In this document: positions 1 to 64,000 of the stretch, in pieces
Layout: each line of letters starts with the position of its first letter
Position numbering within the stretch: the first letter of the stretch is position 1
Source: Croceivirga sp.
Lineage (GTDB): Bacteria; Bacteroidota; Bacteroidia; Flavobacteriales; Flavobacteriaceae
Assembly: GCA_028284665.1 (NCBI GenBank)
Contig: JANQRG010000019.1
Span: 62,001 to 126,000 of the forward strand
DNA length: 64,000 nucleotides
Reading direction: 5' to 3'
The notes under the pieces: generated by a model
Told to the model about the DNA's origin: nothing
Databases searched by the model: none
Seen by the model: only the letters and a program-made list of their open reading frames with translations
Program-made: the position numbers and the translations under genes

Positions 1-1889
1 GTAAAAACAGTATGTGTTTGGGTCTGAAAATCAGATTCTTCCGCTTTAAAAATGTTCTCAACATACGTCTGCGGATTCAAATCAATAAGGGGAAACCAGG
101 TACTCTGCACCTGCACCTGTAGTTTATGTCCTTTTTTAAAGGTATGGAACACATCCTGTAATTTAATGTTCACATCAGTCTTTTTGTTCGGTACGAAGGG
201 TTCCGGTTGGGAGAAGCTATTTCGAAACCTTCCCCGAAGCACTTCACTACGTACCATGAGATGGTAATTGCTCATTTTCAAATGATCCTGCATCTCCTCA
301 TTGGTTTCTGAGTCATTGGGATGCACATCAATCACTTTCACGATCCAATCTGCAGCAGTCCCCGTGGTAGCGACCTTTAGTCGGGCCATAATATCCCCCG
401 CCAACGTCAGATCTTCTTGAAGCACATCGGTTTCAAACACCAATACATCCGAACGCCGGGCGGCAAAGCGCTGGTCATCCGTCATGTATTTTCTTGGGGT
501 AAAGACGGTTTTTATGTCTTCAGAATAGGGTACGGGTTTTTTAACATCGCTAATAAACTGAATGGCCGTTTCGCCTCGTTTTTCAGGGGTCAATTGCTCA
601 TCCTCAGACAAATACAACGTCTGCTTTTCAATGCCTTTTGGAGGCCATGCATTGAACTCTTCCCATGCTTTTCTTCCGGAATCGTACATATAGGCTTCCG
701 GTAATCCCGTATTGCCATCTCCAGGTCCCTTTAAAAAGTGCTCAAAGAATTGTGTTTCGATATTGTCCTGGTAGAATTCGGAGATGGAATCCCCAAAATA
801 ATAGTTCCCCACCAAACTGCGGCCATTTCGCCTTGCCCATCTGCCGTGGTCCCATGGACCAAAAACTACGGTGTTATAGGCTCCTTTGTTATACTCTTCA
901 ATGTTCTTATAGGTTTCCAGCGGACCGTACAAATCTTCAGCATCGAACCATCCTCCCACGATCATTGTCGCGACATGAGGTTTAGTATTATCCAAATGCT
1001 GGATCAAGCCGCGACTTTGCCACAATTCGTCATAGTTCGGATGTTCTTTGAGTTCGTTCCAAAAGAAGTCATCTGTCATTTCATCCGGAGCTAGTGAAGG
1101 TTGGTCTTTGATATCGTATTCAAAATAGTTATTCAGATTTTTTAGTGAACCCGCGTCCAGGAAAAACTCGTATTGGTCTTCAGTACCCACATCGGGAAAA
1201 GTATACCAGGCTGTGTCCACAGGTTGATCTCCATTAGGCCTTGGGGTGCCAAAAAGAGAAGTCACCCGAAAATAACTCAGTAAATAGGCACCATTGTGAT
1301 GAAAATCATCAAAAAAGAAATCGCCGATACAGGCTTGCGGAGAAGATGCTCTAAGCGCGGGATGCGGGTCAATTGTGCCATAGGTCGCATAAAAGCCCGG
1401 ATATGATATCCCCCAAAGGCCAACACGACCGTTATTGTTTTCCACATTGTTTACCAACCACTCTATGGTATCATAGGTATCCGAGCTTTCATCCACCTGT
1501 TGGTCAGTAGTTTTGTCAGGGATGTATGCCCGCATATTTTCATAGTGACCTTCACTCATCCATCTGCCGCGAACATCCTGATACACTACAATATAGCCTT
1601 CCTTCATCATATTGATGTTCGGACCTATTTGTTTTCTGAATTGCCCTTCACCATAGGGCCTGGAACTGTATGGGGTGCGTTGCATGATAATAGGATATTC
1701 CTTTGAAGTATCCTTGGGCGAATAAATGGTGGTATGCAATTTTACCCCATCGCGCATACTAATATCAACCTCTTCCTTGGTATAGTGTTCCGCCACATAA
1801 TTCTCCTCAACTTTGGCTACATCTTTCTTACACGCATTACATGCGATAGCAAAACAAAGGGAAATGAGAAATACACGAAATAGTTTCAT
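1..1889 (-). CDS. CocE/NonD-family (peptidase S15-like) hydrolase, lipoprotein-like signal; 3' end runs off the window
   Basis: Minus-strand reading from ATG at 1889: MKLFRVFLISLCFAIACNACKK..., with the nucleophile-elbow region NNNGRVGLWGISYPGFYATYG. Open to base 1; not in the ORF track because it is truncated. Confidence 0.85.
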   Translation of the reverse strand, partial: MKLFRVFLISLCFAIACNACKKDVAKVEENYVAEHYTKEEVDISMRDGVKLHTTIYSPKDTSKEYPIIMQRTPYSSRPYGEGQFRKQIGPNINMMKEGYIVVYQDVRGRWMSEGHYENMRAYIPDKTTDQQVDESSDTYDTIEWLVNNVENNNGRVGLWGISYPGFYATYGTIDPHPALRASSPQACIGDFFFDDFHHNGAYLLSYFRVTSLFGTPRPNGDQPVDTAWYTFPDVGTEDQYEFFLDAGSLKNLNNYFEYDIKDQPSLAPDEMTDDFFWNELKEHPNYDELWQSRGLIQHLDNTKPHVATMIVGGWFDAEDLYGPLETYKNIEEYNKGAYNTVVFGPWDHGRWARRNGRSLVGNYYFGDSISEFYQDNIETQFFEHFLKGPGDGNTGLPEAYMYDSGRKAWEEFNAWPPKGIEKQTLYLSEDEQLTPEKRGETAIQFISDVKKPVPYSEDIKTVFTPRKYMTDDQRFAARRSDVLVFETDVLQEDLTLAGDIMARLKVATTGTAADWIVKVIDVHPNDSETNEEMQDHLKMSNYHLMVRSEVLRGRFRNSFSQPEPFVPNKKTDVNIKLQDVFHTFKKGHKLQVQVQSTWFPLIDLNPQTYVENIFKAEESDFQTQTHTVF

Positions 1890-1952
1890 AGTTTTCTTGA
1901 TTTTGGCAATGTTAAAACTACGAAGAATTTGGTTCAGCTTTGGTACAGACCC

Positions 1953-3206
1953 TTAAAGACCAAAAGCGGCCTTCACCGCCTCAACACTATCCAATTTTTC
2001 CCAGGTAAACAGCTCTACTTGCTTTTCTATCTTACCGTTGTAGGGCGACTCAAAAACTTTTTTCACCCTACGAGGGGCTTTTCCAAAGTGGCCGTAGGCC
2101 GCCGTTTCAGAATAAATCGGATTTCGCAGCTGCAATCGTTGTTCTATACTAAAGGGCTTGAAATCAAATACTTGACGTACTTTTTCCGCGATCTCCCCAT
2201 CGGTAAGGTTTACTTTAGCCGTGTCAAAAGTATCTACAAAAACCGAGGTAGGTTCTACTACTCCAATGGCGTAGCTTACCTGAACTAATATTTCATCTGC
2301 TACTCCGGCAGCTACCAGATTCTTAGCGGCGTGCCTTGCTGCATAGGCTGCGCTTCGGTCTACTTTACTGGGATCTTTACCGCTAAAAGCACCGCCACCA
2401 TGTGCCCCTTTACCCCCATAGGTATCTACAATTATTTTTCGGCCGGTTAAGCCGGCGTCTCCATGAGGTCCACCGATCACAAATTTCCCGGTAGGGTTTA
2501 TGTGGTAGGTAATGCTATCAGTAAACAAGGCCTGAATCTCCTCGGAAAGTTGCTCTTTTACTTTAGGGATTACCAACTGTACGATATCTTTTTTTATCCG
2601 GGCCAACATCACTTCATCGGTGTCAAAAGGATCATGCTGCGTAGAAACCACAATAGTATCTATACGTTGTGGTATGTTTTCATCGGAGTATTCTATGGTG
2701 ACCTGGGCTTTGGCATCGGGCCTCAGGTAAGGAATGGTGTTCCCCTCCCTGCGTAAGTTGGCCAGGGTTTCCAAGATCTTATGAGCGATATCCAATGCCA
2801 GAGGCATATAGTTCTCTGTTTCGGTAGTCGCATAGCCAAACATCATTCCCTGGTCTCCCGCACCTTGCTGCTCTTTGGAAGCCCGGTCTACCCCCTGGTT
2901 AATATCCTGGGATTGTTCGTGTATCAAAGAGATCACCCCGCAGGAGTCTCCACTGAATTGATATTCTCCTTTGGTGTACCCGATTTTATTGATCATATCC
3001 CGGGCAATGTGTTGTACGTCCAAATACGTTCCGCTTTTTACCTCTCCTGCTAAAACCACTTGTCCGGTAGTAACCAAGGTTTCACAGGCTACTTTACTAT
3101 CTGGGTCAAAAGCTAAAAAATTATCAAGCAGCGCATCGCTTATCTGATCCGCAATTTTGTCCGGGTGTCCTTCGCTTACCGACTCCGACGTGAATAAATA
3201 TGGCAT
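1953..3206 (-). CDS. metK: S-adenosylmethionine synthetase
   Basis: 417 aa; [37 protein letters not shown] and [22 protein letters not shown] motifs. Confidence 0.98.
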
Positions 3207-3290
3207 TTATTTTTTTTAATGAAAACTTTGATGATTGCTGTTAAAAAAGTATTTCTCTTTAAAGGAGTCAGCCAAAATATATTTGGCTTA

Positions 3291-3340
3291 AACTGCTTTA
3301 GCATTTTTACCGAGGTTGCAATCAGTCAAATCTTTCCTCA
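3291..3340 (-). promoter_or_regulatory. SAM-II-type SAM riboswitch aptamer upstream of metK
   Basis: Minus-strand tGAGGaaaGATTTgACTGATTGCAACCTCggtaaaaATGCTAAAgCAGTt. P1 GAGG(3339-3336)/CCTC(3315-3312); pseudoknot P2 ACTG(3326-3323)/CAGT(3295-3292); conserved GAUUU, UUGCAA and AAUG..GCUAAA elements of SAM-II. Confidence 0.82.
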
Positions 3341-3498
3341 TTATTGATGAGTAAAGGTAGCAATTTGACAAGCATTTCAAAACCTAAGTATTTATAAAAA
3401 GTAGGCATGGAAATCCTCTCATTCTTTCCCAAAAACTATTATTCGTTGTATATTGCGTGCTCCGTCTTTTAAGCAATCATCCACAAACACATCAGATT

Positions 3499-4113
3499 AT
3501 GCACATTGCGGTAGCGGGAAATATTGGAGCTGGCAAGACTACTTTAACCACCTTACTTTCAAAACATTACAAATGGGAAGCACATTTTGAAGATGTGGTA
3601 GACAATCCGTATTTGGACGATTTTTACACCCAAATGGAACGTTGGAGTTTTAATTTGCAGATCTATTTCCTTAACAGCCGTTACCGACAGATCTTAAAAA
3701 TCAGGGAAAGTGGAAAAAACGTGATCCAGGATCGGACGATTTACGAGGATGCTCATATTTTCGCTCCAAACCTTCATGCTATGGGTTTGATGACCAACAG
3801 GGATTTTGAGAATTACCGGAGTTTATTCGATTTAATGGAAAGTTTGGTACAGCCCCCTGACCTTTTGATCTATTTACGCAGTTCCATCCCTAATTTGGTG
3901 GAACAGATTCACAATAGAGGACGCGAATATGAAAGTAGTATCTCCATCGACTACTTAAGCCGATTGAATGAACGCTACGAAGCCTGGGTCAATACCTATG
4001 AAAAAGGAAAGCTCCTGATCGTAAATGTAGACAAGGTGAACTTTGTGGACGAACCCGAAGATCTGGGACAAGTGATCCAAAATATAGATGCGGAGATCCA
4101 TGGGTTGTTTTGA
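3499..4113 (+). CDS. Deoxynucleoside kinase (dNK family)
   Basis: MHIAVAGNIGAGKTTLTTLLSKHY P-loop, QDRTIYEDAHIFA, NRGREYESSI lid. ORF track start 3457; MHIAV at 3499 preferred. Confidence 0.92.
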   Translation: MHIAVAGNIGAGKTTLTTLLSKHYKWEAHFEDVVDNPYLDDFYTQMERWSFNLQIYFLNSRYRQILKIRESGKNVIQDRTIYEDAHIFAPNLHAMGLMTNRDFENYRSLFDLMESLVQPPDLLIYLRSSIPNLVEQIHNRGREYESSISIDYLSRLNERYEAWVNTYEKGKLLIVNVDKVNFVDEPEDLGQVIQNIDAEIHGLF

Positions 4114-4281
4114 CTTAGCCATTTCACCGCTATGCCATTAGAATGTAGATACAAGAAGTATTTATCGTCCGTTGTTTAAAAAAATAAACTTCCCTCACCC
4201 GGATACCCTCTTCCCTCATTCTCACTTTCAAAAACCGTGATTATCAGATACTTTCAGGATACGAACTGAAAAATTGAGATC

Positions 4282-4983
4282 ATGGAAGTAAAAAAGAATG
4301 AAAAAGTGCAGATTGAAAAAGAATCCAACCTTTATTTTGTCTTAGCACTATGTTTGGTTTTAGCACTAACTTATATTGCGTTGGAATGGAAAACCTTCCA
4401 CGAAATCCCAGTTTGTGAAGTTGCCGAATTGGATAAACCCGACTTTCTCCCCGACGAAGAGATTCCGTTTATTAAACCCCCCGAGCCCCCAAAACCAAAA
4501 GTAGCTCCTCCAATCATTGAAATCCTTCCCGACATTTCGGATGAACCAGAATCAATAATTGATATACCCGAAGTTAACCAAACTACTAAAATTACCCCTC
4601 TGGAAAGCGTAGTTTTTGAAGAACCACCTGTTGATGAAGAAATAATTTTTGTCAACGTAGAGGAAAAACCCATTTTTCCTGGTTGTGAAGACGCCATAGA
4701 CAAATACTCTTGTTTTCAAGAAATGATACAAAAGCATATCCGGAAAAACTTCAACTACCCGGAAGCTGCCATTGACCTCGGTATTAAGGGTAAAGTACAT
4801 ATAAAATTTACCATCCAAAAAGACGGTAGTATTGGTGATATTCAAATGCGTGGGCCGCATAAATTACTCGAAGACGAGGCGTCAAGGATCATAAAAAAAT
4901 TACCCAAAATGCAACCTGGTAAACAAAGGGGAACCCCTGTCAAAGTCCCTTTTTCAATCCCTATCAATTTTGTATTGCAGTAG
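4282..4983 (+). CDS. Energy transducer TonB family protein
   Basis: N-terminal TM helix, proline-rich spacer (PPEPPKPKVAPP), C-terminal TonB domain (YPEAAIDLGIKGKVHIKFTIQKDGSI). Confidence 0.9.
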   Translation: MEVKKNEKVQIEKESNLYFVLALCLVLALTYIALEWKTFHEIPVCEVAELDKPDFLPDEEIPFIKPPEPPKPKVAPPIIEILPDISDEPESIIDIPEVNQTTKITPLESVVFEEPPVDEEIIFVNVEEKPIFPGCEDAIDKYSCFQEMIQKHIRKNFNYPEAAIDLGIKGKVHIKFTIQKDGSIGDIQMRGPHKLLEDEASRIIKKLPKMQPGKQRGTPVKVPFSIPINFVLQ

Positions 4984-5007
4984 TTTACGATGTGAGCCAA
5001 TAGTAAC

Positions 5008-5040
5008 AAAAAAACCACGCCTTTCAGCGTGGTTTTTTTA
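5008..5040. terminator. Bidirectional intrinsic terminator between tonB-like gene and hppA
   Basis: aaaAAACCACGC ctttca GCGTGGTTTttttta, with an A-tract on one side and a T-tract on the other between convergent genes. Confidence 0.9.
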
Positions 5041-5065
5041 ACTGCAATCATTTGAAATTAGCTAT

Positions 5066-7468
5066 CTATTCAATTTTGATCTCTTTTTTATACGCTTCCA
5101 CCTGGGCTTCTACTTCTTCCTTGGTTGCTCCAACAAACTCTTTTACCTCCTCCGTTGTTTCTCCGTTTACTTCGAAAGAAGTAGTTACAATGGCTTTGAA
5201 GGCGCCATCTTCTGTGTTGCTCATCGCTACCCGGATTTGCTTTTCTACCTCCTGGGTAGCTTTCATCCCTTCTGTAGTAATGGAAATTTTTGTGCCATCC
5301 GCTTTAACCATGCTTACTTCATCCGCTGGTGCTAAACTTACCAAGCTAGGGGCAATGACCAGGGCTACAACACTCATCAATTTCAATAAAATATTCAAAG
5401 AAGGTCCTGAGGTGTCCTTGAAAGGGTCACCAACCGTATCTCCAACAACTGCCGCTTTATGAGCATCGGAACCTTTACGGCCTTCACCTTCAATGGTCTT
5501 TTTAGCGTTATCCCAGGCACCACCGGCATTGGATTGGAAGATGGCCATCAACACACCGGCAGTGGTTACCCCGGCTAATAGTCCGCCTAACATATTCGCA
5601 CCTCCAATGAAACCAACAGCCACCGGAACAGCAATCGCCAACAAACCAGGCAATACCATTTCCTTGATGGAGGCCCTAGTTGAAATTTCAACACACTTAT
5701 CGTATTCCGCAAGGCCATCCGCAGCTTCAAAGATCTTTAGGTCTGCTTCACTTGCTTGGGAAAGATCAGAATCGTATTTCCGCATTACTTCTAATGCCGC
5801 TTTTAACTGTGGGATATCCCGGAATTGTCTCCGTACTTCTTCAATCATGGACATCGCGGCACGACCTACAGCGTTCATAGATAAGGCTGAGAAAACAAAA
5901 GGTAGCATCCCACCGATAAGTAAGCCAGCCATGATTTTTGGCTGAGAAACATCAATAGAGGTTACTCCGGCAGTCTTCATATACGCCGCAAACAACGCCA
6001 AAGCGGTTAAGGCCGCAGAGGCAATTGCAAATCCTTTTCCGATGGCTGCAGTGGTATTCCCAACAGCATCCAATTTATCGGTTCGCTCACGAACTTCCCC
6101 CGGTAATTCCGCCATCTCGGCAATACCTCCTGCATTGTCTGAAATAGGACCGTAGGCATCAACCGCCAATTGAATCCCAGTATTGGCCAACATTCCTACA
6201 GCAGCAATCGCAATACCGTAAAGTCCTGCAAAATGGTGCGAGACCATGATGGCCGCCGCAATCAAAATAATAGGGATCATGGTAGACATCATCCCCACGC
6301 CAAGACCGGCAATAATATTTGTTGCAGAACCTGTTTCCGATTGTCGTACAATGGAATTTACAGGTTTAGTGCCTGTGCCTGTATAGTATTCTGTTACCTT
6401 ACCTACTGCTAAACCGGCTACAAGACCGGTAATCGTAGCCCAAAAAACACCCATAGAAGTAAATTCTTTTCCGCCATCTACCCAGGTATCCGGAAGCATC
6501 CCTGTAATCAGAAAATAAGACGCCACCAACATTAGTCCGGCAGAACCAAACTCACCAATATTTAACGCTGTTTGTGGATTTCCGCCGTCTTTTACTCGTA
6601 CAAAAAAGGTTCCGATAATGGACATGATAATCCCCACTGCTGCTAAAGCAAGAGGTAAATATACGGCGCCCAAACCATCAAAAGCCCCAGCAAACGCAGG
6701 GTTAGCTGCAAAAATGGCGCCCAACACCATAGTTCCGATAATAGAACCTACGTAGGATTCAAAAAGGTCAGCTCCCATTCCGGCAACGTCACCCACATTA
6801 TCTCCTACGTTATCGGCAATGGTAGCCGGATTTAACGGGTGGTCTTCCGGAATACCGGCCTCCACTTTTCCTACCAAATCGGCGCCAACATCCGCCGCCT
6901 TGGTGTATATCCCTCCACCTACACGGGCAAAAAGTGCTATAGAGGATGCCCCCAACGAAAATCCGGAAAGTACGTTCAACACCTCAGTCAGTGCCCAACC
7001 TTGACCACTGTAAATCATAAACAGTCCACTCAAGCCCAATACACCCAGGCCAACAACACCCAGTCCCATCACAGACCCCCCTGCAAAAGCCACTTCAAGG
7101 GCTTTACTCAAGGAAGTTCTAGCAGCTTGTGTAGTTCGTACATTAGCTTTGGTTGCCACACGCATACCGATAAACCCTGCCAGCGCAGAACAAATAGCCC
7201 CAACAATAAAGGAAACGGCCACCATTCCATTAGAGCCTGCTTCATTTTGTCCTTTAAAGAAAAGTAGCACGGCAACCGCAAGAACAAAAATTGCCAGTAT
7301 TTTGTATTCTGCTTTTAAGAAGGACATTGCCCCATCCGCAATATTCCTGGCAATGTTTGCCATTTTCTCCTCTCCTACCTCCTGCTTGGACACCCACATG
7401 TTCTTCACCAGCACATACAATAGGCCCAATACACCAAAAGCGGGCAATAACGTTACGATTAGCTCCAT
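5066..7468 (-). CDS. hppA: Membrane-bound ion-translocating pyrophosphatase
   Basis: 800 aa; [98 protein letters not shown]. Confidence 0.97.
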
Positions 7469-7545
7469 AGTTGATTCGTTAATTTATTAGGTTTTTCTTA
7501 AGAATTTTTAATGGGTGCAAATGTAGTAAAATACCTATGAATAAA

Positions 7546-7577
7546 AAAAGCCCGTTGCAATACGAAAAACAGGCCTT
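7546..7577 (-). terminator. Intrinsic terminator between ppa and hppA
   Basis: Minus strand GCCTGTT tttcgtattgc AACGGGC TTTTTTT. Confidence 0.7.
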
Positions 7578-7597
7578 TTGGGTTCATTTTAAAGTCA

Positions 7598-8125
7598 TTA
7601 AATCATGAAGGCACGCTTGGTTTTATGGTCACTTTCGGCATACCGAGTAGCGCATTGGTGATATATCTCTTTTGCTGTATCAGCGCCGCTCCAACCCCCG
7701 GTATCTACTTTCTTTTCTTCCAGATCCTTATAGACCTGAAAAAAGTGTTCAATCTCTTTCAATCGATGTGGGTTGAGGTCTGCTATATCGTTTTTTTTAC
7801 TCCAAATAGGATCATTAACAGGTACACAAATTATTTTCTCATCAGGCCCTTTTTCATCGGTCATATGGAAGACACCGATAGGTTTTACTTCCATAACCAC
7901 CATGGGAAAAGTGGGTTCAGTTCCTAACACCAACACATCTAGCGGGTCCTGATCCAATGCCAGGGTCTCCGGGATAAAGCCGTAATCGCCGGGATACATC
8001 ATGGATGAAAACAAGGTTCTGTCAAATCGGATTTTGTGCAGGGTAAAATCGTATTCGTACTTGTTGCGACTCCCTTTCGGAATTTCGATGAGTACGTCAA
8101 AAGTTATTTCTTCTTTTTTGGCCAT
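7598..8125 (-). CDS. ppa: Soluble family I inorganic pyrophosphatase
   Basis: EIPKGSRNKYEYD, YPGDYGFIPETLALDQDPLDVLVLG motifs. Start at MAKKEEITFD preferred over the 8152 ORF start. Confidence 0.95.
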   Translation of the reverse strand: MAKKEEITFDVLIEIPKGSRNKYEYDFTLHKIRFDRTLFSSMMYPGDYGFIPETLALDQDPLDVLVLGTEPTFPMVVMEVKPIGVFHMTDEKGPDEKIICVPVNDPIWSKKNDIADLNPHRLKEIEHFFQVYKDLEEKKVDTGGWSGADTAKEIYHQCATRYAESDHKTKRAFMI

Positions 8126-8241
8126 AATTGGGTTGAAGTTACGAAAAGGCAAAGGAACAATAGAAACGGCGGGTAACTGCCTATCGAAGTTTATTTAAAT
8201 ATTAAATTAGGCGGACTGGCGCCAAAAAAGACCAGGCACAA

Positions 8242-10737
8242 TTAAAAGCTAAATCCAAACGTTCCCGTTATCCCGAAAGGCCGGGCTTCCGGTGCGTCCA
8301 GGTAATTCCCCCTAAAATTAAAATCGATCCGAAATATTTTAAAGATATTGCCGATTCCAAAAGAGTATTCCCAATAGGGTTCATCGTTCGGAGCTTGCAG
8401 CGGAATATTTGAAGGGGAACTTAGGGCAATATTTTCGTCAGAAATAGACCCCCATGCCGCTCGAACACCCACAATTTCTCTGAGATTCCATTTGCGCAGC
8501 AAAGGAATCCTCGAGAATAGCCTTCCATTGAAATTGTGTTCTAAATGTAGCGTAGCATAGGTATCCGTGACAAACTCGTAAAAATCAAGATTGGGAAAGG
8601 TGTTGTACAGCGAAAAAACCGTCTGGTTCCCTGGAATTACACTTAATAAGCCCAACGGTACTTCCCCAAACGTCCTCCCAAACTCGACGGTGGAACGCAG
8701 TCTTCCAAAGCCCCCGAGTTGCCAGGGTTGGGTATAGGAAAACTGTAGTCGCTGATAGTTAAAATCACTTTCCAAAAACCCTTCCGATCCCTGTGTATAA
8801 TTCAATACGAGGGTGCTGTAATTATCATTTATGGTATTGCGTTCTACTCCATAGCCGATGGTTCGCCGCCCCGGGGTATAAATGATAGTCGTATTCAGAT
8901 CAAATTGCTTGATTTCTGAAGAAATACCGCTGGGGGCATCCGGATCAATATAATCCAGGCTAAATGCATCAGGGAGGGCTGAACTCAAGGTCCGGAAGGA
9001 ACCTCCCAAACGAAATCTTAGGTTTTTTACAGGTTCCATTTCCGCTGCCAGGACCGAAAGATTGATATTGCTTAGGCGGTTATTATTTCCCACCGTGACC
9101 AAAGCAGAGGACGCTATACTCCTTCCTAAAACATCAGTTGTACTGGTAAGACTAATGCCCAGTTGCTCAATATCCCGCCTATTCCCTCCGGAGAGTATTA
9201 GCCGCGTTTTTCGATCCAACAAGAACTTCCCGGAAAAACCATGTTTAAATTTCTTATCGTCAAAGCCGTAGGCCATATACCCTTCCAGGCGCCAGGTATC
9301 ATTCTGCCCAAAATACGTACGGGCACCGCCACGCAGCCGAATACCTTCCGCATCATTAAATCCAAAAGTGCTGTAAATATCCCCAATATCCAGGTTCCAT
9401 TTGTCTATCTCAATATACCCAGAGCCTAGAACGCTGACAATGTCGTAGTAGGTCCTAAATTTTGGCACCGTTTTCAAGGTATCCAACAATTTAAAAATCC
9501 CGGATTCGTCTTCACTTAAACGTTCCAGCCGGGCATTTTTCCAAAATATGCTGTCCTGGTTGAACACCCTGGGATCATAAGGATCGGAGGCTGACTTGTA
9601 AAACTCTTCCGGCCGATCGATATCAAAATTGTAATTATCGTAAACCGTAGTCCGCTTTCCATATACTCCCCGGGAGGTTTCCTTCTTAGAGAAGGCGAAG
9701 TCGGTAAGCATATAGTCCCGTTTAAGCAAAAAGATAGAATCATTCACCACATCAAAATCCTGCTCGATATAGATTTCTTTTACCCAGTTAATGTTCGCGC
9801 TCTTGACCACGTCCATATTGATCTTTTTTATGGCGAAAGTGGTATCGTTCACCCAAAAATCTCCCTTAAAAGTCAGCGCATTCTTCCGTCGGGGATAGTA
9901 AATAATGTTATAGCACCATTTATTGTCGATATAGGTGCTGTCCGAAAGCACATAATTGTATACATCCACTCCTGTTCGGGATAAGGGACTGGTAAAACTC
10001 TTATCAAAGAACTTCAGATAGTTTTCATAAATATCATAATCCGAATAGAGGTCCTCCACAAAGGCTGTAATTGCTTGGTTGCCCCCAAAACCGGAACTTT
10101 TATTCCCCAGTACATCTTCTTTTTCAAGTTCCATACGATTATCCCCAGAGACTTTGGAAAACACCTCGTTTAAAAACATCGGGAGATAGGTTTTGCCCGT
10201 AATCTTGGAAGTATCCAGGCCTTCAAACATAAATTCCAATCCACGGAACAACCTGCTTTTAATCAAGGTACTGTCAATAGTATTCAGGTCAAACTCTACT
10301 TTTTCATACTTATCGTATTGATAACTTTTAAACTTCCGCACCCCATTCTCTCGTTTTTTGGCCCAGATTTTTCGGAGAATGTCGATAGCCGGATTATCTT
10401 TTTTAGATTGCTTGCCGGTGTACACAATTACTTCTTGCAATTGCTCGGCAGATTCTGCCAACACTACACGAAGATCATAGTTAACACTACCCTGTAATTC
10501 AATTTCCCGGGTATCATAACCGATAAACGAAACTACTAAAGTAGAATAGCTTTCCTCGGTTTCCAGGTAAAAGCGACCATTATCATTGGTGATAGTTCCT
10601 TCAAAAGAATTTTTCAGAATGACATTGGCAAAAGCAACGGGATCTCCGGATTCGTCTACAACAATACCGCCAACTTTAGTTTGTGCGAAAAGGGAAAAAG
10701 ACAGCAATAGCGAAAAAATAAAAAGGAATTTTTTCAT
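8242..10737 (-). CDS. DUF5686/carboxypeptidase-regulatory-like domain outer membrane protein
   Basis: 831 aa; signal peptide, VGGIVVDESGDPVAFANVILKNSFEGTITNDNGRFYLE (CarboxypepD_reg-like), beta-rich C-terminus ending in GTFGFSF. Confidence 0.8.
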   Translation of the reverse strand: MKKFLFIFSLLLSFSLFAQTKVGGIVVDESGDPVAFANVILKNSFEGTITNDNGRFYLETEESYSTLVVSFIGYDTREIELQGSVNYDLRVVLAESAEQLQEVIVYTGKQSKKDNPAIDILRKIWAKKRENGVRKFKSYQYDKYEKVEFDLNTIDSTLIKSRLFRGLEFMFEGLDTSKITGKTYLPMFLNEVFSKVSGDNRMELEKEDVLGNKSSGFGGNQAITAFVEDLYSDYDIYENYLKFFDKSFTSPLSRTGVDVYNYVLSDSTYIDNKWCYNIIYYPRRKNALTFKGDFWVNDTTFAIKKINMDVVKSANINWVKEIYIEQDFDVVNDSIFLLKRDYMLTDFAFSKKETSRGVYGKRTTVYDNYNFDIDRPEEFYKSASDPYDPRVFNQDSIFWKNARLERLSEDESGIFKLLDTLKTVPKFRTYYDIVSVLGSGYIEIDKWNLDIGDIYSTFGFNDAEGIRLRGGARTYFGQNDTWRLEGYMAYGFDDKKFKHGFSGKFLLDRKTRLILSGGNRRDIEQLGISLTSTTDVLGRSIASSALVTVGNNNRLSNINLSVLAAEMEPVKNLRFRLGGSFRTLSSALPDAFSLDYIDPDAPSGISSEIKQFDLNTTIIYTPGRRTIGYGVERNTINDNYSTLVLNYTQGSEGFLESDFNYQRLQFSYTQPWQLGGFGRLRSTVEFGRTFGEVPLGLLSVIPGNQTVFSLYNTFPNLDFYEFVTDTYATLHLEHNFNGRLFSRIPLLRKWNLREIVGVRAAWGSISDENIALSSPSNIPLQAPNDEPYWEYSFGIGNIFKIFRIDFNFRGNYLDAPEARPFGITGTFGFSF

Positions 10738-10832
10738 AGCAGATTCGGCAAAAGTAAGCTATTGCAACTTACGATTTCGGTTAATTCGGTTTAGGCTTCA
10801 AGTAGTTATCGAATCAAAAACATTCCTTTTAA

Positions 10833-10865
10833 TAAAAAACCCCGCCAAGGGATTTTTTGGCGAGG
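10833..10865 (-). terminator. Intrinsic terminator downstream of pdhB
   Basis: Minus strand CCTCGCCAA aaaatccc TTGGCGGGG TTTTTT. Confidence 0.8.
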
Positions 10866-10889
10866 CTAAGATACTTTTCTTGTTCGTTT

Positions 10890-11870
10890 TCACTCCCGAT
10901 ATAACACTTTCTTAACAGCTTTGATCACGTCTTGATAATTTGGTAACCACTCTTGCAAAAGTACCGGTGAATATGGGGCTGGGGTATCCGCAGTATTAAG
11001 TTTCACCACTGGAGCATCCAAATAGTCGAATGCCTTATCTTGCACCTGATAAATGATCTCTGTGGCGACGTTCCCAAAAGGCCAGGCTTCCTCTAAAACT
11101 ACCAGACGATTCGTTTTCTTTACGGAGTTTAAAATAGCGTCATGATCCATAGGTCGCACGGTTCGTAGGTCTATGATCTCACAACTTATTCCTTCTTTTT
11201 CCAATTCTTCGGCCGCTTTATATGCTTCTTTAATGATCTTACCAAAAGAGACGATAGTAACATCAGCACCTTCCCGTTTAATCTCGGCCACTCCTAAAGG
11301 AATGGTATATTCCCCTTCCGGCACTTCGCCCTTATCCCCATACATTTGCTCAGACTCCATAAAAATAACAGGATCGTCATCGCGGATAGCCGATTTCAGC
11401 AATCCTTTGGCATCTGCAGGATTAGAAGGAACTACCACTTTAAGGCCGGGGCAGTTGGCATACCAGCTCTCAAATGCCTGAGAATGTGTTGCCGCCAATT
11501 GTCCGGCAGAGGCGGTCGGCCCTCTGAAAACTATAGGACAGTTAAATTGACCTGCCGACATTTGCCGGATCTTCGCTGCGTTGTTTATGATCTGATCAAT
11601 GCCTACCAATGAAAAATTGAAGGTCATAAACTCAATGATAGGGCGATTACCATTCATCGCGGATCCTACCCCCACTCCCGCAAAACCCAGCTCAGAGATA
11701 GGCGTATCCACAACACGATCCGGACCAAACTCGTCCAGCATTCCTTTGGAAGCCTTGTAGGCACCGTTGTATTCGGCCACCTCTTCTCCCATCAGGTAAA
11801 TCGATTCGTCCCGGCGCATCTCTTCGGACATGGCCTCGGCAATGGCTTCCCTAAATTGTAGTGTTTTCAT
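10890..11870 (-). CDS. pdhB: Pyruvate dehydrogenase E1 component, beta subunit
   Basis: MKTLQFREAIAEAMSEEMRRDESIYLMGEEVAEYNGAYKASKGM; transketolase-type beta subunit. Start at 11870 preferred over 11942. Confidence 0.95.
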   Translation of the reverse strand: MKTLQFREAIAEAMSEEMRRDESIYLMGEEVAEYNGAYKASKGMLDEFGPDRVVDTPISELGFAGVGVGSAMNGNRPIIEFMTFNFSLVGIDQIINNAAKIRQMSAGQFNCPIVFRGPTASAGQLAATHSQAFESWYANCPGLKVVVPSNPADAKGLLKSAIRDDDPVIFMESEQMYGDKGEVPEGEYTIPLGVAEIKREGADVTIVSFGKIIKEAYKAAEELEKEGISCEIIDLRTVRPMDHDAILNSVKKTNRLVVLEEAWPFGNVATEIIYQVQDKAFDYLDAPVVKLNTADTPAPYSPVLLQEWLPNYQDVIKAVKKVLYRE

Positions 11871-11953
11871 ATCGCAGCAGCGGTTTTTAAGTGCGCACAA
11901 AAATAGGAAAATTAGCAAGAAACGGAAGTTGTGCGAAATCAAAAAAAGGATAA

Positions 11954-11979
11954 AATTTATTATGCATGCATAATAAATT
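11954..11979. promoter_or_regulatory. 26-bp perfect palindrome, putative operator in the pdhB/etfB divergent region
   Basis: AATTTATTATGCATGCATAATAAATT equals its own reverse complement; lies just upstream of a TATCTTTA (TAnnTTTG-like) box at 11993-12000. Confidence 0.75.
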
Positions 11980-12023
11980 AGATTGTTTTTAATATCTTTA
12001 CCGGCGAAAAAAAGTAAGCGATT

Positions 12024-12770
12024 ATGAAGATATTGGTTTGCATTAGCAACGTCCCCGACACTACTTCAAAGATCAATTTTACCGACGGGGACACCAAATT
12101 CGACACCAATGGTGTACAATTTGTAATTAACCCCAACGATGAATTTGGTTTAACCCGTGCCATGTGGTTCAAGGAAAAACAAGGCGCTGCGGTACATGTT
12201 GCTACAGTGGGGAACAACACGGTAGAACCTACCATCCGAAAAGCACTCGCTATTGGGGCTGATGAGGGTATCCGTATTGATGCCGCCCCTACGGACGGGT
12301 TTTATGTTGCCCGACAACTGGCTGAAATTGTCAAAAATGGAGGGTATGACCTGGTAATTGCAGGTCGGGAGTCTATTGATTACAATGGTGGTATGGTTCC
12401 CGGGATCATGGCTACCCTTTTGGATATGAACTTTGTCAACACCTGTATAGGGCTTGAAATTGAAGGAAATCAGGCCACGGCTCACCGTGAAATTGATGGT
12501 GGTAAAGAAACCATCAGCACCACCTTACCTTTAATTATTGGAGGACAAAAAGGATTGGTGGAGGAAAGTGATCTGCGTATTCCGAATATGCGCGGCATCA
12601 TGATGGCTAGAAAAAAAGCTCTAAATGTAGTGGCGCCCGTTGACGCACCCTCTCAAACCACCGATCAGAAATTTGAACGTCCCCCGGCAAAAGGCCCTGT
12701 GAAACTTGTGGACGCCGGCAACATTCAAGAATTGATAGATTTATTACACAACGAAGCAAAAGTGATATAA
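12024..12770 (+). CDS. etfB: Electron transfer flavoprotein beta subunit
   Basis: MKILVCISNVPDTTSKINFTDG...INPNDEFGLTRA, VIAGRESIDYNGGMVPGIMA. Confidence 0.96.
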   Translation: MKILVCISNVPDTTSKINFTDGDTKFDTNGVQFVINPNDEFGLTRAMWFKEKQGAAVHVATVGNNTVEPTIRKALAIGADEGIRIDAAPTDGFYVARQLAEIVKNGGYDLVIAGRESIDYNGGMVPGIMATLLDMNFVNTCIGLEIEGNQATAHREIDGGKETISTTLPLIIGGQKGLVEESDLRIPNMRGIMMARKKALNVVAPVDAPSQTTDQKFERPPAKGPVKLVDAGNIQELIDLLHNEAKVI

Positions 12771-12847
12771 TAGTAGAATCCCAAATTTCAAATTCCAGAT
12801 CGCAATAGTTTTTTTGGAATTTACTTTCGGGTATTTAAGAAAAAAAT

Positions 12848-13816
12848 ATGGCAGTAGTAGTTTATACAGAATCTGAAAACGGCAAACTGAAGAAGAGTGC
12901 TTTGGAAGTAGCCTCCTATGCTAAAAACGTAGCAGATCAACTCGGGCTAAGCGTCACCGCGGTGGCCATCAATGTGGAAGATCCCGCATCACTAGGCACC
13001 TATGGCGTTGCTAAAGTTTTAGGGGTTTCCGACCAGGCGTTGCAGGGCTTTAATGCTAAAGCCTACGCCAATGTGATCGCGCAAGCGGCAGAACAGGAAA
13101 ATGCGAAGGTTGTGATCATTAGCTCCAGTGCGGACAGCAAATATTTAAGTGGTATTCTTGCCGCAAAACTAAATGCGGGCTATGTACCCAATGTGGTGGC
13201 TCCTCCGGAAACCACCTCCCCTTTTGTGGTAAAACGTACGGCATTTAGTAACAAAGGCTTTGCGCATACTGAGATTACGGCCCAAGTAAAAATAATCGGG
13301 GTTTCAAATAATTCTTTCGGCCTGGTAGAAAACCCTACAGATGCTGCTGTAGAGGCGTTTTCTCCCGCTGTAAATGATGGGGACTTCGGTGCGAAGTCTG
13401 TTGAAGTGGATAAGGTAGTAGGGAAAGCAACTATCGCAGATGCCGATATCGTAGTGTCAGGCGGGCGTGGCTTAAAAGGTCCTGAGAACTGGGGAATGAT
13501 CGAAGAACTGGCAGGTATCCTTGGTGCGGCTACCGCCTGCTCCAAACCGGTTTCCGATTTGGGCTGGAGACCTCATGGAGAGCATGTGGGGCAAACCGGA
13601 AAACCGGTGGCCACTAACCTCTATATTGCTATTGGAATTTCAGGAGCGATCCAACACCTTGCTGGTGTGAGTGCCTCTAAAACCAAAGTGGTAATCAACA
13701 ATGACCCGGAAGCACCTTTCTTTAAAGCAGCAGACTATGGAGTAGTTGGCGATGCCTTTGAAGTAGTGCCTGAACTCATCGAAAAATTAAAGGAATTTAA
13801 GGGGCAGAACGGCTAA
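12848..13816 (+). CDS. etfA: Electron transfer flavoprotein alpha subunit
   Basis: VSGGRGLKGPENWGMIEELAGILGAATACSKPVSDLGWRPHGEHVGQTGKPVATNLYIAIGISGAIQHLAG FAD-binding signature. Confidence 0.96.
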   Translation: MAVVVYTESENGKLKKSALEVASYAKNVADQLGLSVTAVAINVEDPASLGTYGVAKVLGVSDQALQGFNAKAYANVIAQAAEQENAKVVIISSSADSKYLSGILAAKLNAGYVPNVVAPPETTSPFVVKRTAFSNKGFAHTEITAQVKIIGVSNNSFGLVENPTDAAVEAFSPAVNDGDFGAKSVEVDKVVGKATIADADIVVSGGRGLKGPENWGMIEELAGILGAATACSKPVSDLGWRPHGEHVGQTGKPVATNLYIAIGISGAIQHLAGVSASKTKVVINNDPEAPFFKAADYGVVGDAFEVVPELIEKLKEFKGQNG

Positions 13817-13843
13817 ATTTTGTTAATTTGCCTTGCTAAAGCG

Positions 13844-13889
13844 GCTGTTCAGATAACGGGTAACGCTACTTATTTGAACAGCTTTTTTA
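13844..13889 (+). terminator. Intrinsic terminator after etfA
   Basis: GCTGTTCA (13844-13851) ... TGAACAGC followed by TTTTTT. Confidence 0.7.
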
Positions 13890-13909
13890 TTTACAGGGAC
13901 AATTTGCAG

Positions 13910-14536
13910 ATGAGTTTAGTTCGGCTAAAAATAAAGGGCATATCGTACAGCCAAACCCAAAACGGGGCGTACGCACTTATTTTAAATGAGGTAGAAGGCG
14001 ATCGAAAGCTTCCCATTGTCATAGGGGCATTTGAAGCCCAGTCCATAGCCATCGCCCTTGAAAAGGAGATCAAACCACCCCGGCCCCTAACCCATGATCT
14101 GTTCAAAAATTTTTGTGACCGCTTTGGGATAGTGATCAAACAAGTGATCATTCACAAACTGGTGGATGGTGTGTTCTATTCCAGTATTATCAGCGAACGG
14201 GAAGGTGAAGAAGAAATAGTTGATGCACGGACCAGCGATGCCATTGCATTGGCGTTGCGCTTTGGCGCCCCTATTTTTACCTACAAGACCATTTTGGACA
14301 AGGCAGGTATTTTCCTAAAGTTTTCCTCCAAGGAAAAAGATGAAGAAGGAGACGATAGCATTGTAGTTGATGAGATACTTCAGGAAGGGGAAACGGTAGA
14401 AATTGAATCGGGAGGTAGCGAGGCCTACCGGGAAATGACCTTGGACGAACTCCATAAAGAATTAGACAAAGCCGTGGCCAACGAAGACTACGAGAAGGCG
14501 GCCAAACTTCGCGACGAGATTTCCAAACGGAAGTAA
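13910..14536 (+). CDS. Bifunctional nuclease (BFN/DUF151) domain protein with C-terminal UVR motif
   Basis: MSLVRLKIKGISYSQTQNGAYALILNEVEGDRKLPIVIGAFEAQSIAIALE; C-terminal LDKAVANEDYEKAAKLRDEISKRK. Start at 13910 preferred. Confidence 0.9.
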   Translation: MSLVRLKIKGISYSQTQNGAYALILNEVEGDRKLPIVIGAFEAQSIAIALEKEIKPPRPLTHDLFKNFCDRFGIVIKQVIIHKLVDGVFYSSIISEREGEEEIVDARTSDAIALALRFGAPIFTYKTILDKAGIFLKFSSKEKDEEGDDSIVVDEILQEGETVEIESGGSEAYREMTLDELHKELDKAVANEDYEKAAKLRDEISKRK

Positions 14537-14552
14537 AACCAATCATTCTTAT

Positions 14553-15977
14553 ATGAAGAAAACCGGGGTTTTAGTGCTTGTACTGCTCTTTGCAGGTATT
14601 GGAGCACTCTTCGGTCAGGAAAAGGTTGTTGTAGATACCCTACATTCCGTTGATAGTATGGTCCCCAACCAGGGATTTTCCATACACAGCTTGTGGCGCG
14701 GGGCACTGGGCATGGCCGTGCTGGTTGGTATTTCCTATCTGTTTAGCGCCAACCGAAGGGCCATTAACTGGAAAACAGTGGGCATTGGGTTGGCCATTCA
14801 ACTAATTTTAGCCTTGGGTATTTTGAAAGTGCCCTTCATCCAAATGATTTTTGATCTTCTTGGGAGGTTTTTTAACGAGATTCTCAACTTTACATTAGCG
14901 GGAAGCACATTTATGTTCGGAAATCTTTTGGATCTTGATAATCCAAACATAGGATACATATTCGCTTTTCAAATTTTACCAACCATTGTATTCTTCTCTG
15001 CATTAACCTCGGTTCTTTACTATTTTGGAATTATTCAAAAAATTGTAAAAGGACTCGCTTGGCTTTTAACCAAATTTTTAGGCATTTCAGGTGCAGAAAG
15101 CCTATCAGTTGCTGGAAACATTTTCTTAGGACAGACCGAGGCACCTTTATTAATAAAGGCGTATCTCGAAAAGATGAATAAGTCTGAAATTCTTTTGGTA
15201 ATGATCGGGGGAATGGCAACCGTAGCCGGTGGAGTTCTAGCCGCATACATCGGTTTTTTGGGAGGTAATGACGAGGCTTTGCGCATTGAATTCGCAAGAC
15301 ATTTGATCGCGGCTTCTGTTATGGCAGCCCCCGGGGCGATTGTAGTTTCCAAAATATTATATCCCCAAACCGAAACCGTAAATAAGGAAATTCAGATTTC
15401 CACCACCAAATTTGGTAGTAACGTACTTGATGCCATTTCCAATGGTACCACCGAAGGTTTACGTTTAGCTGTTAACGTTGGGGCAATGCTCTTAATATTT
15501 ATAGCGTTCATCGCAATGATAAATGGAGGATTGGAGTTAATTGGTGAAATCGGATCATTCAACGACTGGGTTGCTGCCAATTCTCCGTATGAAAAATTTT
15601 CACTTGAAAGTATCATGGGGGTCCTCTTTGCACCATTAATGTGGTTGATAGGGGTAAATTCTGAAGATGTCATGTTGATGGGGCAATTGTTAGGGATCAA
15701 GCTGGCGGCTAGTGAGTTTGTAGGCTATACCCAGTTGGCAGAGCTAAAAGATATCACCAGTGTTACGCGTTTTACCTACAACAAATCCGTGATCATGGCC
15801 ACCTATATGCTCTGTGGTTTCGCGAATTTTGCCTCTATCGGTATCCAAATTGGGGGAATTGGCTCCTTGGCGCCCGGACAACGCAAAACCCTTTCCGAAT
15901 TCGGGATGCGAGCCGTTTTAGGGGGTTCGCTGGCCTCTTTGCTTTCGGCTACTATTGCCGGGATGATCTTGGGATAG
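14553..15977 (+). CDS. NupC/CNT-family nucleoside transporter
   Basis: 474 aa; SVAGNIFLGQTEAPLLIKAYL, GGMATVAGGVLAAYIGFLG, CGFANFASIGIQIGGIGSLAPGQR. Confidence 0.93.
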   Translation: MKKTGVLVLVLLFAGIGALFGQEKVVVDTLHSVDSMVPNQGFSIHSLWRGALGMAVLVGISYLFSANRRAINWKTVGIGLAIQLILALGILKVPFIQMIFDLLGRFFNEILNFTLAGSTFMFGNLLDLDNPNIGYIFAFQILPTIVFFSALTSVLYYFGIIQKIVKGLAWLLTKFLGISGAESLSVAGNIFLGQTEAPLLIKAYLEKMNKSEILLVMIGGMATVAGGVLAAYIGFLGGNDEALRIEFARHLIAASVMAAPGAIVVSKILYPQTETVNKEIQISTTKFGSNVLDAISNGTTEGLRLAVNVGAMLLIFIAFIAMINGGLELIGEIGSFNDWVAANSPYEKFSLESIMGVLFAPLMWLIGVNSEDVMLMGQLLGIKLAASEFVGYTQLAELKDITSVTRFTYNKSVIMATYMLCGFANFASIGIQIGGIGSLAPGQRKTLSEFGMRAVLGGSLASLLSATIAGMILG

Positions 15978-15981
15978 CTTC

Positions 15982-16132
15982 ATGGGTTAAAGGTGAAGGG
16001 GTAAAAGGTGAAGGGGTAAAAGGTGAAGGGTGAAAAAGGTGAAGGGTGAAAAAGGTGAAGGGTGAAAGGGTTGAGGATAAAAGGTGAAAGGGTTGAGGGT
16101 GAAAGGGTTGAAGGTGAAGGGTATTGGTGATT
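15982..16132 (+). repeat. 151-nt C-free degenerate tandem tract (15-16 bp units, GGGTAAAAGGTGAAG-like)
   Basis: No C between 15981 and 16133 on the + strand; repeated units GGGGTAAAAGGTGAA, GGGTGAAAAAGGTGAA, GGGTGAAAGGGTTGA. Confidence 0.92.
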
Positions 16133-16161
16133 CTTAGTCAACGATCGATAACATTCTGCAA

Positions 16162-16515
16162 ATGAGAAATTTCAGGGAATTGGAAGTGTGGCAGGATGCC
16201 CGGCAACTTGTTAAGGAAGCCTATCAACTTTCAAAACTACTTCCTGATAGCGAAAAGTATGGGCTGGTATCCCAAATTAATCGTTGTGCCGTTTCTATTC
16301 CTGCTAATATCGCTGAAGGCTGTGCAAAATATTCACAAAAGGACTTTGTACGATTTCTTCAGATAAGTCTGGGTTCCACTTACGAATTGGAAACACATTT
16401 TATTCTTTGTGCTGATTTACAGCTTGTTGGATCAGAAGAATCCGCTCAAATCATTGAAAAGGTTCAGCGTTTACAAAAGCGAATTAGCTCGTTAATAAAA
16501 TACAATAACTCCTAG
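16162..16515 (+). CDS. Four-helix-bundle protein of the S23 / 23S rRNA intervening-sequence family
   Basis: 117 aa; FRELEVWQDARQLVKEAYQLSKLLPDSEKYGLVSQINRCAVSIPANIAEGCAKYSQKDFVRFLQISLGSTYELETHF matches the family pattern. Confidence 0.93.
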   Translation: MRNFRELEVWQDARQLVKEAYQLSKLLPDSEKYGLVSQINRCAVSIPANIAEGCAKYSQKDFVRFLQISLGSTYELETHFILCADLQLVGSEESAQIIEKVQRLQKRISSLIKYNNS

Positions 16516-16521
16516 CCTAAA

Positions 16522-16552
16522 ACCCTTCACCTTTTCCCCTTTCCATTTTACC
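16522..16552 (+). repeat. Right arm of inverted repeat flanking the S23 gene
   Basis: ACCCTTCACCTTTTCCCCTTTCCATTTTACC; its reverse complement matches 16000-16031 at 28 of 31 aligned positions plus one gap. Surrounding 16516-16564 has no G until the thyA ATG. Confidence 0.9.
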
Positions 16553-16562
16553 TTTATACCTT

Positions 16563-17387
16563 ATGAAACAATACCACGATTTACTACAACATATTTTAGA
16601 TACCGGCGCCCAAAAAGGCGACCGAACCGGAACGGGAACACTAAGTGTTTTTGGCTATCAAATGCGGTTTGACCTGGAAGAAGGCTTTCCTATGGTGACC
16701 ACCAAAAAACTACACTTAAAATCAATTATCCACGAGTTACTCTGGTTTTTAAAAGGCGATACCAATGTGACCTATTTACAGGAAAACGGCGTACGGATCT
16801 GGAACGAATGGGCGGATGCGAACGGGGATCTCGGTCCTGTTTACGGGCATCAATGGCGGAATTGGAACAATGAGGAGATTGACCAGATCAAAGCCGTGAT
16901 CCAAAGTTTAAAGACTAACCCCAACAGTCGTCGCATGCTGGTCTCTGCCTGGAATCCCAGTGTGCTACCGGATACTTCGGTTTCCTTCAGTGAAAATGTG
17001 GCCAATGGCAAGGCGGCGCTACCCCCCTGCCATGCCTTTTTCCAGTTTTATGTAGCGGACGGTAGGTTAAGTTGCCAGCTGTATCAACGCAGTGCAGATG
17101 TGTTTTTAGGGGTGCCTTTTAATATCGCCAGTTACGCGCTCCTGACCCTAATGATCGCGCAGGTTGCCGGTTACCAGCCCGGGGAATTTATCCACACCTT
17201 TGGGGATGTTCATATCTACAACAACCATTTGGAACAGGTACAGCTGCAATTATCCCGGGAACCCCGGCCACTACCTACCATGCAGCTCAACCCGGAAGTA
17301 ACGGATATTTTTGATTTTACTTTTGAGGACTTCACCTTGTTACATTACGATCCGTATCCAGCGATCAAAGCGATGGTGGCGGTGTAG
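16563..17387 (+). CDS. thyA: Thymidylate synthase
   Basis: [70 protein letters not shown]. Confidence 0.98.
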
Positions 17388-17396
17388 TCTTTGTAC

Positions 17397-18221
17397 ATGA
17401 AAGGCGTTATCTTAATCTATGCTTTGTTGTTCTTTTCCCTATTGTCTGCACAGGAAAGGTTAGTATACTTTCCTCAAGAACAATTAATTCTAGAACAATG
17501 TGAGAACACCGAAAATCCTAATTCTTGCCTTTATTCTTATTATGACCAGAAAATACAAGCGTTATTAAAATCAAAAAAGGGCCTTAAACTGCTTAGACAA
17601 CTTGATTCGGATACTTTGAAAACTGGAGGTTTTATTGTTGTCACCAAGGATGGACAAATCATTAAGGACAAAAGCCGATTGTTCCTGAAAAATAAAAGAC
17701 TCAATGATAAGCTCCATCCCGCCTTCGAAAATCTTTTTTTTCAAGAAAGTTTTAAAAAAGTTAGAAATTATAAGACCCCGCCGTTCTTTGCAACACACCC
17801 CTTTTCTTTCGATTATGCCATTACGAGATCAAAAGACATTATTTCACTTCGACTTTTAGCAAATGAAGAAGGGTACTCTGGTGGAGTTATTATAGAAGTC
17901 CCGATATTTCCCGGTTGCGAAGCGGTACATCCTAGTGAAATGCAACCTTGTTTTCAACAAAAGATTGAAGAACACATAAAATATCATTTTCGCTACCCCA
18001 AGAAGGCACTAAACAGAGGTATCTCCGGAACTGTTAATGTTATGATAGTTATTGATAAAAACGGAGCGATCAGTGAAAGTAAGGCTAAAGGACCCCATGA
18101 ATTACTCGAGAGTGAGGCACTTCGTATTGTAAACTTGTTACCAAAAATGACCCCCGCAAAGAAAAATGGCAAAACGGCCAAAATTCCATTTTCATTTCCC
18201 ATGTATTTCAAGTTAAAATAA
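17397..18221 (+). CDS. Secreted protein with TonB C-terminal-like domain
   Basis: MKGVILIYALLFFSLLSAQ signal peptide; C-terminal YPKKALNRGISGTVNVMIVIDKNGAISESKAKGPHELLESEALRIVNLLPKM parallels 4282..4983. Confidence 0.82.
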   Translation: MKGVILIYALLFFSLLSAQERLVYFPQEQLILEQCENTENPNSCLYSYYDQKIQALLKSKKGLKLLRQLDSDTLKTGGFIVVTKDGQIIKDKSRLFLKNKRLNDKLHPAFENLFFQESFKKVRNYKTPPFFATHPFSFDYAITRSKDIISLRLLANEEGYSGGVIIEVPIFPGCEAVHPSEMQPCFQQKIEEHIKYHFRYPKKALNRGISGTVNVMIVIDKNGAISESKAKGPHELLESEALRIVNLLPKMTPAKKNGKTAKIPFSFPMYFKLK

Positions 18222-18323
18222 AAGCGTTCAAACTTTGATCCTGGCCCTATCTGTAACTATTTAAACACTTTATTTCCTACTTTTATTTGTAGCTGAAACA
18301 TAAACTGTAATTTATGTCACTCA

Positions 18324-19241
18324 ATGGCAGTAGTTGTCCATCATAGTATTTCAGACCTCTATCACACTTTGCAACTTCCCGTTGAAGGAGAACTGGATTT
18401 TACCATTCTGAGCATCCCGGATATTCACCACGAGATCCCTTTTACCTCACCGGTATTGCGGGCCGACTATTTTTCATTTATTCTAACCAAAAACGGCTCA
18501 GGAGCTTACTATTTAGATGATAACCGCTTCCCCTTTCATTCCAGAATGCTCTACTTTACGAATCCGGGCCATATCAAATCCTATGAAATACAAGTAGCTA
18601 ACGAAGGGTATATTATCATATTGACCGAAGACTTTCTCCGGGAGTATGTGCATTCGGACATCTTTGACCAATTCCCTTTTTTGCTGGCGGAAATTGTTCC
18701 CCCAAAACTACTTTCGGAAAAAAAGGTTAAAGAATATGAGGCCTTGTATAAACAAATCTATGATGAATTTGAAAGGCCTTCGATCTACAAAAACAACATC
18801 CTGGCCAAGCTATTTGTAGTGCTTTTACTGAAAATAAAAGAGGATTTTTGGCTGGACTACAATCCCAAAACAGAAGGCAGCCGAAATTCCCGAATTGTAA
18901 AATCTTTTAAGCAACTGCTTGAAAAGGAGTTTAAAAAAATGCTCTCCAACACCTTAACCAACAGAAGGCCCCAGGTGAAAGATTTTGCGACCCAACTGCA
19001 TCTGCATCCCAATTATTTGAACACCGTTATCCGATCAAAGACGGGAAGAACGATCAATGACTGGCTCACCGCTAGGACGCTTAGCACAGCTAAATCCTTA
19101 CTGCGCAACACTACATTGAGCTCCAAGGAAATTGCCTATAAATTAGGGTTTAGTGAACCCACCCATTTTAATCGTTTTTTTAAGAAACACGCCAATACCA
19201 CGCCAAATGCCTATCGAAAGGAACCCCTAACTTTGAGATAG
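18324..19241 (+). CDS. AraC-family transcriptional regulator
   Basis: C-terminal double HTH: VKDFATQLHLHPNYLNTVIRSKTGRTINDWL...SSKEIAYKLGFSEPTHFNRFFKKHANTTPNAYRK. Confidence 0.93.
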   Translation: MAVVVHHSISDLYHTLQLPVEGELDFTILSIPDIHHEIPFTSPVLRADYFSFILTKNGSGAYYLDDNRFPFHSRMLYFTNPGHIKSYEIQVANEGYIIILTEDFLREYVHSDIFDQFPFLLAEIVPPKLLSEKKVKEYEALYKQIYDEFERPSIYKNNILAKLFVVLLLKIKEDFWLDYNPKTEGSRNSRIVKSFKQLLEKEFKKMLSNTLTNRRPQVKDFATQLHLHPNYLNTVIRSKTGRTINDWLTARTLSTAKSLLRNTTLSSKEIAYKLGFSEPTHFNRFFKKHANTTPNAYRKEPLTLR

Positions 19242-19320
19242 ATCATCAATTCTTTGCAATCGGTCATAGCGTTCCTGAGAATAGGGTCCATTTTTGCATC
19301 AGAAACGTAATATAACAGCA

Positions 19321-20277
<957 letters not shown>

Positions 20278-20315
20278 ACGAGTACAGAAGTATTCCCCCA
20301 GTAGCAGTCAATATA

Positions 20316-20345
20316 AAATCGCCCGGAGGAAACTCCGGGCGATTT
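20316..20345 (+). terminator. Strong hairpin (13-bp stem, GAAA tetraloop), probable terminator between convergent genes
   Basis: AAATCGCCCGGAG GAAA CTCCGGGCGATTT. Confidence 0.7.
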
Positions 20346-20399
20346 CGCCAATTAAACAAAACACTCAGGGAATCAACATCTCCCTTTTCATAGCTAGTG

Positions 20400-22145
20400 C
20401 TAGTTTCTGGTTACCATAATGCTGTTGGATAGACCGTAAAGCCCTTCAAGATCAGCAACATTGTTTCCGGCGGCCAATCCTGTCAATCCGTCTTCATAAC
20501 GCATATACCAGATAAAACAAACCCCTGGCCCGGCAGCATCAAAATCCACACCTTCCACATCGGCCAAGGTTGGGGGTAATCCCAAAATGTTATTCTGATC
20601 ATCTGTGATCACCCAGGTACGGTTTGTCCCTGTAGCGTTACTACTGTCCAGTAGTATCCCGCTGACCATATCAGGAGTTCCATCTACATCAAAGGTGAAG
20701 GGTCCCCCGGAAATTGTTCCGGCATTTGGGTTACGATACACCCGAATGGCATTGGACAGCGCAAAGTAACCACTCAAATCCCCGGCGTTTTGCCCGGCTT
20801 CCAAGCCCATAATTCCATCTTCATAGGTAATGTGCCAAATAAGGCATAGTCCGATCCCGGCAGCGTCGAAGTCAACACCTTCCACAGCTTCCAGGGTTGG
20901 CGGTAAGCCCAGGATATTCAGTGCGTCATCAGTAATGATATACCCCTGATTAGAACCATTCAGGTCGGTATCATCCAGGGTAATTCCACTGACCCTATCC
21001 GGAGTACCATCTACGGCGAACATGTACGGCCCTCCATTCAATACGCCGGCATTCAATGCCAGGCGATCAACAACAATGAAGTTGGAAAGACCAAATTGCC
21101 CGGTCAGATCGTCCAGGTTATTTCCCATTTCCAATCCTCCTAATCCTGTGGAATAGGTTAAGTGATAGATATAGCAACGCCCCACTCCGGCACCATCAAA
21201 ATCTACTCCCTCAACAGCTTCCAGGGTTGGTGGGATCCCAAGAATGTTTCGACTGTCATCCGTGATCACATAGGTTTGGTTAGCCCCATTCAGATTTGTA
21301 TCATCCAGTGTTATCCCGCTTACCATATCCGGGGAGCCATCTACTACAAATTCATAGGGACCTCCTGAAAGTTCCCCGGCATTCAAGGCGATCCGATCTA
21401 CCTCTATAAAATTGGAAAGGTCAAATTGTCCTGTGAGATCATCCAGGTTACTGCCCATTTCCAATCCTCCTAATCCTGTGGAATAGGTTAGGTGATAGAT
21501 ATAGCAACGCCCTACTCCCGCGCCATCAAAATCAACCCCTTCAACAGCTTCCAAGGTTGGTGGGATCCCGAGGATGTTCCGGCTGTCATCTGTAATGATA
21601 TAGGTTTGGCTGGTCCCATTCAAATTGGTGTCATCCAACATAATACCACTTATCATATCCGGAACACCATCTACCACAAATTCAAAAGGACCCCCCGATA
21701 ACTCTCCGGCATTCAGCGCCCCACGGTTCACCATAATAAAATTGGAGAGGTCAAAATCTCCTATCAAATCGTCCAGATTCTCTCCTTCGGCAAGACCAGA
21801 GAGCCCTTCATTATAGGTAATATGATAAATATAGCAGTCCCCCACTCCTGCCATATCAAAATCTACACCTTCCACCGCTTCAAGTGTGGGCGGCAATCCC
21901 AAAACATTTCTTGCATCATCGGTTATCACATAGTTTTGCACATCACCAGCACCGGTAAAGTCAGATAAAGTGATCCCGCTTACCATGTCCGGCACGCCAT
22001 CTACTGTAAAACTAAAAGGACCACCGGAAAGTTGTCCGGCATCTAATTGGACTACCTCCGAGCCTCCATCGGAATCATCTTCTTCACAGGCCCATAGGAG
22101 CAGGCCTAACGAAGCAATAAGAGCAATTGTTTTTAAGTTGTTCAT
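20400..22145 (-). CDS. Lipoprotein with five tandem ~107-aa repeats
   Basis: Lipobox LLLWACEEDD; five copies of LNAGELSGGPFxFxVDGxPDMVSGI...ITDDxRNILGxPPTLEAVEGVDFDxAGxGxCxIxHxTY...GLxxLDDLxGxFxLSNxIxVxR. Confidence 0.92.
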   Translation of the reverse strand: MNNLKTIALIASLGLLLWACEEDDSDGGSEVVQLDAGQLSGGPFSFTVDGVPDMVSGITLSDFTGAGDVQNYVITDDARNVLGLPPTLEAVEGVDFDMAGVGDCYIYHITYNEGLSGLAEGENLDDLIGDFDLSNFIMVNRGALNAGELSGGPFEFVVDGVPDMISGIMLDDTNLNGTSQTYIITDDSRNILGIPPTLEAVEGVDFDGAGVGRCYIYHLTYSTGLGGLEMGSNLDDLTGQFDLSNFIEVDRIALNAGELSGGPYEFVVDGSPDMVSGITLDDTNLNGANQTYVITDDSRNILGIPPTLEAVEGVDFDGAGVGRCYIYHLTYSTGLGGLEMGNNLDDLTGQFGLSNFIVVDRLALNAGVLNGGPYMFAVDGTPDRVSGITLDDTDLNGSNQGYIITDDALNILGLPPTLEAVEGVDFDAAGIGLCLIWHITYEDGIMGLEAGQNAGDLSGYFALSNAIRVYRNPNAGTISGGPFTFDVDGTPDMVSGILLDSSNATGTNRTWVITDDQNNILGLPPTLADVEGVDFDAAGPGVCFIWYMRYEDGLTGLAAGNNVADLEGLYGLSNSIMVTRN

Positions 22146-22355
22146 TGTACATCAATTTTATGATTCAAAGGACTATAGAAGATGTTGCAGAATGTTCACA
22201 GAAATCTCAACTTTTTTAACACTCTTATTTTCAATAGATTACAATCTTTTTATAGGTCCGGATGCAATATTTTTGGATTTTTCACGACAAAAGCATCGGT
22301 ATTAGGACTGTACTTGTGAACATTTCGTGAGATTTTACCGTTTAATTTGCTGCCG

Positions 22356-23060
22356 ATGAAAAAGGTATTGATCATTGAGGACGATCCGGAAATCATCCAA
22401 TTGTTGGAAATTCACCTGAACGACTTGGGGTGCACTACCCTGTCCGCACAGCAGGGAGACTCCGGTTTGCGTCTCGCCATAGAGCAGGAACCGGATCTGG
22501 TCATCCTGGACGTCATGCTTCCTGAAATGGATGGTATTGAAGTCTGTCAAAAGATACGGGCGAACAATATCAAATCGCCCATAATGATGCTTACTGCCAA
22601 ATCCGAAGAGATTGATAAGGTTTTGGGGCTGGAAGTGGGCGCCGATGACTATCTGACGAAACCTTTTAGCGTACGGGAGTTCATAGCCCGGGTAAAGGCC
22701 ATTTTCAGGAGGCAAAAAATGACGCGTACAGCTACACCTCCCGCTAAAAACCAGGAGCAACTGCAATTTGATAATCTCCGTATCGACGTTGAAAAGCGAA
22801 AGGTAATCCTGGATGAGCGGCGCGTTGAGCTTTCCCCGAAAGAGTTTGAATTGCTGGTGTTGCTATCTTCTAATCCTGGAAAAAGCTATGATCGGACGAA
22901 ACTGCTCAACCTTATTTGGGGCTACGATTTCCAGGGATATGAGCATACGGTAAATTCCCATATCAATCGCCTGCGCTCTAAAATTGAGCCGGATATGGGC
23001 AATCCTAAATTTATTCTTACCACCTGGGGCGTGGGGTATAAATTCAACGAAGAATTATGA
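22356..23060 (+). CDS. OmpR/PhoB-type response regulator
   Basis: MKKVLIIEDDPEIIQLLEIHL, LVILDVMLPEMDG, LTKPFSVREFIARV; winged-helix C-terminus. Confidence 0.96.
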   Translation: MKKVLIIEDDPEIIQLLEIHLNDLGCTTLSAQQGDSGLRLAIEQEPDLVILDVMLPEMDGIEVCQKIRANNIKSPIMMLTAKSEEIDKVLGLEVGADDYLTKPFSVREFIARVKAIFRRQKMTRTATPPAKNQEQLQFDNLRIDVEKRKVILDERRVELSPKEFELLVLLSSNPGKSYDRTKLLNLIWGYDFQGYEHTVNSHINRLRSKIEPDMGNPKFILTTWGVGYKFNEEL

Positions 23061-24562
23061 ATAACAAGCTATTTTCCAACCGCCTGATCAGAAAGCTTAT
23101 TGTAGCCTTTATCTCCATATTGGTATTTGCCGGTATTGGCTATACCATCGCTACCTTGTACTTTTCCAATCAGTATTATCACGAGACCACACAACGCCTG
23201 CATGCCAATTTGGCCCAGGATCTTATTGAAGAAAAATTTGTGGATCAGAGCCCGTTTGACAGTTTGGGCAATGTAAACAAGCCCCTGTTCGGGGATATCA
23301 TGCATGATATGATGGCGGTTAATCGTGCTATTGAAGTATACCTCCTGGATATGCAAGGGAATGTGCAGTACTCCGTGGTACTGGACCACAGTGATCCCGA
23401 TGCCACAGCTAAAAAGGTTTCCCTGGAACCGATTCACCACTACATCGCCAATAATGGTGAAGGCTATGTGCTTGGGGATGACCCCAAGAACGTTGGGGAG
23501 CAGCAAGTTTTTTCCGCCGCTAAATTTAATAAAGGTGGAAAGGAAGGCTATATCTACATCATTCTGGCCGGTCAGGATTATCTGGACACCCAAAACACTT
23601 TATTGGGTAGTTATGCCTTGAAACTGGGCCTGGGTGCTTCACTGTTGACCCTCTTTTTTGCCGGGATACTTGGGATACTGTCCATATGGTACCTCACCAA
23701 AAACCTACGGGAAATCAATTATGCCGCAGAGCGATTTCAACAAGGGGACCTGCAATACAGGATAGATAAAGATGAGAAAACCGATCTCACCGGATTGGCG
23801 CAAACTTACAATGAAATGGCGGACACTATTTTAAAAGATATAGACCGTATTACCGCTCTGGAAAAGCTACGGCGAGAGCTCATCGCCAATATCTCCCATG
23901 ATCTGCGAACCCCTCTTGCGATCATTCAGGGGTATATTGACACACTTCAAATCAAAGATGAGGTCCTTAGTGATGAAGAGCGTGCGGAATATCTCCAAAA
24001 AATAAGCAGCAGTGGGGAGCGCTTGTCCAAACTTATCGGGCAATTGTTCGAGTATTCCAAGTTGGAGGCTAACCAGATTACGCCGCAAAAAGAACCTTTT
24101 CTTATTTCAGAATTGGCCAATGACATTCACAGAAACTATCAGCTATTGGCAAAGAAGAAAAACATTGCCCTGCAGCTGGAGATGGCAGAAAAGGTGCCTT
24201 TGGTCTTCGCGGATATCTCCCTGGTAGAACGTGCAATCCAAAACCTAATGGATAATGCCCTGAAATTCACTCCGGAAGGTGGAGAAGTAATTGTAAAGAT
24301 CACTCCTTTGGACAAGGATGTGGAGATCACCATTAAGGATTCCGGACCGGGGATCACTAAAGAAAACCAACTTCTCGTTTTTGAACGCTATCGACAGACA
24401 AAGACCGGAAAAGAGAAAGAAGGGGCTGGTCTGGGGCTGGCAATTGTCCGCAAAATAATGGAACTACACAATGCCAGTATAAAAGTATTGAGTAAGCCCA
24501 ACGAGGGCACCGCATTTAGCTTCAGTTTACCGGTGTACGAAAACGGGTTAAGTTTCCGCTAA
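23057..24562 (+). CDS. HAMP-domain sensor histidine kinase
   Basis: ATGA overlap with the regulator; two TMs, HAMP, ELIANISHDLRTPLAIIQGYIDTL H-box, NLMDNALKFTPEGGEV, GAGLGLAIVRKIMELH. Confidence 0.96.
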   Translation: MNNKLFSNRLIRKLIVAFISILVFAGIGYTIATLYFSNQYYHETTQRLHANLAQDLIEEKFVDQSPFDSLGNVNKPLFGDIMHDMMAVNRAIEVYLLDMQGNVQYSVVLDHSDPDATAKKVSLEPIHHYIANNGEGYVLGDDPKNVGEQQVFSAAKFNKGGKEGYIYIILAGQDYLDTQNTLLGSYALKLGLGASLLTLFFAGILGILSIWYLTKNLREINYAAERFQQGDLQYRIDKDEKTDLTGLAQTYNEMADTILKDIDRITALEKLRRELIANISHDLRTPLAIIQGYIDTLQIKDEVLSDEERAEYLQKISSSGERLSKLIGQLFEYSKLEANQITPQKEPFLISELANDIHRNYQLLAKKKNIALQLEMAEKVPLVFADISLVERAIQNLMDNALKFTPEGGEVIVKITPLDKDVEITIKDSGPGITKENQLLVFERYRQTKTGKEKEGAGLGLAIVRKIMELHNASIKVLSKPNEGTAFSFSLPVYENGLSFR

Positions 24563-24614
24563 TTCCTACAAAAACCAGGTGTATTGGTTATCTTTAGGGA
24601 AAACTTTGCCGTTG

Positions 24615-25775
24615 ATGCTCCTTACAGATTCCCTTGTGGATTTTTTCCTGGATACCCGAAAGCACTCCGAAACCCTTTGCGAACCCCTGGAAATTGAAGA
24701 TTATGTAGTACAACCCGTGGTAGATGTTAGCCCCCCAAAATGGCATTTGGGGCATACCACCTGGTTCTTTGAGGAGTTCCTCTTAAAACCATATGCAAAG
24801 GATTACCGTGTTTTTGATAAAGACTTCTCTTTCGTTTTTAACAGCTATTACGAGACCGTTGGTGAAAGGGTAGTGCGTTCCGACCGCGGTAACCTAAGCC
24901 GGCCATCCGTAAAAAAAGTGTACGCGTATCGGAAGTATGTTACGGAAGGGATCCAACAGCTGTTTCAAAACAGCCCCTCGGCGGAAATGATCGCCCTTTT
25001 GGAAATTGGTATTCATCATGAAAAACAACACCAGGAATTGCTCCTAACCGATATCAAATATATTTTGGGAAACAACCCGTTGCTACCTGAATATTCTCGC
25101 ACTTTAGATGAATATCCCCTTGAAGATCATGAACAGGAATGGGTCGCTATGGAAGAAGGCCTTTATGATATTGGACATACCACGGACAGCTTTTGTTATG
25201 ACAATGAATTGGGTCGTCACAAGGTATTTTTACAAGGCTATGCCATTTCGAACACCCTAGTAACGAATGGGGAGTATCTAGAATTTATTGCCGATGACGG
25301 GTATACCCGATTTGACCTATGGCATGGCGAGGGATGGGATTGGGTAAACCAAAACGGTATTAAAACTCCTTTGTACTGGCATCACAAGAACGGAGAATGG
25401 TATTACTATAGCCTTGGAGGACTAACCAAAGTGAAGGAGGAGGCTCCTATAAGTCATATCTCCTATTATGAAGCCTTTGCATATGCACAGTGGAAAGGGC
25501 TTCGCCTTCCTACTGAATTTGAATGGGAAGCTGCCCAGCCTTACTTTTCCTGGGGAAAACGTTGGGAGTGGACGGAAAGCGCCTACCTCCCCTATCCCAA
25601 TTACCAAAAGGCGGAAGGAGCCCTTGGGGAATACAACGGTAAGTTCATGGTGAATCAAAAAGTATTGCGAGGGGGATCTATTGCCACTCCTGAAAAACAT
25701 ACACGACCTACCTACAGAAACTTTTTCCACCCACAGCTGCGCTGGCAATTTACAGGATTAAGGCTAGCCCGGTAA
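24615..25775 (+). CDS. egtB: Ergothioneine biosynthesis protein EgtB (sulfoxide synthase)
   Basis: DinB-like WHLGHTTWFFEEF and HHEKQHQELLLTDIKY iron site; FGE-sulfatase-like C-terminus (LRGGSIATPEKHTRPTYRNFFHPQLRWQFTGLRLAR). Confidence 0.92.
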   Translation: MLLTDSLVDFFLDTRKHSETLCEPLEIEDYVVQPVVDVSPPKWHLGHTTWFFEEFLLKPYAKDYRVFDKDFSFVFNSYYETVGERVVRSDRGNLSRPSVKKVYAYRKYVTEGIQQLFQNSPSAEMIALLEIGIHHEKQHQELLLTDIKYILGNNPLLPEYSRTLDEYPLEDHEQEWVAMEEGLYDIGHTTDSFCYDNELGRHKVFLQGYAISNTLVTNGEYLEFIADDGYTRFDLWHGEGWDWVNQNGIKTPLYWHHKNGEWYYYSLGGLTKVKEEAPISHISYYEAFAYAQWKGLRLPTEFEWEAAQPYFSWGKRWEWTESAYLPYPNYQKAEGALGEYNGKFMVNQKVLRGGSIATPEKHTRPTYRNFFHPQLRWQFTGLRLAR

Positions 25776-25791
25776 TTTCGACAAATACACT

Positions 25792-26769
25792 ATGCAGAAC
25801 AAAACAGTCCTGGCGAGGGACACCCAATTTGGGAAAGAGGTATATGAAGGTTTGACTGCTTTCCCAAAACATCTCTCCTCTAAATTTTTTTATGACGAAA
25901 CCGGGGACAAACTTTTCCAGGATATCATGGCAATGCCGGACTACTACCTGACGGAAAGCGAATATGCTATCCTGGAGAGATATAGCACGGAAATCACACA
26001 ATTATTCGCCGGGGATGGGCAGCCCTTTAGCCTTTTTGAGCTAGGAGCTGGTGATGGCAAGAAAACGAAAATACTCTTACAACAACTAGTAGAAAACAAA
26101 GTGGATTTTGATTACCGCCCCATTGATATCAGCCAGAATGCCCTGGATCAACTGGAACGATCGATAAAAAAGGAATTGCCTTCGGTGATTGTTAACCCAC
26201 TTCAGGGTACTTATTTTGACACCCTGCAGGACATTGGTAAGCAGAATGGCAGAAAAAAGATCATTTTGTTTTTGGGCTCTAATATTGGCAACTTATTACA
26301 TCCACAAGCCATAGACTTTTTGCAGAAAATGACGGCGGTTCTTGGGGAGAAAGACCTGCTTTTTATGGGGATGGATCAAAAAAAACATCCCCAGACCATA
26401 CTTAATGCTTACAACGACAAAGAAGGGATTACCGAAGCCTTCAATAAGAATATTTTGAAAAGGATCAATACCGAATTCCACGGGAATTTTGATCTCGATA
26501 AGTTTCTGCATTGGGAAGTCTACGACCCGGAAACGGGAACGGCCAAAAGTTACCTGGTGGCTACAGAAAAACATACGGTGGCCATTGCGGATCTGGACCT
26601 GAAAATCTCGTTTGCGCGGTGGGAAACTATTCACACGGAAATATCCCAGAAATACGACGATCCTACTGTGGCATGGTTAACGGGAAAATCGGGATTGGAG
26701 ATCGTAACTTCTTTTTCCGATGACAACGACTTTTTTAAAGATTATATCGTAAAGAAAAAAACACTATGA
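25792..26769 (+). CDS. egtD: L-histidine N(alpha)-methyltransferase
   Basis: LSSKFFYDETGDKLFQDIMAMPDYYLTESEYAIL, FELGAGDGKKTKILLQ, LFLGSNIGNL. Confidence 0.93.
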   Translation: MQNKTVLARDTQFGKEVYEGLTAFPKHLSSKFFYDETGDKLFQDIMAMPDYYLTESEYAILERYSTEITQLFAGDGQPFSLFELGAGDGKKTKILLQQLVENKVDFDYRPIDISQNALDQLERSIKKELPSVIVNPLQGTYFDTLQDIGKQNGRKKIILFLGSNIGNLLHPQAIDFLQKMTAVLGEKDLLFMGMDQKKHPQTILNAYNDKEGITEAFNKNILKRINTEFHGNFDLDKFLHWEVYDPETGTAKSYLVATEKHTVAIADLDLKISFARWETIHTEISQKYDDPTVAWLTGKSGLEIVTSFSDDNDFFKDYIVKKKTL

Positions 26770-27047
26770 AAGCTATTTGGAACAATACTGTAATTGCGGA
26801 AAGTGACGCCACAAAAGTAATTGAGGGTAACCACTACTTCCCTCCTGAAAGTATAAAAAAGGAGTATTTCACCCCCAGTACTTCCCATACTACCTGTCCT
26901 TGGAAAGGTGTGGCTTCTTATTATTCCCTGGAGGTGGATGGTGAGACCAATGCGGATGCTGCCTGGTACTACCCCGAAGCCAGCGTAATGGCGAAAGAAA
27001 TAGAAGGTTACGTGGCTTTTTGGAAAGGAGTCGCCATTGAAGAATAA
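26766..27047 (+). CDS. DUF427 domain-containing protein
   Basis: MKAIWNNTVIAESDATKVIEGNHYFPPESI...TSHTTCPWKGVASYYSLEVDG; overlaps egtD by 4 bp. Confidence 0.9.
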   Translation: MKAIWNNTVIAESDATKVIEGNHYFPPESIKKEYFTPSTSHTTCPWKGVASYYSLEVDGETNADAAWYYPEASVMAKEIEGYVAFWKGVAIEE

Positions 27048-27077
27048 CTTCTTCAATGGCGGAAACTCAATCACTCG

Positions 27078-27374
27078 TTATACTTCCAGAACCGCGTTTT
27101 CAGCTCCGGCGAAGTCGTTCCATTGGTAACGATCCGCTTCGCTATCATTAACATAAGCACCGTCTACCAGGTAACGAAATTCGTAAGTATTCTCTTTAGG
27201 TAATTCAAATGTACCTTTGAAGGTACCGTTCTTTAGTTTTGTCAGCATACTTCCTTTCGGGTTCCAGTTATTGAAATCACCGACAACAGCGACCTTTTTT
27301 GCTTCCTTTGCAGGTACGGTAAAGGTCACCTTGCAGATAGGCTTGCTTTTTAAATACTGTTTCTTGATTGCCAT
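27078..27374 (-). CDS. Isoamylase early-set / CBM48-like small protein
   Basis: VTFTVPAKEAKKVAVVGDFNNWNPKGSMLTKLKNGTFKGTFELPKENTYEFRYLVDG. Confidence 0.88.
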   Translation of the reverse strand: MAIKKQYLKSKPICKVTFTVPAKEAKKVAVVGDFNNWNPKGSMLTKLKNGTFKGTFELPKENTYEFRYLVDGAYVNDSEADRYQWNDFAGAENAVLEV

Positions 27375-27527
27375 GGTAAATTAATTTATAAAATTTGGAC
27401 AAAGCAAATCATAAAACCATTAACAGTCAATATATTATATTCGATTTATCATTTTTTTAAAATATGCTCTGTAATTCGTAGACTTTACTAAAAAACAAAA
27501 TACTTTTCCTACCTACTTGCAAAAAAA

Positions 27528-28616
27528 CTACGATTTGAGCACGGCAATAATAGCCTCCAAATCTGCTAAAGTATTGTAGAAATGAAAGCTAAGTCGGGTC
27601 CCTCCTCCTCTTCGAGCACAGACAAAGCCGTTTTTAAGCAATTTTTGATGTGTTTCGCTTTCTATCCCAAGGTTAAAAATTGTACTGTGCTCTTTTCGCG
27701 TTTGGACAATTGGTTCCAAAAGTCCCATATCCGCAAAAGATACCCTGGCTTTTGCAGAGAGCTCCCGATTGTGTTTTTCAATATTTCCCAGGCCTACGGT
27801 ATTCAAAAACCTCAGGGAATGGTCCAGACTCCCAAAACTAAGTGAATCCAGATGTCCCGGTTCCAAATGTTTGCAGAACGTACGTTCGCCCCTGTTTTCC
27901 TTAGCATTACGACCGGAACCGTAGCCCATCGCTTTTAAAGAAAAACGTTCTTTTGCCGTCTCATTTACCAAAAAAAAACCATTTCCATAGCCCGCTAACA
28001 ACCATTTGTACCCACTGGTTCCCAGGATATCAATACCAGATGATGTAAAATCAAAACGCTCCGTTCCGCAATATTGAGTTCCGTCTACAAGGATCAACAA
28101 TCCCGGAAAACTACGTTTTAATCGCTTGAAAAAATCTACTCCCAATCGTATGCCGTTAAGCCACTGGACCATACTGCATGCAAAAACGGTTGCACCACTA
28201 CCTTGTATGCGTTCGTAGATCAATTCTTCCAAATTGTTAGTTATCGAAAGCATTTCAATTTTAAAGTCCCGAGGCTGAAACGGCCAGTTCAATGAAGGGT
28301 AATCCGATTCCAGCAGCACAATTTTCTCCTTTTTTCCAAGGCCTTCCAGCAACAAGTTAATGCCTAAGCTAAAACTGGGAACCAGGGCTACATTTTCGGT
28401 GATACAACCAAAGCATTCCCCTATCGATTGCCGCAGTTGGGAAAGTAGCCTTTCGGTTTGTGCTTTCTTTTCACTCCCCCATCGGGCATAATCCAGGTCA
28501 TGCGCCCTACGCCACTTTAGCAAACTCTCACTTAATAGTCCGGAGGTAGCGGTATTTACATATCTGTGAGAATTTAAACCCGGAAAATGAGTTCGTATGT
28601 TTGGTGCTATTCCCAT
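27528..28616 (-). CDS. Class V aminotransferase / cysteine-desulfurase-fold PLP enzyme
   Basis: FPGLNSHRYVNTATSGLLS, LILVDGTQYCGTERFDF, DILGTSGYKWLLAGYGNGFF (PLP lysine). Start at 28616 preferred. Confidence 0.86.
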   Translation of the reverse strand: MGIAPNIRTHFPGLNSHRYVNTATSGLLSESLLKWRRAHDLDYARWGSEKKAQTERLLSQLRQSIGECFGCITENVALVPSFSLGINLLLEGLGKKEKIVLLESDYPSLNWPFQPRDFKIEMLSITNNLEELIYERIQGSGATVFACSMVQWLNGIRLGVDFFKRLKRSFPGLLILVDGTQYCGTERFDFTSSGIDILGTSGYKWLLAGYGNGFFLVNETAKERFSLKAMGYGSGRNAKENRGERTFCKHLEPGHLDSLSFGSLDHSLRFLNTVGLGNIEKHNRELSAKARVSFADMGLLEPIVQTRKEHSTIFNLGIESETHQKLLKNGFVCARRGGGTRLSFHFYNTLADLEAIIAVLKS

Positions 28617-28658
28617 GCCATTGGATTCGGTTATCTTTGTTGTTAAAGATAGCCAAAG

Positions 28659-29045
28659 ATGTTTTCGAAAAAGAAAGCAGATTCTCAAATAGATTTGGAA
28701 CAGCATGAGCTTTTGGAAAATGCGCAGCGGCGCATAAAACAAAAGAAAAGGGTGTTCTCCCACTTTGTCGTTTTTCTGATTGGGGGTGTTTTTTTGATCC
28801 TAATCAACAAAATCCTGAAGTATGGCGAGCAATATGACTGGTTTGTTTGGGCAATCCTGGTATGGGCCTTTTTGTTTGTTATTCATGCTTTCAATGTATT
28901 TGTCACACAACGATTCATGGGAATGGATTGGGAAAGAAAACAACGGGAAAGGCTGGTAACTATACAAAAGCAACGCATCGCCGAACTACAGAAAGAGATT
29001 GAAACGGAATTCCCATTGTCTCAAATCAATAAAAAAAAAGAGTGA
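28659..29045 (+). CDS. 2TM domain-containing protein
   Basis: 128 aa with two TM helices, cytoplasmic basic ends; overlaps folA start by 4 bp. Confidence 0.78.
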   Translation: MFSKKKADSQIDLEQHELLENAQRRIKQKKRVFSHFVVFLIGGVFLILINKILKYGEQYDWFVWAILVWAFLFVIHAFNVFVTQRFMGMDWERKQRERLVTIQKQRIAELQKEIETEFPLSQINKKKE

Positions 29046-29539
29046 CGGAATTAATTATAATAGCGGCGGCAGGTGTAAACAATGCCCTTGGCGTTAATAA
29101 CGATTTGCCCTGGCATCTCCCGGATGATTTTAAACGCTTTAAGGAACTCACCACCGGACACAAGATCATAATGGGAAGAAAAACTTTGGAAAGCTTTCCC
29201 AAACCACTCCCGAACAGGGAACATATTGTGATCACAAGAGACAAGAACTACACTCCAAAATTTCCCTGTACAGTGGTACACGCCCTGGAAGAAGCAGTTG
29301 CCCTGACCAAAGAAGATCCTATTGCTTTTATTATTGGTGGAGGCGAAATCTATGCGCAAGCTATGGGAATTGCAACAAGAATTGAACTCACGCGTATTCA
29401 CGCCCCCTTTGAAGCGGATACCTTTTTTCCGGAAATTGATCCGGAACAATGGGAACTTATCAATGAAGTGTACCATCCCATTGATGGGCGCCATGACTTT
29501 GACTTTACCTACCGGACCTATTTAAAGAAAACCGTTTAA
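29042..29539 (+). CDS. folA: Dihydrofolate reductase (GTG start)
   Basis: AAAGVNNALGVNNDLPWHLPDDFKRFKELTTGHKIIMGRKTLESFPKPLPNREHIVITRD. Confidence 0.96.
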   Translation: MTELIIIAAAGVNNALGVNNDLPWHLPDDFKRFKELTTGHKIIMGRKTLESFPKPLPNREHIVITRDKNYTPKFPCTVVHALEEAVALTKEDPIAFIIGGGEIYAQAMGIATRIELTRIHAPFEADTFFPEIDPEQWELINEVYHPIDGRHDFDFTYRTYLKKTV

Positions 29540-30315
29540 AAGTCCAAAAAAGACACCTGGATGGTTGGATGCTGAACGAAGGAAGAAAGAACGGCCACGT
29601 TGGCGTTGGAATAAAACCGATGTTTTGGAATTGTACTCGGTGGAGCTGCCAGGTTGTGCTCCTGAAGCAGTGCCATTGTTTGTCTGGCCACAGCTTCTCC
29701 TGAGTCTATTATTGTAATATGCTCCGGTAATATTGTTTTTATAGTGGGTACCAAATACGGATAATGCGTGCAGCCCAGTACTAAACAGTCAATCCCTGCT
29801 TCCAACATCGGTTGCAAATATTCTTTTAGTAGCTTCCTGGTGGCTTCTGCTTGCTGTCTTCCTGTTTCAATTAATTCGACCAAACCTTTACCCTCCCGTT
29901 CTATAACGGTAATACCCGAAGCATGGAGTTTTGCAGTATTGTGAAAAAGCGTACTGGATAGTGTTCCTTTAGTGGCCAAAACCCCCACTTTTCTAGTTTT
30001 GGTTTGCAAAGCGGCGGGTTTGATCGCCGGTTCAATTCCAACAAAGGGGACAGGATAAGTTTTTCGTAAAAACCCTATGGCGTTTGTCGTTGCAGTATTA
30101 CAGGCCACAACAATTAATTTGCAACCGTAGGAAAGTAATAACTCGGTATTTTTGACCGCCAGTGCCAAAATAGCTTCTTTGGATTGATTCCCATAAGGGG
30201 CGTTTCTGCTATCCGCCAGGTAAACCGTGGCCTCTGAGGGTAAAAGGCCAGTGATCTCTTTCCAAATAGAAGTGCCTCCTACACCAGAGTCAAATATCCC
30301 TATAGGTGTGTTCAT
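29536..30315 (-). CDS. murI: Glutamate racemase
   Basis: IGIFDSGVGGTSIWKEI, LIVVACNTATTNA, CLVLGCTHYPYL. Confidence 0.96.
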   Translation of the reverse strand: MNTPIGIFDSGVGGTSIWKEITGLLPSEATVYLADSRNAPYGNQSKEAILALAVKNTELLLSYGCKLIVVACNTATTNAIGFLRKTYPVPFVGIEPAIKPAALQTKTRKVGVLATKGTLSSTLFHNTAKLHASGITVIEREGKGLVELIETGRQQAEATRKLLKEYLQPMLEAGIDCLVLGCTHYPYLVPTIKTILPEHITIIDSGEAVARQTMALLQEHNLAAPPSTIPKHRFYSNANVAVLSSFVQHPTIQVSFLDF

Positions 30316-30330
30316 AAACGACAAAACATA

Positions 30331-30358
30331 AAAAAACCGCCCGATGTTGAAAGGCGGT
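30331..30358 (-). terminator. Intrinsic terminator between the ompH genes and murI
   Basis: Minus strand ACCGCC tttcaacatcg GGCGGT TTTTT. Confidence 0.75.
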
Positions 30359-30384
30359 GTGTATTCTTTTGGTTGCCAGAGCGC

Positions 30385-30894
30385 TTAAAATCCCAATTCC
30401 TGTTTTACTTCCGGAAGTAAATCCCTACCTCGGGCAACAATCAAACCTCCGCCTTGAGAAGCATCAATTACATAGTCATAGCCTTGGGCAGCGGCTACTT
30501 TTTCAATAGCAGCCTTCGCTTTCTCAGATATGGGTGCAAAAAGTTCTGCCTGCTTTTTCTGCATTTCCTGCATAGCCGCAGTTTCAGCCTCTTGAATATT
30601 TTTATCAAACTGTTGTAGTTCCAAAGCCCGCTTATCGTTCTCTTCTTTTGATTTGGAAGAAGCTTCATTCGAATACTGTGTGTATTTATTTTTCAGCTCA
30701 GTCATGGAGCCTTCCAAATCGGCACGATAGGTTTCCTGCAGCTTTTTCAGTTCGGCCTGGGCCGCCTTCATTTCCGGCATTTCCGAAAGTAGTAGTTGTA
30801 CATTTATGTGAGCCACTTTGCTTTGTGCATTTACAAAGCCGGTAGTCGCAATCATCAACACCATCCCAATAACCAACATTCTTACTTTTTTCAT
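30385..30894 (-). CDS. OmpH/Skp-family periplasmic chaperone (1)
   Basis: Signal peptide then SKVAHINVQLLLSEMPEMKAAQAELKKL; coiled coil. Confidence 0.92.
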   Translation of the reverse strand: MKKVRMLVIGMVLMIATTGFVNAQSKVAHINVQLLLSEMPEMKAAQAELKKLQETYRADLEGSMTELKNKYTQYSNEASSKSKEENDKRALELQQFDKNIQEAETAAMQEMQKKQAELFAPISEKAKAAIEKVAAAQGYDYVIDASQGGGLIVARGRDLLPEVKQELGF

Positions 30895-30939
30895 AATTCC
30901 AATAGTTTAATTTGAGTATACAATTTTAGTGTTATAAGT

Positions 30940-31782
30940 TTAATCCTGACTTGTGGAGTCTTTCTCCTGTTCCTGTTCTTTTTTCTGTCGTTCTTCTAAT
31001 TTTGCTTTTCGTTTCGCTTCCCGTTCCTCTAATAACTTCTTCCTACGTTCTTCATAAGCCTTTTTTCGTTCTTCCCGCAACCGCAGTTGTTCTGCCCGCC
31101 TATCTGCTATCGCCTTTTCTTTAGCCGTCCTGTCGTTATCCGCCTTCTCTTGCCTGGCTTTAAGCGCTTCACTGATCTCTTCATCGGCTTCCGCCTCGGT
31201 TTCCTGGAACTCCTTTAAGCGATTTTTAAGCTTTTCTTCCTTATTTGACTTGCTCACTTTTCTGGTTCGCGCTATCTCCCTTAAAACCAGATCACTGATA
31301 TCGTGTCTTTTTTCGGAGTACAACATTACAACATCTGCCGATTTATCGAAAATAAAATCATATCTTTTGTTCTTCCCTATTTTCTGCACTTCGGTAAAGA
31401 CCTGATCCTGTATCGGTTGGATTAACAATTGCTTTTGGAGTACCAAATCCCCCTCCGGACCAAAACGGTCTTGCTGATAATCAAGCACCTCTGTTTCCAG
31501 AATTTGGATATCCTCCTCCCGCTCTGCGATCAACTCATCAGTGAGCAAAACCTTTTCAGCAGCTAGATCTTTTTTCATTTGGGTTACCTGACCCAGTTTT
31601 AGCTCAATTTCCTGTTTCCATTTATTGGCCTTGGCATTCAGTTGTTCTGAAGCGTCTCGATATTCTTCAACATTCTCCAAAATATATTCCATATCCACAT
31701 ATCCAATCCGTACGCCTCGTTGGGACCAAAGCGAAAAGGACAGCGACAACACCATAATAAAAAAGAGCGTCTTTGTCTTCAT
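30940..31782 (-). CDS. OmpH/Skp-family protein with extended charged C-terminal tail (2)
   Basis: RIGYVDMEYILENVEEYRDASEQLNAKANKWKQEIE; Lys/Glu/Arg-rich C-terminal ~90 aa. Confidence 0.9.
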   Translation of the reverse strand: MKTKTLFFIMVLSLSFSLWSQRGVRIGYVDMEYILENVEEYRDASEQLNAKANKWKQEIELKLGQVTQMKKDLAAEKVLLTDELIAEREEDIQILETEVLDYQQDRFGPEGDLVLQKQLLIQPIQDQVFTEVQKIGKNKRYDFIFDKSADVVMLYSEKRHDISDLVLREIARTRKVSKSNKEEKLKNRLKEFQETEAEADEEISEALKARQEKADNDRTAKEKAIADRRAEQLRLREERKKAYEERRKKLLEEREAKRKAKLEERQKKEQEQEKDSTSQD

Positions 31783-31885
31783 TTTAGAATCCGCAATTTA
31801 CATAGAAAATATCGTGCCAAAATACTTAAATCATTTAAAATGAATATTTTAACTGAAAAAAGTTTGTCTGATTTTTTCAATTAAC

Positions 31886-34576
31886 TTAAAACTGTTGACC
31901 AATAATGAAGTGGGTTTGCCATCCGCTAGGTCCCTGTCCTGCAGATTGTGGCCTCAGGTCTTCGTCGAATCCGTATCCAAAATCTATTCCTAAGAGTCCA
32001 AACGCCGGCATAAAAATACGTAGCCCCATTCCAGCTGATCTCTTTAACTGAAACGGATTAAAGCTTCTAAAATTGTCAAAGGCGTTACCAGCCTCCAAAA
32101 AAGTCTGCACATATATGGAAGCCGATGGTTTTAAAGTCAAGGGATATCGCAGTTCCATGGTGTACTTATTGTAGATGGTACCTCCATCCTGCTCTAACTG
32201 ACCTGTTATTGGGTTAACACTAACCGGGGTAATAGAGCTGTTCTCATACCCCCGTAACTGAATAATATCCCTTCCGTCCAGGGTAAAGTTGCCTAAACCA
32301 TCCCCACCAACAAAAAACCGCTCAAAGGGGACGTTCCCGATATCGTTGTTGTAGGCCCCTAAAAATCCAAATTCCGCATTGGTTCGTAGCACCAGTTTAT
32401 CCACCAAACGCGTGTACCAATCCCCTCTAAACTTGATCTTATAAAATTCCAATAATTTAAACCGCTCCTCTTCCAAACTTTCCAAACGTCGGCTAAGCCC
32501 AGGCGATTCCGGGGCATTTGGACCAACTTCCAGCAGTTCCCTGGTAATATCGTCAATCTCATCGGAAATGGCTCCAAAATCCTTATTACTGAACAGTGAC
32601 CATGGAGGGGTCAGCTTCGCCGTGATCTCAAAATTCGAGCCGGTTAACGGAAATATTCGACTTGGACCCTGTGAACTTCTGGTGATCCCCAAGGTGTAGG
32701 TCAACGAGTTAGAACTCCCGTTCCCGAAGTTGAACAAGCCGTTGTTGAAATTGTTAAAATCGTAAAGCTGATAGCTCGCCGCATGCGAAATGGTGAAGAA
32801 GTCATCCGGCCACTGTACGCGTTTTGCCAGTCCCGCCGATACTCCGGTAATGGAAAAACTCCTATCCCGGTTGACGTCTATCCTCCCCTGGTTATCAAAA
32901 TTGGAGGCAAACTGTTGTGTTCTTGAAAAAGACAGGTTAAATCGTACCGGTTTTTTTCCTCCCAACCAGGGTTCAGCAAAATTAAGACTATATACCCGGA
33001 AGGTCCTACTGGCCTGAAGACGTAGGGCAAAGGTCTGCCCATCCCCCATGGGAACCGGTTTATACGCTTCTCCTTTGAAGAGGTTTTGAATGGAAAAATT
33101 GTTAAAAGAAAGCCCCAACGTACCAATGAAACCACCTCCTCCAAAACCACCCTGGAGTTCAATTTGGCTAGAACCCGCTTCAACAAGGCTATATTTTAAG
33201 TCTACCGTGCCGGCATTGGGATCCGGGTTTTCAATATCCGGAACAATCTGTTCCGCATCAAAAAAACCGAGCTGCCCAAGCTCGCGCACACTTCGAATAA
33301 TATTGTCCTTGCTGTATTTTTGTCCAGGTCGGGTACGCAATTCCCTGAAAACTACGTGGTCGTTGGTTTTGTCATTTCCCACCACGGTAACATGGTTCAG
33401 AAACGTTTCTTTTCCCTCAATAATACGGATCTCAAAATCGATGGTGTCATTAGCTGCAGAAACCTCTACCGGATTAATACTGGAGAAAAGGTATCCGTTG
33501 TTTTGATATAGGTTGGTCAAATCTTCCCCATCAGGTTTGGTGTCATCAGCAATGCGTTCTTTTAACAAAACACCGTTGTAGGTGTCCCCTTTTTTGATCC
33601 CCAGCACTTGAGCCAATTGGCGATCGGTGTAGACCGAATTTCCTACAAAGTCGATGTTCCCGAAATAATACTTATTCCCCTCCTCAACCTTTATTTTCAA
33701 TGCAATATTGTTCTCATCAAGCTTGATAAACGTATCCGAAACCACGCGTGCATCCCGATATCCCCGTTCTGCATACGTATCTACCAAATTGGAAAGGTCT
33801 TCCCTGTAATCGTCTTCAATATATTTTGACTTTTTCCAGAAACGATAGATTTTCTTTTTCTTGGTATTTTTCAGGGACTTTCGCAACCTTTTATTGGTGA
33901 GTTTCTCATTGCCCTCAAATTCAATGCTTTTGATCTTTACCTTATCGCCTTTTCGCACATTTATCACCATGCTTTCGCTGTTCGCCCCCACGGTATCCTT
34001 GGCTGTGGCAATAGTAACCCTGGTGTTCAGATATCCTTGTTTTCTATACTTGTTTACCAGGAAGTTTTTGGTATTGGCAATCAGACTCTCTGTGATCTTT
34101 TTACCCTTCTTCAGGTCGGTATCATCTATAATATCCTGAATCTTTCGTTTCTTAACACCGTACATGGTTACTCTGGAAAGTGTCGGGCGTTCAAGAATAC
34201 GTAATTCCAAAAACACCTTGTCGCCTTCAACTGCATAAAAAAAGGCGATGTCACTAAAAAGTTCCAACCCCCATAACTTTTTTATTATAGCGCTTATCTC
34301 CTCTCCGGGAATGCTAATGGGTTGCCCTACTCTAAGTCCGGTATACGTTTTAACCGTCTGTTCATTGTAGCTTTGTAGCCCCGTAACTTCTATTCCACCT
34401 AAAATGTACTTTTTTGCGGTCTCCAGGGAAATATCCTGGGCGAAGTTGGTTTGGGGGACTGCTAAAAAAAGAAGGAGAATCTTGCTGAGTAACGTAATTT
34501 TTTTTAACCCTCTAACTGAGTTGTTCGCTAGTTTTTCCAAATCTTCGTTCTCTATTCTGATAATTGATAATCGCAT
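31886..34576 (-). CDS. bamA: Outer membrane protein assembly factor BamA
   Basis: POTRA repeats (GIEVTGLQSYNEQTVKTYTGLRVGQPI), C-terminal surface-antigen barrel with VGGDGLGNFTLDGRDIIQLRGY and ending IIGQQF. Confidence 0.94.
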   Translation of the reverse strand: MRLSIIRIENEDLEKLANNSVRGLKKITLLSKILLLFLAVPQTNFAQDISLETAKKYILGGIEVTGLQSYNEQTVKTYTGLRVGQPISIPGEEISAIIKKLWGLELFSDIAFFYAVEGDKVFLELRILERPTLSRVTMYGVKKRKIQDIIDDTDLKKGKKITESLIANTKNFLVNKYRKQGYLNTRVTIATAKDTVGANSESMVINVRKGDKVKIKSIEFEGNEKLTNKRLRKSLKNTKKKKIYRFWKKSKYIEDDYREDLSNLVDTYAERGYRDARVVSDTFIKLDENNIALKIKVEEGNKYYFGNIDFVGNSVYTDRQLAQVLGIKKGDTYNGVLLKERIADDTKPDGEDLTNLYQNNGYLFSSINPVEVSAANDTIDFEIRIIEGKETFLNHVTVVGNDKTNDHVVFRELRTRPGQKYSKDNIIRSVRELGQLGFFDAEQIVPDIENPDPNAGTVDLKYSLVEAGSSQIELQGGFGGGGFIGTLGLSFNNFSIQNLFKGEAYKPVPMGDGQTFALRLQASRTFRVYSLNFAEPWLGGKKPVRFNLSFSRTQQFASNFDNQGRIDVNRDRSFSITGVSAGLAKRVQWPDDFFTISHAASYQLYDFNNFNNGLFNFGNGSSNSLTYTLGITRSSQGPSRIFPLTGSNFEITAKLTPPWSLFSNKDFGAISDEIDDITRELLEVGPNAPESPGLSRRLESLEEERFKLLEFYKIKFRGDWYTRLVDKLVLRTNAEFGFLGAYNNDIGNVPFERFFVGGDGLGNFTLDGRDIIQLRGYENSSITPVSVNPITGQLEQDGGTIYNKYTMELRYPLTLKPSASIYVQTFLEAGNAFDNFRSFNPFQLKRSAGMGLRIFMPAFGLLGIDFGYGFDEDLRPQSAGQGPSGWQTHFIIGQQF

Positions 34577-35252
34577 CTACCAAATGCTGCTCTCTAAAAT
34601 CAGGCCAAAATACGTCAATAAAATATAATTCGGCATATGCTATCTGCCAAAGCAAAAAATTGCTTATTCTATGTTCCCCACTAGTACGTATTAGCAGGTC
34701 CACATCGGGCAGGTCATGCGTGTAAAGATGAGTATTTATAAACGTTTCATCAATATCATCTTCTGAAATTAGGTTATTTTTAACTTTGGAGCTAATCGCT
34801 TTTATCGCTGATTTTAACTCTTCCCGTGAGCCATAGCTTAGCGCCAGGGTTAGGGTAAGACCAGAATTTTTTTTGGTCTTGTCAATAACTTCTCTCAGTT
34901 CTTGAGCTGCTTTTGAAGGGAGGGAATCAATGTTTCCTATAGCGTTAAGTCGAATGTTATTTTTGTTTAGGGTTTTTAATTCCCTTTGTAGGGAATTCAC
35001 CAGAAGACGCATTAACGTTTGGACTTCGAGTTTAGGACGTTTCCAGTTTTCCGTAGAAAAGGCGTAAAGCGTGAGAAAGTCAATCTTTAACTTGGCACAA
35101 TTCTCTACGGTCTTCCGCACGGCGTCCACCCCGTTTTCATGTCCAAAAACACGTAATTTCCCACGTTCTTTTGCCCAGCGCCCATTGCCATCCATAATAA
35201 TAGCAATATGGCGAGGTAATCTTTCCTCGTCGATATGGTTCAGGTTGTCCAC
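34512..35252 (-). CDS. uppS: Isoprenyl transferase (undecaprenyl diphosphate synthase)
   Basis: LPRHIAIIMDGNGRWAKERGKLRVFGHENGVDAVRKTVE, DVDLLIRTSGEHRISNFLLWQIAYAELYF. Confidence 0.97.
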   Translation of the reverse strand: MDNLNHIDEERLPRHIAIIMDGNGRWAKERGKLRVFGHENGVDAVRKTVENCAKLKIDFLTLYAFSTENWKRPKLEVQTLMRLLVNSLQRELKTLNKNNIRLNAIGNIDSLPSKAAQELREVIDKTKKNSGLTLTLALSYGSREELKSAIKAISSKVKNNLISEDDIDETFINTHLYTHDLPDVDLLIRTSGEHRISNFLLWQIAYAELYFIDVFWPDFREQHLVDAIINYQNRERRFGKTSEQLS

Positions 35253-35255
35253 TGC

Positions 35256-35945
35256 TTATTCAAAACAATCCTGGCACGGCTTTCTACCAAAGGTATAGGT
35301 CAATGTAAACCCGGAAAACACATACCAGTCTTCACTCAAAATATTTCCGAATCTAAACTCGTCCTCAAAATTAGAACCTTTTGGGTTACTGGCATCTAAA
35401 TTATCCGTAAAAGTGTATCGCGCACCAATTTCAGCGCCTAAAATAAGAAATTGATTCAACCTCAATTTAGCTCCAACCGTCATTGGAATGGCAAAACTGC
35501 CGTCCCTTTGATTAAGATCTTGTACCTGCCCTCCTAGTGCTATGTAGTTAAAATCATATCGGAAATAAGTGACCCCAGTGTATAAATAAGGAGTAAATGC
35601 CGGTCCTAATTTGTGAAGATTGTATTCTACAAAATTGAATTCCAATCCCAGCGAGTACTCCATAACCGAGTTTTCCACACGATATCCTCGTTGTTCGCGG
35701 GAAGGCTTGCTGGATTTGCTGTCATCCGCGGTAAACTCACCTCTGTAAACACTGGCTCTCCAGGCATAGCGTTTGCTTTTATTCCATTTGAATATACCCC
35801 CAAACGCCAAACCTGAAGGCAGTACGTAATTCGTTCTTCCTACATCGCCAATAACATTGGCACCTCCCGCAAACACTCCTACTTCATACGTTTGAGCAGT
35901 GCCACTAACTGCAGCCAACAAACACACCAAAAAAACTGTTCTCAT
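35256..35945 (-). CDS. DUF6089-type outer membrane beta-barrel protein
   Basis: Signal peptide, YEVGVFAGGANVIGDVGRTNYVLPSGLAFGGIFKWNKSKRYAWR, terminal TLTYTFGRKPCQDCFE. Confidence 0.82.
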   Translation of the reverse strand: MRTVFLVCLLAAVSGTAQTYEVGVFAGGANVIGDVGRTNYVLPSGLAFGGIFKWNKSKRYAWRASVYRGEFTADDSKSSKPSREQRGYRVENSVMEYSLGLEFNFVEYNLHKLGPAFTPYLYTGVTYFRYDFNYIALGGQVQDLNQRDGSFAIPMTVGAKLRLNQFLILGAEIGARYTFTDNLDASNPKGSNFEDEFRFGNILSEDWYVFSGFTLTYTFGRKPCQDCFE

Positions 35946-36053
35946 AAAAAAGTTTGCAAATATAACAACGCCAAGGCGTGGCCTCTTTCATTGTCATATA
36001 CTTGTTCTCTTTTGTAAAACAGTTTTTACCTCTATTTATTGTAGTTCCACTAC

Positions 36054-36935
36054 TTAGTTTCTGCGGTCTTCGCCCCACAGCAGCTTATTCCTTAAGGTTT
36101 TGAGAAAGCCTTCTGATTTGTACTCAATCATTTTTATCCGAAAAGGGGATTTTTGTACAATAATCTCTTTCCCATTGGGAATTGTAGCAATTCGTGAATC
36201 CAAGGATACCAGGTGATTTTCCTCTCTACCGGATACTTTTAGCCGAATACGGGTATCGTCAGAGATCACAAAAGGACGTGCGTTCAAATTGTGTGGTGCT
36301 ATGGGCGTTAGCACCAACGATTTTGCGTTAGGTGCAATTACAGGTCCGCCACAACTCAACGAATATCCTGTAGAACCTGTTGGCGTGGAGACGATCAAAC
36401 CGTCTGCCCAATAAGACGTCAGATACTCGTCATTCAGGTAGGTCTCTACGGTTATCATGGAAGTGGTATCCTTACGGCTTACCGTTATTTCGTTCAATGC
36501 AAAGTTTAAATCACCAAAAGCCTCAATATTGGAGTCCAGGCAAATTTCGACAAGGCTTCGTTCTTCAATACTAAATTCACCCGCCAAGAATTCGGTGACC
36601 ACTTTCCGAATGTCCGTTTTCTTAAAAATAGATAAGAAGCCTAATCGACCTGTATTTACCCCGACCATAGGGATCCCTAAGTCGCGAACATAAGTGACCG
36701 CCCGCAACATAGTACCATCCCCTCCTAAGCTGATGAACATATCAAAAGAGCTATCTAAACCATTTTCCAAGGAAAACACGGAACAGTTTTTTCGACTTGA
36801 GAACCCAGGCACCCGTTTTGAAAATTCGACTTCAACAGCGATATGAGCGTTGTTCTTGTCAAGCTCTTCCAAAAGCTCCATAAGATAGGGGACGTCTTCC
36901 TCCAATAGTAGTTGACCGAAAATGGCGACGCGCAT
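36054..36935 (-). CDS. nadK: NAD kinase
   Basis: FISLGGDGTMLRAVTYV, VGVNTGRLGFLS, GLIVSTPTGSTGYSLSCGGPVIAPNAKSLVLTPIAPH. Confidence 0.96.
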   Translation of the reverse strand: MRVAIFGQLLLEEDVPYLMELLEELDKNNAHIAVEVEFSKRVPGFSSRKNCSVFSLENGLDSSFDMFISLGGDGTMLRAVTYVRDLGIPMVGVNTGRLGFLSIFKKTDIRKVVTEFLAGEFSIEERSLVEICLDSNIEAFGDLNFALNEITVSRKDTTSMITVETYLNDEYLTSYWADGLIVSTPTGSTGYSLSCGGPVIAPNAKSLVLTPIAPHNLNARPFVISDDTRIRLKVSGREENHLVSLDSRIATIPNGKEIIVQKSPFRIKMIEYKSEGFLKTLRNKLLWGEDRRN

Positions 36936-36936
36936 C

Positions 36937-37602
36937 TTACACGTTTAGATATTTGTCCAAATAATCGGATCGCTGCTTCAAATCCTCCATAAACTGATCG
37001 TCATTGGTACCGGATAGTATGGTGTACCCGTATCTTCTGAACGTTTGGATCACTTCGTTCAGATTTGTTCCATTTACCTTTAACGTAACCTGGATAAGAT
37101 CGTTCTGATTATCTGTAATAAAGGCGCCTAACAATCGGCTGTTATTGCTTTCCACGATCTGGGATATCTCGCTCATGGAATAATCCTTAATCCCTTTGGA
37201 AATAATTAAAATACCACCGGGCTCAGTGAAAAAAGGGGTAGCGATGAAAAGGGCAACAATATCGTTGAGGTCATAGTATCCTAAAACCCTATTTGCTTCA
37301 TCCAATACCGGAAGTATGTTGGCTTCGTTTCGGGCAAACTTCTCCAACACATCCAGCCATAGGGTCCCATTGGTTACGGAAAATGTCTCCAATTGATATC
37401 GGAACTCTTCTATTAACGTCCCGGGTTCAAAGCATCCCAGGTCATTTTCTGAAAGTAACCCCAAAAAAACACCGTCTTCAATTACTGCAGCATGCGAAAA
37501 ATGGGTTTCCTCAAAAAAAGTAATTACGGCATCCAGGGTATCGCCTACCTGAAAAACCGGCAAAGCAAATAAGATGTGATCCTGAATGTTGATTCCTTCC
37601 AT
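36937..37602 (-). CDS. CBS domain-containing protein
   Basis: DTLDAVITFFEETHFSHAAVIEDGVFLGLLSENDL and second half NILPVLDEANRVLGYYDLNDI. Confidence 0.88.
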   Translation of the reverse strand: MEGINIQDHILFALPVFQVGDTLDAVITFFEETHFSHAAVIEDGVFLGLLSENDLGCFEPGTLIEEFRYQLETFSVTNGTLWLDVLEKFARNEANILPVLDEANRVLGYYDLNDIVALFIATPFFTEPGGILIISKGIKDYSMSEISQIVESNNSRLLGAFITDNQNDLIQVTLKVNGTNLNEVIQTFRRYGYTILSGTNDDQFMEDLKQRSDYLDKYLNV

Positions 37603-37681
37603 ACGCCAACAAAACTACAAATTATAGCGCGCAAAAGGCGTGCCCTTTTTGTATTTTTGCAGCTTCTTAATTGGAAAAAGG

Positions 37682-38395
37682 ATGACCCAACTCAGCGTCA
37701 ACATAAATAAACTGGCCACTTTGAGAAATTCAAGGGGGGGAAATCTCCCGAACCTGGTGAAATCTGCCCAGGATATTGAGGCCTTTGGGGCACAGGGAAT
37801 CACCATACATCCAAGGCCGGATGAGCGGCATATCCGATATCAGGACGCCCGGGATTTAAAAACAGTAGTACACACGGAATTGAATATTGAGGGCAATCCG
37901 ATCCCCAAATTCATTGATCTTGTCCTGGAAGTCCAACCTACCCAGGTAACCCTTGTGCCGGATGCCGAAGATGCCATCACCTCCAGTGCCGGATGGGATA
38001 CTGTAAAGCACAAAGATTTCTTATCGGATGTAATCGGCACCTTCAAGGAAAAAGGAATTCGCACTTCAATTTTTGTCGATCCCGATCCGAAAATGGTGGC
38101 TGGGGCCGTTGCAACCGGAACAGACAGAATTGAACTGTACACCGAAAGCTATGCCAAAGCCTTTTCCAGGGGAAATCCCCAGGGGATTCAATCGTATATC
38201 GCCGCCGCCCTTGAGGCCAATGCAGCAGGACTTGGCCTGAATGCAGGCCATGATTTAAATCTGGACAACATAAAATACTTCAAAGAAAATATTCCCGATC
38301 TGTTGGAGGTGTCCATTGGACATGCTTTGATCTGCGAAGCGATCTACCTGGGCCTTGAAAATGTGGTCAATATGTATTTACACCGATTAAAATGA
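37682..38395 (+). CDS. pdxJ: Pyridoxine 5'-phosphate synthase
   Basis: MTQLSVNINKLATLRNSRGGNLPNLVKSAQDIEAFGAQGITIHPRPDERHIRYQDA, LNAGHDLNLDNI. Confidence 0.96.
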   Translation: MTQLSVNINKLATLRNSRGGNLPNLVKSAQDIEAFGAQGITIHPRPDERHIRYQDARDLKTVVHTELNIEGNPIPKFIDLVLEVQPTQVTLVPDAEDAITSSAGWDTVKHKDFLSDVIGTFKEKGIRTSIFVDPDPKMVAGAVATGTDRIELYTESYAKAFSRGNPQGIQSYIAAALEANAAGLGLNAGHDLNLDNIKYFKENIPDLLEVSIGHALICEAIYLGLENVVNMYLHRLK

Positions 38396-39165
38396 GTAAG
38401 ATCCTTCATTCAACAATTCTTGGTGAAGGGACACCCATGCTGATTTTACATGGATTTTTGGGCATGTCCGATAACTGGAAAACGCTCGGGAACCGATTCG
38501 CAGAACATGGTTTTCAGGTACATTTAATAGATCAGCGAAATCACGGAAGAAGTTTCCATGATGTTGTCTTTGACTATGATACTCTGGCAGCAGACCTTAA
38601 CGAATATATAGCATATCACCAATTGGAAAGATCCCACCTTCTAGGTCATTCCATGGGTGGAAAAACAGTCATGCAATTTGCTGTGCAAAACCCAAACCAG
38701 GTGAATAAACTTTTGGTTGCGGACATTGCCCCAAGATACTATCCTCCCCATCATCAGAGAATCATTGATGCCTTGCTTTCTTTAGACCTGGAAAGTATAG
38801 GTAGCAGATCTGAAGCGGACAAGCGACTTTCCGAACAAATTGAGGATTTTGGTGTACGCCAGTTTTTACTTAAAAATCTCTACTGGCGAGAAAAAGGAAA
38901 ATTAGGTTTTCGATGTAACCTGGACATCCTGCAGCATCGGTTGGACGAAATAGGAGCCCCCCTTGCTACAGCCAATACTTTTGAGGGGCCAACACTGTTT
39001 CTACGTGGCGGCCGGTCCGATTATATTCGTCCTGAGGATCAAACGCTTATAGAAAAACACTTCCCAAATGCTAAAACCAACACCATAGAAAACGCTGGTC
39101 ATTGGCTACACGCCGAAAACCCGTCACAATTCTTTGAAAAAGCCATGGTTTTTTTGGATTCGTAA
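38392..39165 (+). CDS. Alpha/beta-fold hydrolase
   Basis: LILHGFLGMSDNWKTLGNRFAEHGFQVHLIDQRNHGRS, LLGHSMGGKTVMQFA; ATGA overlap with pdxJ. Confidence 0.93.
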   Translation: MSKILHSTILGEGTPMLILHGFLGMSDNWKTLGNRFAEHGFQVHLIDQRNHGRSFHDVVFDYDTLAADLNEYIAYHQLERSHLLGHSMGGKTVMQFAVQNPNQVNKLLVADIAPRYYPPHHQRIIDALLSLDLESIGSRSEADKRLSEQIEDFGVRQFLLKNLYWREKGKLGFRCNLDILQHRLDEIGAPLATANTFEGPTLFLRGGRSDYIRPEDQTLIEKHFPNAKTNTIENAGHWLHAENPSQFFEKAMVFLDS

Positions 39166-39180
39166 AATAGCCTCCTTTTT

Positions 39181-39196
39181 ATTATGCATGCATAAT
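39181..39196. promoter_or_regulatory. 16-bp palindrome identical to the core of the 11954-11979 palindrome
   Basis: ATTATGCATGCATAAT, about 40 bp upstream of TAGTTTTG (39236-39243) in front of the SGNH lipoprotein gene. Confidence 0.75.
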
Positions 39197-39296
39197 TTTT
39201 TTAGGCCTTTCATTGCGTGACTAATAAATTTCCGCTAGTTTTGGCAATACTCAGTTAACTTTTATTTCAACTTAAACTAACATAATCCTTTTACAC

Positions 39297-40820
39297 ATGA
39301 AAAAGTTGCTTGCACTGCTGCCTGTTGTTGGGCTTTTTTTGGTTGCTTGTGAAGATGATGATAGCACAGTAACGGATGACATGCAGATGGAAGATCCGAT
39401 AGTTATTACTAGTGGCTCCGCAGATTTTACAAACTATGTTGCTCTTGGCAATTCCTTGACCGCAGGGTTTTCGGATAATGCGCTTTTTGCTATGGGTCAG
39501 GAAGCCTCCTTTCCCAATATGTTGGCTAGTAATTTTGCACTTGCAGGGGGAGGCGATTTCAGTATTCCTTTTATGGCGGATGATTTAGGTGGCGCCACTT
39601 TAGCGGGTGAACCTATTTTGGGAAATAGGTTGATTCTTTCTTTCGCCACAGGTTCTCCTGCACCTGTGCCTGTGGATACCTTAACTTTTGCCACGGAAAT
39701 TTCCCAAACGCTTTCCGGGCCCTTTAACAATATGGGCGTTCCCGGAGCAAAAAGCTACCATTTGTTAGCGCCGGGATATGGCAATGTTGCAGGTCTTGCC
39801 GTAGGAGCTGCTAACCCTTACTTTGCGCGATTCGCTTCTTCCCCCGATGCTACCATACTCGGAGACGCTGCAGCACAGAATCCTTCTTTCTTCTCCTTAT
39901 GGATAGGAAACAATGATATTTTGGGATATGTTACCGCTGGTGGTGCCGGAATGGACCAAACCGGAAACCCGGACCCCAGCACCTATGGCGGTCCTGACAT
40001 CTCGGATCCCAACGTAGTGGCGGGTTCCATTGATGCCATTCTCCAGCAAATGGAAGCCATTGGCGCAGAGGGAGTAATTGCCAACCTCCCGGATGTGACC
40101 AGTATTCCTTTCTTAACTACCGTTCCGTACAATCCTGTTCCCTTAGACCAGGCTACCGCCGACCTATTGAATGGCGCTTATGCTGCCTACAACGGAGGGC
40201 TACAACTGGCCGCTGCTCCTGTAGCAGCTGGTGGCTTGGGATTAATAACTCCCGAAGAAGCTGCGAGAAGAACCATCGTTTTTGAAGCAGGAGATACCAA
40301 TGCTGCTGTTATCATTGATGAGGATCTGACCGATTTAACTTTTGTAAATCCAGCCTTGATCAATATGCGACAAACCACTCCGGAAGACCTTATCGTACTT
40401 CCGGCGAGTACTTTTATCGGTACCCTTGCGAATCCCATGGATCCGACCTCCATCAACGGTGTTGCCGTCCCACTGGCAGATCAATGGGTATTGACCCCGG
40501 AAGAACAAGCTATTGCCAACGCTGCTTTAATCGCTTATAATACCCTGATTGAGGGGTTGGCAGTAGAATATGACCTGGCTTTTGTAGACGCTAATGCGCT
40601 TCTCGTTGAATTACGTGACTCTGGCATTACCATGCCAGATGGTAGTGTAGTTACCGCAAATTTTGGTACCGGAGGAGGTTTCTCTTTAGATGGTGTACAT
40701 CCTTCGCCAAGGGGATATGCAATTCTGGCCAATGCCTTTGTTGCAGCGATCAATCAAAAATACGGGTCTAACCTGCCTGGAGTAAATCCTCTGGATTTTA
40801 CAGGTTTATACCTTAATTAA
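39297..40820 (+). CDS. SGNH/GDSL-type hydrolase lipoprotein
   Basis: Lipobox VGLFLVACEDDD; ALGNSLTAGFSDNALF, FFSLWIGNNDILGY, FSLDGVHPSPRGYAILANAFV. Confidence 0.9.
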   Translation: MKKLLALLPVVGLFLVACEDDDSTVTDDMQMEDPIVITSGSADFTNYVALGNSLTAGFSDNALFAMGQEASFPNMLASNFALAGGGDFSIPFMADDLGGATLAGEPILGNRLILSFATGSPAPVPVDTLTFATEISQTLSGPFNNMGVPGAKSYHLLAPGYGNVAGLAVGAANPYFARFASSPDATILGDAAAQNPSFFSLWIGNNDILGYVTAGGAGMDQTGNPDPSTYGGPDISDPNVVAGSIDAILQQMEAIGAEGVIANLPDVTSIPFLTTVPYNPVPLDQATADLLNGAYAAYNGGLQLAAAPVAAGGLGLITPEEAARRTIVFEAGDTNAAVIIDEDLTDLTFVNPALINMRQTTPEDLIVLPASTFIGTLANPMDPTSINGVAVPLADQWVLTPEEQAIANAALIAYNTLIEGLAVEYDLAFVDANALLVELRDSGITMPDGSVVTANFGTGGGFSLDGVHPSPRGYAILANAFVAAINQKYGSNLPGVNPLDFTGLYLN

Positions 40821-40840
40821 AAGCATAAAAAACGTATCTT

Positions 40841-40864
40841 AAGGCACCGCATTTCCGGTGCCTT
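40841..40864 (+). terminator. Hairpin after SGNH lipoprotein gene
   Basis: AAGGCACCG catttc CGGTGCCTT. Confidence 0.6.
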
Positions 40865-40881
40865 ATGTATTTGGGAACAAA

Positions 40882-41232
40882 ATGAAGCTAATTCTACGTG
40901 TCTTATTAAGTGCATTGGCCGTAGTCATCCTTGCCAAGGTGCTACCCGGTGCTTCAGTAGATTCTTATGTTACGGCAATCATCGTGGCTATAGTATTGAG
41001 TCTGTTAAACTTCCTGGTTAAACCCATCCTGATCATTCTCACGCTTCCTATTACCATTATTTCCCTGGGGTTGTTCCTGCTATTCATTAATGCCATAATT
41101 ATCCTCCTGGCGGACTATTTTATTGCCGGGTTTCAGGTACAAAATGTATGGTGGGCGCTATTGTTTAGCCTTTTACTTTCCCTGCTGCAGTCCATCTTGT
41201 TCTCTTTGTTAAAAGAGGATAAAAAAAAGTAA
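40882..41232 (+). CDS. Phage-holin-family-like (PF04020-type) small membrane protein
   Basis: MKLILRVLLSALAVVILAKVLPGASVDSYVTAIIVAIVLSLLNFLVKPILIILTLPITIISLGLFLLFINAIIILLADYFIAGF. Start moved to 40882; upstream start lies in the hairpin. Confidence 0.86.
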   Translation: MKLILRVLLSALAVVILAKVLPGASVDSYVTAIIVAIVLSLLNFLVKPILIILTLPITIISLGLFLLFINAIIILLADYFIAGFQVQNVWWALLFSLLLSLLQSILFSLLKEDKKK

Positions 41233-41287
41233 GTTTTCTCACTGATATACAACTTATTAAAAAGTTGTTGAACAAGGCAAATTGTAG

Positions 41288-41295
41288 TACTTTTG
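41288..41295 (+). promoter_or_regulatory. Candidate Bacteroidota -7 box for tig
   Basis: TACTTTTG matches TAnnTTTG, with TTG about 20 bp upstream (41268). Confidence 0.5.
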
Positions 41296-41320
41296 CCAGC
41301 CATTACAATCAGGAGTTTTT

Positions 41321-42643
41321 ATGAATATTTCTAAAGAGCAGATAGACGACTTGAATGCCGTGGTCAAGGTGGCCATCACTAAGGAAGATTACGAAGATAA
41401 AGTAAATACCATCCTAAGGAATTACCGAAAGCAGGCTAATATACCTGGGTTTCGAAAAGGACAAGTTCCTATGGGGCTGATCAAAAAGCAATATGGGAAG
41501 GCCGTTCTGGTTGATGAAGTGAACAAATTGTTGCAAGATCATCTGAACAAGTATCTTACTGAAGAAAAACTGGACGTACTGGGAAATCCTCTTCCCAAGG
41601 CGCAGGACGACTTTGACTGGGACAATGAAAACTTTGATTTTGAATTTGAATTAGGGCTGGCTCCAGAATTTGAGGCGAAATTAAAAACCAAAAAGCCAAT
41701 CATACATTATACGATTGTTGCCGATAAAAAAATGGTTGCCGAACAGGTAAACCGTCTGCAAAAGCAATATGGTAAAATTGTAGCCAAGGATACCGTCGCC
41801 AAAAATCATGAGCTTACTGGAAAATTTGAAAATGTAGAAGCGGAAATTGACAATACCGCCACCGTTGAGATAGAGAAATTAAAAAGTAAAAAAGCCGTTG
41901 ACGCATTGCTTGGGAAAAAACCCGGGGATACCGTAAGCTTGAAAACCAAGGGGCTTTTTAAGGAAGACTACTTACTATCTTCTTCCTTGGGTATTGCACG
42001 CGAAAAGGCAGAAAAGCTAAACGTTGATGTGAATTTCACCATTCAGGAAATCAATGAACGAGAGTTAGTGACATTGGATCAGGAATTCTTCGATAAGCTT
42101 TTTGGAAAAGACGTAGTTGCATCGGAAGCGGAAATGAAGGAAAAAATAAAGGCCGATTCCGAAAAACAATTCGAGCAGCAGTCCGATCAAAAGCTATTAA
42201 ACGATATTACCGAAAAACTGATCGAAGAAACCAAGTTTGAACTTCCCGCTGAGTTCCTTAAAAAATGGATCCAATTAAGTGGAGAAAAAGAGATGACCGA
42301 AGAGGAAGCGGCAGAAGAGTACACTCAATCTGAGAAAGGACTCCGGTATCAGCTTATTGAAGGAAAGATCATCAAAGAAAATAATCTTCAGGTACAATTT
42401 GACGAACTAAAGGAATTTGCCAAGGGCTTTATCAGATCTCAAATGGCACAATACGGGCATATGGATCCTCAGGAAGAAGAACTGGAGAATATCGCTGCCC
42501 GGGTTTTAGGAAATCAGGAAGAAGTAAAACGCCTCTCCGAACAGTTAATGAGTCAAAAGCTCCTACAATTGTATAAGGAACAGTGCAACCTTAAAACCAA
42601 GGAGATCAGTTATGAAAACTTTGTAAAAGAGGTGTACGGATAG
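41321..42643 (+). CDS. tig: Trigger factor
   Basis: 440 aa, N-terminal NYRKQANIPGFRKGQVPMGLIKKQYGKAVLVDEVNKLL; upstream of clpP/clpX. Confidence 0.95.
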   Translation: MNISKEQIDDLNAVVKVAITKEDYEDKVNTILRNYRKQANIPGFRKGQVPMGLIKKQYGKAVLVDEVNKLLQDHLNKYLTEEKLDVLGNPLPKAQDDFDWDNENFDFEFELGLAPEFEAKLKTKKPIIHYTIVADKKMVAEQVNRLQKQYGKIVAKDTVAKNHELTGKFENVEAEIDNTATVEIEKLKSKKAVDALLGKKPGDTVSLKTKGLFKEDYLLSSSLGIAREKAEKLNVDVNFTIQEINERELVTLDQEFFDKLFGKDVVASEAEMKEKIKADSEKQFEQQSDQKLLNDITEKLIEETKFELPAEFLKKWIQLSGEKEMTEEEAAEEYTQSEKGLRYQLIEGKIIKENNLQVQFDELKEFAKGFIRSQMAQYGHMDPQEEELENIAARVLGNQEEVKRLSEQLMSQKLLQLYKEQCNLKTKEISYENFVKEVYG

Positions 42644-42668
42644 CGCACCAAATAATTGTATCTTTACC

Positions 42669-42702
42669 GTTCTGGATTTGTCATAATCCAGAACTTTTTT
42701 TT
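42669..42702 (+). terminator. Intrinsic terminator between tig and clpP
   Basis: GTTCTGGAT ttgtcata ATCCAGAAC TTTTTTTT. Confidence 0.93.
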
Positions 42703-42726
42703 GTAAAAAAATCTAGGATAAATCCA

Positions 42727-43407
42727 ATGGATTACGGAAAAGAATTTGAAAAATACGCTACAAAGCACCACGGGGTCAACAGCATGTACTACGATCAGAT
42801 TATCAGCAGCATGTTGCCGGTAAATATGACCCCGAATATTATCGAAGAACGTCAAATGAACATTGCGGTATTCGATGTGTTTTCCAGGCTCATGATGGAT
42901 CGCATTATCTTCATGGGTACCGGAATTAACGACCAGGTAGCCAACATTGTGCAAGCCCAGTTGTTGTTCTTGGAAAGTACCGATGCCTCTAAAGACATTT
43001 CCATTTACATTAATTCCCCCGGAGGAGGGGTCTATGCAGGTTTGGGAATTTATGATACGATGCAGTTCATTAAACCTGATGTGGCCACCATTTGTACAGG
43101 AATTGCCGCCTCAATGGCTGCGGTACTACTATGTGCCGGGCAAAAAGGAAAACGCAGTGGTTTACCGCATTCAAGGGTAATGATCCACCAGCCGCTTTCG
43201 GGAGTGCAAGGCCAGGCCAGCGATATCGAAATTGCAGCTCAGGAGGTACTGAAGATCAAAGACGAATTATACCATATTATTGCCAATCATTCCGAACAAC
43301 CTTTTGATAAGATCTATGAAGACAGCGATCGGGATTACTGGATGAAAGCAGAAGAGGCCAAAGCCTATGGAATGATTGATGAAATATTGGTAAGGGATAA
43401 GGCATAA
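42727..43407 (+). CDS. clpP: ATP-dependent Clp protease proteolytic subunit
   Basis: INSPGGGVYAGLGIYDTMQFIKPDVATICTGIAASMAAVLLCAGQKGKRSGLPHSRVMIHQP. Confidence 0.97.
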   Translation: MDYGKEFEKYATKHHGVNSMYYDQIISSMLPVNMTPNIIEERQMNIAVFDVFSRLMMDRIIFMGTGINDQVANIVQAQLLFLESTDASKDISIYINSPGGGVYAGLGIYDTMQFIKPDVATICTGIAASMAAVLLCAGQKGKRSGLPHSRVMIHQPLSGVQGQASDIEIAAQEVLKIKDELYHIIANHSEQPFDKIYEDSDRDYWMKAEEAKAYGMIDEILVRDKA

Positions 43408-43477
43408 TTTCCAACCAAACGAATAGAATTTTATTGCCCTTTTAACGTTATAAGGGTTCGCTTAAAACCAATTGACC

Positions 43478-44713
43478 ATGGCAAAGGAAGAACTGGAGTG
43501 TTCGTTTTGCGGCAGGAAAAAATCGGAAACCAATCTATTGATTGCCGGTTTGGATGCCCATATTTGTGATCGTTGTATAGAACAGGCGTATAGTATTGTC
43601 GCAGAAGAATCCAAACAAGCCAAAAACAATGACCTCTCCTCAGAGTTGGTGTTGAAGAAACCTATTGAGATCAAGGACTTTCTGGACACGTTTATCATTG
43701 GGCAGGAGCGTACCAAAAAAGTAATGTCCGTCGCGGTCTACAACCACTACAAACGGTTGCTACAGCCAAAAAGCAAGGATGACGGCATAGAGATCCAAAA
43801 GAGTAACATTGTAATGGTAGGTCAAACCGGAACCGGTAAAACCTTAATAGCAAAGACCATTGCTAAAATGTTGAATGTACCCCTTGCTATCGTAGACGCT
43901 ACTGTACTCACAGAAGCCGGTTATGTGGGAGAAGATGTAGAGAGTATTTTGACGCGTTTATTGCAGGCAGCCGATTATAACCTTGAAAAGGCGGAACGCG
44001 GTATCGTTTTTATTGATGAGATTGACAAAATTGCGCGTAAAAGCGATAACCCATCCATTACCCGGGATGTTTCCGGAGAAGGTGTGCAACAAGGACTTTT
44101 AAAGCTTTTGGAGGGAACTGTGGTTAATGTCCCTCCCAAGGGAGGACGCAAACATCCGGATCAAAAATTTATTGAGGTCAATACGGAAAACATCTTATTT
44201 GTGGCAGGAGGAGCTTTTGATGGAATTGAACGTATTATTACCAAACGTCTTAATATGCAAGCGGTTGGCTACAGCGCTTCCAAAGCTGAAGACAGACTGG
44301 ATGCGGAGAATATCCTGCAATACATCATCCCAAAAGACCTGAAGGAATTTGGTCTGATTCCGGAAATTATTGGCCGATTGCCCGTACTTACCCATATGAA
44401 TCCTTTGGACGAAAAAGCCCTCAGGGCCATTTTAACGGAACCAAAGAATGCGATTATCAAGCAATATGAAAAGCTTTTTGCCATGGATGGTATTACGTTC
44501 AGTATTACCGAGCAGGCGTTGGGGTATATTGTTGATAAAGCAGTAGAGTACAAATTGGGCGCCCGTGGACTGCGTTCTTTGTGTGAAGCTATTTTTACCG
44601 ATGCTATGTTTATGCTCCCCAGCAGTGAAGAAAACGATTTTAAAGTGACCAAGGCCTATGCGGAAGAAAAATTGTCCGTGGAAACTATGAACAAATTAAA
44701 AGCCGTTTCTTAA
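43478..44713 (+). CDS. clpX: ATP-dependent Clp protease ATP-binding subunit ClpX
   Basis: [30 protein letters not shown] zinc finger; [41 protein letters not shown]. Confidence 0.98.
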
Positions 44714-44779
44714 AACAACAACTCAATTGACAAAGTAGGCATGCCCTATTGAGCCGTCCTACTATTCCCCGTTGGTAAC

Positions 44780-45319
44780 TTACACTGCTGCCTTTGTTAC
44801 TTTATGTAGCATGTTCATGCAAACATCATCGATGATCTTTTCATCGGAATAGAGTTCATGACCAAAATTGGGGATCAGCTTTAGGTCCACACCAAGATCA
44901 TTGGCCCAGTGTAGGCCTGGTTTGAATGTATCACAGGCTCCATAGATCAATTCAAGGTCGCAGTCCGGCCGTACGGTCTCGAATCGAATTCTGGTGGCCG
45001 AAATAGCCGTCAGGGATTTCATGGGCCAACCTTTTAAGCCCGCTTTCCAGGCAATAGTACCTCCTGTGCTAAAGGCCAGAACATGGACAGGTGTGGTTTC
45101 CCTTTTCAACAAATGGGCAACGGCTACATCAATACCGCCCTCCACAAAGGCATTGTGAATGTTTTCTTCCGTCTGTACCGGAATATCCAGGGTAGCCAAC
45201 TGTTGTATATCGTAAAACTGAATGTTGTAGTATTGTTGTAGGTAGCCAAAATAGGAGGTAATCCATAGTCCTTTTTTAATGCCCCACATGTCGGAAAGGA
45301 CCACTAATTTTTCTGCCAT
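44780..45319 (-). CDS. Small alpha/beta-hydrolase-like protein
   Basis: VHVLAFSTGGTIAWKAGLKGWPMKSLTAISATRI, LELIYGACDTFKPG, IPNFGHELYSDEK. Confidence 0.75.
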   Translation of the reverse strand: MAEKLVVLSDMWGIKKGLWITSYFGYLQQYYNIQFYDIQQLATLDIPVQTEENIHNAFVEGGIDVAVAHLLKRETTPVHVLAFSTGGTIAWKAGLKGWPMKSLTAISATRIRFETVRPDCDLELIYGACDTFKPGLHWANDLGVDLKLIPNFGHELYSDEKIIDDVCMNMLHKVTKAAV

Positions 45320-45474
45320 AATTTTAAAGTTGTAAGTTTTTGGTAATTTAAAAGTGTTTACAAAACGGCGTTTTCCCCAAAATATTGGTTCATTGGAATT
45401 TTTTGTTCGATAAACTACACAAATCTACGAAAACGTTTTCGTAAAATTACATTTCTCTGTGCAGATGGTGGTAA

Positions 45475-47001
45475 TTAGTGTACAACTTGCCGATTCAATT
45501 GGAGTAATTCTTCCAAATGTTCCCTGGAATTGGACAAGCGGGGAATCTTGTGTTGGCCGCCCAATTTGTTTTTTGATTTTAACCAATCATAGAAAAGATT
45601 TTTCCGCGCTACATGCACTGTGGGCATTTTTAAGGTCATATTATTGTAGCGTTTGGCCTCATAATCCGAATTCAGAGATTTCAAGGCGTTATCCATAAGT
45701 TCCGTAAAGTAACTTAGGTTTTGCGGAGGGCTGCGAAACTCAATCATCCATTCATGGGACCCTTTCTCACTATCACTCATAAATATAGGCGCCGCAGTAT
45801 AATCCTGGATCTCTGCCCCGGTCTTTTTACAAACCTGCTCCAGGGCTTCTTCTGCATTTTCAATAATGAGTTCCTCGCCAAAGGCATTGATGTGGTGCTT
45901 GGTCCTACCTGTAATCCTTATCCTGAACGGTTGCAGCGAAGTGAACCGTATGGTGTCTCCTATTTTGTAACGCCACAGCCCTGCATTGGTTGTAATGACC
46001 AGGGCATAATTCACACCGGTTTGCACCTCCCATAGGGGTATTGCTTTTTCGACTCCTGTACCGTTGCAGTCTATAGGGATAAATTCATAAAAAATACCGT
46101 AGTCCAGCATGAGTAAAAGGTCTTCGGAATTGTTTCGATCCTGAATTGCAAAAAAACCTTCGGAGGCATTATAGGTTTCGTAATAGTTAAAGCGCTTGCG
46201 AGGCAGTAGTTTTCTATACTGTTCCCGATACGGTGCAAAACTGACCCCACCGTGAAAGTAAACCTCCAGGTTTTCCCACACCTCAAACAAATGAGCCTTT
46301 CCTGTTTTCTCTAATACGTTATTTAGTAGTACCAGCATCCAGGAAGGCACACCCGCAAGGCTTGTCACATTTTCCTTAATGCTTCCCTCTATTATGGCAT
46401 CCATTTTAAGTTCCCATTCGCTCATCAAGGACACTTTATTACTGGGTGTGCTGCTGTATTCTGCCCATAAAGGCATGTTGTCTATCAGGATGGCGCTCAA
46501 ATCTCCAAAAAAACTGCCGTTATCCTCGTACAATTCTTTGCTTCCCCCCAGACGAAGCCCTTTTCCGGTAAACAACTGGGAGTTTTCATTGTTGTTAAGA
46601 TATAAACACAGTAGATCCTTTCCAGATTTGTAATGGCAATCCTCTAACGCCTCGGTACTTACCGGGATAAATTTACTTTTGGCATTGGTAGTGCCGCTGC
46701 TTTTGGCAAACCATTTGATCTGGGTGGGCCAGAAAAGGTTTTGTTCCCCCTGTCGGGTACGTTCTATAGTCGGAGAAATGTCCTCATAGTTTACCAGCGG
46801 TAAACGTTCGGAAAAATCGAGATAACTGTTGATTGTTTCAAAACCATAGTATCTTCCAATTTCGGTGTTTTTGGCATACGTGAGTAGTTGCTGCAACACT
46901 TCCTGTTGTACGTCTACCGGGTATTTTAAAAAAAGTTCAATTTGATGGTACCGCTTTTTGAGCAACCATGAGGCAATGGAATTGAATAACGGTATTGGCA
47001 T
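45475..47001 (-). CDS. GH3 (auxin-responsive promoter) family acyl-adenylating enzyme
   Basis: 508 aa; KWFAKSSGTTNAKSKFIPVS, NYYETYNASEGFFAIQD, LWRYKIGDTIRFTSLQPFRIRITGRTKHHINAFGEELI. Confidence 0.9.
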   Translation of the reverse strand: MPIPLFNSIASWLLKKRYHQIELFLKYPVDVQQEVLQQLLTYAKNTEIGRYYGFETINSYLDFSERLPLVNYEDISPTIERTRQGEQNLFWPTQIKWFAKSSGTTNAKSKFIPVSTEALEDCHYKSGKDLLCLYLNNNENSQLFTGKGLRLGGSKELYEDNGSFFGDLSAILIDNMPLWAEYSSTPSNKVSLMSEWELKMDAIIEGSIKENVTSLAGVPSWMLVLLNNVLEKTGKAHLFEVWENLEVYFHGGVSFAPYREQYRKLLPRKRFNYYETYNASEGFFAIQDRNNSEDLLLMLDYGIFYEFIPIDCNGTGVEKAIPLWEVQTGVNYALVITTNAGLWRYKIGDTIRFTSLQPFRIRITGRTKHHINAFGEELIIENAEEALEQVCKKTGAEIQDYTAAPIFMSDSEKGSHEWMIEFRSPPQNLSYFTELMDNALKSLNSDYEAKRYNNMTLKMPTVHVARKNLFYDWLKSKNKLGGQHKIPRLSNSREHLEELLQLNRQVVH

Positions 47002-47069
47002 TTTAGGTATCTTTAGCTAGGCTGTAGCCAACCACTAAAATAACCTTTATTTCAAAAACTCATAATAGT

Positions 47070-47864
47070 ATGCTTTACGAAGGGGTATTGCGAAAAATGC
47101 GGACCACTATCGGTCCCCCGGTACAGTATTATCTGGTCTTTGACAACGATTTTATGCACCTGAACCAGGCGCTGAACAAGCGGTTGAAACTTCAATTCAT
47201 TAAATACCAGTGTCTGAATTGCGGTCGGGAACGGCCCATTTATCGCCAGGGGTTTGACAAACAGTGTTTTTACGAAACTCCACTCGCCGGAGAATGGATC
47301 ATGAAACCCGAGTTGAGCACTGCCCATCTGGATAAGGAAGACCGGGATCTGGAATATGAGAAAAAAATGCAACTACAGCCACATATTGTGTATTTGGCTA
47401 ACAGTAGTAATGTGAAAGTAGGGGTCACGCGTAAAGCGCAGGTCCCCACCCGGTGGATCGACCAAGGGGCGCATGAAGCAATTGTCATTGCCGAAGTTCC
47501 CAATAGATATTTGGCCGGTATTACCGAAGTAGCTTTAAAAGCGCATGTAAGCGATAAGACCAGCTGGCAAAAAATGTTGAAAAACGCTTTGGAAGATGTG
47601 GACCTGGTGGCATGGCGGGAACAATTACGACCTTTTATTCCGGACGAAGCGGCCGAATATTTCCTGGAGAGCGATGGGGAGACCCAATTGGAATTCCCTG
47701 TACTGCAGTACCCCGAAAAAGTAAAAAGCATGAACCTTGAAAAAAATCCCAGTTATGAAGGGGTGTTAAAAGGCATTAAAGGGCAGTACTTGCTCTTTGA
47801 AGACCAGACCGTGTTTAATGTACGGGGGCATGAGGGGTATTATGTGGGGATTGACATCAAATAG
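47070..47864 (+). CDS. DUF2797 domain-containing protein
   Basis: MLYEGVLRKMRTTIGPPVQYYLVF...QCLNCGRERPIYRQGFDKQCFYETPLAGEWIMKPELSTAHL...SNVKVGVTRKAQVPTRWIDQGA. Confidence 0.88.
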   Translation: MLYEGVLRKMRTTIGPPVQYYLVFDNDFMHLNQALNKRLKLQFIKYQCLNCGRERPIYRQGFDKQCFYETPLAGEWIMKPELSTAHLDKEDRDLEYEKKMQLQPHIVYLANSSNVKVGVTRKAQVPTRWIDQGAHEAIVIAEVPNRYLAGITEVALKAHVSDKTSWQKMLKNALEDVDLVAWREQLRPFIPDEAAEYFLESDGETQLEFPVLQYPEKVKSMNLEKNPSYEGVLKGIKGQYLLFEDQTVFNVRGHEGYYVGIDIK

Positions 47865-48132
47865 TATATCAGCAAAACCAGCGCTTTTATTCGTATTCTT
47901 AGATCGTACTAAGCACTCGGCTTACTTTTGTTATTAGGTGTTTCGCACTACCACCCCCATAGCACTATCCCATCTGCAGAAGTTGGTTAGCTGTTTTAAC
48001 ACTAACGAATCCGAAATTTTGAAAAGCATGGACAACAACAATTTCCCCAATACGCAAGCATTCCTGCCAACTCTTGGGAAAGCGTTGTGACCTTAGCTGC
48101 CATTTATTACCGAACTTTGTTAAAAAATAGAG

Positions 48133-49125
48133 ATGGTGAAAAAAAATATGCGTTTGGAGGTAATGGAAGCTATTGCACCCAAAGTAGCAGGATATATGGA
48201 AGATTTCCTAATTCCCATTGATGAAATTTGGCAACCTTCTGATTTCCTTCCGGATTCGCAAAGTGATACTTTTTATAGCGACGTAGACCAGTTAAGAGAG
48301 GAATCCAAGGAATTGGGTTATGATTTTTGGGTTACCCTCGTAGCCGATACGATTACAGAAGAAGCACTTCCCACCTATGAATCCTGGCTTATGGATGTGG
48401 AAGGGATTTCGCAACAAGAAGAACCTAATGCCTGGTCTAGATGGGTTCGTGCCTGGACAGCAGAGGAAAACCGACATGGCGATGTACTCAATAAATACCT
48501 ATACCTGTCTGGTCGGGTGAACATGCGAGAGGTGGAAATTTCTACCCAATACTTGTTGAATGATGGTTTTGATATTGGGACCGATCGGGATCCTTACAAA
48601 AATTTTGTGTATACCACTTTTCAAGAACTGGCTACTAATATTTCACATAAAAGGGTTGGGCAAATGGCAAAGAAAAAAGGGAATTCCCTCTTGTCAAAAA
48701 TGTGTACCATTATTGCTGGTGATGAAATGCGGCACCACCTTGCCTACAGGGAATTTGTTAAAGCAATACTGGAATATGACCCCAATGGGATGGTGCTCGC
48801 TTTCAGCGATATGATGAAGAAAAAAATTGTAATGCCAGCCCACTTCCTTCGTCAATCCGGGGGAACCATAGGAACGGCTTTTGAGAATTTTTCTAACTGT
48901 GCGCAGCGATTGGGAGTGTATACAGCACAAGATTACATTGATATCCTGAGGAAGCTGAATGATTATTGGAAAATAGACGGCCTTAAGGGTTTGTCTGATG
49001 AAGCCGCAAGGGCAAGAGATTACCTGATGAATTTACCTGCTCGGCTTGAGCGAATTTCGGAACGTATGTCTTTTCCCAAAGATCAGTATAAGTTTGCATG
49101 GGTAACTGCCAATGGTGTTCTTTAG
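48133..49125 (+). CDS. Acyl-ACP desaturase (soluble plant-type di-iron fatty acid desaturase)
   Basis: WVRAWTAEENRHGDVLNKYLYLSGRVNMREVE and TIIAGDEMRHHLAYREFV, the two EENRHG/DExRHH iron ligands. Confidence 0.93.
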   Translation: MVKKNMRLEVMEAIAPKVAGYMEDFLIPIDEIWQPSDFLPDSQSDTFYSDVDQLREESKELGYDFWVTLVADTITEEALPTYESWLMDVEGISQQEEPNAWSRWVRAWTAEENRHGDVLNKYLYLSGRVNMREVEISTQYLLNDGFDIGTDRDPYKNFVYTTFQELATNISHKRVGQMAKKKGNSLLSKMCTIIAGDEMRHHLAYREFVKAILEYDPNGMVLAFSDMMKKKIVMPAHFLRQSGGTIGTAFENFSNCAQRLGVYTAQDYIDILRKLNDYWKIDGLKGLSDEAARARDYLMNLPARLERISERMSFPKDQYKFAWVTANGVL

Positions 49126-49130
49126 ACATG

Positions 49131-49195
49131 CTAGTTTTTGCAAAGGGTATTACAAGGCGTTAAAGGGAATACCTTCTTTTTGAAATGGAAACAGT
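49131..49195 (+). pseudogene. Degenerate duplicate of the 3' end of the DUF2797 gene
   Basis: GGGTATTACAAGGCGTTAAAGGG(aatac..tTCTTTTTGAA) parallels 47762 region GGGTGTTAAAAGGCATTAAAGGGCAGTACTTGCTCTTTGAA; encodes SFCKGYYKALKGIPSF-stop versus SYEGVLKGIKGQYLLF. Confidence 0.6.
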
Positions 49196-49265
49196 CATGA
49201 AGCCTATAAAAGAAATAAACACAATAGTCTTTATTCCTATGTTGGGCATCATTTAAAAAATCCAG

Positions 49266-49874
49266 ATGACAAGAAAATTTCTGATTTTAATTTCCGCTTT
49301 CAGCATTTTGTTTAGTTCGTGTCAACAAATAAAAAACCTTGAGAAAAAAGAAGAAATCGAACGGAACAGTCAAGAATTAGAACCACTAGGCATGATAAAA
49401 CTGTATAAAAAAATTGACAATAAGTTACATTATTGGGAAACTTGGGACAAAGACACTAAAACCGGAGTTGTTCATTGGGGAGAGGTCGGAACGCAAGGAA
49501 GAGACAAGGAGGTCAAATCTGGACTTATGGAAAATTATGCCACTAAAATCCGAAAAGAAATAAACCAAAAAATAAATGAAGGATATTCGGAATTTGATGA
49601 AGACAAATATGCTTTTCTGGAAATTGAATACAAAATAGACGGATTTGGAACGGAGCAGGATTTAGAAAAGCGACATAGACTCGAGGGTAAAATGAACGAA
49701 GTTTTGGGCTGGACTGGACTTGGGCATACCGATGGTGGTAGTATTGGAAGTGGAACAATGGAAGTGGGCTGCGTGGTAGTGGATTTTGAAATTGCAAAAA
49801 AAGTTGTGGAAGAAAGCCTAAAAAATACTGAGTTTGAGGATTATTCCAGGATTTTCAATATGGAAACGGAATAG
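49266..49874 (+). CDS. Lipoprotein with WGR-like domain
   Basis: Lipobox ILFSSCQQ; LYKKIDNKLHYWETWDKDTKTGVVHWGEVGTQGRDKEVKSGLMENYATKIRKEINQKINEGYSE resembles the WGR fold pattern. Confidence 0.68.
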   Translation: MTRKFLILISAFSILFSSCQQIKNLEKKEEIERNSQELEPLGMIKLYKKIDNKLHYWETWDKDTKTGVVHWGEVGTQGRDKEVKSGLMENYATKIRKEINQKINEGYSEFDEDKYAFLEIEYKIDGFGTEQDLEKRHRLEGKMNEVLGWTGLGHTDGGSIGSGTMEVGCVVVDFEIAKKVVEESLKNTEFEDYSRIFNMETE

Positions 49875-49881
49875 AAACGAA

Positions 49882-50015
49882 CGCACAAGAAGGGCTACAA
49901 TGTATAGCTGCATTATTCTAACCTCAACGAATGAACCGTCAAATGCCGGATTGAGCTCGGCCCGAAATCTAACGACTTCCCAGACCGTGACAAAATCATA
50001 ACCAGACCGTTGGTG
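49882..50015 (+). repeat. attC-like element (c), degenerate
   Basis: Left GCACAAGAAGGGCTACAAT (shares 16/19 with 63346 element); right ATAACCAGACCGTTGGTG. Confidence 0.42.
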
Positions 50016-50027
50016 ATAGCTTAAAGA

Positions 50028-51200
50028 ATGAAGCGAAAAACTCTCCTCCCTATTGTTTTATTACTGGTCACAGTAGTAGCTCTTCTATATCTAATTAACC
50101 CTCAAATTCTTAAGATTATTTGGTTCCAAAAACCGGGAGTCAAGACATACGAAAGTTTCCCACTACGGGAGATGCAGAAAAGTCCAAATCCTTTCGTTTT
50201 TCCCGAAAATAGGGTTGTCAAAAACAGCCTGGACTCAGTACTGGTAAAAAACTGGGAAGGAGAAATGATACCTTTTTCACACTACTTTGAAGCAGGCAAT
50301 CTATTGGCTTTCCTTGTCATTAAGAATGATACACTGGTATATGAAACGTATGGCCAGGGTTATGAGCGCAATACAATATCTAATACATTTTCGATAGGAA
50401 AATCAATGATCTCCATTGTAACCGGCAAAGCATTGGAGTTGGGGTTTATACAGAGTACAGAACAAAAAATAACAGATTTCTTGCCAGAATTCAAAGGAAA
50501 TCCGGATTTCAATGATATCCGAATCGAAGACCTTCTGAATATGAAATCAGGTTTTAAATTTAAACGCGCTGGGGATGGAATTGTCTCGGATCTATTCTGT
50601 GATGAAGCAAAATTCTATTATACCAGTAGTTTGAAAAAGGACCTTTTGAAGGTGAAATCGGATACCCTACCTGGCCAACGATGGAAATACAGCAATCTGG
50701 ACCCACTGATTCTGACCTGGATTATTGAAAAAGCTACCGGACGGTTTGTTTCGGATTTTTTTGAACAAGAAATATGGCATCCCATTGGAGCGGAGCACAA
50801 CGGGAGTTGGGGAATAGACCACAAAAATGGTCTTGAGAACTCCCCTAGCAGCTTTCAATGCTCAGCTATTGACCTGGCGAAAATCGGGAGGTTAATGTTG
50901 AAAAACGGTGCACGGGGATCTACCCAAATCCTATCACCCGATTGGATTGAAAAAAGCATAGCAATACAACCGGAAAACAGGGCCAACACTGCTAAAGGAA
51001 TGCAAAGAGCCACTCATCAGTACTATTGGTGGTTACCTCAAGAAGATTTTGAAGGTGATTTTTCTGCGGAAGGCTTGAGAGGACAAAGATTATATGTAGA
51101 CCCAAACAAAAATATAATTATCGTTCAATTCGCTAATGGTGGATATGGTGGTTACCCTTATAGAACTATTGCAAAGCACTTCGCAGAAAACCTTGATTAA
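50028..51200 (+). CDS. Serine hydrolase, class C beta-lactamase-related
   Basis: NTFSIGKSMISIVTGKALELGFIQ (SxxK), WKYSNLDPLILTWIIEKATG (YxN-like), C-terminal GLRGQRLYVDPNKNIIIVQFANG. Confidence 0.92.
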   Translation: MKRKTLLPIVLLLVTVVALLYLINPQILKIIWFQKPGVKTYESFPLREMQKSPNPFVFPENRVVKNSLDSVLVKNWEGEMIPFSHYFEAGNLLAFLVIKNDTLVYETYGQGYERNTISNTFSIGKSMISIVTGKALELGFIQSTEQKITDFLPEFKGNPDFNDIRIEDLLNMKSGFKFKRAGDGIVSDLFCDEAKFYYTSSLKKDLLKVKSDTLPGQRWKYSNLDPLILTWIIEKATGRFVSDFFEQEIWHPIGAEHNGSWGIDHKNGLENSPSSFQCSAIDLAKIGRLMLKNGARGSTQILSPDWIEKSIAIQPENRANTAKGMQRATHQYYWWLPQEDFEGDFSAEGLRGQRLYVDPNKNIIIVQFANGGYGGYPYRTIAKHFAENLD

Positions 51201-51427
51201 AACTGTCCGAAAAACTTTAATTTACAATTAAGCCCGGTAAGACCGGGTATGCTGCATACAGGCAACCGCTAAGTGCAATATAACGGACGAGAATTGTGGA
51301 AAACACCACCAATTAAGTCAGAAGAACAAGCACCCGGAGGTAGCTGATTTAGAAATCTGTGTAAGCAAAGAAGATCTATGGTCTTTAGTCGTTCTCCAGC
51401 AGAAAACGATCCTTCCCATTAAGCTTC

Positions 51428-54121
51428 TTAATTCACGGTATCTTTTTTCTTTTTATTCCCCAGCAACCCGCCTAAGATCCCCTTAGCGGCTTTTTTTACT
51501 GAGGTCTCATCAGTTGCTGAATCGGAAGCTACACTATCCTTTTGATTGCTACCTAGCAATCCGCCCAGCGCTTCGGTTATTCCTCCCTCCTTTTGGGTAT
51601 CGGTGGAGTCCTTTTCAGCATTCCCCAGCAAGCCCCCGATCAGGTTTTGTGCTTCATTTTTACCCTGGTTCAAGAGCTTTTGCTTTTGTATCTCCACCAG
51701 CTGACTCGTCAGGTCTTTTACCCCGGAACCGAGATCCGTACTTACTTTAGGGCTGGTATAGTTGCCACCAATGCTGGCCGTCACCGGGATAGTAAGATCC
51801 TCCAGACTTTCGTCATCTATTTTGGCAATAAGACTGTTCACCTCATTCCCAAGGTATTTCGCTGGGACATCCAGGGTAGCCTGGTATTGCAATTGCTTGT
51901 CAAACGTATGACTCCCGGAAACATTCACCGCAATGTCCTCATACCGCAGCGCAAAGGGTTTTACCGCCACTTTTCCACCTTCGAAGGATAACGCTGTTTT
52001 CAGGTCGTTCAGGTCCAGTTTTTCCATGTCTATAAACCGAAACTGGCTGTCCAATGCTGAAAGCAAAGGTGCATTCTTTGTCTCCACCTGGGCCGAAAGC
52101 AATTGTGCCAGTACGTCCCCGGAAAGCGTGGCCAGATTAGGGGTCATATCGTCCTTCAAATTCCCGGAAAGTTGAATTTCGGTATTCAATCGGCCTTCCA
52201 GCGCATTGGCCAGGGGCGCCACTACTTTAAACAGGTCCAGCGCCTGAAAGGATTCGCTGATCTTTATGGCATCCAGACCAAGGGCCATGTCAAAGGTAGG
52301 GATAGCCCCTTTTGTAGAAACCTTTCCATTAAGCTCCACCTTACCATCAAAAAGTGCAGCGGTCAGATTTTCCAAATAGGCAGTTTCGTCCTGTATCCTC
52401 AACTGTCCCGTTACCTCCTTTAATTCCAGATTATCATACAACACGGTATTGGCATTGGCCGCAATGGTGCAATTCAAAAAGGAAGGGATCTTGAGCTGCT
52501 CTTCACCCTCCGACGTTGGTTCCCCGGAAGTTTCCCCACCCTCTTCTTCTACCATAAAATCATTCACGGCCAGGGTGTTGGATTGCAGTGAAAAATTCCC
52601 TTCGATATCCTCACTGTTAAATAGATATCCCAAGAGGTTGTCTATAGTCCCTTTGGCCTTAAAATCCGTTTGCCCCGTTTTCCCTTCAAAGGCATCCACG
52701 CTTACCGTTTGTGGGCTAAACGTAACTGCCGCAGCATCAATAGCCACCGGGTTTTTTAGTTCGGAAGAGGTATACGTAAAGTCGGTTACGCTGGCGGAAC
52801 CACTGGTTTGCGTCTTTTCATATTGATGTTTTTCCACCGCTTCCATAGTAAAGGCTGTGGTGATATCGGCCTTTAGTAGTCCGGAAAGGTCATACCCCGC
52901 CGGAACCGGATACGCCTGCGCTATATTGGCCAGATTGATACGACCATCGGCACGCAGATTAACATTGGGATTGCCCAGAAGTTCCCGGATCCTCGCATTG
53001 AGGTTAAACCGATCCTCATCGATTTGAAAGCTTAGACGGTTGATATTGACATAGGTGTCTTCGACACTACCTGTTTCATTATTAATTTCCGTATCAATAA
53101 ATACATTACGGACGGCCTTTGGTAACTCCGGGTATTTAAAAGAAGCATTTTCGGATTTCAGGGTGATCCCAAAGGTGGGAATGTGTTCATCATCCACAAT
53201 ACCTTTTAGCTGTCCATTTACCTCAAAATTCCCTGTGGTTTGTACATTTTCAATATTTTTGGAATAGGCTTCGGGGATCACCGCCAAAAAATTCTTGAAG
53301 TCAGAAGATGGGGTAGTAAAGGTTATATCCACCTCCTGGTTGCTCTCGTTCACTTGTACAAAACCGTCAAACACCAGCGGTAATTGATTGATCAATGCTT
53401 GATTTTCAAGAAAGGAATATTTGTTTTCCTTTAGATCTATACCAATCAGAGCGTCTAGGGCGATTGTGTTGTTATTGAGATATTGGGTACTGTCCATAGC
53501 AAAGGACACCAAAGCATCTGTTTTGGTTTGCAACTCCGATGCTTCCAGAGAGAGATCGCCACTCCCGGAATGGTGCATATCCGTAATTTCGAGATGCATG
53601 CCACTGGCAAAGTCATCATAGATCACCCGGGCATTGGTCAGGGCATACTCCTGGAGGTCCAGGGTAAATCCGGAGGAAGCTTCAGTTTCGGTTTGCTCGA
53701 CCTCCTCCCCTTCGGTTTCCAGGGCAATGTCGTAATTGGCATTCTCCAGGGTATCCACTTTAATATGCAGTAAAGCACCATCCAGGGTCAATTTTTTGAT
53801 CCCAATAGGATCTGATGCACTTTTAAAGAGTTCGTTAATGGAGAGTTCCAAAGCAATGTCTTTTGCTGCAAACAAGGTGTCCCCTTCAAAGGGCGCTTTG
53901 TTTACCAGGGAGACCTGTTGTAGATTCAAGAAGGCATTGGGGAAACTCTTGATCAAGCTAAGGTTCGCCGACTCAAAGTCGAGTGTAGCATTGATATTCT
54001 GATTGACCTTATTCTTAATAAGGGTCGCAATCTTTCCTTCCAGGAAAAAGGGCAGGGCAATCAACAATCCAATAATGACAACCAAAGTAATTCCTGTAAT
54101 CCGTAGGAGCTTTTTTTTCAT
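51428..54121 (-). CDS. AsmA-family protein
   Basis: 897 aa; N-terminal TM then FLEGKIATLIKNKVNQNINATLDFESANLSLIKSFPNAFLNLQQVSLVNKAPFEGDTLF. Confidence 0.88.
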   Translation of the reverse strand: MKKKLLRITGITLVVIIGLLIALPFFLEGKIATLIKNKVNQNINATLDFESANLSLIKSFPNAFLNLQQVSLVNKAPFEGDTLFAAKDIALELSINELFKSASDPIGIKKLTLDGALLHIKVDTLENANYDIALETEGEEVEQTETEASSGFTLDLQEYALTNARVIYDDFASGMHLEITDMHHSGSGDLSLEASELQTKTDALVSFAMDSTQYLNNNTIALDALIGIDLKENKYSFLENQALINQLPLVFDGFVQVNESNQEVDITFTTPSSDFKNFLAVIPEAYSKNIENVQTTGNFEVNGQLKGIVDDEHIPTFGITLKSENASFKYPELPKAVRNVFIDTEINNETGSVEDTYVNINRLSFQIDEDRFNLNARIRELLGNPNVNLRADGRINLANIAQAYPVPAGYDLSGLLKADITTAFTMEAVEKHQYEKTQTSGSASVTDFTYTSSELKNPVAIDAAAVTFSPQTVSVDAFEGKTGQTDFKAKGTIDNLLGYLFNSEDIEGNFSLQSNTLAVNDFMVEEEGGETSGEPTSEGEEQLKIPSFLNCTIAANANTVLYDNLELKEVTGQLRIQDETAYLENLTAALFDGKVELNGKVSTKGAIPTFDMALGLDAIKISESFQALDLFKVVAPLANALEGRLNTEIQLSGNLKDDMTPNLATLSGDVLAQLLSAQVETKNAPLLSALDSQFRFIDMEKLDLNDLKTALSFEGGKVAVKPFALRYEDIAVNVSGSHTFDKQLQYQATLDVPAKYLGNEVNSLIAKIDDESLEDLTIPVTASIGGNYTSPKVSTDLGSGVKDLTSQLVEIQKQKLLNQGKNEAQNLIGGLLGNAEKDSTDTQKEGGITEALGGLLGSNQKDSVASDSATDETSVKKAAKGILGGLLGNKKKKDTVN

Positions 54122-54156
54122 GGCGGGGAATTTTTAGCAAAATAAATAGGGAAGCT

Positions 54157-54864
54157 TCAATCTAACGTAATTTCCTCTCCTATTTTTAGGTTAAATCTTT
54201 TACGTAGTATATATACGAAAAAATAGAGCAAAGGGGTGTCGAGCAAAGCGATAAAAACCTTAAAAAGAAATCCGCTGATCACAAGACCGTTAAATTTCTC
54301 CCAGGGCAATACCCCAAAAAGGCATAAGAGCCCTACCACGGTAAAGGTATCCACAAACTGGGAGGAAAAGGTGGAAAAGTTGTTTCGCAGCCACAGGTAT
54401 TTGCCTTTGGTGAGTCCTTTCCAAAAATGGTAGATCGAGATATCGATGTATTGGGCGGCCAGATAAGCCAGCATGGAGGCCAATACCCCTAATGGTGACA
54501 AGCCGAAGACTTCCAAAAAGGTAGCATCGCCAATAGGCGAAGAGGGAATGGCAGGAACCGCGTTGGCAAGAAAAATGATCCCCATGGAAAAAAAGGAGGC
54601 AAAAATTCCGGCGGTAACCACTTGATTGGCCTTCTTTTTTCCAAAAATCTCGGAAATCAGATCGGTGATCAGAAAGGTAATGGGATAGGGTAAGATGCCC
54701 ACAGAGATCTCAAACAATGGGGCGCCAAAGACAGTGACGTCCCCAAAGGGTTTCCAATAAAAAAACTTTTGAAAAATAAGATTGGAAACTACCAGGGAAG
54801 TGATGAACAAGGCACCAAGATACAGGTAGATCCTGAAGGCAGCCCTACGGTCTTTTGGTGTCAT
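54157..54864 (-). CDS. Queuosine precursor transporter (VUT/YhhQ family)
   Basis: Multi-TM; GILPYPITFLITDLISEIFGKKKANQVV, AQYIDISIYHFWKGLTKGKYLWLRNNFSTFSSQFVDT. Confidence 0.93.
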   Translation of the reverse strand: MTPKDRRAAFRIYLYLGALFITSLVVSNLIFQKFFYWKPFGDVTVFGAPLFEISVGILPYPITFLITDLISEIFGKKKANQVVTAGIFASFFSMGIIFLANAVPAIPSSPIGDATFLEVFGLSPLGVLASMLAYLAAQYIDISIYHFWKGLTKGKYLWLRNNFSTFSSQFVDTFTVVGLLCLFGVLPWEKFNGLVISGFLFKVFIALLDTPLLYFFVYILRKRFNLKIGEEITLD

Positions 54865-54868
54865 TACC

Positions 54869-56629
54869 CTATTTTATATTCAGATTATAGGGCATTCTGG
54901 CTTGAATACCACTTTGTTCGGTCATGCTTTTTAGTACTTTCAACTGCTCGTAGGTGGCTTCTCCCAGCTCTTTTTTAACCACCTCTTCTCCTATTTTCAG
55001 TTTTGTAGTACTCAAATTGTCCATAAAGCGTTCAAAGTTGGACTTGTATTTTGGATATTTTCGAATGCTGTAGGATGAAAGCCCGGCCAACTCAGCAGCA
55101 GCTTTAATGGCCGCATCCAAAGAACCTAGTTCATCGACAAGGCCAATTTCCTTAGCGGTTATTCCACTCCATACCCTTCCCTGAGCAATTTCGTTAACCG
55201 CTTCTACCGACATATCCCTGCCTTCAGCCACCCGCTCTAAAAAGGCCGTATAGGTATCGGCAATCCCTTCTTCCATTTGTTGCCGAAACGCATCGGACAT
55301 GGGTTCAAAGAAGGAATAATCCACTGCATTGGCATTCGTGCCCACCTGTTCCGCATTGATCCCGATTTCCCCAGCAAATTCGTTGATATTGGGAATAGTC
55401 CCAAAAACGCCTATAGAACCGGTAACCGTAGTGGGTTCGGCGTAAATCCTATCCGCAGCAACAGCCAGATAGTAGCCTCCGGAAGCGGCCACATTACCAA
55501 AAGAAACCACTACCGGTTTTTCCGCCTTGGTCAGCTTTACCTCCCGCCAGATAATGTCCGAAACCAAAGAACTTCCCCCTGGCGAATTGACACGGAGCAC
55601 TACGGCCTTGACATTTTCATTGTCACGTGCTTTTTTCAGTTCGCGCTGTAACATGCCTTGGCCTATGAATTCCCGGTCGCCTTCTCCGTACAATATTTCC
55701 CCCTGGGCATAAATCACGGCAATTCTGTCTTTCCCGCCAGGTGTGTTTTTTCCCTGGGCTACTTTGGCGTATTCCATGAGCGAGAGATAATTCAGTTTCG
55801 CATCAGCCTCCCAACCCATAGCCGTTTTTAGCTGTTCTTCATATTCATCCCAGTACAGCGTCCCATCCAAAAGGCCAGAAGCTACTGCCAGTTCCGGTGT
55901 CCGTGCACCCAGGGTATCTGCAATCCGATTCAGTTCTGTCACGGCAATGTCCCGAGATGTCCCAATATCTTTAAGGAGGACTTCCCAGATAGAGCTAAGC
56001 AAGGCTTTGATCTGTGTCCGATTTTCCTCGCTCATACTATCCGATAAAAACGGCTCTACTGCGCTTTTATATTTTCCATGCCGGATCACTTCCATCCGTA
56101 TTCCGGTCTTCTCCTGTAATTCCTTAAAGTACAATACTTCAGAGGCTAAGCCTTTGAAATCCATAAGCCCCTGAGGGTGCAGAAACACCTTATCCGCTAC
56201 ACTGGCCAAATAATAATCTTTTTGTGAAAAGAAATCTGAAAATGCATACACTAACTTCCCGGAAGCTTTAAACGCTGCCAGTGCTTCCCGCAGCTCCTGG
56301 GTTTGCGCCAGTCCGGTCCTTGAAAAGTTATTCTTAATGCTTATCCCCTTGATGCGGTCATCAGTTTGGGCCACCCGAATGCTATGTAAAATCTGATCCA
56401 ACCCCAGGCCTTCGTCAAATACGCCGACAAAGGGATCGTTCTCATCGGTGCCCAGGTAATCATATACGGGTTCATTAAGGCGCAATTCCAGGATAGTATC
56501 CTCCTTTACCGAAACCCCTTCCCCGGCACTCCCCACCAGCGTAATAAAAATAAAGAACATCACGAAGAATATCCCTAAAGCGATCAAGCTTCCTAAAATG
56601 GCTGCCAGAAGATTTCGCAAAAACGCCAT
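54869..56629 (-). CDS. sppA: Signal peptide peptidase SppA (67K type)
   Basis: VLRVNSPGGSSLVSDIIWREV, VVSFGNVAASGGYYLAVAADRIYAEPTTVTGSIGVFG. Confidence 0.96.
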   Translation of the reverse strand: MAFLRNLLAAILGSLIALGIFFVMFFIFITLVGSAGEGVSVKEDTILELRLNEPVYDYLGTDENDPFVGVFDEGLGLDQILHSIRVAQTDDRIKGISIKNNFSRTGLAQTQELREALAAFKASGKLVYAFSDFFSQKDYYLASVADKVFLHPQGLMDFKGLASEVLYFKELQEKTGIRMEVIRHGKYKSAVEPFLSDSMSEENRTQIKALLSSIWEVLLKDIGTSRDIAVTELNRIADTLGARTPELAVASGLLDGTLYWDEYEEQLKTAMGWEADAKLNYLSLMEYAKVAQGKNTPGGKDRIAVIYAQGEILYGEGDREFIGQGMLQRELKKARDNENVKAVVLRVNSPGGSSLVSDIIWREVKLTKAEKPVVVSFGNVAASGGYYLAVAADRIYAEPTTVTGSIGVFGTIPNINEFAGEIGINAEQVGTNANAVDYSFFEPMSDAFRQQMEEGIADTYTAFLERVAEGRDMSVEAVNEIAQGRVWSGITAKEIGLVDELGSLDAAIKAAAELAGLSSYSIRKYPKYKSNFERFMDNLSTTKLKIGEEVVKKELGEATYEQLKVLKSMTEQSGIQARMPYNLNIK

Positions 56630-56699
56630 ACGCTATCTTTTAATAAAGCCGCAAAGATAACTATTGTGCCTATCTTTTATTTACTTTGCGGGCCATATT

Positions 56700-57845
56700 A
56701 TGCGTGAAAAGACAACAGTATATCTCTCCCTGGGGAGTAATTTGGGCAACCGCTATGTACAGCTCCAGCAATCCCTTTTTGCCCTGGCCAGACGCCTGGG
56801 CCGGGTAACCCGGGTATCTGCCGTCTATGAAAATCCGGCGTCAGGGTTTCAGGGAGGCGACTTCCTCAATGCCTGTATAGCCCTGGAGACAGAGGCTTCC
56901 CCTTCCGAGGTATTGGCGACACTACTGGCCCTTGAACAACAAATGGGGAGGCAACGCAACGGATCGAAAAACTATGAATCCCGAACCATAGATATCGACT
57001 TGTTGTATTACGGGGAGGAGATCATCTCCACAGCGGAGCTGACCGTGCCTCACCCTAAACTTGCCGAACGGAACTTTGTGCTCAAACCCCTGGCGGATAT
57101 TGCCCCGCAATACTACCATCCTATACTCCAAAAGGATACCCGGAACCTGCTACAAGAGTCCAGGGACCCTCATCCTTTGACAAAAACCACCTTACGATTG
57201 TTTACCGATCGCCAGACCCTTTTTGACCAGCTCCATTTTATGGCTATTGAAGGTACGATCGGGGTAGGGAAAACCACCTTATCCAAGAAAATTGCCGCAG
57301 ATTTTAATGCCAAGCTGGTATTGGAACGCTTTGCAGACAACCCCTTTCTACCAAAGTTTTATGAGGACCAGAGCCGGTTTGCTTTCCCCCTGGAGATGTC
57401 CTTTCTTGCGGATCGCTACCAACAGTTCACCGAGGATACTTCCCAGTTTGATCTTTTCAAGAACTTTATGGTGAGCGATTATGATATTTTTAAATCGCTG
57501 ATCTTTGCCGGTATCACCTTACAGAAGGATGAATTTGAGCTTTATCGCAAGCTGTTCACGTTCATGTACAAAGAGGTGAAAAAGCCGGACATCTATGTCT
57601 ATCTCTACCAAAACACAGATCGTTTGCTCGAAAACATTCAAAGAAGGGGGCGGGCCTATGAGCAAAGTATTTCCAAGGGCTACCTGGATCAGATCAACAG
57701 GGGATATCTGGACTATATCAAAAGCCATCCCCAGCAAAACAGCTTGATCCTAAATCTGGAACATTTGGATTTTGTAGAGCACCCGTCGGACTATGAAACG
57801 GTGTTAAGCGCCATTGAAGTGAGGTTACTGGAAGTACTTTTTTAA
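56700..57845 (+). CDS. folK: Fusion: HPPK (FolK) N-terminal domain plus deoxynucleoside kinase C-terminal domain
   Basis: VYLSLGSNLGNRYVQLQ...NYESRTIDIDLLYYGEEII...VPHPKLAERNFVLKPLADIAP (HPPK) then FMAIEGTIGVGKTTLSKKIAADFNAKLVLERFADNPFLPKFYED...RRGRAYEQSI (dNK). Confidence 0.94.
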   Translation: MREKTTVYLSLGSNLGNRYVQLQQSLFALARRLGRVTRVSAVYENPASGFQGGDFLNACIALETEASPSEVLATLLALEQQMGRQRNGSKNYESRTIDIDLLYYGEEIISTAELTVPHPKLAERNFVLKPLADIAPQYYHPILQKDTRNLLQESRDPHPLTKTTLRLFTDRQTLFDQLHFMAIEGTIGVGKTTLSKKIAADFNAKLVLERFADNPFLPKFYEDQSRFAFPLEMSFLADRYQQFTEDTSQFDLFKNFMVSDYDIFKSLIFAGITLQKDEFELYRKLFTFMYKEVKKPDIYVYLYQNTDRLLENIQRRGRAYEQSISKGYLDQINRGYLDYIKSHPQQNSLILNLEHLDFVEHPSDYETVLSAIEVRLLEVLF

Positions 57846-57940
57846 GATAATTTTTAGGATTTATTTGGATATCACTAACAGTTTTATTTTCTTAGCACCC
57901 TGCTAAGTCAGAAACTAACTAACTCAAACTATATGTTTCA

Positions 57941-57970
57941 CCCCCAATTTTATTGGGGGTTTTTTCTTTT
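57941..57970 (+). terminator. Intrinsic terminator after folK-dNK
   Basis: CCCCCAAT ttt ATTGGGGG TTTTTTCTTTT. Confidence 0.93.
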
Positions 57971-58018
57971 CCAAGGTTTCTCCTTGGACCATTTTTGAGG
58001 TGCCGCAGCTACAAAAGG

Positions 58019-58555
58019 TTAGAAAACTTTCGGCAATTTGTTCCAGAAATCCCATACCGCTATCCCGGCACTTACAGCAATGTTTAGGGAGTGCTTGGTG
58101 CCAAATTGTGGGATCTCCACTACGGTATTGCAAGTTTGAACCACCTCATCGCTAACGCCTTTCACCTCATTTCCAAAAACCAGGGCATAGGTGGTCCCGG
58201 AAAGCGGTTGAAACTCATGGAGCGCAACCGCCTGGTCCGCTTGTTCCAGGGCTACTACTTCAATCCCTTGCTCTTGTAGGTCATTTATGGCGTCAAGTGT
58301 ATTTTTTTTGTAGGTCCAGGGTACGGTTTCAGTGGCGCCTAAAGCGGTCTTATGAATGTCCTTATGGGGCGGGGTAGCGGTAATGCCGCATAGGTAGATC
58401 TTGGCTACACGGAAAGCATCTGCCGTTCGGAATACCGATCCGATATTGTTTAGGCTTCGCACATTGTCCAGAACGATGACGAGCGGCGTTTTAACCGCCT
58501 TATGATAGCCTTCCACATCCAGGCGATCCAGTTCTGCATTGGCAAGTTTTCGCAT
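58019..58555 (-). CDS. TrmH/SpoU-family RNA 2'-O-methyltransferase
   Basis: LVIVLDNVRSLNNIGSVFRTADAFRVAKIYLCGITATPPHKDIHKTALGA, YALVFGNEVKGVSDEV, HSLNIAVSAGIAVWDFW. Confidence 0.95.
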   Translation of the reverse strand: MRKLANAELDRLDVEGYHKAVKTPLVIVLDNVRSLNNIGSVFRTADAFRVAKIYLCGITATPPHKDIHKTALGATETVPWTYKKNTLDAINDLQEQGIEVVALEQADQAVALHEFQPLSGTTYALVFGNEVKGVSDEVVQTCNTVVEIPQFGTKHSLNIAVSAGIAVWDFWNKLPKVF

Positions 58556-58644
58556 AAATTATCCACTTTTGGCCCGGAAATATCAACAAAATTCCGGGGA
58601 GCCGAAACCAATTCCTATTTTCGGTAAAATTAACAGAAAAGGAT

Positions 58645-61263
58645 TTGGCAGGCACTACATCAAAAAAGGTCACGCCCTTAATGCGGCAGTACAATGCGAT
58701 AAAAAGCAAGCATCCCGATGCCTTGTTGCTGTTTCGCGTGGGGGATTTTTATGAGACGTTTGGGGAAGATGCTGTAAAGGCTGCTAAAATATTGGATATT
58801 GTCCTTACCCAACGCAACAACGGCGGGGATCAGACGGCATTGGCCGGGTTTCCTCACCATTCCCTCAACACCTACCTGCCCAAACTGGTACGAGCGGGGG
58901 AACGCGTGGCTATCTGCGATCAGTTGGAAGATCCTAAACAAGCCAAAAGTATTGTAAAACGAGGGGTTACAGAACTGGTCACTCCCGGAGTTGCCTTGAA
59001 CGATGATATCCTGAGTTCCAAGACCAATAATTTTCTGGCCGCTCTTCATTTTGGGCACAAGAATTTGGGTATTGCCTTCTTGGACATTTCCACAGGGGAA
59101 TTTCTCACCGCAGAAGGGCATGAAGAACAACTGGACAAGTTACTTCAGAACTTTTCGCCGAGTGAGGTACTGGTTCCAAAAAACAAACGCAACGAATTCG
59201 GGGAACTGTTTGGTACGCATTACCACACCTTTTATCTCGAGGACTGGGTCTTCCAGGAAGATTACGCCAACGAATGCCTTACGGGTCACTTTAAAACGGC
59301 TTCACTTCAGGGTTTTGGGGTACAACATTTGGAGGCAGGCATCATTGCCTCCGGGGCCATACTGCATTACCTCTCCGAAACGCAACATCGACAACTGCGG
59401 CATATCACCCGATTGCAGCGGATCCCGGAAGAGGAATATGTATGGATGGACCGCTTTACCATTCGCAACCTGGAATTGTACCGAACACATTACACCGAGG
59501 CCGTCACCCTTCTGGATGTCATTGACCGTACCATTTCCCCTATGGGCGGCCGCTTACTAAAACGCTGGTTGGCCCTTCCCTTAAAATCGAAAGAAAAAAT
59601 AGTGCAGCGGCACGAGGTGGTCTCCTATTTTTACGAGCGAGAAGCACTTTTGGAACAGTTCCGGCACTGGATCAAACCAATGGGCGATCTGGAACGGCTA
59701 ATCTCCAAAGTAGCTACAGGAAAGATCAGTCCTCGCGCAGTGGTGCTTCTGAAAAACTCGCTGGAAGCCGTAGAGCCGCTTAAAGCATTGGCGGATGCGT
59801 CCGAAGCTATTGCCTTGCAAAAATTGAATGCACAACTTTCCCCTTGTATTCCCTTACAGGAACGGATAACCAACACCCTTCATGCAGAAGCCCCTGTTGT
59901 CATAGGAAAAGGGCCTACTATTGCCCCGGGCTATTCCGAGGAGTTGGATGACCTTCGGGAACTGGCCCATTCCAGCAAGGATTACCTGGATAAGATGCTG
60001 GCCCGTGAAACCGAGGCTACAGGGATCCCCTCCCTAAAGATCGCTTCCAACAATGTTTTCGGATATTATATTGAAGTACGCAATACGCATAAAGACAAGG
60101 TGCCGGAATCCTGGATACGGAAGCAAACCCTGGTGAATGCAGAACGGTATATTACGGAGGAGCTGAAGTCCTATGAAGCGAAGATACTGGGGGCGGAAGA
60201 GCGTATTTTGCAATTGGAGCAACAATTGTTTGAGCAATTGCTGGTTTGGATGCAGGAATACATTACCCCCATTCAACAAAATGCCCGAGTAATCGCGGAA
60301 TTGGATTGCCTTACCGGATTTGCCCAACTGGCACAAGAGAACAACTATGTGTGTCCCACAATGGAAGATTCTACCCAGTTGGTCATCACGGGAGGGCGCC
60401 ATCCGGTTATTGAGAAACAGCTCCCGTTGGGGGAGGCCTATGTTGCCAACGATGTTACCCTCAACCGGGAGGAGCAACAGCTCATCATGATCACCGGGCC
60501 CAATATGAGTGGTAAATCGGCCCTGCTGCGTCAAACCGCTTTGATCGTCTTGCTGGCGCAAATGGGAAGTTTTGTTCCGGCAGAAGGGGCCACCATCGGG
60601 ATAATCGATAAGATCTTTACCCGGGTAGGTGCCAGTGATAACATTTCCATGGGCGAGTCTACCTTTATGGTGGAGATGAACGAAACGGCCTCCATTTTGA
60701 ACAACCTTTCCGAGCGCAGTTTGGTCTTATTGGATGAAATTGGACGGGGCACGAGCACCTATGATGGTATTTCCATTGCCTGGGCTATCTCGGAATACCT
60801 GCACGAGCATCCTTCCCGGGCAAAAACGCTGTTTGCCACGCATTATCACGAGCTTAATGAAATGGCCGGCACTTTTGAACGGATCAAAAACTACAATGTC
60901 TCCATTAAAGAGTTGAAAGACAATGTCCTCTTTTTGCGAAAGTTGGTGCCGGGCGGCAGTGAACACAGTTTCGGGATCCACGTGGCCAAAATGGCCGGAA
61001 TTCCCAAACCTGTTATTCAGAAAGCGAATAAGATCCTGAAAAAGCTGGAAAAATCACATAGCAGCGAGGAAATGACCGGAAAATTGCAAACAGTACAAAA
61101 CGAAATGCAGCTCAGCTTTTTTAACCTGGACGATCCGCTTTTGGAAGAGATCAAGGAAGAGATCCTGCATTTAGACATTGATACGCTCACCCCGGTAGCG
61201 GCATTGATGAAATTAAATGAGATCAAACGCTTATTGACCAAAAAGAAGCGCGCCACTTCTTAG
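58645..61263 (+). CDS. mutS: DNA mismatch repair protein MutS (TTG start)
   Basis: [53 protein letters not shown] Walker [22 protein letters not shown]. Confidence 0.98.
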
Positions 61264-61270
61264 CCCCTTT

Positions 61271-61345
61271 GGCATTCCAACACTCTTTTGTCATTCCAGC
61301 ACCCTTTTGTCATTCCCGCTCCCTTTTGTCATTCCTGCCCTTCGT
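61271..61345 (+). repeat. Four imperfect 19-bp tandem units merging into a REP-like hairpin
   Basis: CATTCCAACACTCTTTTGT / CATTCCAGCACCCTTTTGT / CATTCCCGCTCCCTTTTGT / CATTCCTGCCCTTCG. Confidence 0.85.
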
Positions 61346-61559
61346 CTGCGCTCAGGATAAACTTCGGCAGGGATCTACAACACAATGGGGATTCCTGCCT
61401 TCCCTTTCCCTGCACTTCGAGGGCCTCAGTGCACGGCTCAAGATTCATGAAGGAACGACAAGATTACCGAATTTTCAAATCGAAAATGCTTTCGGATTTC
61501 CAGAAATGTTTTAAATTTGCATCCGCCCTTTAAAAACAGGAGCGTTGTTCCTTAAACAT

Positions 61560-61632
61560 GCGAAAATAGCTCAGTTGGTAGAGCATCACCTTGCCAAGGT
61601 GGAGGTCGCGGGTTCGAATCCCGTTTTTCGCT
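61560..61632 (+). tRNA. tRNA-Gly (GCC)
   Basis: GCGAAAA-TA-GCTCAGTTGGTAGAGC-A-TCACCTTGCCAAGGTGG-AGGTC-GCGGGTTCGAATCCCGT-TTTTCGC-T cloverleaf. Confidence 0.95.
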
Positions 61633-61722
61633 CGACTTCGACTCCGCTCGGCTTCGGCTACGCTCAGCCGCCGTCAAGTGGAGTTTTTTTTGAACTACCT
61701 CCAGCCTGCCTACGGCAGACAA

Positions 61723-61786
61723 GCTCGGGTGGTGGAATTGGTAGACCCGCCCGAACGTAGCGTTCGGTACGGGCGGGCACGTTGGA
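61723..61786 (+). pseudogene. Truncated tRNA-Leu 5' copy interrupted by a 31-nt REP palindrome
   Basis: GCTCGGGTGGTGGAATTGGTAGAC (24 nt identical to the tRNA-Leu 5' end) + CCGCCCGAACGTAGCGTTCGGTACGGGCGGG + CACGTTGGA (continuation of tRNA-Leu). Confidence 0.85.
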
Positions 61787-61837
61787 ATGAACGTTCATAA
61801 CATATAATATTGTGCTGAAAGCGTCAGCACTTGGTAC

Positions 61838-61922
61838 GCTCGGGTGGTGGAATTGGTAGACACGTTGGACTTAAAATCCAATGGCCATTATGGCCGTACG
61901 GGTTCAAGTCCCGTCCCGAGTA
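61838..61922 (+). tRNA. tRNA-Leu (UAA)
   Basis: GCTCGGGTGGTGGAATTGGTAGACACGTTGGACTTAAAATCCAATGGCCATTATGGCCGTACGGGTTCAAGTCCCGTCCCGAGTA; TAA anticodon, long variable arm. Confidence 0.95.
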
Positions 61923-61930
61923 CAACGAGG

Positions 61931-61958
61931 AAACCCTTACGATGTAAGGGTTTTTTTT
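61931..61958 (+). terminator. Intrinsic terminator after tRNA-Leu
   Basis: AACCCTTAC gat GTAAGGGTT TTTTTT. Confidence 0.92.
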
Positions 61959-62014
61959 ATGGAGCAAAGCGAAATAAAAAAGAGACTTGTGTTTACTACC
62001 GAAGTATTGAGGTG

Positions 62015-62066
62015 CCCGTCCCGAGTACAGATGCATGGAAAGCCCTGACCTTATTTATGGTCAGGG
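62015..62066 (+). repeat. Copy of tRNA-Leu 3' end followed by its own terminator hairpin
   Basis: CCCGTCCCGAGTACA (15 nt identical to tRNA-Leu 3' end and flank) then CCCTGACC ttatttat GGTCAGGG TTTTTGC. Confidence 0.85.
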
Positions 62067-62185
62067 TTTTTGCTTTTTAAGCAAGCCAAACTGGTTTGAG
62101 TGCGGCGTAAAAAGCAAAAATACGGCATGAAATGCCTGGGGCTTTAATGTTCAAGATGACGTTTCCGGGACTCGACGCAGGCAAT

Positions 62186-62200
62186 TCCCGTCCCGAGTAC
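62186..62200 (+). repeat. Second downstream copy of tRNA-Leu 3' end
   Basis: TCCCGTCCCGAGTAC, 15 nt identical to 61909-61923. Confidence 0.85.
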
Positions 62201-62442
62201 CACAAGGATGACGCTTTTTCTGCCATAAATACCCATTTCGTGCCATGCAACAGCGGCTTGCTACCAAGATTTCAGAGGACCTGTCACAGTTCTTTCTTCA
62301 CGTTCTACTTGGATGTGGCGCTACCCGGATAACGGAAATCCATACTCATGTGGCCGATAGGTCATTTATGAAAATAACGGATTTGCTATCTTAGGCATAT
62401 AGTGGATATACGATCAATAATCAATAATCATATACAATTGTT

Positions 62443-62823
62443 GTGCTTAATTTGATAAAAAGAAAACAATTAAAAATATCATTAGTACTATTCGGAATTC
62501 TAATACTGAGTAATTTTCTTTCTGGATATATAAATATCTTCACTGAGGGACTATTTAGAACCTATCTCTATCAAACAGAAAATGCTGAATTTGAATTTAC
62601 TACAATGCCAGCAAAAGGACGTGATATCGGAATGATGGAAAGACAGTTTACTGACTTCAAGGAAACTCATCCTGAATATGCGAAATTGGAACTCAAAAGA
62701 ACATTTAAACGAAATCCAATGAAGTTTTGGAATTGGTATTCATATCTGACAAATGAAATGTATGATTATGAATATCAAACTGAAGTGGAATCTAAATCTG
62801 GAAAAGGAAAGTTTGGAATTTAA
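62443..62823 (+). CDS. Hypothetical membrane-anchored protein (cassette-like ORF 1)
   Basis: 126 aa, N-terminal TM (LKISLVLFGILILSNFLSGYINIF); GTG start lies inside the boundary repeat, TTG at 62452 is an alternative. Confidence 0.6.
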   Translation: MLNLIKRKQLKISLVLFGILILSNFLSGYINIFTEGLFRTYLYQTENAEFEFTTMPAKGRDIGMMERQFTDFKETHPEYAKLELKRTFKRNPMKFWNWYSYLTNEMYDYEYQTEVESKSGKGKFGI

Positions 62824-62831
62824 AAAACTAA

Positions 62832-63021
62832 GCACAACAATGTATAACCGCAATTACGGCGAATTTGACTACCCTTCGACTAGCTCAGCACAGCCTCGGA
62901 AATTCCAGCCTGATTCGCTAACTTATAGCTACGACGAAAAAGTCCGTTTCAACCAACGCGCCGACTCGACCGCTGCGGACGCAGACGGCGTGCAACGAAG
63001 CCATACACGCGACCGTTAGGC
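62832..63021 (+). repeat. attC-like element (a)
   Basis: GCACAAC-AA-TGTAT ... ATACA-CGCGACC-GTTAGGC; R''/L''/L'/R' layout. Contains a REP-like CCCTTCGACTAGCTCAGCACAGCC insert. Confidence 0.55.
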
Positions 63022-63026
63022 ACAAT

Positions 63027-63362
63027 ATGACTAAGACAATTAAAATACTATTGACTATTCCATCAATTTTGGCCTTTTGCTACTTGGTGACTTTTTGGTT
63101 TCCAGTTGAATTCAAATGGTTATTCCCCACGATGAAATCGTATTACATTCAGATTGGAATTCTGAATATTTTAATAATTATGCAGGTAGCAATTTTGATA
63201 AAAAAATTATGGTCATTTGAAAACCTGAAAAAATCAAAGAAGTCGGATTGGACTTTTTTTCTAGTATTCTTCAACTCAATTTCTAGCTTAATTTTCATTT
63301 GGAAAAAAGTTGACCAATTTGATAAAATGAATAGAAAATACAGTACACAACAAGGGCTATAA
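63027..63362 (+). CDS. Hypothetical multi-TM small protein (cassette-like ORF 2)
   Basis: 111 aa with three hydrophobic segments; starts 6 nt after GTTAGGC. Confidence 0.65.
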   Translation: MTKTIKILLTIPSILAFCYLVTFWFPVEFKWLFPTMKSYYIQIGILNILIIMQVAILIKKLWSFENLKKSKKSDWTFFLVFFNSISSLIFIWKKVDQFDKMNRKYSTQQGL

Positions 63363-63521
63363 TCCACTGCTACCATTGAACAACAAAGGAACTAAAAACA
63401 CTAACTTGAAACCCTCAACAAGAGTTAGCTTAAATATCTCTGCTGCGCCCTTTCGCGGGTGACTTGCCATAGGCGCGTCGCAGTCGAGGCGGCAACGAGA
63501 TCGTAGCCAAGACGATTAGGC
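63345..63521 (+). repeat. attC-like element (b)
   Basis: ACACAAC-AAG-GGCTA ... TAGCC-AAGACG-ATTAGGC. Confidence 0.55.
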
Positions 63522-63542
63522 TTAATTACAATGAAAATCTGA

Positions 63543-64000
63543 ATGCATTTAAAAAACTATCCTATTCTAATAACCATCCTGTTCCTCTTTTCGTGTTGCA
63601 ACAAAAAAACGGATTTGGACAAAACAGAATTAATAGGGGTTTGGTCAGGATTGTTATTCCAAACGGAACCGGAATATGACTCAATCGTATTGCAACCAGT
63701 CGCTAAACCTCAAAAAGCTACTATATATAAAAATCAAAAGGAGAAAAGCTTTGAACTGAATAATGGGAATAATTATCTTTTTTTTGAGACTGAGGATGGA
63801 CTAAGATTCGATGCCACTTACTTCAATGATCCCCAAGATCTAAATGCTGTGCTCACTAATGCCCTTTGGAGCCAAAGTTTAACCTTTTCAAAGGCGGATG
63901 ATAATTGGATCTCCCATATTCAAAAACCTGAGATCATAGACACGGACTATACCGTGTACTTAGCGTTTTATGAAGATAGTTTAGGCGTACTTCAAGCAAA
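63543..64000 (+). CDS. Lipoprotein of unknown function, 3' end off the window (cassette-like ORF 3)
   Basis: MHLKNYPILITILFLFSCCNKKTDLDKTELIGVWSGLLFQTEPEYDSIVLQPVAKPQK...; open to base 64000. Confidence 0.75.
   Translation, partial: MHLKNYPILITILFLFSCCNKKTDLDKTELIGVWSGLLFQTEPEYDSIVLQPVAKPQKATIYKNQKEKSFELNNGNNYLFFETEDGLRFDATYFNDPQDLNAVLTNALWSQSLTFSKADDNWISHIQKPEIIDTDYTVYLAFYEDSLGVLQA

Follow-up and report, generated by a model that had tools for sequence, protein, structure and literature searches.

A candidate stand-alone S23 element, boxed by complementary heptad arms and resembling rRNA intervening sequences, between nupC and thyA of Croceivirga sp.

The locus described here lies in a 64,000-nucleotide stretch of DNA from Croceivirga sp. 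(GCA_028284665.1, contig JANQRG010000019.1, positions 62,001-126,000 of the forward strand), referred to below as the window and used for all coordinates. All features of the locus are on the plus strand. It is bounded by two open reading frames (ORFs) that lie outside the element: nupC (nucleoside transporter, 14553..15977) upstream and thyA (thymidylate synthase, 16563..17387) downstream. Both names are taken from an earlier note on this DNA. Among 11 genomes of the genus, nupC is the neighbour at both S23-bearing and S23-free sites, and thyA is present in 11 of 11. The sole annotated gene between them is S23, which encodes a four-helix-bundle protein of 117 aa (16162..16515); the element has no transposase gene. 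The S23 gene is preceded by a C-free tandem tract (the 5' arm, 15982..16132) and a leader running from this arm to the S23 start codon (16133..16161, also conserved in L017 and L018, both close relatives), and is followed by a G-free complement of the 5' arm (the 3' arm, 16516..16562; CCCTTCACCTTTTCCCCTTTCCATTTTACC). The borders of the element are the borders of the genes, and the empty sites in relatives are diverged. No Rfam family matched within 14500-17500. A search of 15900-16600 for sigma-70-like promoters and intrinsic terminators found none, a result that carries weak information for Bacteroidota.

The absence of C upstream of S23, pointed out in the earlier note, extends over 151 nt (15982-16132). 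The second-longest such run of the window has 43 nt, and the 773 kb of genome read contain no longer run free of C or G. The downstream stretch of about 49 nt was likewise found to be G-free (16516-16564, extending past the 3' arm); taken alone it is unexceptional, because two longer G-free runs (56 and 50 nt) occur in the window. The tandem unit of the 5' tract is 15 nt, GGGTAAAAGGTGAAG, composed of 7+8 nt (GGGTAAA AGGTGAAG), with a core at 15984-16122. Tandem Repeats Finder also reports a period of 7 (18.6 copies of GGGTGAA, 65% matches), and the 15-nt unit (7+8) fits better.

The complementarity of the two arms holds as first reported: when 16000-16031 (32 nt) is aligned with the reverse-complemented 16522-16552 (31 nt), 28 of 31 positions agree and a single 1-nt gap is needed. 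The 773 kb were also scanned for inverted pairs of similar spacing; these arms, approximately 500 nt apart, have the top score (41), against 35 for the highest-scoring pair that lacks S23. The scan yielded 90 places, another three S23 loci among them, and the places with the strongest 7-nt self-match in the 5' arm (at least 0.44) enclose S23 in 3 of 3 cases. Specificity was measured on these 773 kb and on about 400 kb from each of three other genomes. Elsewhere in the window and genome the word AAGGTGAAGGG occurs at chance level, and it was rejected as a family-wide word, being confined to the nupC-thyA site and its close orthologs.

The S23 protein matches PF05635 (E 2.5e-37) and TIGR02436. 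Its nearest solved relative is 2gsc of Xanthomonas, which is reported to form a pentamer of four-helix bundles (PMC4990558), and the family is homologous to Avd of diversity-generating retroelements (PMC10053308). Comparison of the gene with its counterpart in G001 gives 15 synonymous and 0 nonsynonymous differences (dN/dS 0), and comparison with G008 gives a dN/dS of 0.054, showing that the protein is under purifying selection. The best other S23 in this genome is 43% identical. Of 61 Bacteroidota genomes sampled, 45 contain the family, one of them in 17 copies.

The generality of this layout was surveyed in 80 S23 loci of public genomes, then in Bacteroidota genomes and then in other phyla, yielding 191 non-redundant loci, mostly from Bacteroidota with additions from Planctomycetota, Gemmatimonadota and Pseudomonadota. 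Across these loci both flanks show autocorrelation peaks at 7, 14 and 21 nt. Complementary arms are significant (p<=0.05, from composition-preserving shuffles) in 149 of 191, leaving about a fifth (42) without significant arms. The flanks of 373-388 other genes at the same loci have neither the 7-nt period nor arm pairing. Arms were found in 17 of 28 loci of the gammaproteobacterial set and also surround plasmid-borne S23 genes of Nostoc, Anabaena, Calothrix, Geminocystis and Azospirillum, some of these plasmid-borne elements sitting inside cas or ribonucleotide reductase operons. Nearly everywhere a 7-nt word upstream of S23 is mirrored by its reverse complement downstream, and the word changes from locus to locus: AAGTATC in Algoriphagus, AGGTATT in Winogradskyella, GATGTGA before trpD, GTTGATG before argH, AGAGTCA in a planctomycete and GGTTTCA in Wenzhouxiangella. 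The signature common to S23 loci is period 7 plus complementarity, not the word. A boxed layout with differing words surrounds S23 in most relatives, in at least five bacterial phyla, and the description of S23 with complementary ends as an IVS-like unit outside rRNA is borne out as a general arrangement. The contrary outcome named in the earlier note, S23 uniformly lacking inverted flanks in relatives, did not occur.

Two variants were seen in the course of this survey. Direct instead of inverted heptads lie on both sides of S23 at L119 and L223 (planctomycete G118) and at L291 (Pseudanabaena). S23 elements within CRISPR operons of cyanobacterial plasmids were seen at L291, L292 (cas6-cas4) and L297 (cas10-cmr3). 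A '23S rRNA IVP' appears in a published figure of CRISPR-associated domains (PMC10910872); the association may reflect passenger insertion, and in annotation S23 genes in cas operons are probably better regarded as passengers of an element than as CRISPR components.

The spacing of the parts was taken as medians from co-directional loci. The 5' arm begins 3 nt after the upstream stop codon, is 30 nt in length and ends 29 nt before the S23 start; the 3' arm begins 7.5 nt after the S23 stop and ends 9 nt before the next start codon. The element spans the whole gap between the upstream stop codon and the start codon that follows. G outnumbers C in the 5' arm at 94 of the 99 informative co-directional loci, and also at 8 of 10 loci with S23 opposed to its upstream neighbour; therefore, arm polarity belongs to S23. 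Strictly C-free 5' arms occur in 31 of 146 loci, and the C-free/G-free state seen here is the extreme of this general G-over-C bias. S23 is co-oriented with both neighbours in 136 of 163 loci, compared with 239 of 334 background triples (a moderate enrichment only), and is antisense to the upstream neighbour in 13 of 163. A CCTCGA-containing leader, possibly a promoter or regulatory RNA, is conserved between the 5' arm and the S23 start in L072-L096 and in L107 and L115 (Kordia). On the other side of the gene, the stretch GTTAATAAAGTTTTCATAAATC is conserved between the 3' arm and thyA in L073, L074, L084, L086, L087 and L094 (Allomuricauda/Flagellimonas).

Within the genus, the S23 gene and its arms are gained and lost together. 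Arms are present at 10 of 10 sites with intact S23 (nupC-thyA, trpG-trpD and argH) and at 0 of 15 S23-free nupC-thyA and trpG-trpD sites, so the flanks do not occur equally often without the gene, an outcome that the earlier note had entertained. At the nupC-thyA junction, S23 and arms are found in G000, G001 and G008, seven S23-free junctions have no arms, and in G002 an insert interrupts the gene, whose arms are worn. At trpG-trpD, three S23 junctions have arms and eight S23-free junctions do not. The argH site shows four intact S23 copies with arms as well as several stages of decay: an internally deleted S23 with arms still on both sides in G000 and G001; loss of the 5' arm and reduction of S23 to its last codons in G006, with the 3' arm kept as in G010; and a lone heptad tract in G008. 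These decayed and lone arms show that lone tracts can be footprints of lost elements. The G002 insert (L063, L019) is a MITE-like sequence of approximately 180 nt, placed after about 89 S23 codons and having the inverted ends GAGCCTGTTTAGGAATTTG ... CAAATTCCCAAACTGGCTC. At the argH junctions L342 (G005) and L343 (G003) there are short S23-free hairpins of heptad-like words, resembling a minimal arm pair.

Heptad tracts are present even in a genome without any S23 gene. When the proteins flanking eight lone tracts were searched against the surveyed S23 loci, no S23 was found at their junctions; relic origin is thus shown only at argH, and the view of lone tracts as relics in general is not supported beyond that site. 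Heptad density is 15 and 9 per Mb in S23-rich genomes versus 5 and 2.6 in the others (n=4 genomes). Long S23-free intergenic tracts were noted at G000:C9:30446-30529 and C9:42530-42610 and at L020, L024, L025 and L026; most are C-free on the transcript strand of their neighbours, like the 5' arm. Another S23-free site, G000:C9:341-425, carries the heptads AGAATGC.. and TAATTCG.. between rpsN and rpsH (named by sequence).

The history of the nupC-thyA copy was followed on a tree of 163 S23 proteins, in which changes of the label 'beside thyA' were counted against shuffled labels. The label changes 2 times, compared with about 30 when shuffled; therefore, this copy is inherited and has been patchily lost. 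Of the suggestion that S23 and its flanks form a stand-alone mobile or RNA-level element, the stand-alone part holds, whereas recent mobility at this site is not supported. This genome and its sister G001 agree at 47 of 47 positions of the 3' arm, and the 5' arm of G001 is one 15-nt unit shorter. The arms vary by tandem-repeat slippage with complementarity kept. When thyA-site orthologs are compared, a 5' arm matches the 3' arm of its own locus more closely than the 3' arms of other species (permutation p=0.0025), a preference that grows with divergence: the arms of orthologous loci evolve in concert. In the tRNA-Leu introns of cyanobacteria, which are group I introns without S23, complementary heptads on both strands of the P6b stem also evolve together.

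The evidence on the RNA folding proposed in the earlier note is mixed. The predicted RNA fold of 15978-16562 contains 42 arm-arm base pairs. If pairing of the transcript were under selection, G-U would be expected to exceed A-C among arm mismatches; there is no such excess (171 vs 183), nor any difference in stability between sense and antisense stems, and selection at the RNA level was rejected on these grounds. Complementarity, whatever its use, is probably kept by DNA-level correction between the inverted arms, plus slippage. Because G-U excess, the signature of an RNA strand, is absent, excision by RNase III is a step that we infer; it is the least certain part of the account, and a DNA-level role would be its main rival.

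Several parts of this arrangement are already known: rRNA intervening sequences (IVSs) with S23, heptameric intergenic repeats, the Coxiella heptamers and the homology of S23 with Avd. S23-coding IVSs of rRNA are cut by RNase III at a terminal stem (PMC4990558). They share with the present element a PF05635 ORF between complementary ends able to form a stem, but lie in a 23S rRNA helix rather than between protein genes such as nupC and thyA. The Coxiella IVS carries S23; RNase III cleaves its 28-bp terminal stem, tandem GACAGAT heptamers lie just ahead of the S23 start in a copy number that varies among strains, and the gene itself is reported as decaying (PMC4990558); here, in contrast, the arms themselves are heptad arrays and S23 is under purifying selection. 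Heptad repeats (STRR, LSSR) have been described in cyanobacteria, in Xanthomonas (GGGAATC) and in Beggiatoaceae (TAACTGA) (PMC4692102, PMC4679880), and the Xanthomonas word forms 70 and 75 inverted pairs in two genomes (PMC4692102). These are likewise intergenic 7-nt tandem arrays, some in inverted pairs; in the present case they enclose S23 and the word varies among loci within one genome. The papers on these repeats draw no connection with S23 (PMC4692102, PMC4679880), and we found no link of S23 genes to intergenic heptad repeats in the open-licence literature searched.

Avd is a relative of PF05635 in fold and sequence (PMC10053308), but functions together with a reverse transcriptase and template/variable repeats, whereas nupC and thyA are the direct neighbours in the present case. 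MITEs and REP-like repeats are also short intergenic units with inverted ends; unlike them, the S23 copies share no end sequence, contain a conserved protein gene and have tandem arrays as arms. Insertion sequences and DNA transposons differ in that the element at nupC-thyA has no transposase and shows neither near-identical copies in the genome nor scattered positions in the protein tree. Within the open literature that was searched, three aspects are new: the coupling of non-rRNA S23 genes to complementary, locus-specific heptad arms across phyla, the joint gain and loss of S23 and its arms, and the concerted evolution of the arms.

The general layout, joint gain and loss, concerted arms and purifying selection together lead us to regard the locus as, with reasonable probability, a stand-alone IVS-like S23 element outside rRNA, of a widespread kind boxed by locus-specific complementary heptad arms. 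Such an element would be a free-standing relative of the intervening sequences that encode S23 within 23S rRNA. Arm-to-arm correction at the DNA level, for example by hairpin template switching, would be the simplest account of how complementarity is kept. In a read-through transcript the arms are predicted to close a stem around the S23 message, and by analogy with rRNA IVSs RNase III may cut this stem and free the message from its neighbours. To judge from the S23/Avd fold family, the stem or hairpin of the element itself is the probable binding target of the protein. At nupC-thyA the element has been inherited and is not recently mobile.

Alternatively, the arms could act as hairpins or terminal inverted repeats in rare transposition or copying, with S23 as a DNA-binding cofactor and the RNA stem incidental. 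The strand symmetry of arm mismatches, the equal stability of sense and antisense stems, the insertions that oppose the direction of the upstream neighbour and the internally deleted copies that retain arms, as non-autonomous elements do, are all consistent with this proposal. We nevertheless think it rather unlikely: there is no transposase, the thyA lineage is strongly faithful to its site, arm polarity tracks the S23 sense strand, and paralogs within a genome differ in their words, which recent transposition copies should share. Since the 3' arm abuts the thyA start codon, a regulatory cassette was also considered, in which the S23 protein and the arm stem would regulate how the next gene, in this case thyA, is translated. 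The median of 9 nt between 3' arm and next start codon would suit such a role, as would the conservation of S23 and the full conservation of the 3' arm between two species. The genes found downstream (thyA, argH, trpD, pyrF, cas4 and cmr3) are, however, functionally unrelated, and most sister species have the same junction without the element, making this role highly improbable. An origin as ordinary polymerase-slippage heptads of intergenic DNA, linked to S23 only through a shared preference for short intergenic spaces, is already disfavoured and deserves hardly any credence. Such heptads are a common simple-repeat class in many bacterial genomes (PMC4692102; PMC4679880, citing Mrazek), and lone tracts do occur in the genomes studied here; however, slippage alone leaves the inverted orientation and complementarity unexplained, control gene flanks have neither period nor pairing, S23-free orthologous junctions have no tracts, and the nupC-thyA locus is the top inverted pair in 773 kb.

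An IVS-like element of this kind would give a consistent DNA context to a very common orphan family, and would tie S23 to heptanucleotide repeats whose origin the cited papers leave open. The layout suggests that a family of elements combining a gene with repeats has been overlooked; such a family is a possible source of some of the puzzling 7-letter repeats in bacterial genomes. In a broader form, which we put forward tentatively as possible but not probable, S23 proteins would be the agents of phylum-spanning IVS-like elements, promoting or guarding 7-nt arms; many bacterial heptad repeats, including cyanobacterial STRRs and the Xanthomonas GGGAATC pairs, would be their arms or footprints, and rRNA IVSs the special case that landed in rRNA.

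Two other repeats were noted in the window: a 330-nt repeat of 2.5 copies at 21046-21881, and a 19-nt tandem repeat (CCCTTTTGTCATTCCAGCA) of 3.8 copies at 61264-61335.
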